From a virus: a DNA stretch of 31,481 nucleotides. Positions 1-31,481 of the stretch are shown here, piece by piece. The stretch spans positions 1 to 31,481 of IMG/VR virus record IMGVR_UViG_3300047172_000047; one strand, 5' to 3'. How positions within the stretch are numbered: position 1 is the first letter of the stretch; every line of letters starts with the position of its first letter. The position numbers and the translations under genes are program-made. Below the pieces are notes generated by a model. The model did not search any database. It was not told the origin of the DNA and saw only the letters and a list, made by a program, of their open reading frames with translations.

Positions 1-177
1 GGCTTGGCGCTGATGGCCTGCATCGTGCGGACGTTCAATGGCCAGACGCTGGATTTTCCGAAAGACAAAAAGGAATTGCGGGCGCGGGTGCGTTTGCTGG
101 GCTGGCCAGGCATGGAAGCCGCCGGCGCCGCGCTGAAACAGGCCGGCAATGCGGCGGAGGCTGACGAGGACGAATGA
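1..177 (+). CDS. Tail assembly chaperone-like protein, C-terminal part
   Basis: The frame is open from the first base and ends in TGA at 175-177, leaving the last 58 residues of a gene that starts outside the window. The fragment has a phage-chaperone-like look (VRTFNGQTLDFP, then a short helical segment) and an acidic C-terminus. It lies two small genes upstream of the tape measure, where tail assembly chaperones normally sit; these bind the tape measure protein during tail assembly. The next ORF overlaps it by 4 nt (ATGA). I see no clear slippery heptamer, so I do not claim a programmed frameshift. The assignment rests on position and general character, not on a diagnostic motif. Confidence 0.5.
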   Translation, partial: GLALMACIVRTFNGQTLDFPKDKKELRARVRLLGWPGMEAAGAALKQAGNAAEADEDE

Positions 178-365
178 GCAAGGTCCGGCTACAATCCATG
201 TTGGATGCCGTGGAATTGGCGATGGCGGGGATTGGGCTGGGATATCGGGAAGCGGCGGAATTGACCGATGAGCGGCGCGAAACGCTGCTGGATGCGGTGC
301 GCGAGATCAAGGCGCGCGACCGCCAGGAATTGATTGCGGCGATTGGCAAGGCGATGGGCGGGTGA
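174..365 (+). CDS. Small helical protein, possible second tail-assembly chaperone
   Basis: This 63-residue predicted helical protein starts at an ATG that overlaps the previous stop by 4 nt, and it ends in a GTGA overlap with the next gene, so translation is coupled on both sides. It is rich in Arg, Glu and Ala and has no membrane segment. Many phages encode a pair of small products between the tail tube and tape measure genes (gpG/gpT type), and its place fits the second member of such a pair. I do not recognise a named family, so the role is inferred from position. Confidence 0.5.
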   Translation: MSKVRLQSMLDAVELAMAGIGLGYREAAELTDERRETLLDAVREIKARDRQELIAAIGKAMGG

Positions 366-880
366 GGACATTCCGGTCCTGCGCGGCGTTTGCGGCGTTT
401 TTGCGCGTTGACGCGCCAGCGCGCATTGCCGCGGGCAAGGCCAAGGGATTGACCGAAGCGGGCGCGATGATCGCCAAGGAAATGCGCGGCGAGCTGGGCA
501 CGTACCAGAGCGGCGATGCGGGGTTTGAGGATTGGGCGCCGCTGGCGGCCGGAACGCTGTTCGGGTTTGGCCCGTTGCCGGGCAAGATTGCGGACGGCCA
601 TGCCACGGCGGAACATCACAACCCGCTGATGGCGACGGGGAGGTTGCGCGACAGCATCGGCGTGAAGGTGGACGGCGATGCGGCCGCCATCGGATCTGAT
701 GACCCGGTGGCGGTGTACCAGAACGAGGGCACGGATGAACGCGGTGTTCCGTTCAAGCCCGGTGAGAAAGTGGCGCCCGGGATACCGGGGCGGGAATTTG
801 TGGGCCGAGCCGGGTTTCGCAAAGCGCCGGAAGCGGCTGAGGCGATTGGCGCGGCGGTGGTGAGGGAGTTGATAAAATGA
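362..880 (+). CDS. Phage virion morphogenesis / gp10-like tail completion protein
   Basis: This 172-residue product starts with GTG in a GTGA overlap. Its second half has the family pattern: a LMATGRLRDSI block (about residues 90-100), a VYQNEGTDERGVP block (about 118-130) and a PGREFVG block (about 141-148). This matches proteins annotated as phage virion morphogenesis or HK97-gp10-like tail completion proteins, which act at the head-tail joint or tail terminus. Its position just before the tape measure is slightly unusual, since these genes more often lie before the tail tube. The first 20 residues are Cys/Ala-rich and poorly supported, so translation could start further in. Confidence 0.65.
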   Translation: MRTFRSCAAFAAFLRVDAPARIAAGKAKGLTEAGAMIAKEMRGELGTYQSGDAGFEDWAPLAAGTLFGFGPLPGKIADGHATAEHHNPLMATGRLRDSIGVKVDGDAAAIGSDDPVAVYQNEGTDERGVPFKPGEKVAPGIPGREFVGRAGFRKAPEAAEAIGAAVVRELIK

Positions 881-3054
881 TCGACGCCTTCGCCATTGGC
901 GTGTCGCTGCAACTGAATGACGCCATTACGGGCCAGCTTGCCGGTGTGGCCAGCCAGTTTGAACAGTTGCAGCAGCAGATTGATGGGTTGAACGCCTCGC
1001 TCAAGACCGTGGGCGGCAGCGTGGCGGGGATGGCGAAAGCGTCCAGCAGCATGGCGGCAAGCTGGAAGGCGGCGGCGGCGGCGGCGCAGCAGATGGCGGC
1101 GGCGGCCGCCGGGATGCGGATGCCAGCCGCGCCCAGTTTGCCCGGCGATGGCGGTGGCGGCGCAATGCCGCCGGCGGGCGGCGGCTGGAGCGGCATGGTT
1201 TTGCCGCCCGGTGGAAATACGCCGAACAGCCCCGGCTATTACCCGGCCGAGCCGAGCTCACTGGTGCCGTTGCCTGGCCAAGGACCGGCGGGGTATCAAG
1301 GCTGGGGATGGTCCGGCAATAATGGCTATTCCCCCCCCGGTGAACCGCCCCGCCCGGCCGGCACCGCGATGATTGCGGCCCCGCCCGGCGGCGGCGGCGG
1401 AGGCGATGGACCGCCGAATTTCACGATGCCGAACGGTGCGCCGGACCAGCCATTCAACGCGGCGGGGCCGGTTTCGCTAGGGCCGAACAAGCCGGGCGGC
1501 GTTGATTTGTTCAGCGCGTATTACGGCATCAAATTGGGTGCTGACATCGCCAGCGCCACGTTCAAAGCGCCGTTTGATGCCGCCGCGACGGTTGACCAGA
1601 AAATCGGCATTATGAAAAACGCCGGGATTTCGGCAAGCGATGCCAACGCGGCTTATCAAGCCGCCGTGAACATGGAAGGGCAAAAACAGTATTCGACGCT
1701 GAGCGTGAATGATCTGCTGACGATTTTGGCCGGCAACCTGGCGCAGACGCATAATTTGTCAGAAACCGAATCTATGATGCCGACGCTCGCCAATGCGGCC
1801 ACGGTGCTTTCAGGCATGGGTGTTGGCGATGCCGCGTCCCAAATTGTGGCGCTGACCAGGGCTGGCGATCTGAGCGGCATGTTCAACCAGAAGAACGCAG
1901 ACGGCTCGGTCAACACGGCGCCGTTTCAAAACTTCGTCAAAACCTTCATGTCGGTTGAGCAAGCGGCGGGGCCGCTGGGTGATTCGATTTCACCTGAGCA
2001 GATTTTGCTGCTTTATCAGAACATGGGCGTGGCCGGGCAGACGCTATCGCCCGAAGGCCAAGCCAATGCGATGATCATGGCGCTGACGCTGGGCCAGTTG
2101 AAAGCCGGTACGGGTTTCGGCCAAGTTTTCAAGGAATTGGTTGGCGGCAAAATGCCGGAAGGGGTCGAGGACCAGCTTTCCAAGGCCGGACTTATCACGA
2201 CCAAAGGTGCCGTGAGGCATGGCCAATATGTCACGTTGGCGCCGGATGCTTTGAAAGACGAAAGCCTGTTGCTGAGCGACCCGGTGCAATGGTTCGCGAC
2301 CGTGTTTGCGCCGCAACTTGAGAAGATGAATCCCGGCGACCGCGCATCGCTAATTGGCGACATCTATAAAACGACATCGACCCAACAGGGGGCGAGGGTG
2401 GCGCTAGATGCGGTGTTCAACGCGCCGACGATCAAGCGGTTGCTGGATTACTCTTTGAGTGTGCCGGACCTGCAAACGGCGGCAACAAACCTAATAAACA
2501 CACCAGCCGGGACCGCCGCCGGCGCAAAGAACGCCAGCAACGCACTTTTGGTCACGCTGAGCAACGACACGATGTCCGTTTTGTTGCCCGCGCTGGGGAT
2601 TTATCGTGTCGCGGTCAATAAAATCACTCAGCAGGCGCAGCAGAATCCAGAAGCGACCGGTTTTGCGGTTTTGGACACCAGCGTTTTGGTTGGTCTGAAA
2701 GTGCTGAAAGAGATCGGAGCTTATGCGGCAAAATGGATGCCCGGCGCGCGGGTTGTAGGGGCGGCGGCCGGAACCGGATTGGAGATCGCCACGGGTCCCG
2801 TTGGCGAGACAATTTTGGTGGCGCAGATTGTCACGGCGGTGGCCAAACAGTTGGCGAATGCATTGACCAATGCCGGTTTAGACGGATCAGACGTTGCTGG
2901 TGGGGGTGTTCCGCCGGGCCATTCGCCGCAAAAACCGCTTTATATCAAATCGGTGGATAAACCGGCCGCACCAGGACCGACGATGCCCTCGGGGCCGACC
3001 ACGCCGCCGGCATCCACGTCCCTGCCTAACCCTGGGAAGCCATTGCCCCGATGA
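877..3054 (+). CDS. Tail tape measure protein
   Basis: This 725-residue protein starts in an ATGA overlap and is the longest gene of the window, in the tape measure position. Residues 1-80 look like a coiled coil rich in Gln, Ala and Ser. Residues 85-205 are strongly Gly/Pro-rich, a disordered segment. The middle is helical, and about residues 620-670 are hydrophobic and Ala/Gly-rich, as expected for a segment that may enter the host inner membrane. The tail is Pro-rich. Tape measure proteins set tail length and help DNA delivery. At 725 residues the implied tail is of moderate length. Confidence 0.8.
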   Translation: MIDAFAIGVSLQLNDAITGQLAGVASQFEQLQQQIDGLNASLKTVGGSVAGMAKASSSMAASWKAAAAAAQQMAAAAAGMRMPAAPSLPGDGGGGAMPPAGGGWSGMVLPPGGNTPNSPGYYPAEPSSLVPLPGQGPAGYQGWGWSGNNGYSPPGEPPRPAGTAMIAAPPGGGGGGDGPPNFTMPNGAPDQPFNAAGPVSLGPNKPGGVDLFSAYYGIKLGADIASATFKAPFDAAATVDQKIGIMKNAGISASDANAAYQAAVNMEGQKQYSTLSVNDLLTILAGNLAQTHNLSETESMMPTLANAATVLSGMGVGDAASQIVALTRAGDLSGMFNQKNADGSVNTAPFQNFVKTFMSVEQAAGPLGDSISPEQILLLYQNMGVAGQTLSPEGQANAMIMALTLGQLKAGTGFGQVFKELVGGKMPEGVEDQLSKAGLITTKGAVRHGQYVTLAPDALKDESLLLSDPVQWFATVFAPQLEKMNPGDRASLIGDIYKTTSTQQGARVALDAVFNAPTIKRLLDYSLSVPDLQTAATNLINTPAGTAAGAKNASNALLVTLSNDTMSVLLPALGIYRVAVNKITQQAQQNPEATGFAVLDTSVLVGLKVLKEIGAYAAKWMPGARVVGAAAGTGLEIATGPVGETILVAQIVTAVAKQLANALTNAGLDGSDVAGGGVPPGHSPQKPLYIKSVDKPAAPGPTMPSGPTTPPASTSLPNPGKPLPR

Positions 3055-3884
3055 GCGGCGTTCTTTCAGCGATCAAAGCCGCCGGGCAGTTGTTCGGCGG
3101 CTATGGCACCGTCACGCTTGGTCCGGTGAAATTCACCGGGCTGGGCCTGCCGGAAAGCCTGCCGATCGGCGGCTCTCAGGCGCTCACGGTTCATAAGCTG
3201 CCCGGCGGTGCGCGCATTGTGGACGCGATGGGCCAGGACGATGCGGATATCTCGTGGTCCTTCATTCTGGACCAGCAAGACGCCAGCACGACAGCGCGAA
3301 CGCTGGACAAATTGCGCCGCAGCGGGACTGTCATCACGCTCGCTTGGGACGTGTTCAGCTATCAGGTGGTGGTGAAGGAATTCCGGTGCGACACGCGATT
3401 TGTGCCGCCGATGAAATGCCAGATCACGTGCTTGGTGGTGCAGGACAACACGTTGGTGAGCGGGACGACGCTGACCTCGATGGCCCTGCAAGTGGTCCAG
3501 GATATTTCGACCGGGAATGTGGTGGGCGCGCTGGGCGCGGTGAGCCAGGGCATCGTGGCGGGACCGCTGGCGAGCGCCGCCAGCGCCGTGGGGGCGACGG
3601 GGGCGACCACCTTTGCCAGTTCCGCCTACAACGCCGCTGTGGGCGCTGTGAATACTGCAGCGGGCGCGATTTCCGACGCCACCACCGCGGCCAACGGGTT
3701 GCTGGCACCGCTGGGTGTTTCGCTCGGGTCGATCAGCCAGGCGGCGGGGACCGGGTTGAGCGCTTTGGGTGTGGCCGGGCAACTGAGCGATGCGGTTTCA
3801 GCGGCGGGCGATCTCGCGAATTTGAGCGTGATGCAAGGCTATGTCGGCCGGACGGTGCAGAATTTGGCCAAGGCGAGTTCCTGA
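3051..3884 (+). CDS. GpU/gp53-like tail or baseplate protein with Ala-rich extension
   Basis: This 277-residue product starts at an ATG overlapping the tape measure stop. Residues 15-130 resemble the phage tail protein GpU/DNA-circularisation-N type fold: beta-rich, with a GTVTLGPVKFTGL opening, a central DISWSFIL strand and a long helix followed by strands. Residues 140-277 are an Ala/Ser/Gly-rich, low-complexity helical extension. In related tails this protein lies at the tail-baseplate interface. Its place between the tape measure and tail protein X supports a baseplate or tube-end role. The exact family name is tentative. Confidence 0.55.
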   Translation: MSGVLSAIKAAGQLFGGYGTVTLGPVKFTGLGLPESLPIGGSQALTVHKLPGGARIVDAMGQDDADISWSFILDQQDASTTARTLDKLRRSGTVITLAWDVFSYQVVVKEFRCDTRFVPPMKCQITCLVVQDNTLVSGTTLTSMALQVVQDISTGNVVGALGAVSQGIVAGPLASAASAVGATGATTFASSAYNAAVGAVNTAAGAISDATTAANGLLAPLGVSLGSISQAAGTGLSALGVAGQLSDAVSAAGDLANLSVMQGYVGRTVQNLAKASS

Positions 3885-4075
3885 TGACACAGACGATCAG
3901 CGTGACGGGAACCGATTGTTTTGCCCTGGCGGCGCAGTATTTGGGCGATGCGACGGAATTCTACCGGATCATGGCGCAAAACGATCTGACGGACCCGCTG
4001 ATCCTGGGCGAGCCGGTGCAGATTGTGATTCCGGACGTTGACGACACGCCGACCGGCGGGGTGCCGACGCAGTGA
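3884..4075 (+). CDS. Tail protein X-like (LysM-type) protein
   Basis: This 63-residue product starts at an ATG that shares one base with the previous stop (TGATG) and overlaps the next gene by 4 nt (GTGA). It has the LysM-like pattern of P2 tail protein X: GTDCFALAAQYLGDATEFYRIMAQN followed, after 'D' and 'P', by a strand ending VQIVIP. In P2-like phages the X gene precedes gene D, as it does here. It probably acts at the baseplate hub, possibly touching peptidoglycan. Confidence 0.7.
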   Translation: MTQTISVTGTDCFALAAQYLGDATEFYRIMAQNDLTDPLILGEPVQIVIPDVDDTPTGGVPTQ

Positions 4076-5187
4076 GCGGGAGCGTGCACACGCCGCGCTA
4101 CCGGGTGACGTTGAACGGCGCGGTGCTGGCGGGGGTGCAAAAGATCAGCATCACCCCGGCCTATATTTTTCAGGTGGCGAAATTTTCGATCACCAAGGTG
4201 TTTGTGGCAAACGATCCGTATCCCCCGAGTTATTGGGCGGCGACGGGCAACAAGACGTTGCTGATCGGCCTTGAGGTTTCCACCGATGGAAAGTCTTTCA
4301 CCACCATCATCAGCGGCAATGTGGACAGCCATTCATGGGATTGGGTTGCCAACACGCTGACGGCGGTGGGGCGCGATTTGGGCGCGGCGTTTCTGGATAC
4401 CAGAACGGTGGGCACATACCGCAACCAATCCGCCGCGCAGATTGCCACGACCCTGGCGCAAAGCCATGGGTTGAAGATCAACGCCACGGCGACCGGGCCG
4501 CTGGTGGGGCGCACATACGATATCGACTTTGACAAAACGGCCGGCGGCGACTTTGCGGATTCGACCAATGAGTGGGATTTGCTGTGCAGGCTGGGCAACC
4601 AGCAGGGGATTATCCCCTACATGCAAGGCGACACGCTGTATTTCAACCCGCCACCCACCACGCCGCCGGTTTATGTCCTGACGCTTTCCCGCACCGCCCA
4701 TGGCGCGGTGGCGAGCGTTGAGGGTGTGCAGTTCGAGCGGCACCTGACGGTGGCGCGCGATGTGATTGTGACCGTGCAAAGCTGGAACAGCCGCAAAAAG
4801 CGGACGTTTTCGGCGACGTATCGGGTGACGACCAAGGATGCCAGCGCGGGCGGCGGGACGCCGCCCCACCCGGTGCATTATTACCAGCGGACGCCGAACC
4901 TGACGCAGGCGCAATGCCAAGCCATCGCCCAGCAAAAGGCGCTCGACATTTCGACGCATGAGCGGAACGTGACGATCAAGGCCCCAAGCCTGGTGGTGTT
5001 GACGCCGCTGCATGTGGTTCAGGTTTCGGGAACTGGAACCGATTACGACATGACGTATTACCCGCAGACGATCACCTATGAGATTGATTTCGAGGGCGGG
5101 GCGACGACGAGCATTCAGGCGAAGTTTTCATCCGCCGCGTATCTGTATGACGAGGATACCGGCCAGATTGTAGGCGAACAGGCGTGA
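4072..5187 (+). CDS. Baseplate hub protein, phage late control D-like
   Basis: This 371-residue product starts with GTG in a GTGA overlap with the tail X gene. The stretch from about residue 160 (STNEWDLLCRLGNQQG, then a LYFNPPP strand) is typical of gpD/gp27-like hub proteins, where a t-W-D-x-L-x-x-L-A pattern is followed by a G-rich turn and a hydrophobic strand. The gpD family forms the trimeric hub that carries the membrane-piercing spike. The next gene encodes that spike protein, which supports the call. The length is close to the usual 330-400 residues. Confidence 0.78.
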   Translation: MSGSVHTPRYRVTLNGAVLAGVQKISITPAYIFQVAKFSITKVFVANDPYPPSYWAATGNKTLLIGLEVSTDGKSFTTIISGNVDSHSWDWVANTLTAVGRDLGAAFLDTRTVGTYRNQSAAQIATTLAQSHGLKINATATGPLVGRTYDIDFDKTAGGDFADSTNEWDLLCRLGNQQGIIPYMQGDTLYFNPPPTTPPVYVLTLSRTAHGAVASVEGVQFERHLTVARDVIVTVQSWNSRKKRTFSATYRVTTKDASAGGGTPPHPVHYYQRTPNLTQAQCQAIAQQKALDISTHERNVTIKAPSLVVLTPLHVVQVSGTGTDYDMTYYPQTITYEIDFEGGATTSIQAKFSSAAYLYDEDTGQIVGEQA

Positions 5188-5741
5188 CATTTTCCGACGC
5201 GCAGCGCAATGAAATCATCGCGCTGGTTCAGCAATTCGGCGCCAACCGGCGCGGGATTGTGACCAGCTACCAGCCGCAGCCGCCGATGGCGAAAGTGACG
5301 TTGCAGCCGGAAGGGATTGAGACAGGATGGTTGCCGGTGCTCACCCAATGGGTGGGCAACGGCTGGGGCATGATTGCGCCGTTGCAGGCCGGGGACCAAG
5401 TCAAGCTGACGTGCGAGGAAGCGGACGGGCAAAACTATGCGATTGCGGGCCGTTACTATTCGGAAGCCGATGCGGCGCCAGAGGGCGCGGGGCCGGGTGA
5501 GTTGTGGTTGGTGCATGAGACTGGCGCGACATTTGCGTTGAAGGCCGATGGGTCGATCTCCTTGATCACTGCCACGCTCAACATCGAAGCGCCCGGCGGC
5601 GGCAATGCCACGGTAAACCTTACCGGGTCATTGAACGTGTCTGTTGAAACCACGACGGCCGGCAAAGCATTTACGCCGCACACGCATCCTTACGTCCCGG
5701 GATCGGGAAGCGAAACCGAAACCGGGCCACCGCAGGGGTAA
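5184..5741 (+). CDS. Baseplate assembly protein V-like central spike
   Basis: This 185-residue product starts with GTG in a GTGA overlap with the hub gene. Residues 20-90 form an OB-fold-like beta domain (GIVTSYQP, then VTLQPEG, then GDQVKLTCEEADG). Residues 110-160 look like a repeated-strand beta-helix needle. The end carries HTHPY close to the C-terminus, the His-x-His arrangement that binds metal at the tip of contractile-tail spikes. Contractile tails use this trimer to puncture the outer membrane. The gpD-gpV order matches P2-type baseplates. Confidence 0.8.
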   Translation: MTFSDAQRNEIIALVQQFGANRRGIVTSYQPQPPMAKVTLQPEGIETGWLPVLTQWVGNGWGMIAPLQAGDQVKLTCEEADGQNYAIAGRYYSEADAAPEGAGPGELWLVHETGATFALKADGSISLITATLNIEAPGGGNATVNLTGSLNVSVETTTAGKAFTPHTHPYVPGSGSETETGPPQG

Positions 5742-5744
5742 CAC

Positions 5745-6113
5745 ATGGGCGATTTTTCGCATAATTTTGGGTCCGATTTCGACCTGAATGCTTCCGGCGA
5801 TTTGCTTTATGTGACCGGCGATGCCGAGGCCCAGCAGCACATCATCAAGCGGTTGTTGACGGCGGCGGGCGCATATATCTGGCGGCTGGATTATGGGGCG
5901 GGGCTTGGGCAGTTTGTCGGCCAGCCGGCAAATGCGACGGCCATTGTGAACGTGATCCGCAGCCAGATTTTTCAGGAAGCCACGGTGGCCCAAGTGCCGG
6001 AGCCGGTGGTGACGATCAACGTCAACCCAAACGACACCGTGGGCGTGACGATCAATTATTACGACGCGGTATCCGGTGCCGCGAGCGTTCTTTCCTTCTC
6101 GCTGGGGTCCTGA
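5745..6113 (+). CDS. gp25-like baseplate wedge protein (GpW/gp25 family)
   Basis: This 122-residue product starts at ATG, 4 nt after the spike gene. It has the gp25-like pattern: a helix bearing AQQHIIKRLLTAAGAY, a WRLDYGAGLGQFVG turn, then a helix and a long strand pair containing VTINVNPND. gp25-like proteins are conserved parts of the contractile baseplate wedge that prime sheath assembly. Following gpV and preceding gpJ is the standard order of a P2/Mu-like baseplate operon. Confidence 0.8.
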   Translation: MGDFSHNFGSDFDLNASGDLLYVTGDAEAQQHIIKRLLTAAGAYIWRLDYGAGLGQFVGQPANATAIVNVIRSQIFQEATVAQVPEPVVTINVNPNDTVGVTINYYDAVSGAASVLSFSLGS

Positions 6114-6114
6114 C

Positions 6115-7284
6115 ATGCAGCTTTCGCTTCTCACGCGGGACCAAGTGCTGGCCAACATGGTGGCATCGGTGCAGAGCGCCGCTTCTGCCGCGGGGTTCAC
6201 GCTATCTTTGAACGAAGGGTCCGGCATTCTGGCGGTGCTGGACGGCATTGCTGGGATGTATCTCTGGCTTCAATGGCTGGCGGTGCAAGTGCTGGGGACG
6301 GCCAGGTTGACCACCAGCTATGGTGCCGATGTGGATTCGTTTTGCGGGGATGATTTCGGGTGTCTTCGATTGCCCGGCGCGGCGGCCAGCGGGGTGGCGA
6401 CATTCGCGCGGTATGTGAGCACGAGCTCGGCGGTGATCCCGGTTGGCACGGTGGCAAAAACCACCGATGGGACGCAGAGTTTCGCGGTGGTGGCGGATTC
6501 GACAAATGCCGCGTGGCAGGGGACCAACGGCACGTATCCCAGCGGATATTTCATGATCGCGGCAGGCGTGTCGAGCGTGAATTTGACCGTGCAGAACCTG
6601 GTGGTGGGGACGGCCGGCAACATCCTGGCCAATGCGCTGGGGTTGGTGGCGAGCGCGCTGCCGGGCGTGGATACCGTGACCAATGCGGCGGCGTTCACCA
6701 ACGGGCTGAACGCCGAGAGCGATGCGGCCTATAAGTCGCGGTTTGGTTTGTTTCTGGCGGCGCTGGCCCGCGGGACGGTGACGGCGGTCGAAAGCGCGGC
6801 GCTGGGAGTCCAACAGAATTTGACTTGTGCCGTGCTGTCTAACCAAGCGGCGATTGGCGGCAGCGCGGTGCCGGGCAGCTTTGTGGTGGCCGTGGACGAT
6901 GGCAGCGGCGCCACGCCAAGCGAGACGATCACGGCTGTGGCTAATGCGGTTGACGCGGTGCGGCCGGTGGGTAGCACGGCTTACGTGCTGCAAGCGACGG
7001 TGATTGATGCGGTGGTGGTGCTGACGCTGACATGCGCCACCACAGCGTTGCACACCCAAGCGGTGGCAGCGGTGCAAGCGGCGGTCACCGCCTATATCGC
7101 GGCGTTGCCGGTGGCGACCGGCAGCAATAATGCAAGTTTTCCGTATTGGCGCATCGGTCAACTGGCTTTTGACGCAAGCCCGCTTGTGCAGACTGTGACG
7201 GCGGTGACGCTGAATGGTGGCACGGTGGATATTGGCGGAACCCCCGGCACGGTGGTCCGCGTTGGCAGTGTGAGCGTAAACTGA
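6115..7284 (+). CDS. Baseplate protein J
   Basis: I chose the ATG at 6115 (389 residues); the frame extends upstream only by overlapping the gp25-like gene. The N-terminal helix region is followed by an ARLTTSYGADVDSFCGDDFG block (about residues 60-80), the gpJ signature region in which the protein meets the wedge. After it come beta-rich repeats (GTVAKTTDGTQSFAV, AGTAGNILAN) and a helical block with ESDAAYKSRFG. gpJ is the main wedge component of P2/Mu-type baseplates. Length and order fit the family. Confidence 0.85.
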   Translation: MQLSLLTRDQVLANMVASVQSAASAAGFTLSLNEGSGILAVLDGIAGMYLWLQWLAVQVLGTARLTTSYGADVDSFCGDDFGCLRLPGAAASGVATFARYVSTSSAVIPVGTVAKTTDGTQSFAVVADSTNAAWQGTNGTYPSGYFMIAAGVSSVNLTVQNLVVGTAGNILANALGLVASALPGVDTVTNAAAFTNGLNAESDAAYKSRFGLFLAALARGTVTAVESAALGVQQNLTCAVLSNQAAIGGSAVPGSFVVAVDDGSGATPSETITAVANAVDAVRPVGSTAYVLQATVIDAVVVLTLTCATTALHTQAVAAVQAAVTAYIAALPVATGSNNASFPYWRIGQLAFDASPLVQTVTAVTLNGGTVDIGGTPGTVVRVGSVSVN

Positions 7285-7532
7285 TGATTTTCGCACACGA
7301 CTGGTATCCGGCAAACACGGCGATTTTTGGGGTTTGCCATCCCGCGCCGCGGCAGGACATTGAGGAGGCCGAGGAAGCGTGCGTGTGGGTGCATCGGTTC
7401 GTGCCGGTGCCCATGGGCGTGCATATTACCGGGCCTGGATGCTTCTGCGCGCCGGTTTGGCGGCGCAGGTGCGAGGTGGAGTCCTCGGCCTTCAAATACG
7501 AGGCAACCACGCTGCGAAACGGGTATCACTGA
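7284..7532 (+). CDS. Unidentified small protein in the baseplate operon
   Basis: This 82-residue product starts in a TGATG overlap with gpJ and ends in a TGATG overlap with the next tail gene, so it is translated within the operon. It has four cysteines (CHP near residue 18, C33, a CFC pair near 53-55 and C63 in RRRCEV, approximately) and many aromatic residues (HDWY, CVWVHRF). No membrane segment is evident. I do not recognise the family. The Cys pattern could bind a metal, but there is no clean zinc-ribbon spacing. Confidence 0.6.
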   Translation: MIFAHDWYPANTAIFGVCHPAPRQDIEEAEEACVWVHRFVPVPMGVHITGPGCFCAPVWRRRCEVESSAFKYEATTLRNGYH

Positions 7533-8290
7533 TGGCGACGGGTGACCAAAGCGATTTTGCGGCCCGGTTGCTTAGGGTGATGCCGGGCGGGTGGTTTCCG
7601 ACCGTGGCCCCTGTGCTGACCGCGATTTTGCAAGCGCCGGCGTATGCGCTGAGTGTGGTGTTCGGCGATTTGACGTTCGCGCAAGCCCAGCAACGGGTTA
7701 GCACGGCGCAGGGCGCGTGGCTGGATATCGCCAGCCAGGATTTTTTTGGGTCAGATCTGCCCCGGCTGGAATACGAGCAGGACCCCGCCTTTGCCGCGCG
7801 GATCAAGTTTAACTTGACGGCGCCGCGCGGGACCCGCGCCGGGCTGGCGGCGATGCTGACGCAGTTGACCGGCACCGAGCCGACAATTTTTGAGCCAGCC
7901 AGGCCGGGAGATACCGGGGGCTGGGGAACAATGATGAACCCGGCGGTGGGCGGCGGGGCGGGGTGGGGTAGCAACATCAGTTCAGGTTTCAACGGCACCA
8001 CGGAGCGTTGGGGAAGCCTTCTGCTGCCATATCAGTTTTTCGTCACCGTGCAATTTCCGCAGACGGGGTTTTTGGCCTTTGCCAATCAGGCCGGTTTTGG
8101 CACGGGAAGCAACGCCGAGGCGGGCGGCGGATCGGGCTGGGGCAGTTTGATCAGCAGCGGGTTCAACACCGGCAATCTGGCCTGGATTGATCCCGACGAT
8201 GTGGCTGGCGCGATCACCCAGGCGTTCATCTACCAACAAATCGCCGCCTGGATTCCGGTGGGCACCATTGCCTGGACATACATCAATTAA
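7532..8290 (+). CDS. Tail protein, Mu gp48/YmfQ-like (DUF2313-type)
   Basis: I chose the ATG at 7532 (252 residues), which shares one base with the preceding stop; the longer frame merely overlaps the small gene before it. The opening (DQSDFAARLLRVMPGGWFP) resembles the start of gp48/YmfQ and gpI-type baseplate proteins, where a LLP.G..WP-like motif follows a short helix. The C-terminal half has two GGWG/GGSGWGS-type glycine-rich beta repeats, perhaps forming the fibre-docking part. Following gpJ and preceding a fibre-like gene is the expected position. Confidence 0.6.
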   Translation: MATGDQSDFAARLLRVMPGGWFPTVAPVLTAILQAPAYALSVVFGDLTFAQAQQRVSTAQGAWLDIASQDFFGSDLPRLEYEQDPAFAARIKFNLTAPRGTRAGLAAMLTQLTGTEPTIFEPARPGDTGGWGTMMNPAVGGGAGWGSNISSGFNGTTERWGSLLLPYQFFVTVQFPQTGFLAFANQAGFGTGSNAEAGGGSGWGSLISSGFNTGNLAWIDPDDVAGAITQAFIYQQIAAWIPVGTIAWTYIN

Positions 8291-8302
8291 AAGAGGTTTT
8301 TC

Positions 8303-9361
8303 ATGGATCGTGTTATTGCCTATCCCGGCGAAATTCCGCTGGTTGAGACGATGTTATCAGCGTTCAAAAACGCGATGGTCAACGATGGGTTTGTGGCTGT
8401 TTCGGCGTTTGGATTTACCCCGTTGCTGGTGGGTTTTCCAATAACCCCGCTGTCCAACACCGCTGTTTCCGGCTCGGCGTTTGCGGTGCAAATTGGCGTG
8501 GGGTGGATCGGCTCATACCAAACCACGGACCAGAATGCTTACGGTGTTTTGGGCACGGATAGCGGCCAAACGATGAAGTTTGGTGTTGGCCAAGCGACTT
8601 TGGGGATTTGCAATACCGCGCCGCCAATCACCGGCCAATCCATCAATTATTTGATTTATGTGGGGTTTTCGGAAACAGACTCCGGTTCAACGGTGCTGCC
8701 GTATTACAATGCGGCAGACCCGGCGATGACCTATGCCGGCCCAGCCAATAGCGGGGAGGCGCAAAACACGACGCGGATTCAGCGTGCGGTGTTCGGTGTG
8801 GTGGCCGGCACGGCGGCGACCACGGGCACGCAGACAACGCCCGCCTGCCCGAGCGGGTATGTGCCGTTGGCGGTGGTGACGGTGAATAACGGCGACAGCG
8901 CGGCGGTGAGCGGGCAGATTTCCACGCCGGTTAATGCGCCGTTTTCCTTGGCGCAGAAGCCGTTTTTTGAAGTCTATCTGCCATCTGCCCTCACCACCGT
9001 GAATGGCAACAGCACGTTCGTTGCTTCGCAATCCGTGACATTCCCATCCTTTGCGCCCACGCGCGGGTTTCGTGTAAAGGTCCACGGCATTTTGAATGGC
9101 CAGAACGTGGCGGCCGGCGCCAATAATTTCCAGTTGACGTGCAGCGACGGCACCAACACCAAAACCGGCGCGACGAAATATATGGCCGTGGGATCAGCCG
9201 GCCAGCCGATTGGTTTGGAATCCGTGTTTTATTTTCCAACGGTTTACACGCCGGGATCAACCGTCACGTTCACGTTGAATATTGTGGCGGGCAGCGGCGG
9301 CATGAATATGTCCGCTGGAACGGGCCAGCCGGTTATGGAAATTGAAATGACCGCAGCATAA
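8303..9361 (+). CDS. Putative tail fibre or tail-tip receptor protein
   Basis: This 352-residue product starts at ATG 8303 after an AAGAGG ribosome site, the first clear gap (12 nt) in the tail operon. Composition is Thr/Ser/Gly/Ala-rich with many short strands and no membrane segment, as in fibre or collar proteins. The C-terminal half includes PFFEVYLPSAL and FRVKVHGIL stretches that suggest a jelly-roll-like domain. Position after the gp48-like gene and before lysis genes is the standard place of the host-recognition protein. No chaperone gene of the usual Tfa type follows it. Confidence 0.6.
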   Translation: MDRVIAYPGEIPLVETMLSAFKNAMVNDGFVAVSAFGFTPLLVGFPITPLSNTAVSGSAFAVQIGVGWIGSYQTTDQNAYGVLGTDSGQTMKFGVGQATLGICNTAPPITGQSINYLIYVGFSETDSGSTVLPYYNAADPAMTYAGPANSGEAQNTTRIQRAVFGVVAGTAATTGTQTTPACPSGYVPLAVVTVNNGDSAAVSGQISTPVNAPFSLAQKPFFEVYLPSALTTVNGNSTFVASQSVTFPSFAPTRGFRVKVHGILNGQNVAAGANNFQLTCSDGTNTKTGATKYMAVGSAGQPIGLESVFYFPTVYTPGSTVTFTLNIVAGSGGMNMSAGTGQPVMEIEMTAA

Positions 9362-9373
9362 GGAGTACGTGGC

Positions 9374-9757
9374 ATGTCCGGTGATTTTGAAACCGCTGTA
9401 CGATTTGCCGACGAATTGGGCATTGTGAAAGGGCGGCAGGCCGAAATGATGAAGGGCATGGATGAGATCAAAAAATCGGTTTCCGATTTAGACGCGAGGC
9501 TGACCGCGCAGATTAAAGAGGGAAACGAGAAATCCGCGCATCAGCTTGAAGAACATTCCAAGCGCTCAGCAGAGAATTTTGATAACATCACGGCCAGCAT
9601 TCAGGATTTGAAAGACGTGATCACGGGGCAGAAAGCTGGCGCGATTGTGTGGCGGCAAGTGCGCGGCGGCGTGTGGGCCGTGGTGGTGCTGGCTTGCACC
9701 GGATTCGCATCGGTCTTCACCGGGGCGTGGAGTTGGTTTCAACATTTTTTCAATTGA
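9374..9757 (+). CDS. Coiled-coil protein with C-terminal membrane segment
   Basis: This 127-residue product follows an AAGGAG site. Residues 20-85 are a charged coiled coil (Lys/Glu/Asp/Gln, with heptad Leu/Ile) and residues 97-118 form a membrane segment (GVWAVVVLACTGFASVFTG). The layout resembles XhlA-type phage lysis proteins, in which a coiled coil precedes a C-terminal anchor. Its place at the start of the lysis region supports a lysis or membrane role. I cannot tell whether it acts as a holin partner. Confidence 0.6.
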   Translation: MSGDFETAVRFADELGIVKGRQAEMMKGMDEIKKSVSDLDARLTAQIKEGNEKSAHQLEEHSKRSAENFDNITASIQDLKDVITGQKAGAIVWRQVRGGVWAVVVLACTGFASVFTGAWSWFQHFFN

Positions 9758-9769
9758 AGGATTTTTGAC

Positions 9770-9967
9770 ATGAGCGAAGCAATGACGATGACCACCGATC
9801 CGGTAGCGGCGCCGACTTTTTTCGACAAGGTGAAGGCGGCGGTTTTGAAACTCGAAACCGAGGCGCTGGCCGAGGTTCATGCCGGCGAAGTGGCGGCACT
9901 GGCGGCGGAACACGCGCTGATCACCGACGCGGAGACCCTGTTCGCGCGCATTAAAGCGAAGATGTGA
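9770..9967 (+). CDS. Small helical protein, function unknown
   Basis: This 65-residue product is preceded by a GAAGGAT-like ribosome site. It is Ala/Glu-rich with no membrane segment, and amphipathic helices seem likely over residues 17-65. It ends at 9967, and 21 nt further a strong intrinsic terminator begins. I do not recognise a family. Its position just before the lysis genes suggests a minor virion or lysis accessory protein, but nothing in the sequence proves this. Confidence 0.5.
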   Translation: MSEAMTMTTDPVAAPTFFDKVKAAVLKLETEALAEVHAGEVAALAAEHALITDAETLFARIKAKM

Positions 9968-10215
9968 TGTCCGGTACGACCGAAATAGCCCCGGCCAAAA
10001 AGCCGGGGTTTTTTTTGGCGTTGACGCTGGGGCCGGACGGCGAGCCGGATGAGGCGGCTTGCGCGTTTATCGGCGCGCATCTGCTGCTTTGGGCCGGGGT
10101 GATGTTCAACACCGTGATGGCCAAGAACTTTCCGATTTTGGATTTCGCCACCGCCGAGGGTGGGCTGGTGAGCATTTACACCGCTTTTGTGACGGCCAGG
10201 AGCCGTTGGAGATAG
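9967..10215 (+). CDS. Small membrane protein, holin candidate
   Basis: The ATG at 9967 shares one base with the previous stop, giving 82 residues; a GTG one codon earlier is also in frame. A membrane segment spans about residues 32-52 (ACAFIGAHLLLWAGVMF), and a second weakly hydrophobic stretch ends in a basic tail (TARSRWR). The start region contains the intrinsic terminator at 9989-10016. An internal TTG at 10021 would give a product that avoids the hairpin. Its position just before the spanins makes a holin possible, but two clear membrane segments are not evident. Confidence 0.5.
   Translation: MSGTTEIAPAKKPGFFLALTLGPDGEPDEAACAFIGAHLLLWAGVMFNTVMAKNFPILDFATAEGGLVSIYTAFVTARSRWR
9989..10016 (+). 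terminator. Strong intrinsic terminator inside a coupled reading frame
   Basis: A perfect 7-bp GC stem (CCCCGGC at 9989-9995, GCCGGGG at 10002-10008) with a 6-nt loop is followed at once by eight T residues (10009-10016). It lies 21 nt after the stop at 9967 and within the ORF that starts at 9967. All neighbouring genes are transcribed in the same direction, so it would end or attenuate late transcription before the spanin and endolysin genes unless ribosomes or an antitermination factor prevent it. Confidence 0.85.
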
Positions 10216-10217
10216 CT

Positions 10218-10604
10218 ATGCTGAAAACATTGATGCGGTTTGTCCCCGGCTTGGGGCCGGTGATGACCTTTGGGCCGTGGGTGTTGGTTGCGCTCATGCT
10301 GAGCTGGGGGCTGTGGGAGAGCCGCGCGGTGGCGACCGCCAAGCTAAGCGTGGCGACGTGCCAGACGGAAGCCGCAACCGAGGCCGAAGCGGAAAGTGCG
10401 GCGGCGGCGGCCCAGGTGGCCAAGGCCCAGGCGGCGGCGAATGCCGCGACGGCGCAACTGATGGCAAGCCGGGCCGATGCCGCGAAAGTGCAAGCGGCAG
10501 CGCAAAGCGCGCTGGCGGCGTCCTTGAACCAGATTGATGCTGACGCCGCGAAGCCTGGTGAGGATGGTCCGATTCCCGCCGTGTTGGCGGGAGAATTCCA
10601 ATGA
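10218..10604 (+). CDS. Inner-membrane spanin (i-spanin, Rz-like)
   Basis: I chose the ATG at 10218 (128 residues), just after the preceding stop. Residues 16-36 form an N-terminal signal anchor (VMTFGPWVLVALMLSWGLW). The rest is a long Ala/Glu/Gln-rich periplasmic helix, typical of i-spanins, ending in a Pro-containing segment (GEDGPIPAVLAGEF). The next gene, an outer-membrane lipoprotein, overlaps its last codons by 4 nt in another frame, the classic Rz/Rz1 layout. Together they span the envelope and disrupt the outer membrane at the last step of lysis, which implies a Gram-negative host. Confidence 0.75.
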   Translation: MLKTLMRFVPGLGPVMTFGPWVLVALMLSWGLWESRAVATAKLSVATCQTEAATEAEAESAAAAAQVAKAQAAANAATAQLMASRADAAKVQAAAQSALAASLNQIDADAAKPGEDGPIPAVLAGEFQ

Positions 10605-10909
10605 GGCGGTTTGTCTGGCTTTTGTGTTTGCTAATCGCGGGGTGCGCCACTGCGCCCTCACCGTTGATTGTGACCAAGACGGTGTACCAGCCGTTTGTCT
10701 GGCCAGCATACCTCAAAACCTGTCAGGCCGATCCCGCGCCGCTGGACGTGCCGCACATCGCGGCGGCCGATCCACACGCCGGGTCCGAGGTCGCCAAATA
10801 TATCCTGAATCTGCGCGACAATGATGCGGCGGCGCGCGGCGCGGCGGATGATTGCCGCAACACCCTGGCAGCCGCTTTGGCCGCCGACATGATGGAGACA
10901 ACACCGTGA
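10601..10909 (+). CDS. Outer-membrane spanin lipoprotein (o-spanin, Rz1-like)
   Basis: This 102-residue product starts 4 nt inside the i-spanin gene. Its N-terminus is a lipoprotein signal peptide with charged start (MRR), hydrophobic core and lipobox LIAGC with Cys15. The mature part begins ATAPSPLIVTKTVYQPFVWP, like the Pro-rich Rz1 start, then has Cys33 and Cys86 in a mainly helical region. At about 88 mature residues it is longer than lambda Rz1 and resembles separated o-spanins of other phages. Confidence 0.75.
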   Translation: MRRFVWLLCLLIAGCATAPSPLIVTKTVYQPFVWPAYLKTCQADPAPLDVPHIAAADPHAGSEVAKYILNLRDNDAAARGAADDCRNTLAAALAADMMETTP

Positions 10910-11277
10910 CGCAGTTTACGTTTATCCGCGAAGAGGGCGTGGTTCTGTTCAACGCGGCGGTTGTGGCCACGGGGGCTTATTCCGGGCACGGCGAAGGGGT
11001 GAACAACCCGGCGATGGAATCCGTCCCGAATGTGGGGCCGATTCCGGCCGGGGTTTACTCCATCGGGCCGGCAAAAGACCCGGTGGACCAGCTCGGGCCG
11101 ATTGCGCTGCCGCTGACGCCGATCGGCGGGCAGGAGATGTTTGGGCGCAGCGCGTTCTTCATCCACGGCGATAATGCGGCGATGGACCACACGGCGAGCG
11201 ATGGCTGCATCATTCTGCCGCGGTCGGCGCGGGAATACATCGCGGCGTCCGACTGCAAGGTGCTGGTGGTGTCGTGA
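10906..11277 (+). CDS. Tlde1/DUF2778-like L,D-transpeptidase-fold protein
   Basis: This 123-residue product starts with GTG in a GTGA overlap with the o-spanin gene. The C-terminal half has the catalytic pattern of the DUF2778/Tlde1 and related YkuD-type families: FFIHGDN (His87) followed by S98-D-G-C101-I-I-L, with Cys101 as likely nucleophile. The GPIPAGVYSI strand (about residues 44-53) is also typical. These enzymes act on peptidoglycan tetrapeptides, by cleavage or D-amino-acid exchange. It is cytoplasmic by sequence (no signal peptide) and needs a holin to reach the wall. Confidence 0.75.
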   Translation: MTQFTFIREEGVVLFNAAVVATGAYSGHGEGVNNPAMESVPNVGPIPAGVYSIGPAKDPVDQLGPIALPLTPIGGQEMFGRSAFFIHGDNAAMDHTASDGCIILPRSAREYIAASDCKVLVVS

Positions 11278-11801
11278 TCGGCAATTTCGCCGCCTGTGAC
11301 GCCTTTACAGCGCCGGCCGAGGGCGGGCTTTCGATGGACCCATCGGATGCTGGCAACTGGAGCGGCGGGGCTGTGGGGGCCGGGACGCTGGTGGGAACCA
11401 AATACGGCATCGCGGCGGCCAGCCATCCGGGTGTTGATATTGCCGCGTTGACGCCGGAAGCAGCGGCGGCGATCCGGCAGGCGGGGTATTGGGTGCCGAA
11501 CCGGTGCGATGACCTGGCGGCGGGCGTGGACCTCATGGTTTACGACGAGGATGTGAACACCGGGGACGGAAGGTCCGCCAAGATTTTGCAGGGGTGTGTG
11601 GGGGCTGTGCAGGACGGCGTGATCGGCTCGGCCACGTTGGCGGCGGCGAACGCGATGCAGCCAATGGCGCTGATCAACGCCCTGGCGGCGGCGCAGGCGG
11701 CTTTCTACAAGGGCTGTGCGGGTTTTGCCGAGGATGGTGCCGGGTGGTTGGCCAGGCTAACGGCGCGGCAAGGGCTGGCGCTCGAAATGGCTGGTGAGTG
11801 A
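11274..11801 (+). CDS. Endolysin, glycoside hydrolase family 108 muramidase
   Basis: This 175-residue product starts with GTG in a GTGA overlap. Residues 14-48 hold the GH108 pattern: AEGGLSMDPSDAG, with Glu16 as likely catalytic acid, and KYGIA about 27 residues later. The C-terminal part (RSAKILQGCVGAVQDGVIGSATLAA) matches the peptidoglycan-binding domain 3 that follows the GH108 domain in ZliS-like muramidases. Length is close to the family norm of about 170-190. No signal peptide is seen, so release depends on a holin. Confidence 0.85.
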   Translation: MIGNFAACDAFTAPAEGGLSMDPSDAGNWSGGAVGAGTLVGTKYGIAAASHPGVDIAALTPEAAAAIRQAGYWVPNRCDDLAAGVDLMVYDEDVNTGDGRSAKILQGCVGAVQDGVIGSATLAAANAMQPMALINALAAAQAAFYKGCAGFAEDGAGWLARLTARQGLALEMAGE

Positions 11802-11926
11802 TGCGTTTCGCGTCCGGTGTGCATGAGGCGGTGGCGGCGGGTGCGCCGGCGGTGATGGACTCGTTTCACATTGTCCTGCTGATCGGGCTTGCATTTGTGA
11901 TGGTGATGCTGCTGCCTGACGTTTGA
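11801..11926 (+). CDS. 41-residue single-pass membrane protein
   Basis: The ATG at 11801 shares one base with the endolysin stop. The 41-residue product has one membrane segment (DSFHIVLLIGLAFVMVMLLP, about residues 20-39) and ends Asp-Val. It is the last gene before the late terminator. A small pinholin- or antiholin-like role is possible, but one helix without further motifs does not show it. Confidence 0.5.
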   Translation: MRFASGVHEAVAAGAPAVMDSFHIVLLIGLAFVMVMLLPDV

Positions 11927-11948
11927 AATCTCAGAAAGATGCGATTTG

Positions 11949-11982
11949 ACCGGCTCTGGGGGAAACCTCGGGGCCGGTTTTT
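11949..11982 (+). terminator. Intrinsic terminator at the end of the late operon
   Basis: ACCGGC (11949-11954) pairs with GCCGGT (11973-11978), and three further G-U or G-C pairs extend the stem inward. The loop is G/A-rich. The 3' arm runs into TTTTT at 11978-11982. It follows the last lysis ORF by 23 nt and precedes leftward genes, so it probably ends the long rightward late transcript. Confidence 0.75.
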
Positions 11983-11997
11983 GCGTTTGTTCCGGGT

Positions 11998-12285
11998 CTA
12001 TATCGCACCGCGCACCCGGCGGAGAAAATAACGATCAATCCACGGTCGCAGGCAAATTCCCATACCGACGCCGATAAGGATTCCGGGTAAGTAATTTACG
12101 CCATTGCTTTTGAGTCCGGCGCCAATGATCATGAACAACATAGATATAAGAAATTGAACGCTGCTCCTAAATTGAGCGGTTACCATTTGTTGCGCTATGA
12201 AAGGTGCTGGGATTATTCCTGGTGCCATCACAGGCGGAAGATAAAATGCGGCTTGCTGGATCGGCACATGTGCCGGTGAAGGCAC
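11998..12285 (-). CDS. Proline-rich membrane protein without a clear start
   Basis: From the GTG at 12285 this gives 95 residues: a Pro/Ala/Gln-rich N-terminus, then two membrane segments (FLISMLFMIIGAGL and YLPGILIGVGMGICL) and a basic C-terminus (RYFLRRVRGAI). The frame is open upstream to 12423 and reads like true protein there (KIFSFDRLQPIGIYCPSAP), but no ATG, GTG or TTG is found before the stop at 12424-12426. The stretch is visibly more AT-rich than the flanking late genes, which suggests an acquired 'moron' gene. Either the GTG start is used or the gene continues a disrupted upstream frame. Confidence 0.45.
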   Translation of the reverse strand: MPSPAHVPIQQAAFYLPPVMAPGIIPAPFIAQQMVTAQFRSSVQFLISMLFMIIGAGLKSNGVNYLPGILIGVGMGICLRPWIDRYFLRRVRGAI

Positions 12286-12415
12286 GACTTGGGGTGCTGG
12301 CGCCTCATTGGAGGGAGGCGTCTCGGGCGACGTCAGTCCAATTTCCTCTTTAGGGGCGCTAGGGCAATATATTCCTATAGGTTGTAATCTGTCGAAAGAG
12401 AAGATTTTCCCGCTC

Positions 12416-12568
12416 TTAACAATCTAGTACGTTAAGTGCATAACGCGGTATCTCTGGTTCAGGTCCCTGTTGCGCGGTCGGGCCTTTCGCCGCCACATGC
12501 GCCCGGCAATCCTGCCCGGCCTGCCACAGCGCCACGATATACCGCGCCACCACCGCCTGGCTGCTCAT
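12416..12568 (-). CDS. Small unidentified protein upstream of the membrane ORF
   Basis: From the ATG at 12568, which has an AAAGG-like site about 10 nt upstream, this encodes 50 residues. The product has three Arg, two Cys and an aromatic/hydrophobic N-terminal helix (VVARYIVALWQAG). Its stop at 12416-12418 overlaps by 8 nt the open frame of the membrane ORF downstream, which is shifted by one base. The two may be halves of one gene split by a frameshift. I do not recognise a family. Confidence 0.4.
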   Translation of the reverse strand: MSSQAVVARYIVALWQAGQDCRAHVAAKGPTAQQGPEPEIPRYALNVLDC

Positions 12569-12988
12569 TTCTTTTCGACCTTTCTCAGTGGTAGCAGGCC
12601 CGCAGGCCCAAAAATCCGATACCCATGCGGCAGCCCCATACAAACCCTTCACCGCCGCAATTCGGGCGAGTCTTGACCCAATGCCCGGCCATTTTCAGCG
12701 GAAAAGGAGAACATGCCGGGAACACCGGGTACGGATTTGTCACAGGGTACGGGCGGTTTTCGGCGTTTGTTCGCGTCCTGTTCTGTACCGCAATAGTCCG
12801 GCGGCACCCGTTAATTTTCGATAAACCCTTTGGAATGCTTGGTTTTTTCTGGAGCGGGCGAAGGGATTCGAACCCTCGACCCCGACCTTGGCAAGGTCGG
12901 GGCGAATTGCAAAAGATATTGGCTGGGTCAGCGTTTTTCGTCATTCGTTATTTCCGGACACGGATTTGACCGTTCCCCGTTTGTTCGG
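12569..12988. other. Non-coding attP region next to the integrase
   Basis: This stretch of about 420 nt has no convincing gene; short frames in it have no ribosome site or recognisable product. It contains the half tRNA-Gly at 12850-12902. Two GGGTACGG direct repeats (12727-12734 and 12745-12752, 18 nt apart) and two copies of ACGGATTTG (12731-12739 and 12960-12968) flank the tRNA part and might be integrase arm-binding sites. The repeats are short and this role is an inference. Confidence 0.5.
12850..12902 (-). other. attP core: 3' part of a tRNA-Gly(GCC) gene
   Basis: Read on the minus strand, this encodes the 3' part of a tRNA: anticodon stem CGACC/GGTCG with loop TTGCCAA (anticodon GCC, Gly), a 5-nt variable loop, T-arm with loop TTCGAAT, seven acceptor nucleotides, the discriminator T and encoded CCA. 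The D-arm and 5' acceptor strand are absent, so it cannot be a working tRNA gene. A 10-bp perfect palindrome (12880-12889 with 12893-12902) covers the anticodon arm. It lies 87 nt beyond the integrase stop. Phages integrating into tRNA genes carry such 3' fragments so that insertion restores the host gene. Confidence 0.85.
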
Positions 12989-14119
12989 TCATGCCTGCCT
13001 CCTGACCTCGGCGGTGGCGCCGGCCCACCACGCCAAGATATCATCTCGGTAGGCGTCCGGCATCATGTGCGCGTAGTTTTCGACCATCGACAGCGATGAC
13101 CAACCGCCTTCCTGTTTCAGCTTGAAAGGGTTCTGGTGAACGCAGGCGTACCAGCTCGCCCAGGTGTGGCGCATGTCGTGGGGGGTGAGGTCTGGAACCC
13201 ATTGGCGCTTTTCCGTCTTGGCGCCTTTGGGCACCCACGCGCGCCATTTGCCTGGCAAGCCCGCATTGCGGCAAGCGGTGGCCCAGCCGGTTTTGATCTG
13301 GCCGCCGCCCTGGTCGCCGGTTGGGCGGTACGGCTCGCCCAGCTTTACGATCACGCCATGGTGATTTATCCGTGGCGCCGAGCGGAAAACGTGACCCTGC
13401 CGCTGACCGATGAACGGAATCGTGGTCAGTGCCGCGATCACCCGGGGCGGCAGTTCCACACGGCGCTCATTCCCCTGTTTCTGCCAGACGCGCGCACGGC
13501 AACCGCGAAGGTCCACATTTGACCATTCCAGTTCGATTGCCTCGGACATGCGGCACCCAGTACCGATCAGGAAGGTGAGCAGCGGGCGCAGATGCGGGGA
13601 TGCGGCGGCGATCAGCGCGTCAGCCTGCGCCGGCAGGAGGAAATTCGTGACGGTCTTCGGGATGCGGCGCTTTTTGAATGACGGCCTGGCGCACCACCCG
13701 AGGGTTGCGCCATGCTCCAAGATCGCCCGCAGCGGCACGATGACGGCGCGCACCTTGGTGGCCGTGGCGGCGTTTGTGCCGTCCCGCAGAATGGCTTTGA
13801 ACGCCCGCTCCAAGCTGTCTTCGCCGATTTTGCCCAGCGCGGTATCGCCGAAATGCACCAGCAGCTTGCGGACCTTCTCGGCGGTGCTGGCGGTGCGCGG
13901 CTCGTCTTTCAGGTAACTAGCCGCAGCGTCGGCGAAAGTTCTAGTGGCGGATTTGCCGTGGACGTGCTCCCGCGAGATTTCTTGCGCCCGCTTGATGAGG
14001 ATTTGTTCCGCGACATCCGGGTCGCCAGTTCCAGTGCTTTCGTAGTACGATTTCTTAAAGAGGGTTCCGCGGATGTAGAGGTTTGGCTTTCCGGGCACGT
14101 TGACGATTTTGAGGGACAT
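12989..14119 (-). CDS. int: Tyrosine-type site-specific integrase
   Basis: This 376-residue protein has the tyrosine recombinase catalytic set: Arg190 (GTGCRMSEA), Lys214 (WQKQGN), His314 and Arg317 (TPHDMRHTW), Trp340 in the His/Trp position (QEGGW) and nucleophile Tyr349 (ENYAHMM). Residues 1-55 form an arm-binding-like beta domain (NLYIRGTL) and residues 60-150 the core-binding domain. The start fits the family (short lead, then GKPNLYIRG). It lies beside the tRNA-Gly attP, which is likely its target. It ends the leftward operon and overlaps the excisionase-like gene by about 210 nt. Confidence 0.93.
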   Translation of the reverse strand: MSLKIVNVPGKPNLYIRGTLFKKSYYESTGTGDPDVAEQILIKRAQEISREHVHGKSATRTFADAAASYLKDEPRTASTAEKVRKLLVHFGDTALGKIGEDSLERAFKAILRDGTNAATATKVRAVIVPLRAILEHGATLGWCARPSFKKRRIPKTVTNFLLPAQADALIAAASPHLRPLLTFLIGTGCRMSEAIELEWSNVDLRGCRARVWQKQGNERRVELPPRVIAALTTIPFIGQRQGHVFRSAPRINHHGVIVKLGEPYRPTGDQGGGQIKTGWATACRNAGLPGKWRAWVPKGAKTEKRQWVPDLTPHDMRHTWASWYACVHQNPFKLKQEGGWSSLSMVENYAHMMPDAYRDDILAWWAGATAEVRRQA

Positions 14120-14313
14120 GTGAGGGAGTCTTTCAGTGTTTCGAGGTCGCCGGGGAAGAAGATAATTTTGTTTCCGATCCGCCGATGGGTGGGTTTTCCG
14201 TGATGCAACGGGTTTTCTCGCAAGTGGTCAAGCAGGAATGTCCGGCCGCAGATGCCGCGCATGGCTTCGAGGACTTGCGGGAGGGTGTAGTGAGTGAAAT
14301 CCGGCGCGGTCAT
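13909..14313 (-). CDS. Excisionase-like DNA-binding protein overlapping int
   Basis: The first 65 residues upstream of int look like a small HTH recombination-directionality factor: a helix (LPQVLEAMRGICG), a second helix and a basic stretch with HRRIGNKIIFFPGDLETLKDSL, similar to excisionase/MerR-like proteins that end in an FxPxDL helix. No stop follows until 13909, so the annotated frame runs about 210 nt into int, where it encodes a Ser/Thr/Arg-rich tail that looks like an out-of-frame read. The functional part is probably residues 1-70. It overlaps the next gene by 4 nt. Confidence 0.6.
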   Translation of the reverse strand: MTAPDFTHYTLPQVLEAMRGICGRTFLLDHLRENPLHHGKPTHRRIGNKIIFFPGDLETLKDSLTCPSKSSTCPESQTSTSAEPSLRNRTTKALELATRMSRNKSSSSGRKKSRGSTSTANPPLELSPTLRLVT

Positions 14314-14534
14314 TCCGGCATCAACTCCGTGGCGATTTTTTGCAGCGCCATCACCCTGTCGTTTATCCGGTCTATCAATTCGTCAGTGACAATCTGGCCA
14401 GTGAATTCCGAGAGGGATTCGGTGACGGCATCCGCGAAGGCTTGCACGTCCGGGTCCAAGTATTCCGCACGGGCGCCGAAGCTGCGTTGCGCGTTGAAAG
14501 GTTGCCCGGATTGCGCCCAAAGTTTGGCTGTCAT
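14310..14534 (-). CDS. Small helical protein, function unknown
   Basis: I chose the ATG at 14534, which has a strong GGGAGGGTGGG ribosome site, giving 74 residues. The product is helical and acidic in its second half (VQAFADAVTESLSEF, then DELIDRINDRVMALQKIA). It overlaps both neighbours by 4 nt, placing it firmly in the leftward operon between the KOW-like gene and the excisionase-like gene. No family is recognised. Confidence 0.6.
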   Translation of the reverse strand: MTAKLWAQSGQPFNAQRSFGARAEYLDPDVQAFADAVTESLSEFTGQIVTDELIDRINDRVMALQKIATELMPE

Positions 14535-14749
14535 CCCACCCTCCCGTGATTGATCAGCCGCCACATGCCTTCGACGTTGAGGATTTCGGGGATGAGATCG
14601 ACAGCCGGCGCCGGTGCGGGCTGCAAAAATTGGGACCAGACATTCACGTGCTGGCCGTCCCATGTGACGATTTTCACGGTGTCGCCATCCACCGATTCCA
14701 CCACCGGACAGAGCATCACGCGGTCGCCGGGCTTGAAAGTGTGTGTCAT
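14531..14749 (-). CDS. Small beta-rich protein, SH3/KOW-like
   Basis: This 72-residue product begins FKPGDRVMLCPVVESVDGDTVKIVTWDGQHVNVW, which looks like a small SH3- or KOW-like barrel (a G-D-x-V turn and repeated short strands). The remainder is Pro/Ala-rich with a helix. It overlaps the exonuclease gene upstream and the next gene downstream by 4 nt each. The fold is suggested by pattern only. It may bind nucleic acid or protein in the recombination module. Confidence 0.5.
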   Translation of the reverse strand: MTHTFKPGDRVMLCPVVESVDGDTVKIVTWDGQHVNVWSQFLQPAPAPAVDLIPEILNVEGMWRLINHGRVG

Positions 14750-15447
14750 CCTGCGTCCAATACTTTTGAGCGTTGGTCAAGCCGGCGAAGATAGTCTTCC
14801 CATTCATAAACCGGAATTCGGGCGGCGCCGAACTCCCCGCGGCTTTTGGCTTTGACGACGATTTCAGCCAGCAAATCGGTAAACTGGTCTAGCGCCTCCG
14901 CCAGAAGTTTTTGAAACGGTTCATCGCGCGGGAATTCTTCTTTCACTGGCGGCATTTCGGGGTGCCACGCGTACATCACCACCGCATCCAGCTCGCCCAC
15001 GTATATTTGCCCCTGCCGTTGCACGTGATATTTTGTCTCAAAACCATCCACCAGATAGCCCATGAGGGTATGCGGCGCCGGGCATTTGATTTCCAAGCCC
15101 TTGTTTTGGCCGACGATCAGCATATCCGGCGAAGCGCCGCAGCGTCCGTCATCCGATGTAATAAAGCCCACTTTCCGGAGCTTCACTTCCTCGATGAACT
15201 CGAAAGCCTGCACGGCTTGCGGTTCCAATTCCTTGCCCCGCTCAATCCATTCCAAGCCTTCCAGGGCATCAAGCGGACGGTTCAGAAGCTTCTCCGTCGC
15301 CAACTTTAGGGCATAGGCGCGGCTGGTGGAGGATTTCGAGAATTTCCCGCCAGGCGTGACAATCCGGTCGAACTCGCTTGCCGTGGGGATGCCTAAGCGC
15401 AGGGTCAACCATTCGACGGTGTTTTGTTCAACTTCATGAATGATCAT
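14746..15447 (-). CDS. YqaJ-like (lambda exonuclease-type) recombination nuclease
   Basis: This 233-residue protein has the YqaJ/lambda Exo pattern: IPTASEFDRIV near residues 20-30, then CGASPDMLIV (Asp108), GLEIKCP (Glu119, Lys121) forming the D-(D/E)-x-K metal-binding site, and HVQRQGQIYV (Gln143, Gln145) as the conserved Q motif. Such enzymes degrade the 5' strand of double-stranded DNA ends and hand 3' single strands to an annealing protein. The ERF-type annealing gene lies directly upstream, overlapping by 4 nt, so both form a phage single-strand annealing pair. Confidence 0.9.
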   Translation of the reverse strand: MIIHEVEQNTVEWLTLRLGIPTASEFDRIVTPGGKFSKSSTSRAYALKLATEKLLNRPLDALEGLEWIERGKELEPQAVQAFEFIEEVKLRKVGFITSDDGRCGASPDMLIVGQNKGLEIKCPAPHTLMGYLVDGFETKYHVQRQGQIYVGELDAVVMYAWHPEMPPVKEEFPRDEPFQKLLAEALDQFTDLLAEIVVKAKSRGEFGAARIPVYEWEDYLRRLDQRSKVLDAG

Positions 15448-16223
15448 TGGCCGCCAGCCTTTCGCAGCTTGGCGCGAAGCATGTTCACCGCCGCAGCGTA
15501 AGACTTGGTTTCCATTTCATCCACGGCGGCGATGCCAAAATGGCGCAGAAAGCCGGTCACGTCGGCCTTGCTGTCTTTCAGCAGGCCGATGATTTCTTCT
15601 TTTTGCACATCGGTGATGAAGCGAATGCCGGCGGCCATTCCATCATCATCCTGGCCCTCGGTAACGATGTTCAGCAGCGCGGTCACGGCATATCGTTTGC
15701 AATAGCTGAACGAACTGCCCATCCCCTGCACGTTGTTCTTGCCGCCGCCAGTGTCCAGCGCGGAAGCAAACGATGCGGTTTTTTTGTGGCCGGATCGGTG
15801 CAGAAGCGTTGCCGTGACCATGATGCCGCCGCCATCGCCTGGTCGGGGCGAGGAATCAAACATCAGCCCGAAGCCGTGTTTTTGCAGCAGGGGGCGAATC
15901 ACAGTGTCGATATTGTCCCATGAGGCGAAATCGAACGCCTTTTTCTTGGGGCCGTCTGGATCATTTTTATTGACCGGGTAGGCAACGCTTCCGTCCTTTT
16001 TGATGCGCGGCAATTCGAGCTGCATGGCCAAGTAATCGCGGTTGAATTCGGCTTCTGCTTCCTTGGTCAACACACGCTCTTGAAGGTCCATCAGCGCGGA
16101 AAGTTTGGCTACGTCCACCGCCGGATTGTGAACGGCGGCGGCGATGATGTTCAGCAGTGTGGTGGTCTGCGCCGACGACGCCGAGACCATGCCGCCGGGT
16201 TCCGTTGTTGCGATCTCGTTCAT
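15444..16223 (-). CDS. erf: ERF-family single-strand DNA annealing protein
   Basis: I chose the ATG at 16223 (259 residues), which overlaps the preceding gene by 4 nt; a longer frame is out of keeping with the family. ERF features are present: KKAFDFASWDNIDTVIRPLLQKHGF (about residues 96-120), TLLHRSGHKK (about 140-150), and the GSSFSYCKRYAVTALLNI block with GQDDDG after it (about 170-195). ERF proteins anneal complementary single strands and partner with phage exonucleases. The C-terminal 60 residues are a helical tail. It starts the recombination pair with the YqaJ-like gene. Confidence 0.9.
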   Translation of the reverse strand: MNEIATTEPGGMVSASSAQTTTLLNIIAAAVHNPAVDVAKLSALMDLQERVLTKEAEAEFNRDYLAMQLELPRIKKDGSVAYPVNKNDPDGPKKKAFDFASWDNIDTVIRPLLQKHGFGLMFDSSPRPGDGGGIMVTATLLHRSGHKKTASFASALDTGGGKNNVQGMGSSFSYCKRYAVTALLNIVTEGQDDDGMAAGIRFITDVQKEEIIGLLKDSKADVTGFLRHFGIAAVDEMETKSYAAAVNMLRAKLRKAGGQ

Positions 16224-16459
16224 CGCGCGCTCATCAGCGGTTGAAGGGTGATGGAGCGGCCTGTGCCAGCGATGGTTGCGAGGGCGGCACCATTGCCCGT
16301 AATCATTATCATATCGCCCTCGGCGCACAGGTCAGCGGCGTCTTGGAAATAGCCTGGCGCCATCGCATCCTTCGCAGAATCAACCCCCGTTTTATAATGC
16401 CAGAGCGTGAATCCGTTGGCGTAGGCCAGGACGGACAGGTTGCGAACCGTGAACGCCAT
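16220..16459 (-). CDS. Conserved-looking small phage protein, unknown role
   Basis: This 79-residue product opens with VRNLSVLAYANGFTLWHY and continues KDAMAPGYFQDAADLCAEGDMIMI. This VLAYANGFTLWHY...GYF...GDMI pattern is one I associate with small proteins of alphaproteobacterial phages, often encoded near structural genes. Here it lies among recombination genes instead, overlapping the ERF gene by 4 nt. It looks like a small beta-rich protein with no membrane segment. I do not know its function. Confidence 0.6.
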   Translation of the reverse strand: MAFTVRNLSVLAYANGFTLWHYKTGVDSAKDAMAPGYFQDAADLCAEGDMIMITGNGAALATIAGTGRSITLQPLMSAR

Positions 16460-16635
16460 TATGCCGCTTCCTTCTCAGTTGTCGGGCGGTTTTCGATCTC
16501 GGCGCGGGCCTGTTTCGCAATGCGTTTCAACGTGGCGATGTGCTGCCGTCCAGCCGGGCAAGCCGACGCTTTGGCAAGAGCGGCTTCGACCGCCCAACAA
16601 AAATCCTGCGCGGCAAAGGGGTCAATACGGTTCAT
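16459..16635 (-). CDS. Small helical protein, unknown
   Basis: From ATG 16635 this encodes 58 residues, ending in a TAATG overlap with the next gene, which supports translation. The product is helical and basic (AKASACPAGRQHIATLKRIAKQAR), with two Cys. A GAAAGAA-like site lies upstream. It is part of the leftward operon between the repeat protein and the 79-residue gene. No family is recognised. Confidence 0.55.
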   Translation of the reverse strand: MNRIDPFAAQDFCWAVEAALAKASACPAGRQHIATLKRIAKQARAEIENRPTTEKEAA

Positions 16636-16655
16636 GTCGGTTCTTTCGGTTGAAA

Positions 16656-17351
16656 TTAAGCGGTGATTGAATTTTTGCCGTAAAGAGCCGCACAGCGCTG
16701 CATGTCAGCCAATGCGGCAGATTCCGAAGCACGAAAATCAGGTATCGGAATGCCAGGCCGGGACGCCGCGTAAATTAAAGCGCCGGCCATTTCAGATGAT
16801 GTTGCCATTTCAAGCTTTTTACCGGCTTTGCCACACAGCGTAATGGCCCAACCCGCGCGACAATGCGAAGTGCCGCAATGCCAGCGTTTCATGTCCAAAT
16901 GTTCGGCGTTCGGCCCAACAGCCGCGAGAATTTTTGCGTCGATATCTTGTAAAACAGGAATTTCGGCACCGTTTACTTTCAGTCCGGCGGGCAGCGGGTG
17001 GGTGTAGCCGCGCACGTCGAGGGAGCCGCCGATGCTGGTCAGTCCGGCGGGCAGCGGGTGTGTGTAACCTTCCACGCAGAGGGAGCCGCCGATGCTGGTC
17101 AGTCCGGCGGGCAGCGGGTGGGTGTAACCTTCCACGTCGAGGGAGCCGCCGATGCTGGTCAGTCCGGCGGGCAGCGGGTGTGTGTAACCTTCCACGCAGA
17201 GGGAGCCGCCGATGCTGGTCAGTCCGGCGGGCAGCGGGTGGGTGTAACCTTCCACGTAGAGGGAGCCGCCGATGCTGGTCAGTCCGGCCGGCAGCGGGTG
17301 ATTATGTCTGACAAGAGATATAATTTCGTCGTGATCCAACGTTTTCGGCAT
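16656..17351 (-). CDS. Protein with five 20-residue LRR-like repeats
   Basis: This 231-residue product starts at ATG 17351 after an AGGAG site. Residues 19-118 are five tandem 20-residue repeats of the form PLPAGLTSIGGSLxVEGYTH, with x = Tyr, Cys, Asp, Cys, Asp in order. The unit (LPxGLxxIGGSLxV) recalls bacterial leucine-rich repeats of the LPxGL type, in which the position before Val would face the binding surface. Residues 119-231 form a separate domain with WHCGTSHCRAGWAITLCG (Cys/His-rich, aromatic) and helices. The role is unknown; a protein-binding function is inferred from the repeats. Confidence 0.75.
   Translation of the reverse strand: MPKTLDHDEIISLVRHNHPLPAGLTSIGGSLYVEGYTHPLPAGLTSIGGSLCVEGYTHPLPAGLTSIGGSLDVEGYTHPLPAGLTSIGGSLCVEGYTHPLPAGLTSIGGSLDVRGYTHPLPAGLKVNGAEIPVLQDIDAKILAAVGPNAEHLDMKRWHCGTSHCRAGWAITLCGKAGKKLEMATSSEMAGALIYAASRPGIPIPDFRASESAALADMQRCAALYGKNSITA
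16981..17300 (-). repeat. 60-bp tandem repeat array, five units plus 20 bp
   Basis: Five full 60-bp units begin at 16981, 17041, 17101, 17161 and 17221, followed by a 20-bp partial copy at 17281. Units 2 and 4 are identical over all 60 bases; units 3 and 5 differ at one base; unit 1 differs from unit 3 at four bases. Alternation of two unit types gives a 120-bp higher-order period. The array encodes the repeats of the LRR-like protein and keeps the frame. Confidence 0.95.
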
Positions 17352-17370
17352 TTCAAACTCCTGTAAAAAA

Positions 17371-17679
17371 TTAAGAATGAGGCGGCAGCGTGTTGAGGAT
17401 GACCGCGGCGGCGCCCATGATGCGGCCTAGCCAACCGGACAGCAGCGCCGCGAGCAAAACAGCGACCAGCAACAGAAACGCGCCAGTGCCCCAGCGATCA
17501 GCCGCGAGATCGTTCATGGCGGCCTGAACCGGAACCAAGTTCGCGGGCTTCCAGCGGTTTGGACGGCCGCACTCCCAGCAATCCACCTTGCGAGGACGGC
17601 CGGCGGAAACCCATGCCAGTTCCGAACACTCCGCGCCGACGCCGCAGGCGCACAAGTAGCCAAATTTCGCGGTGGTCAT
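17371..17679 (-). CDS. Zinc-ribbon-like protein with C-terminal membrane segment
   Basis: This 102-residue product starts at ATG 17679 after an AGGAG site, in an ATGA overlap with the upstream gene. Residues 9-38 hold Cys10, Cys12, Cys18 and a CWECGRPN motif (Cys34, Cys37), as in a small zinc ribbon. Residues 64-92 are a membrane segment (GAFLLLVAVLLAALLSGWLG). The layout suggests a membrane-anchored small protein facing the cytoplasm with the Zn-binding part. Function is unknown; superinfection or host take-over roles are guesses. Confidence 0.6.
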   Translation of the reverse strand: MTTAKFGYLCACGVGAECSELAWVSAGRPRKVDCWECGRPNRWKPANLVPVQAAMNDLAADRWGTGAFLLLVAVLLAALLSGWLGRIMGAAAVILNTLPPHS

Positions 17680-18107
17680 GCGGCGACTCCTTTTTGAAGG
17701 AAGCGGATTTTATCGGCGGATTCCGTTGACAAAACAAAACCGACGCCATGCACGTTTTTAATTTCGATGCCGAATAGCGATAGCTTTTTGCGAATTTTAC
17801 AAGCCAGCACGTTCAAGATTTTTTGGTCGGGTTGATCCAAATCAAGTGGCCAAAGATTGGCGGCGATGGTTTCGCGCGTGGCGATTTGTGGAGAAGCGCG
17901 CAGCAATACGGCCAACATGGCATCCTCCTGGCGCGTCAGGTGAAATCCGAAAGCCTGGTCACTGGTTGGTGGGAGGCATTGAAGCCCGTTGTTGTCCGGC
18001 AGCAGGCAATTTTTCAGATATTCAAGCCCCTCGCGCAGTTCGGCAATTTGCTCGCCCATCGCCGCGATCTGGCCGTAAAGGCGCCGATATTGCTCTTGCG
18101 GGGTCAT
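17676..18107 (-). CDS. Winged-helix DNA-binding protein (OmpR/PhoB C-terminal type)
   Basis: This 143-residue product has a coiled-coil start (about residues 8-34) and an OmpR/PhoB-type winged helix at about 57-131: LTRQEDAMLAVLL, a RETIAANLW turn, a recognition helix with LNVLACKIRKKLSL and a wing ending IKNVHGVGFVLS. There is no receiver domain, so it is not a two-component response regulator. It lies in the leftward operon directly behind the operator region and may act as a transcription activator of phage genes, like CII-type proteins do elsewhere; this is inference. Overlaps on both sides indicate coupled translation. Confidence 0.75.
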   Translation of the reverse strand: MTPQEQYRRLYGQIAAMGEQIAELREGLEYLKNCLLPDNNGLQCLPPTSDQAFGFHLTRQEDAMLAVLLRASPQIATRETIAANLWPLDLDQPDQKILNVLACKIRKKLSLFGIEIKNVHGVGFVLSTESADKIRFLQKGVAA

Positions 18108-18370
18108 TCGTAAGCCCTCGCATCTCGGCGGTCATCGGCGCGGCTGGCTTTCTCGTCAATTTCCCATTCGTGGAAAAATTCGTTGACCGTTTCCGCCACT
18201 GACCAATCCGCGGGCAGCATATCGTCCAGGGCTTCGGCCAAGATGGTGGGCAGAAAATCCGTATCAAAATAAGGGGTGTCCAGCGCGAGCAGCTTGGCTT
18301 TGGCATCAGCAAGGATGTGCCTTGCTTGTTCGTAAATCGCGATATCGGTGTCTGGATCGGGGGCTTTCAT
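18104..18370 (-). CDS. Small acidic protein, first gene of the leftward operon
   Basis: This 88-residue product starts at ATG 18370, directly downstream of the operator/promoter region (18379-18429). It is acidic and helical, with a W/F/Y-rich middle (DTPYFDTDFLPTILAEALDDML), and no recognisable motif. It overlaps the winged-helix gene by 4 nt. Its position makes it the first gene made when the repressor is lifted. I do not recognise a family. Confidence 0.6.
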   Translation of the reverse strand: MKAPDPDTDIAIYEQARHILADAKAKLLALDTPYFDTDFLPTILAEALDDMLPADWSVAETVNEFFHEWEIDEKASRADDRRDARAYE

Positions 18371-18378
18371 ACCCCAAT

Positions 18379-18429
18379 CGTTAAATCGGCTAAGGCTTTA
18401 GGTCAAGAAAAATCTTAGCCGATTTAAGA
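18379..18429 (-). promoter_or_regulatory. pL-like control region with two inverted operator copies
   Basis: TTAAATCGGCTAAG (18381-18394) and its exact inverse (18414-18427) flank a 19-nt spacer. On the minus strand a TTGACC -35-like hexamer (18401-18406) lies between them, and the -10 position would fall in the first copy. The second copy overlaps the repressor stop codon. The 17-bp version TCTTAAATCGGCTAAGA at 18413-18429 is repeated exactly at 18888-18904. These are good candidates for repressor operators. Confidence 0.65.
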
Positions 18430-18813
18430 ATTTTTTTTGTTGTTATTGGCCAATCCGCGCATGATCTGGGTGACTGTGGCCAGGTTTTCTTCCGGAATCT
18501 CACGTAACAGCAGGAGGTGTTCACGTTCCAGTTCGGTCTGGGCGCGGGCACCCTCTGTTGCATTGTCGCCATTCATCAACCAGTTGGTTGATGTGTCCAA
18601 AACTTCCGCAACCTTTTGTAAAGTCTTGAATTTTGGCATGGCTCTCCCTGTCTCCCACTGCGCGCAGGCATTTTCGGAAGCTCCGACGCTAAGAGAAACG
18701 TAAGATTGTGTAAAGCCTTTTTGCAACCTTAAAGATTTAAGTCTTCCGCCGACCTCAACATTCTTGAGAACGTCGTCCGGGGAGCGTGGGGTTTTTGAGG
18801 ATTTGCTTGCCAT
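18424..18813 (-). CDS. XRE-family HTH repressor (CI-like)
   Basis: I chose the ATG at 18813 (129 residues) since the longer frame overlaps the divergent control region. Residues 22-78 form an XRE-type HTH: LKSLRLQKGFTQSYVSLSVGASENACAQWETGRAMPKFKTLQKVAEVL, followed by a short helical end (LEREHLLLLREIP). No LexA/S24 peptidase domain is present, so it is not cleaved like lambda CI by RecA action. It is divergent to the Cro-like gene, the usual immunity layout. No Shine-Dalgarno site is visible before this ATG. Confidence 0.85.
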   Translation of the reverse strand: MASKSSKTPRSPDDVLKNVEVGGRLKSLRLQKGFTQSYVSLSVGASENACAQWETGRAMPKFKTLQKVAEVLDTSTNWLMNGDNATEGARAQTELEREHLLLLREIPEENLATVTQIMRGLANNNKKNS

Positions 18814-18887
18814 AGAATTAGCATAGTTAAGTTTTCGATTACTAGAAATAACCTTTTCGTTATAAACAATTTTGCTTGCGCGGTGAA

Positions 18888-18904
18888 TCTTAAATCGGCT
18901 AAGA
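18888..18904 (+). promoter_or_regulatory. Operator copy in front of the Cro-like gene
   Basis: TCTTAAATCGGCTAAGA is an exact 17-bp copy (inverse orientation) of the motif at 18413-18429. Its ends TCTTA/TAAGA are inverted, giving a dyad with a 7-bp centre. It lies 8 nt before the Cro-like ATG, where a bound repressor would block rightward transcription. A further ATAAC-N6-GTTAT dyad lies at 18848-18863 in the same divergent region. Confidence 0.65.
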
Positions 18905-18911
18905 CTGGTGT

Positions 18912-19124
18912 ATGGATGAGATTGCATTTCAAAAGCTGATGCGCGTGCGCAATTTACAGCGCGATATTGCCCGGCGGTGCGGGATTTCCTCCTCGGCGGT
19001 CTGTCAATGGACACGGGTGCCCCGCAAACGGCTGATTGAGGTCTCGGAAGTGGTTGGACTGCCGCCAGAACAGCTTCGGCCCGATCTTTACCCCGGTGCG
19101 GCGCCATCAGAGGCGGCGGAATGA
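18912..19124 (+). CDS. Cro-like regulator (YdaS-type HTH)
   Basis: This 70-residue product begins MDEIAFQKLMRVRNLQRDIARRC and continues GISSSAVCQWTRVPRKRLIEVSEV, a helix-turn-helix with the YdaS/Cro pattern (S-A-V-x-Q-W, then a basic turn and V-P-R-x-R). The end has the L-R-P-D-L-Y-P motif common in YdaS-like proteins. It is the first gene rightward of the repressor, as cro is in lambdoid phages. No Shine-Dalgarno site is visible before the ATG. It overlaps the next small gene by 4 nt. Confidence 0.75.
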   Translation: MDEIAFQKLMRVRNLQRDIARRCGISSSAVCQWTRVPRKRLIEVSEVVGLPPEQLRPDLYPGAAPSEAAE

Positions 19125-19204
19125 AATACACATTGGCCACCATTGCGATGATCGGGCTGGCCTTTGCGGGCTTGGCGATCGGCGTCGGGCTGGTCTGCCA
19201 ATGA
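19121..19204 (+). CDS. 27-residue single-pass membrane peptide
   Basis: The ATG at 19121 overlaps the Cro-like stop by 4 nt (ATGA), and its own stop overlaps the next ATG by 4 nt. The 27-residue product is almost entirely one membrane segment (LATIAMIGLAFAGLAIGVGLV). Overlap on both sides supports translation. Function is unknown. Confidence 0.5.
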   Translation: MKYTLATIAMIGLAFAGLAIGVGLVCQ

Positions 19205-19341
19205 CCTCTCTGGCCCGGCATCTGGCGCGCGTGTCCGGGGCAGTAGGCGAGCGCGCCGCATGTGACGGACGTTTCCTCCCCAACTTGGCCCTCGGCTTCG
19301 TGCCGGGGGCCTTTTTTGCGGGGGCGTCATGTTCACGGTGA
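19201..19341 (+). CDS. 46-residue ORF containing a terminator hairpin
   Basis: From ATG 19201 (ATGA overlap) to TGA at 19339-19341 this encodes 46 residues, with two Cys and a hydrophobic middle (NLALGFVPGAFFAGA). That hydrophobic middle is coded by the terminator hairpin itself (19287-19317). It overlaps the next small gene by 13 nt. It may be a leader-type ORF whose translation controls the terminator, or not a protein gene at all. Confidence 0.35.
   Translation: MTSLARHLARVSGAVGERAACDGRFLPNLALGFVPGAFFAGASCSR
19287..19317 (+). terminator. Intrinsic terminator after the Cro-like gene (tR1-like)
   Basis: GGCCCTCGGC (19287-19296) pairs with GCCGGGGGCC (19302-19311) to give a 10-bp stem with one G-U, closed by a 5-nt TTCGT loop and followed by six T (19312-19317). 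It lies about 160 nt after the Cro-like stop within the rightward operon, like lambda tR1. Downstream replication genes would need read-through. Confidence 0.85.
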
Positions 19342-19433
19342 GCGATATTTTGTTGGCCGGCGGCCTCGCTGCGATCACCGGGTTTCTGGTGGGCGTGGGG
19401 TTTTGCTGCATCGTCGGGGTCATGCGCGGATGA
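19329..19433 (+). CDS. 34-residue single-pass membrane peptide
   Basis: From ATG 19329 this encodes 34 residues with a membrane segment (ILLAGGLAAITGFLVGVGFCCIVGV), beginning 12 nt after the T-tract of the terminator. It overlaps the Gp88-like gene by 4 nt (ATGA). Two small membrane peptides in a row (27 and 34 residues) are common in early phage regions, but I cannot assign a role. Confidence 0.5.
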   Translation: MFTVSDILLAGGLAAITGFLVGVGFCCIVGVMRG

Positions 19434-20542
19434 GCAGGCGGCGGTTTCACACACATTACGCGGCGAACGCCGAGGCTCTCGGTTTGGCGGCTGATCACCC
19501 GGCGGTGATCGAAGGCCGTTCCATTTTTCCGTCGCGCGTGGTCGATCTGAATGAATCGCCGCGGTTGCTGGTGAGCGGCGTGAACCAGCGCAAGCTGGGA
19601 AGCCACGTGACCAAGGGACGCTGGCGGGATATGCCGATTTTTGCCTTGACGCTGGAGGAGCGGGCGACGTGTCCCCGCTCCTGCCACCACTGGCGCGACT
19701 GCTATGGCAATAATTCGCACATGTCGCGCCGGCACAAGCATGGCGCTGACTTGGAAATCCGGCTGGCGTTTGAATTGGCGCAGAAACAGCGGGAATTTCC
19801 TACTGGGTTTGTGGTGCGGTTGCACCAGCTCGGGGATTTTTATGACGAAGCCTATGCGATGCTCTGGCATCGATGGGTGCGACTGTTTCCGGCGCTTCGG
19901 ATCTTCGGGTACACCGCCAGGTCGCCCGTTTCGGTGATCGGGGCGGTTGTTGGCGCGCTGAATGTTGATTTTCCGGATCGCGCGTGGATGCGGTTTTCCG
20001 TGTTGGAACCGGTGCGGAACGTGATGTGCGCGGTGACAATCGCCACGGCGGAAACGCCGGTGGACGGGATTGTCTGCCCGGCACAGACCGGCAAAACCGC
20101 TTGCTGCGCGACATGCGCGCTTTGCTGGACGACGGAAAAGACAATCGCATTTTTGCAGCATGGCGGATTTAGCGGCGGGCGGCGCAGCGCAGACGAGCGC
20201 GACCCGGATGTGGATTTTGATGAGGGCGAGGAAGACGATGGGGCGCCCGTCTGGCGGCCTGCGCGCGTTGCTGGCACCGCCCAGCGCGTGGCGGCGACCG
20301 AAGCGCCGTCCGCGCCTGTGGAGGTCCCCAGCCAGTCTGAGGCGGTTTCTGATGATACGCCCCAAGCGCTTCGCGAGATTGAGTTGCGCGCTTGGTTGCG
20401 GCGTGTCGTGGGTGCCGAGGCGGATGTGATGTCTTCCAAAGCGGCGCTGGCGGTTGCCAACCTCCATCGCACCAAGAATTTGCGCCCCCCGTTTCGGTTG
20501 ATACCCGGCCGGCGGCAATATGCGGAGACGATTTTCGCATGA
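19430..20542 (+). CDS. Gp88-like cysteine-rich phage protein
   Basis: I chose the ATG at 19430 (370 residues), in an ATGA overlap. Two Cys clusters stand out: Cys81-x3-Cys85-x5-Cys91 (CPRSCHHWRDCYG) and Cys216, 225, 226, 229, 232 (CPAQTGKTACCATCALC). Between them lie alternating strands and helices (FVVRLHQLGDFY, LRIFGYTAR, WMRFSVLEP), suggesting a TIM-barrel. This resembles proteins annotated as gene product 88-like or DUF5131-type, whose Cys clusters suggest an iron-sulfur or zinc site. Residues 255-330 are an acidic, disordered linker, then a helical end. The reaction is not known to me. Confidence 0.6.
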   Translation: MSRRRFHTHYAANAEALGLAADHPAVIEGRSIFPSRVVDLNESPRLLVSGVNQRKLGSHVTKGRWRDMPIFALTLEERATCPRSCHHWRDCYGNNSHMSRRHKHGADLEIRLAFELAQKQREFPTGFVVRLHQLGDFYDEAYAMLWHRWVRLFPALRIFGYTARSPVSVIGAVVGALNVDFPDRAWMRFSVLEPVRNVMCAVTIATAETPVDGIVCPAQTGKTACCATCALCWTTEKTIAFLQHGGFSGGRRSADERDPDVDFDEGEEDDGAPVWRPARVAGTAQRVAATEAPSAPVEVPSQSEAVSDDTPQALREIELRAWLRRVVGAEADVMSSKAALAVANLHRTKNLRPPFRLIPGRRQYAETIFA

Positions 20543-20796
20543 AACGAACCGATGCGCGCCAAACGCCCGAGGATTCCGTGCGGCCGTTCCGGCTGGCCGC
20601 CGCGCGATGTTCTGTCTGCGCTGGCGAAAACGTGATGATTCTGGCATCCGGTCGCAACGAAAACGGCGCGATTGAGCGGTTTTATTGCGGGTTTGCTTGC
20701 GCGTCCGCCGAGGGTTGGCCCTGGATGACCTCGGAATGGCACCGGCGTGACGGGTCTCATGGGCAGCGGGATTTGTTCGCGGTGCCGGTGCCATGA
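20539..20796 (+). CDS. Small zinc-ribbon-like protein
   Basis: The ATG at 20539 overlaps the Gp88-like stop by 4 nt; 85 residues. It has Cys24-x2-Cys27 (CSVC) and Cys50-x3-Cys54 (YCGFACA), a likely zinc-binding set of four Cys, followed by a Trp-rich stretch (GWPWMTSEWHRRD). It also overlaps the next gene by 4 nt. Function is not known; small zinc ribbons often bind nucleic acid. Confidence 0.6.
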   Translation: MKRTDARQTPEDSVRPFRLAAARCSVCAGENVMILASGRNENGAIERFYCGFACASAEGWPWMTSEWHRRDGSHGQRDLFAVPVP

Positions 20797-21017
20797 GCCA
20801 GCGCGCACCATTCCAGATGCCTCGCACACCGCACCCGGCGCCGATGAGCATCCGCGCGCAGGATTCCGGTTTTGACAGTTTTTTTGAAGGTCTGCGCGTG
20901 ACCGACAACCCTTACCCGCTTGGAAATTTGTTTGAGGCTTGGCGCACCGGCTGGTGGCTTGGTCACAAATACCAGATTGGGATTCCGCGCGGGAAATCCG
21001 CGAAAACGCCGGCATAA
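20793..21017 (+). CDS. RMF/CrpP-like small protein
   Basis: From ATG 20793 (ATGA overlap), 74 residues. The C-terminal half has DSFFEGLRVTDNPYPLGNLFEAWRTGWWLGH, matching the RMF/CrpP pattern: G, then NPYP, then W-x-x-GW. Ribosome modulation factor binds ribosomes in stationary phase, and CrpP-like proteins share its fold. In phages the family is common but its role is little known. A second RMF-like motif lies in the next gene. Confidence 0.65.
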   Translation: MSQRAPFQMPRTPHPAPMSIRAQDSGFDSFFEGLRVTDNPYPLGNLFEAWRTGWWLGHKYQIGIPRGKSAKTPA

Positions 21018-21031
21018 CGAAAGGACTAATA

Positions 21032-21619
21032 ATGGCAAATCTTAGTGATAAAGCCGCGAACGTCACGAATAAGACGATAGCGGATTTCTACCGTGAAAGC
21101 CTTCCGGTTCATCGCGAATTAAAGGCCGCGCAGGAACTCGTTTCCAGCGTTAACGGTCGGCTTCGCAATATTTATAAACGCGCCAAGGAATCCGGCGTTT
21201 CGGAAAAAGCCATCGCCAGGCTGTTGAAAGAGCGGCTGCTCGATCCGGAAGAAGTGACGAAAGACCTGCATGACTACATCCGGGCGCGGGCGATCATTTC
21301 GCCGATGCCGCAGGAACAAGTGGACATGTTCGCCGAGCTGCTGTCTTCGTCAGTGGAAGCCGAAACCGCCGAATTAATCGCTCTGGATAAGGTTTACGAT
21401 GACGGGTATTTGGCCGGGTCCGAAGGCGGCAACCGCGACCGGAATCCCCATGCGCCAGGCAGTGAGCAATATGACGCTTGGGATCGTGCTTGGATCAAGG
21501 GCCAGGAGAAGATTGTCGCGAGCCTGACGCCGAAAAAACGAGGCCGGCCGCCGAAGCCCAAGGAGGGTAAGCTCGACCCGCAGGCTGAGGTTGTTGAAAA
21601 GGCGGAGGCCGCTGAGTGA
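21032..21619 (+). CDS. Coiled-coil protein with RMF-like motif and AT-hook-like tail
   Basis: I chose the ATG at 21032, which has a GAAAGGA site 6-12 nt upstream; 195 residues. Residues 20-110 are helical and charged (LKAAQELVSSVNGRLRNIYKRAKESG), recalling the GapR/DUF2312-like start. Residues 128-160 hold DDGYLAGSEGGNRDRNP and YDAWDRAWIKGQE, an RMF-like arrangement. The tail has KKRGRPPKPKEG, an AT-hook-like basic motif with RGRP core. This suggests a DNA- or RNA-binding protein. It overlaps the RuvC-like gene by one base (TGATG). Confidence 0.6.
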   Translation: MANLSDKAANVTNKTIADFYRESLPVHRELKAAQELVSSVNGRLRNIYKRAKESGVSEKAIARLLKERLLDPEEVTKDLHDYIRARAIISPMPQEQVDMFAELLSSSVEAETAELIALDKVYDDGYLAGSEGGNRDRNPHAPGSEQYDAWDRAWIKGQEKIVASLTPKKRGRPPKPKEGKLDPQAEVVEKAEAAE

Positions 21620-22146
21620 TGCCATCGGGTAACGGCATCATCGCCCTAGACCTCAGCCTGACAACAGGCTGGGCATATGGCTGCTTTGGCGAGCGACCTG
21701 TTTGGGGCAACTGGCGGCTGGGCCGCATGGAGAGCAGCGGCGAGGCGCTGGCGGTGTTGGAGGATTATGTTCACGAAGCGATCCTAAAATACCAGCCCCG
21801 CCTTCTCGCCTACGAAGCACCGATTCCGGCAAAACATAACCCTTCAAGTTCGGCGGTGATTGAGTTGCTGATCCAACTCGCGGGCATCGCCAAACTGATT
21901 TCGGTGCGTCATCGGATTCCGTATTTCCATCAGAATGTTGGAGAAGCGCGCAAGCGTGTTCTTGGCACGGCGCCGAGGGGAAAATCCGACGAGGTCAAGC
22001 CGGTGATTATTGACTGGGCGAAAGGGCGCGGTTGGAACCCGGTGCAGGATGATGAAGCGGATGCGTTGCTGCTTTTGTCGTATGCCACGGTGGTGAAAGA
22101 CAAGACCGGAAAGGCGCATTTCATGCGGCATGGTGACGTGATTTGA
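21619..22146 (+). CDS. RuvC-like Holliday junction resolvase
   Basis: From ATG 21619 (175 residues); a GTG one codon earlier is also possible. The RNase H-fold catalytic set is present: Asp11 ([13 protein letters not shown]), Glu66 (LLAYEAPIP) and Asp144/Asp148 ([11 protein letters not shown]). Such phage resolvases cut branched recombination or packaging intermediates. Length and spacing fit phage RuvC-like enzymes. It lies in the early replication region and overlaps the next gene by 4 nt. Confidence 0.85.
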
Positions 22147-22970
22147 AAAAAACCGACACGTGGATGCAGCTTTATATTGGTGATTACCTTGCCGATACGA
22201 TGCGGCTGACCACGCTGCAACATGGCGCGTATTTGCTGCTGCTGATGGAATACTGGCGCCAGGGACCTCTACCAGATGACGACGGCCAGTTGGCGGCCAT
22301 CGCAAAGATGGACGTCAAGGCATGGAAAAAGGATGCAGCGGGGCCCGTTCGGCGGTTCTTCACTGTCGAAGCGGACGGGTTGCTGCACCAAAAACGGGCC
22401 GACATTGAACGGGAAAAAGCCGCCGTGATTTCACTCGCCAGGTCACGCACCGGAAAAACCGGGGCCGAAAATAGATGGCAAAAGGAACCGAAAACCGATG
22501 ACAAACCGAGGGCAAATGCCATGGCAAATGCCATGGCAAACGCTATGGCAAACGACCCGCAAAACGCATGGCAAAACGATGCACCTTCACCTTCACCTTC
22601 ACAAAGAAAGAAAGAAAGAAGAAGTGAACCCCCTGTTATCCCCCCTTCGACCGCCGACGCCGATCCTGGCGGATCGGCCAAACGACCCAAGCGCATCGCG
22701 GCCAGGATACCCGATGGCTGGATTCCGTCGCTGGATGATCGGCTTTTCGCGGTCAATCTCGGGCTGGACCCCGATGCGGTGGCGGCAAATTTTCGGGATT
22801 ACTGGATCGGGACGGGCAAACCGATGGCGGATTGGTCCGCGACTTGGCGCAACTGGTGCCGCCGTCAGGCGAGGGATTCGCCGGTGAACGGGCGAGGTCC
22901 GCCGCCAAAGCCAACTTCGGGATGGGCGGAACAAGCCCGCCAAAAAGCTGAACTTTTCGGAGATATTTGA
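22143..22970 (+). CDS. DUF1376 (YdaU-like) replication protein
   Basis: It starts with TTG at 22143 in a TTGA overlap; 275 residues. Residues 6-75 have the DUF1376 pattern: [32 protein letters not shown]. The middle is low-complexity, with ANAMANAM repeats and a Ser/Pro/Lys/Arg-rich run coded by microsatellites. The C-terminal part ([27 protein letters not shown]) resembles the DnaT/primosomal end seen in phage replication proteins. It probably loads or recruits host helicase at the phage origin; no origin iterons are visible in it. Confidence 0.8.
22511..22556 (+). repeat. 12-bp tandem repeat in the replication gene
   Basis: The unit GGCAAATGCCAT occurs at 22511-22522 and 22523-22534, followed by GGCAAACGCTAT (22535-22546) and a partial GGCAAACGAC. 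It codes for the repeated Ala-Asn-Ala-Met stretch of the DUF1376 protein. The 12-bp unit keeps the frame. Confidence 0.9.
22585..22624 (+). repeat. Hexamer and tetramer microsatellites in the replication gene
   Basis: CTTCAC is repeated three times (22585-22602), then AAAG four times (22603-22618) and AAG twice (22619-22624). The tetramer run would shift the reading frame if it gained or lost one unit, cutting off the C-terminal DnaT-like part. No such change is seen here; the frame is intact. Confidence 0.9.
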
Positions 22971-22972
22971 CC

Positions 22973-23704
22973 ATGCGCGCCGCACTGACAGAGCACAAAG
23001 CCCATTCGATCCAGCCGCTTTCCACGCTGCCGCCATCGCTGGAAGCCGCGGTGCAGGGGTTCGCGGAACCGGTGCGTGACGGGCATTACGTCCGGCCGCC
23101 GGACCCATCGCCCGCCGTGGTCCAGATGGCCCGCGTCACCCTGATCGAGGCGTTTGGAAGCTGCGCGGCGGTGCGGCCCGACATTCTCCGGGCTTGGTTT
23201 GGCAGGCTGGTGGACGCCTTGCCGATTGGCGGTGCCAAGGATGACCCGAACCGCGTCAGGAACGCCCTGAGCGCGTTGGCGACCACATGCGGGGAGTTTC
23301 CAGCCGAGTGTTTCACCGCCGAAACGCTGAAAGTCACGCTTCAAAAATGCCGGTTTTTTCCGACAGGCGCCGAACTTTTTGAGATTTTGGACCCGATCAA
23401 CCGGCGGGTGAAAGCACGGGCGACGGCGATCAAACAGATTGCGGATTTCGTGCCGAAACCCGATGAGTGGACCGGGCCAACCACCGACGACGAACGCGCG
23501 CAGATGGCGCAGAAAATGCGGGCGCTGGCGGAAAACATGGTGGCGACCGCCGCGGTTCGAGCACCAGAAACGCCCAAAGTCGAGCCGAAATATCTGACGA
23601 AACTGCAACTGGCGATTGGCGCGCATCCGGACGTTCTGGCGATCCGGCCGGACCTACGCAAAGCGCTGGCGGACCACGAAGCGAGCCAAGCAGCGCGGCG
23701 GTGA
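22973..23704 (+). CDS. Unidentified protein in the replication operon
   Basis: I chose the ATG at 22973, with a GGAG site 11 nt upstream, over the in-frame TTG at 22967; 243 residues. It is largely helical (VQMARVTLIEAFGSC, LRAWFGRLVDALP, FTAETLKVTLQKCRFFPTGAELFEIL) with an FPTGAE turn like those of small replication/loader proteins. I see no Walker A motif. Its position right after the DUF1376 gene suggests a replication accessory role. It overlaps the next gene by one base. Confidence 0.6.
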   Translation: MRAALTEHKAHSIQPLSTLPPSLEAAVQGFAEPVRDGHYVRPPDPSPAVVQMARVTLIEAFGSCAAVRPDILRAWFGRLVDALPIGGAKDDPNRVRNALSALATTCGEFPAECFTAETLKVTLQKCRFFPTGAELFEILDPINRRVKARATAIKQIADFVPKPDEWTGPTTDDERAQMAQKMRALAENMVATAAVRAPETPKVEPKYLTKLQLAIGAHPDVLAIRPDLRKALADHEASQAARR

Positions 23705-24039
23705 TGATCACGCTGGAAAATCTTTCTCCCGCTTGGTGGACGGTGGTGGCGATCAAGGTTTTTGACGCCGGCCACCGGGATTTGCAGTGGGACTGGCTGT
23801 GCAGCAACCGCGATGCCGGCGAGATCATCACCCGTGTGCGTGATGGCCGGCTGATCCAGTGCAACCGCAAGGTCGCGGACGGGCATTACGAATTGGTGGT
23901 GCGCGTCCCGAAAAACGCGCCGATTCTGGACCCACAGAAGGCCGCTGAGCGGGGTAAGCCTGTTTTTGGCATCGGCAGGACCACCACAAACTACGATGCC
24001 CTCCTGGAAGCCGCTCGTAAGCGGGAAAGGACTGAATGA
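23704..24039 (+). CDS. Unknown small protein
   Basis: From ATG 23704, 111 residues, starting in a TGATG overlap and ending in an ATGA overlap with the next gene. The N-terminal half is beta-rich with Trp residues (AWWTVVAIKVFDAGHRDLQWDWL); the end is basic (LEAARKRERTE). No motif is recognised. Coupled translation supports that it is made. Confidence 0.55.
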   Translation: MITLENLSPAWWTVVAIKVFDAGHRDLQWDWLCSNRDAGEIITRVRDGRLIQCNRKVADGHYELVVRVPKNAPILDPQKAAERGKPVFGIGRTTTNYDALLEAARKRERTE

Positions 24040-24254
24040 TGGCGACATTGGCGTTATGGCTGCTGCTGGCGTTCGGTGCCGGGGTAGGCGTTGGCGGCTT
24101 TGTGGCGGCCGGAGCAATGGCGAAGTTTTTGATGGTGATCCTGCGCCATTTCGACGGTGAGTCGTGGGATGACCCGGATGGCGGAATTGAAATATCCGGC
24201 CTCCCAAAAGCCGAGTTGCTGGAATTTCCGAAGCCGAAGCGAGGCGGAAAATGA
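24036..24254 (+). CDS. Small membrane protein
   Basis: From ATG 24036 (or 24039), 72 residues. It has one membrane segment near the start (LALWLLLAFGAGVGVGGFVAAGAM) and a soluble acidic/basic tail ending in KPKRGGK. It overlaps the methyltransferase gene by 4 nt. I do not recognise the family. Confidence 0.55.
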   Translation: MMATLALWLLLAFGAGVGVGGFVAAGAMAKFLMVILRHFDGESWDDPDGGIEISGLPKAELLEFPKPKRGGK

Positions 24255-25201
24255 AGCCGCTTGCGGTTGAATTATTCTGTGGTTTGTTTGGCTGGTCAGA
24301 GGGTTTGATCGCGGAAGGGTATGAGGTTATCGGGTTTGATATTGAGGACATGCACCAATCAATCGGGCTGACGCGGCAACCGGAAAAACGCCTCGTCATT
24401 CAAGATGTTCTTACCCTACACGGCTCGCAATTCCGTGACGCCGCGCTGATCGTTGCATCGCCGCCATGCCAGTTTTTCAGCTACACCGCGATGCCATGGT
24501 CCCGCGCGAAGGCGCTTGCTGCTGAGGTCCGCGCCGATCCTGCGCGGCTGGCGAAAGAATTGGCGCTGTTCAACGCCTGCTTTCGCATCCAGAGCGAGGC
24601 TTGCGAGGCGGCTGGACGCCATATTCCCATGATTGTGGAAAATGTGCGGGGGGCGATTCCGTGGGTGGGAAGATCGCGTTATAATTTTGGTTCGTTCCAC
24701 TTGTGGGCGGATGTTCCCGCGCTGATGCCGCCGATTGCACCGCGCACATTGCAGAAAGTGCCGGGATTTCGCTTTGACGGCTCTGGAAAGACTTTCCAGA
24801 GCGCGGCCGTGGCATCGGAAGGGTTCAAAACCGCCGTCATGAATTGGTCCAACCGCGAGTTGCACGGCCAGGATTTTACGCGGATTGCTGGCCAGCAGGC
24901 GTTGAAAAACCCGAATCACGTCAACCGGCGCGATACCCGGCATCTGACCAATACGGTTGAACATGCGGAAGCCAGAAAGCATCACGGCGATTGGTTTCTT
25001 GATCCGACATGCCCATCGCGGCAGGGTGGCCAAGTCAAGGTAGCGGATGGGCGCAAAGGTGCGGGTGCGGGTGCGAAATGGTTTGACGGCAACCTTTGTG
25101 TCAAGTCCTCAAATTCACCAGCGCGGAAAGCCGCTAGCGCCATGATCGCGAAAATTCCACTGGCTTTATCCACCCATATTGCGCGGGTGTTTCATCCATG
25201 A
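24251..25201 (+). CDS. Cytosine-C5 DNA methyltransferase (orphan)
   Basis: This 316-residue product has the C5-methyltransferase motifs: I (VELFCGLFGWSEGL, residues 6-19) for AdoMet, IV (ASPPCQFFSY, with catalytic Cys73) and VI (MIVENVRG, Glu130). Motif I has LFCG rather than the usual F-x-G-x-G, so it is divergent. The target-recognition part (residues 140-290) is not recognisable. No restriction gene lies nearby, so it probably protects the phage against host restriction or regulates. It overlaps the next gene by 4 nt. Confidence 0.85.
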   Translation: MKPLAVELFCGLFGWSEGLIAEGYEVIGFDIEDMHQSIGLTRQPEKRLVIQDVLTLHGSQFRDAALIVASPPCQFFSYTAMPWSRAKALAAEVRADPARLAKELALFNACFRIQSEACEAAGRHIPMIVENVRGAIPWVGRSRYNFGSFHLWADVPALMPPIAPRTLQKVPGFRFDGSGKTFQSAAVASEGFKTAVMNWSNRELHGQDFTRIAGQQALKNPNHVNRRDTRHLTNTVEHAEARKHHGDWFLDPTCPSRQGGQVKVADGRKGAGAGAKWFDGNLCVKSSNSPARKAASAMIAKIPLALSTHIARVFHP

Positions 25202-25707
25202 GCGACGAATTCATCATCACGCCGGAATATGTGGTCAAATCCTTCGCCATGGCATTCGCGGTGCTGGTCCGGTTGCCAAATTCGCACCTGACGCCCGTGC
25301 TTTCCCAGATGCGGCAGGAAATTGTCTCGGACAAAATGGACTGGCCGGATGAAAAAACCCGCGTGAGGTCCGCAACGCCTGCGGCGGCGCACATCACGGC
25401 AATGGATGAAATTTTCCTCTGGCTGGGGTTTGTTCCAAATCGCGTGGAGCGCCGAATTATCCTCAAGCGTTCCGTCACCAAGGGCACCGGCCAACCGGCC
25501 AGAACATGGCGATCAATCGGCCGGGAGATGCACGTGGAGCACAAAACGGTGAAGGCTTGGCATAACCGTGGGATTGACCGGATTGTCATTGCGCTAAACC
25601 AGGGTCGAGGGAACTTCCTGCCGGACCCGAAATTTCCCCGCGCCTACGACATCACGGTTCTGGATGCGGCGGAGGTTGCCGAGGATTCTGGCCGTCGCGG
25701 TTTCTGA
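25198..25707 (+). CDS. DUF6362-like HTH protein, last rightward early gene
   Basis: From ATG 25198, 169 residues. It has the helical, Trp/Arg-rich character of DUF6362-type proteins of alphaproteobacterial phages: VKSFAMAFAVLVRLPNSH, a middle IFLWLGFVPNRVERRIILKR block, and RTWRSIGREMHVEHKTVKAWHNRGID, a likely HTH. It is the last gene of the rightward early operon and converges with the leftward gene at 25652-25924, overlapping by 56 bp. Related proteins are sometimes placed near terminase genes; a regulatory role is possible. Confidence 0.65.
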   Translation: MSDEFIITPEYVVKSFAMAFAVLVRLPNSHLTPVLSQMRQEIVSDKMDWPDEKTRVRSATPAAAHITAMDEIFLWLGFVPNRVERRIILKRSVTKGTGQPARTWRSIGREMHVEHKTVKAWHNRGIDRIVIALNQGRGNFLPDPKFPRAYDITVLDAAEVAEDSGRRGF

Positions 25708-25924
25708 CGCGCCAATCCGCCGGCGGGGGGTTGGCGGCGATGGTGCGAGCAATGAAGCGCAGCCACGCGACCAGCCCATCAGGCGGCTTCTTACCCGCGC
25801 CATCCCCGGTATATTCTGCCCAGCCGCGGGCAGTACGGTCATTGCACCCCATGCGCCTGGCCAGCTCGCGAATGGGCCAGCCGATTTCCCGGCACAGATT
25901 GCCGATTTCAGTCTCTTCCGCCAC
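25652..25924 (-). CDS. Small HTH-like protein, end of the leftward island
   Basis: From GTG 25924, with a GGGAG site upstream, this encodes 90 residues. Residues 15-40 (WPIRELARRMGCNDRTARGW) look like a helix-turn-helix. The C-terminal 20 residues are Pro/Arg-rich, coded in the 56-bp overlap with the convergent DUF6362-like gene and possibly non-functional. It overlaps the gene upstream by 17 nt. Function is unknown, DNA binding is likely. Confidence 0.55.
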   Translation of the reverse strand: MAEETEIGNLCREIGWPIRELARRMGCNDRTARGWAEYTGDGAGKKPPDGLVAWLRFIARTIAANPPPADWRVRNRDGQNPRQPPPHPEP

Positions 25925-26105
25925 GGTTCACACTCCCTGCCAAAAATACGAAATAAAACGGCCGACCGAACAGCCGAAAGCCGCGGCGCCAATCAATCCG
26001 GTGCGCGACCTCATACCGCGCGCCGAGATGCAACCGAATGGCGTCACACTGCGCGGGTGAAAGGCTCGCGCGGATATCGGCCGGCAGGCGGGCCAACACG
26101 CTCAC
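25908..26105 (-). CDS. Small protein, unknown
   Basis: The GTG at 26105 overlaps the preceding stop (GTGA), giving 65 residues. The product is Arg-rich with a helical start (LARLPADIRASLSPAQCDAIRLHLG) and a hydrophobic stretch (FGRPFYFVFLAG). No family is recognised. Coupled overlap is the main support. Confidence 0.5.
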   Translation of the reverse strand: MSVLARLPADIRASLSPAQCDAIRLHLGARYEVAHRIDWRRGFRLFGRPFYFVFLAGSVNRGGRD

Positions 26106-26284
26106 TTGCCCGCTTCCTTTTGCGCGTTGATCCAATCCATGAGCGTATCCTGGCGCGGCGCCTTGCGGCCCCGCACGTCCCGGTAAACCGCGAACAAATC
26201 AGGTTGAATTTTTGTTGGCGGGTTGCTCTCAGATGGTGCCAGGTCACCCGTGTAATCGCCATCCAGGGTGAAGGGCTGGGTCAT
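26102..26284 (-). CDS. Small protein, unknown
   Basis: From ATG 26284, 60 residues, overlapping neighbours by 4 nt on both sides. The first half is disordered and acidic, the second (YRDVRGRKAPRQDTLMDWINAQKEA) basic and helical. No family is recognised. Confidence 0.5.
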   Translation of the reverse strand: MTQPFTLDGDYTGDLAPSESNPPTKIQPDLFAVYRDVRGRKAPRQDTLMDWINAQKEAGK

Positions 26285-26511
26285 TTGCGGACCTCCACGA
26301 TCATGACGCCCAGATCCAGGAACGCGCCCTCATCGGCCTCGTTATAGACCTCCCAGCGGGTGTTTTCGCGCGGGTCGCGTTTGGGTTCCGGCTCATCCGC
26401 CGCCAGCGTCTCAATCCCGAAATGCTGCCGCGCGGCTGTCAACGCATGGTCGCGTGACACGCACACCATCGGCCTGGCTGCATCCGGCAGATAAAGATGA
26501 AACCGCGCCAT
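26281..26511 (-). CDS. Small protein, unknown
   Basis: From ATG 26511, 76 residues, overlapping the next gene by 4 nt. It starts with a beta strand (ARFHLYLPD), has a helix (RDHALTAARQHFG), a charged middle (EPEPKRDPRENTRWEVY) and a final strand (LDLGVMIVEV). No motif is recognised. It lies directly downstream of the transposase-like gene, 23 nt apart. Confidence 0.5.
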   Translation of the reverse strand: MARFHLYLPDAARPMVCVSRDHALTAARQHFGIETLAADEPEPKRDPRENTRWEVYNEADEGAFLDLGVMIVEVRK

Positions 26512-26534
26512 GTTATTTCCCGAAATTGTCCATT

Positions 26535-26966
26535 TTAAGGCTTGACCGCTACATGCAGCACACCATCCATCTCCACCAAGCCAGACAACAGCGCGCCGTC
26601 ATCCACCAGCGCCGCGCGGATGCGGTGCATCATAGACCAGACTGTAGGCCGGCGCATCTCAAGATCGCGCGCCGCCTGCATCGCGGAAAGCCCCTTTTTG
26701 GCGTGAAGCATAAGGGCAATCAGCAAAAACCACCGCTGCAAGTCGATGTGCGAATTGTGGAAAATCGTGCCGACAGTAGCCGAAAAGGACCTCTCGCATG
26801 ACCAACATTGCAGACGATCAAACTGCGATTTTTCCGCTTTGCGCGCCACCGTATCCGCGCCACAGGCCGGGCAATGTATCCCATTCGGCCAGCGCACCTG
26901 CTCTAAATGAGAAATCGCCGCCTCCCTGTCCGGGAAGCGGCGATAAATCTCAACTAAAGAGGTCAT
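26535..26966 (-). CDS. IS1595-type transposase-like zinc-ribbon/HTH protein without nuclease domain
   Basis: I chose the ATG at 26966, which has a GGAGGA site (the frame extends further without one); 143 residues. It matches the N-terminal part of IS1595/ISXO2-type transposases: RWPNGIHCPACG (Cys32, Cys35), CWSC (Cys54, Cys57), FSATVGTIFHNSHIDLQRWF, KKGLSAMQAARDLEMRRPTVWSMMHRIRAAL. In the transposases this is followed by the DDE nuclease domain starting V-E-x-D-E; here VEMDG is followed by eight residues and a stop. No inverted repeats or second transposase part lie around it. It appears to be a separate DNA-binding protein in the phage operon. Confidence 0.8.
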   Translation of the reverse strand: MTSLVEIYRRFPDREAAISHLEQVRWPNGIHCPACGADTVARKAEKSQFDRLQCWSCERSFSATVGTIFHNSHIDLQRWFLLIALMLHAKKGLSAMQAARDLEMRRPTVWSMMHRIRAALVDDGALLSGLVEMDGVLHVAVKP

Positions 26967-27223
26967 TTTGTCCTCCAAAATTCTTGCGCCAGATAATTTT
27001 CCCCGCGCCAAACGATAACCGCATCATGGGGCAAAACATCAAGGCGGTGCAGAACATCCTTAGACCGCACCTCTGCTATAATCAGAAAGCCCCACAAGTT
27101 AGAATCGCAGTTATGGAGGGCTTCTTCAATGCTTTTGCCCTCGGAGAGAGCGTTCATGGATGCTGTGGAGTATCCGACAAAACGCGGCGGCACATTTTTG
27201 GAACGATTAGGATGGTTTACCAT
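26963..27223 (-). CDS. Small protein, unknown
   Basis: From ATG 27223, with a GGGAGG site upstream, 86 residues. It has a basic start (VNHPNRSKNVPPRF), a helix (MNALSEGKSIEEALHNC) and a beta-rich end (LWGFLIIAEVRSKDVLHRL, DAVIVWRG). It overlaps the transposase-like gene by 4 nt, so the two are probably expressed together. I do not recognise the family. Confidence 0.55.
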   Translation of the reverse strand: MVNHPNRSKNVPPRFVGYSTASMNALSEGKSIEEALHNCDSNLWGFLIIAEVRSKDVLHRLDVLPHDAVIVWRGENYLAQEFWRTK

Positions 27224-27424
27224 TTATGCAACCTCCCATTCGTTCACTCGCGGAGTGGCTCCGGCTTTCAGCCAGTCAATCAGGGCGGAAGCATCGCGGA
27301 CGGTGAGGCTACTGATGCTCTTAACGTCGCCGGAGAAATCCTGGTAGGCGGCGATGCCGCTGGTGAAACCGGCTTTCTTGGCGAGGAAGCTGATAAATCT
27401 GGTTTGCTTGTCGGAAGCGTACAT
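27224..27424 (-). CDS. Small protein, first gene after an internal promoter
   Basis: I chose the ATG at 27424, with a GGAGACA site upstream; 66 residues. It is basic at the start (ASDKQTRFISFLAKKAG) and helical at the end (TVRDASALIDWLKAG). Its stop abuts the next start. A promoter-like pair lies 62-90 nt upstream (27486-27514). No family is recognised. Confidence 0.55.
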   Translation of the reverse strand: MYASDKQTRFISFLAKKAGFTSGIAAYQDFSGDVKSISSLTVRDASALIDWLKAGATPRVNEWEVA

Positions 27425-27485
27425 TTCTTGTCTCCGCCCCTGAACCCCGAGGCGCGGGCTGAACCACACCGGCTCAGTGATTATG

Positions 27486-27514
27486 GATATAGAGGATCAA
27501 AAGATAAATGGCAA
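27486..27514 (-). promoter_or_regulatory. Leftward promoter candidate
   Basis: On the minus strand TTGCCA (27509-27514) and TATATC (27486-27491) are separated by 17 nt, a close fit to a sigma-70 promoter. It lies in the gap between the gene ending at 27536 and the gene starting at 27424. It would drive the genes from 27424 down to 25652. Confidence 0.6.
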
Positions 27515-27535
27515 GCCTTAAAACGTACAAATCCG

Positions 27536-28195
27536 TTATTTCCTCCCCTGCAAAAACGCGGCCACCGCCGCCGCGCGTTCGGCCTCGGACGCAAACCCCT
27601 TGTGCCAGTCATGCACCTTGCACCCGGCCTGAAAAACTTTCGCGTAGAGCTGCACACCCTCCCGGCCTTTGCGGGTTTTGTAGGGCTTGCCGTACAAATA
27701 CGCCACGCGCCCGGCCACGCCATCCACGCGCACCGAGCCCTCCGGTATTGCGCGGCGGCCTTCCGCCGATGCCATCGCTGCCGGCGAGGGTTCTGGAATC
27801 ACAATGTCCTGCATGTCACATTCTCCATAAAATTCCGCCCGGCTTTCGCCGCTAAACGCCTCAATTTCGCGCTCCCAAAGGGCACATTGGTCATCCAGCG
27901 TGTAAACCGGCTCACCGCCAAGCTCGCGGTCAATCGCGTCAATCAGGTCCCCGATATCCGGCCTGTCCGCGCAGTCGCCGAAATACCCGGCTTCCCATGC
28001 CGCCAGCGCGGCATCATCCGGGCAAAGCCCGGAATCCACCCGCACCAGCTTGCGCCGAAATGGCCGGTCGCGGTGCCAGGCATCCGCCTGTATCGCGCGC
28101 AATTCGCCAGACCCTACGGTATCAAGCTGGCCACGAAATAGCCGAATCCCGCCCTGATCGGCCAGGAATTCGCAAAGGGATTGCATGGTGCTCAT
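27536..28195 (-). CDS. Unknown 219-residue phage protein
   Basis: From ATG 28195 (a second ATG is three codons on), with a GGGG site upstream. The start overlaps the preceding stop by 4 nt. The product has two parts: residues 1-120 with a QGGIRLFRGQLDTVGSGELRA opening and acidic helices, and residues 125-219 with a Gly/Lys-rich beta part (GKPYKTRKGREGVQLYAKVF) and a helical end. It is the longest gene of the island. I do not recognise its family. Confidence 0.6.
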   Translation of the reverse strand: MSTMQSLCEFLADQGGIRLFRGQLDTVGSGELRAIQADAWHRDRPFRRKLVRVDSGLCPDDAALAAWEAGYFGDCADRPDIGDLIDAIDRELGGEPVYTLDDQCALWEREIEAFSGESRAEFYGECDMQDIVIPEPSPAAMASAEGRRAIPEGSVRVDGVAGRVAYLYGKPYKTRKGREGVQLYAKVFQAGCKVHDWHKGFASEAERAAAVAAFLQGRK

Positions 28196-28320
28196 TGATC
28201 AATCCCCCGATCAATGCACGTTGCCGTCGCGGTGCAATTCGCCGCTACCGCATATTCATGCGCGAACAGGCCGAAGGCCGCCAAAAAAGCCAAGGCAAAA
28301 ATGAGGATAAAAACTCGCAT
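28192..28320 (-). CDS. 42-residue protein with signal peptide or membrane anchor
   Basis: From ATG 28320, with a GGAG site upstream, 42 residues. The first 20 residues form a hydrophobic segment (VFILIFALAFLAAFGLFA), followed by a soluble tail with two Cys (Cys29 and Cys35). It overlaps the next gene by 4 nt. A promoter with the dyad CCGCATAATGCGG lies upstream. It may be an exported or membrane peptide. Confidence 0.55.
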   Translation of the reverse strand: MRVFILIFALAFLAAFGLFAHEYAVAANCTATATCIDRGIDQ

Positions 28321-28364
28321 CTGGAACACTCCACGATATGGCCGGATAAGTCCGCGCCGTTGTG

Positions 28365-28394
28365 ATGATAGACCGCATTATGCGGAGTAGTCAA
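28365..28394 (-). promoter_or_regulatory. Leftward promoter with a dyad in the spacer (copy A)
   Basis: On the minus strand TTGACT (28389-28394) and TATCAT (28365-28370) are 18 nt apart, a near-consensus pair. The spacer contains a perfect dyad, CCGCA-TTA-TGCGG on the plus strand, at 28373-28385. The dyad ends 53 nt upstream of the ATG at 28320. A factor bound to it would sit between -35 and -10. The same dyad with the same 18-nt spacing recurs at 28819-28831. Confidence 0.65.
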
Positions 28395-28398
28395 GCCA

Positions 28399-28536
28399 TT
28401 ATTTTAGGATTTCGGCACATTCCAACAATTCGACCAGTTTGCGCGCCCATTCAGCGGCATACCGATCTTTGCCGCATTGCTTGTAGGCGATGGCTTTAGC
28501 CAAAGCGGTATTCACCGCCGAACGATCAACCGCCAT
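28399..28536 (-). CDS. 45-residue protein, unknown
   Basis: From ATG 28536 (TGATG overlap with the preceding gene), 45 residues. Helical and basic: LAKAIAYKQCGKDRYAAEWARKLVELLEC. It lies between the two dyad promoters. No motif is recognised. Confidence 0.5.
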   Translation of the reverse strand: MAVDRSAVNTALAKAIAYKQCGKDRYAAEWARKLVELLECAEILK

Positions 28537-28763
28537 CACGAAACCCTCCACAGTATCGCCTCAGTCGCCCCAGCGCGCTTGCAAACGGTTTTCGCCGCCT
28601 TTTCCGCCACTGTTGCCAGCAATTCGCCAACCGGCACCACCGTCCGCACATATTCCACGCCCGAACGCTCAGTCCCAGAAACCGTGAACTGGAACGTGCA
28701 GCGGAACCCGTGCAGCTTGTTCGTGGCCACAATAAATTCCGGGTGATATCTCAAAACACTCAT
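28536..28763 (-). CDS. 75-residue protein, first gene of the leftward island
   Basis: I chose the ATG at 28763, which has a GGAG site 9 nt upstream; an ATG two codons further up is also possible. The product is 75 residues, beta-rich at the start (RYHPEFIVATNKLHGFRCTFQFTVSG) and helical at the end (ELLATVAEKAAKTVC). It is the first gene of the leftward island and lies downstream of the second dyad promoter. No family is recognised. Confidence 0.55.
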   Translation of the reverse strand: MSVLRYHPEFIVATNKLHGFRCTFQFTVSGTERSGVEYVRTVVPVGELLATVAEKAAKTVCKRAGATEAILWRVS

Positions 28764-28811
28764 CTGGATCATCTCCACAACTGCCAGGCCCAATCGCCTC
28801 GGCATATCCAA

Positions 28812-28841
28812 CACATATCCGCAAAATGCGGCGTAATGCAA
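28812..28841 (-). promoter_or_regulatory. Leftward promoter with the same dyad in the spacer (copy B)
   Basis: On the minus strand TTGCAT (28836-28841) and TATGTG (28812-28817) are separated by 18 nt that contain CCGCA-AAA-TGCGG (28819-28831). Its -10 box is weaker than in copy A, but the spacing and position relative to the start codon (dyad 56 nt upstream of ATG 28763) are almost the same as in copy A (53 nt). Confidence 0.55.
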
Positions 28842-28905
28842 CCAAAAAACGCACAATCCCGAAAATAATCGCAACCCATTGAAAAACCACACGAAAAAAA
28901 AGCGC

Positions 28906-28936
28906 TTGACATCCCTCCCCAGCGGCGCGGTAGAAA
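28906..28936 (+). promoter_or_regulatory. Rightward promoter candidate for the terminase genes
   Basis: TTGACA (28906-28911) is followed at 19 nt by TAGAAA (28931-28936), or by GTAGAA at 18 nt. It lies about 170 nt upstream of the small terminase start and could be the start of the late transcript. Spacing is long, so a helper factor may be needed. Confidence 0.45.
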
Positions 28937-29106
28937 AACGACAGAATCGGCGGCTCACGTGCGCTGCCGTTTCCAATTTCCTCTCAATTCCGGCTCACCC
29001 ATCAACCAGTGTTCTCTGGTAGATGATGACTGTGCCCTCACTACGTCTATCAACTCCCCTTTGCTCCATCCATGAGCGCGCCGGGGTTATCAACACGGAT
29101 TTTGCA

Positions 29107-29601
29107 ATGAGTTTGGCAGTCAAAAACCAGCGAATTGCCCTCACCCCCGAATTGGCTGAACGGTATCTGAATCACGTGCGATCCGGTCTCATGGACACAG
29201 AGATCGAACGTCTGCCGGGCATGCCAGCCAGGGAAACGGTGATCAGGTGGAGGTCTAATGATCCCGCGTTCGATCACAGGGTCGCGCTGGCCAGAAGGCA
29301 GCGGGCTGATGCACTGGCTGAAAAGTCGGTTTTGGTGTTCGATCAAGAGATGCCTGAGGGCATGGATGGGGCGCGGGTCAACGCTTGGGCGCAACTGGTG
29401 AAGGGCAAATCCGCCGCATTGCAGTGGCTGGCGGCGAAAGACAACCGCGAGCACTATGGCGACAACAAGACGCTGGAAGTGTCAGTTAAGCCGTTGGAAA
29501 CATTGACTTTGGAGCAACTGATGGCGATTGCCGCGCAGGGTATGCCGGTGATCGAAGGCTGTGCGGAATCCGTGACCGACGCGGACGAAACGCCGGAATA
29601 A
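29107..29601 (+). CDS. Terminase small subunit-like protein
   Basis: I chose the ATG at 29107 (164 residues). Residues 10-60 contain an HTH-like part (TPELAERYLNHVRSGLMDTEIERLPGMPARETVIRWRSNDPAF), typical of small terminase DNA-binding domains, and residues 75-130 are helical (LAEKSVLVFDQEMP, AQLVKGKSAALQWLAAKDNREHYGDN), the oligomerisation type. The D-N-R-x-x-Y-G-D pattern is common in such proteins. It lies before the large terminase gene. It recognises the packaging site. No strong ribosome site is seen. Confidence 0.75.
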   Translation: MSLAVKNQRIALTPELAERYLNHVRSGLMDTEIERLPGMPARETVIRWRSNDPAFDHRVALARRQRADALAEKSVLVFDQEMPEGMDGARVNAWAQLVKGKSAALQWLAAKDNREHYGDNKTLEVSVKPLETLTLEQLMAIAAQGMPVIEGCAESVTDADETPE

Positions 29602-29636
29602 CGCGCGAATTCAATGGGTTGCGGATATGACGCACC

Positions 29637-29659
29637 ACCTTGATAAGGTCGGGGTCTAG
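29637..29659 (+). other. Near-copy of the attP tRNA anticodon arm
   Basis: ACCTTGATAAGGTCGGGGTCTAG matches the minus-strand tRNA-Gly segment at 12875-12897 at 20 of 23 bases, including a run of 12 identical bases. It lies between the terminase genes, where no gene is present. The match covers the 3' arm, variable loop and T-stem start; no T-loop follows, so it is not a tRNA. Its loop has GAT in place of GCC. Confidence 0.5.
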
Positions 29660-29773
29660 CCATTACCCGTCGACAGGTGGGCGACGACCGCCCCCCCCCA
29701 CTTAGTTTTTCCGGCACTGCTGCCCTCCGCAAGCCCTTCCAAAAATTTTTACATAGAATTGGGAATTTGAGTT

Positions 29774-31210
29774 TTGGGTTTTGAGTACAGTCCACAGGAG
29801 GCGGCGGCTCGAGCGGCTTTGATGTTGCGTTGCCGGCAGAGTTTATTGGCTTATTCGACTGAGATTTTGCGTTGTGATGGGCGGGGGTATGTTCCTGCGG
29901 CTCATCACCGGCTTTTGATTAAGAAGTTGATGGCTGTTGAGTGTGGGAAGGTTCGTCGGCTGATTGTTGAGTTGCCTCCTGGATCGGCGAAATCGACTTA
30001 TGCGAGTCAGTTTTTTCCTGGCTGGTACATGGCTCGAAATCGGTCGAAAAACTTGGTTTTGGCGAGTTATGGTTCGGAGTTGGCGGAGGAGCATAGTTAC
30101 CGTGCGCAGCGTGTTGTTGAAGAACATGGCGGTCTGCTTGGGATTGGTTTGGCGACGCAGGCGGTATCTGCATGGCGGACGACTTTGGGCAACACGCTTT
30201 ATGCGGTTGGGACGGGGACGGGGATTACCGGGAAGCGTGCTGGGGGTGTGATTATTGATGACCCTGTGAAGGGTGCGAAGGAGGCGAACTCGCCTGGCAT
30301 TCGGGAGGATGTTTGGCGTTGGTGGGTATCGGACATTTATACGCGGCTTGATCCTGGGTCGTGGGTTATCATTATGATGACGCGGTGGCATCAGGATGAT
30401 TTGGTTGGGCGTGTGCGGGAGGCGGACCCTGACGGTTGGGATGTTGTGACGATTCCTGCGGAGGCGGGTGAGAACGACATTTTGGGTCGTTCGCCGGGAG
30501 AGTTTTTGTGGTCTGGCGACCCGCATTATAACTATGCCGGTGACAAGCTGCGTTTGGCCAAGGAGCATTACCGAACGTCTGGCGCGATGCGGGAGTGGGA
30601 GGCGCTGTTTCAGCAGAACCCGTTGCCTGGCGAAGGAGCGCTATTCAAGGCGGAACACATTGCGGTTTTGCCGGCGGCGCCGGCGGGTGGGCGTTCGGTT
30701 CGAGCGTGGGATTTGGCGGCGACTTTTGCTGGGGGCGGCCGAGACCCGGATTGGACGCGGGGTGTGCGCATGCGGGTGACGGCCGAGAAGCGGTATGTGG
30801 TTGAGGATGTGGTCAGCTTGCGTGGCGGGCCGGATGAGGTTGAGGATTTGATTTTGCGGACGGCGCGGGCGGATGGTGCTGGTGTGCCGGTGAGGTTGGC
30901 GCAGGACCCTGGGCAGGCCGGCAAGGTGCAGACGATGAGTTTGGTGCGCAAGCTGGCTGGGTATCGGGTGTTTGCGGTGCGGGAGACGGGTGACAAGGCA
31001 ACGCGGGCGGGACCGTTTGCGAGCCAGGTGAACGTTGGGAATGTGGCGATGGTTGCGGGGGCTTGGAACCGCGAATATCGCGAGGAATTGGGTGCGTTTC
31101 CGTCGGGGAAGCATGACGACATGGTGGATGCGAGTTCGGGGGCGTTCGCGGCGTTGCTAGGGCCTGGCGAGCCGCCCCGACGGCTGCATTTACCGTTTAT
31201 GGGGCGCTGA
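29774..31210 (+). CDS. terL: Terminase large subunit
   Basis: The frame opens at 29771, after a stop at 29768-29770. TTG 29774 gives 478 residues; an ATG at 29821 with an AGGAGG stretch about 20 nt upstream is an alternative. Walker A is LPPGSAKST (Lys73), Walker B GVIIDDP (Asp162), followed by the coupling motif MMTRWHQDD. The C-terminal nuclease has AWDLA, AQDPGQAG and KHDDMVDA. It cuts phage DNA and drives it into the prohead. Its codons are richer in T-ending triplets than those of the tail genes. Confidence 0.93.
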   Translation: MGFEYSPQEAAARAALMLRCRQSLLAYSTEILRCDGRGYVPAAHHRLLIKKLMAVECGKVRRLIVELPPGSAKSTYASQFFPGWYMARNRSKNLVLASYGSELAEEHSYRAQRVVEEHGGLLGIGLATQAVSAWRTTLGNTLYAVGTGTGITGKRAGGVIIDDPVKGAKEANSPGIREDVWRWWVSDIYTRLDPGSWVIIMMTRWHQDDLVGRVREADPDGWDVVTIPAEAGENDILGRSPGEFLWSGDPHYNYAGDKLRLAKEHYRTSGAMREWEALFQQNPLPGEGALFKAEHIAVLPAAPAGGRSVRAWDLAATFAGGGRDPDWTRGVRMRVTAEKRYVVEDVVSLRGGPDEVEDLILRTARADGAGVPVRLAQDPGQAGKVQTMSLVRKLAGYRVFAVRETGDKATRAGPFASQVNVGNVAMVAGAWNREYREELGAFPSGKHDDMVDASSGAFAALLGPGEPPRRLHLPFMGR

Positions 31211-31481
31211 TGTTCAAGGTTTTGAAGGATTTGCTGCCCCGGCCGGTTGGATATGACGATTGCGCGCGAATTCACGAGTTGATGGCGCGTCGGGCGGTGC
31301 TGGACGGGTCGATTTATGACGCGCTGCTGTACCAATTTGATGATGAGCGGAACGGGGCCGGCGAATATGTGAAGCTGCGGCAGCGGGCGCCGTGCATTCG
31401 GTATAATTTGAGCCGGGTGGTGGTGATGGACGCTGCGGCGTTGCTGTTTGGGGAGGGGATGTTCCCGATTGTGCAGCACCC
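31210..31481 (+). CDS. Portal protein, N-terminal part
   Basis: It starts at ATG 31210, sharing one base with the terL stop, and runs off the window after about 90 residues. The fragment (ARIHELMARRAVLDGSIYDALLYQF, then APCIRYNLSRVVVMDAAALLFGEG) fits portal proteins of the SPP1-like type, in which a helical start is followed by R-x-N-x-x-x-x-V-V. Its position directly behind terL strongly supports it. The portal forms the ring through which DNA enters the head. Confidence 0.75.
   Translation, partial: MFKVLKDLLPRPVGYDDCARIHELMARRAVLDGSIYDALLYQFDDERNGAGEYVKLRQRAPCIRYNLSRVVVMDAAALLFGEGMFPIVQH

Follow-up and report, generated by a model that had tools for sequence, protein, structure and literature searches.

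The window, that is, the whole stretch of DNA analyzed here (a virus record of 31,481 bases), carries the inverted repeat CCGCA-N3-TGCGG in two promoters, P1 and P2, of a run of leftward small genes. The last gene of this run encodes a small HTH protein that is likely an autorepressor, binding both dyads and repressing P1, P2 and its own operon. Homologues of this protein occur in alphaproteobacterial phages, genomes and plasmids, and comparison of their loci pairs the protein family with the DNA site. The original prediction held that a shared regulator controls the island and named this HTH gene as a candidate; both proposals are supported by the homologues, whose own promoters hold the same dyad.

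Two island promoters with the same dyad

The island is a set of leftward small genes that carries both dyads; replication genes stand on one side of it and the terminase on the other (Table 1). A sequence check found both dyads exactly at the coordinates originally given for them, and the distances from the dyad edges to the start codons (28320 for P1, 28763 for P2) were 53 and 56 nt, again as first described. The two dyads had been described as standing at matching positions, which was accurate to within one base: 3 nt of spacer precede the dyad in P1, and 4 nt precede it in P2. P2 was below the threshold of the promoter scan and hence absent from its output. A check for scattered copies of the motif had been proposed; for the phage record, this check returned exactly two exact copies, both in island promoters and 5' of leftward small genes.

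Table 1. Features of the accessory island and their coordinates in the window.
Feature	Coordinates	Strand	Description
Operator 1 (putative)	28373..28385	.	CCGCATTATGCGG, leftward CCGCATAATGCGG; exact dyad inside P1 spacer
Operator 2 (putative)	28819..28831	.	CCGCAAAATGCGG, leftward CCGCATTTTGCGG; exact dyad inside P2 spacer
Promoter P1	28365..28394	-	TTGACT-18-TATCAT; promoter scan, 10/12 matches (5/6 + 5/6)
Promoter P2	28812..28841	-	TTGCAT-18-TATGTG; weak by consensus (3/6 + 3/6)
P1 leader	28322..28358	-	Two predicted stem-loops, fold z -2.0; the second (28322-28333) pairs the Shine-Dalgarno beside the start codon
P2 leader	28765..28804	-	Two predicted stem-loops, fold z -2.5; the second (28765-28777) pairs the Shine-Dalgarno
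First gene after P1	28186..28320	-	44-aa peptide, hydrophobic N-terminus
First gene after P2	28536..28763	-	75 aa
45-aa protein gene, second in P2 unit	28399..28536	-	Conserved in IMG/VR contigs and Sphingomonas prophages
HTH protein, proposed autorepressor	25652..25924	-	90 aa; recognition helix CNDRTARGW; last gene of island
IS1595-type transposase part	26535-26966	-	Zinc-ribbon + HTH; the IS1595-like protein of L091 (301 aa) is longer

Within the window by itself, the repeat is no more than mildly unusual: 5 of 400 Markov shuffles contained the exact dyad at least twice, and four other 5-bp arms likewise recurred in the window as gap-3 dyads. These weak statistics speak for chance (i.e., two unrelated dyads near small genes), but conservation of the dyad at both orthologous places in a related phage contig and its association with the HTH family as a whole, both described below, make such a coincidence very improbable.

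The dyad in a related phage contig

A search with the 45-aa protein led to the contig IMGVR_UViG_3300009787_000040 (L091). No other IMG/VR contig was found to encode a close homologue of the HTH protein; the L091 protein is 67% identical to that of the window. Sites orthologous to operator 2 (CCGCGTTTTGCGG at 9056) and operator 1 (CCGCATTGTGCGA at 9332) were present in L091 with one mismatch each, and the place orthologous to the -35 of P2 reads TTGACT, compared with TTGCAT in the window. A third site, an exact dyad at 11211, lies 72 nt 5' of the L091 HTH gene; it was identical to window P2 at 23 of 24 bp and was also flagged by BLAST.

No good dyad stands directly 5' of the HTH gene in the window, where the place aligned to the third L091 site carries two mismatches. 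The window HTH gene might also be transcribed, without an operator, from a further promoter-like sequence located around 27500.

Classification of the HTH protein

The window HTH protein was phrog_4779-like (E 2.7e-4) and HTH_23-like, and all of the first five HTH homologues matched phrog_4779 (best E 7e-7). Pfam matches were to HTH_23, HTH_28, HTH_31 and HTH_3 only, with none to a MerR or TetR domain. The suggestion that the regulator might be of the MerR or TetR kind was not supported, as Pfam and PHROGs put the protein near HTH_23 and phrog_4779. The PHROGs entry for phrog_4779 (transcriptional regulator) gives no operator, target or mechanism. An AlphaFold model showed a helical HTH fold with a mean pLDDT of 79. 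No match to the protein was found in the phage collection by tblastn.

The transposase-like protein encoded in the island had been the other candidate regulator. It was set aside as an IS1595 zinc-ribbon fragment, probably a transposase remnant; L091 carries a full-length IS1595-like gene (301 aa, 6973-7878) elsewhere.

The dyad upstream of HTH homologues

Both HTH proteins (window and L091) were used as queries against 397 genomes of one bacterial family, a search centre chosen via terminase similarity. An earlier genome search centred on Sphingomonas had yielded no HTH homologue. The 397 genomes gave three homologues, none of them selected by DNA, and in all three an exact dyad lay 5' of the HTH gene (263, 279, and 290 nt upstream). 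The whole genomes contained 14, 22, and 47 exact copies in 3.1, 4.1, and 5.6 Mb, respectively, so that the probability of a chance copy within 600 nt was roughly 0.003-0.005 for each.

A second round in IMG/VR added 17 further HTH loci, in most of which the dyad stood some 270-330 nt before the HTH gene. For 19 non-redundant upstream regions of 500 nt, every dyad with arms of 5 bp and a gap of 0-10 was enumerated. The commonest dyad of all was CCGCA with gap 3, found at 11 of the 19 loci; in 300 shuffles no dyad exceeded four loci and CCGCA with gap 3 never exceeded one. The helix motif was one criterion in choosing loci L126-L142, and some of the loci are of common descent, so these locus counts are not fully independent.

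The presence of the dyad followed the recognition helix. Among loci with the helix C[DN][ED]R..R.W, 12 of 20 had an exact dyad, compared with 0 of 15 without this helix (Fisher p 1.5e-4, a guide only, because the helix motif was in the search pattern for L126-L142 and loci are related). Plasmid homologues with a changed helix (e.g., LQCDLSWIEA in Rhizobium) had no exact dyad. Four loci (L131, L132, L133, and L138) had the right helix yet no convincing dyad. The Methylobacterium indicum plasmid pVL1_3, which was found independently, encodes the helix CDDRMVRWW and has an exact dyad 283 nt upstream.

The pairing was also examined in reverse, from DNA to protein. The sequence TCCGCAWWWTGCGGACA was sought through all of IMG/VR and occurred in 42 stretches, mostly chance by number. 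Twelve of these passed a filter for a suitably placed -35 with 4/6 or more matches, and the 10 that were checked all led to an HTH homologue: seven showed the HTH motif directly and three (L160, L165, and L180) showed an HTH homologue on inspection. The remaining two, L166 and L174, have the same promoter sequence as L160. L184, which differed by one base in the scoring, belongs to the same contig as L142. The HTH motif was found in none of the TCCGCAWWWTGCGGACA stretches outside the filtered set. Several contigs of this reverse test are the same contigs as in the protein search. A separate DNA pattern, TTGACT-N3-dyad, was rejected: its 14 matching loci in IMG/VR were roughly as many as chance would produce, and none was obviously related.

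In L126-L142 and L111-L113, the gene that separates the operator from the HTH gene encodes a small membrane-type protein of 67-89 aa. Its N-terminal half is charged and its C-terminus hydrophobic, and two of four tested were phrog_6330-like. In L160, L166, L174, and L180 the operator promoter is followed first by an extra small gene (MNEITTIRHEIDA...) and only then by the membrane-protein/HTH pair. This extra gene, a candidate cargo gene, was confirmed in L160 and L180, and the stretch tested had no NCBIfam match.

Operator position and proposed circuit

Outside L091 the homologues share the arrangement TTGAC-N17-CATATT, in which the -10 lies inside the dyad and the spacer has the normal 17 nt. 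In the window and L091 the dyad instead occupies the spacer. The place over the -10 is a repressor position, and a protein bound in the spacer should block polymerase too.

The following circuit is inferred, from binding and dimerization through repression and transcription into the HTH gene to its timing. The HTH protein would bind CCGCA-N3-TGCGG, presumably as a dimer, and, sitting between the -35 and -10 of P1 and P2, would exclude RNA polymerase. Within one leftward gene run, the HTH gene follows P1 at a distance of about 2.4 kb; P1 and P2 thus probably feed synthesis of the HTH protein, and negative feedback is the simplest circuit. Phage entry would then be followed by a burst of small-gene expression and by shut-off as the repressor accumulates.

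Two other DNA-binding proteins could in principle own the site. One is the lysogeny repressor: the window has a repressor/Cro-like pair (18424-19124) and dispersed operators are common for such repressors, so the dyad could be its operator and the island silenced in the prophage. We regard this as improbable, given that the repressor-cro intergenic region is without the dyad, that the only two copies of the record are in the island, and that the dyad-bearing homologous loci were found via the island HTH protein and not via a lysogeny repressor. The other is a host regulator whose site the phage has borrowed, a proposal that draws on the dozens of bare dyad copies in host-sized genomes. There is little to recommend it: the two further A/T-centred copies examined in the genome G757 are located within apparent coding sequence, with no HTH homologue nearby, and in IMG/VR those sites that have a -35 at the proper distance lead to the HTH operon.

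The dyads within 18-nt spacers would also suit MerR-type activation, in which a protein twists the over-long spacers of P1 and P2, but this is scarcely credible for a protein that matches HTH_23-like models and not MerR, and with homologues that have a 17-nt spacer and a -10 covered by the dyad. The original mention of a regulator working on long spacers, read as activation, is likewise disfavored by those loci. Repression by the HTH protein stays the preferred reading of both promoters.

A search of open-access papers (subscription journals lay outside it) found the site CCGCATATTGCGG in none. The comparison pairs an uncharacterized family of phage regulators with one particular DNA site across the Alphaproteobacteria, a kind of knowledge that as a rule comes only from bench work.

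Comparison with known systems

In layout the proposed circuit resembles that of the anti-CRISPR-associated (Aca) autorepressors of acr-aca operons (Aca1, Aca2, and Aca7), which are likewise small HTH proteins encoded late in a run of small phage genes. For every Aca family tested, PMC9410906 reports a core promoter that contains an inverted repeat, and repression by the cognate Aca. Here an inverted repeat is found in the core promoter at 11 of 19 homologous loci (exact) and at P1 and P2 in the window, where the operon presumably continues to the HTH gene. There are also differences from acr-aca operons: the window has two operator promoters with the regulator about 2.4 kb away, no known Acr gene was found linked among the island proteins scanned, and the L091 cargo is an ArdC anti-restriction protein.

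The fold resembles Aca proteins weakly. With the predicted model as query, Aca1 and Aca2 ranked first and Aca7 lower in both Foldseek (best E 0.27) and VIA-align. Aca2 had Z 7.4 over 72 residues (rmsd 4.0) and Aca1 Z 6.2 over 60 (rmsd 3.0), Z values that the tool rates as middling; because unrelated Xre-type regulators had Z close to that of Aca1, fold alone does not place the HTH protein. A sequence profile against PDB chains listed Aca1 at E 0.32, which is not significant. AcaFinder (PMC9765179) stresses that an HTH protein need not be an Aca and that Aca families have little sequence in common; the relation of the window protein to Aca is best described as a resemblance.

The stoperators of mycobacteriophages offer a second comparison, in that one phage repressor has repeated sites away from its gene. 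PMC9283540 describes them as numerous, asymmetric and terminating elongation, in contrast to the two symmetric promoter sites of the window.

Predicted hairpins in the leaders

A hairpin masking the Shine-Dalgarno and ending 0-2 nt before the start codon was predicted in 17 of 18 leaders (P1, P2, and homologous leaders) compared with 12 of 78 control genes. Between the window and L091 the paired bases of this hairpin differ with pairing kept, both at P2 (TGGA/TCCA vs. AGGG/CCCT) and at P1 (TGGA/TCCA vs. AGGA/TCCT). RNAalifold found almost no consensus structure in the aligned leaders (-0.4 kcal/mol, three pairs), so the first (upstream) hairpin is supported by single-sequence folds only.

Aca2 reportedly acts at two levels, promoter DNA and leader/translation. 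An Aca-like family of alphaproteobacterial phages with comparable two-level control of counter-defence islands, through the promoter dyad and the hairpins masking the Shine-Dalgarno, is a tentative and rather doubtful extension of the autorepressor model. The leader hairpins would then be either a second target of the regulator or a separate translation brake, and the small proteins behind the dyad would become candidate anti-defence proteins.

Island genes and the 45-aa protein

The gene behind P1 of L091 encodes an ArdC-type anti-restriction protein (ArdcN 6e-39, MPTase-PolyVal 5e-47). By analogy with this gene and the Aca-like layout, the cargo of the island probably comprises counter-defence or host-takeover genes. 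None of the island proteins scanned gave an Acr family match. The 44-aa peptide behind P1 had no family match in PHROGs, NCBIfam or Pfam, and the 75-aa protein behind P2 had neither a family match nor relatives in IMG/VR. To our knowledge, few counter-defence genes are known in Acetobacteraceae and Rhizobiales hosts, and with the site as bait the genes behind TTGAC-N17-CATATT dyads or P1/P2 would form a short list of counter-defence candidates. Among the terminases of the phage collection, that of Acetobacter phage phiAO1 came closest (46%), a match that suggests a host of the window virus among the Acetobacteraceae.

The 45-aa protein had at least 91 relatives in IMG/VR, plus copies in Sphingomonas genomes, with the consensus MxIDRSAAATALAKAIAYKQCGKDxxAADWARKLVELLECAEIL. 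In the approximately 90 phages reached via this protein the dyad was absent at the corresponding place, L091 excepted. Six phages (L059, L063, L083, L095, L097, and L049) have their own phage-specific repeated palindromes or promoter blocks before several small genes, and these stand upstream of the 45-aa gene. Sphingomonas-type phages have a different palindrome, GTGCAGATWATCTGCAC, over the -10 of the promoter driving the 45-aa gene; it was found near 9941 in L021, L027, L101, and L102, and at 14136 and 14534 in L020. With two GTGCAGATWATCTGCAC promoters, L020 is a parallel case with another regulator.
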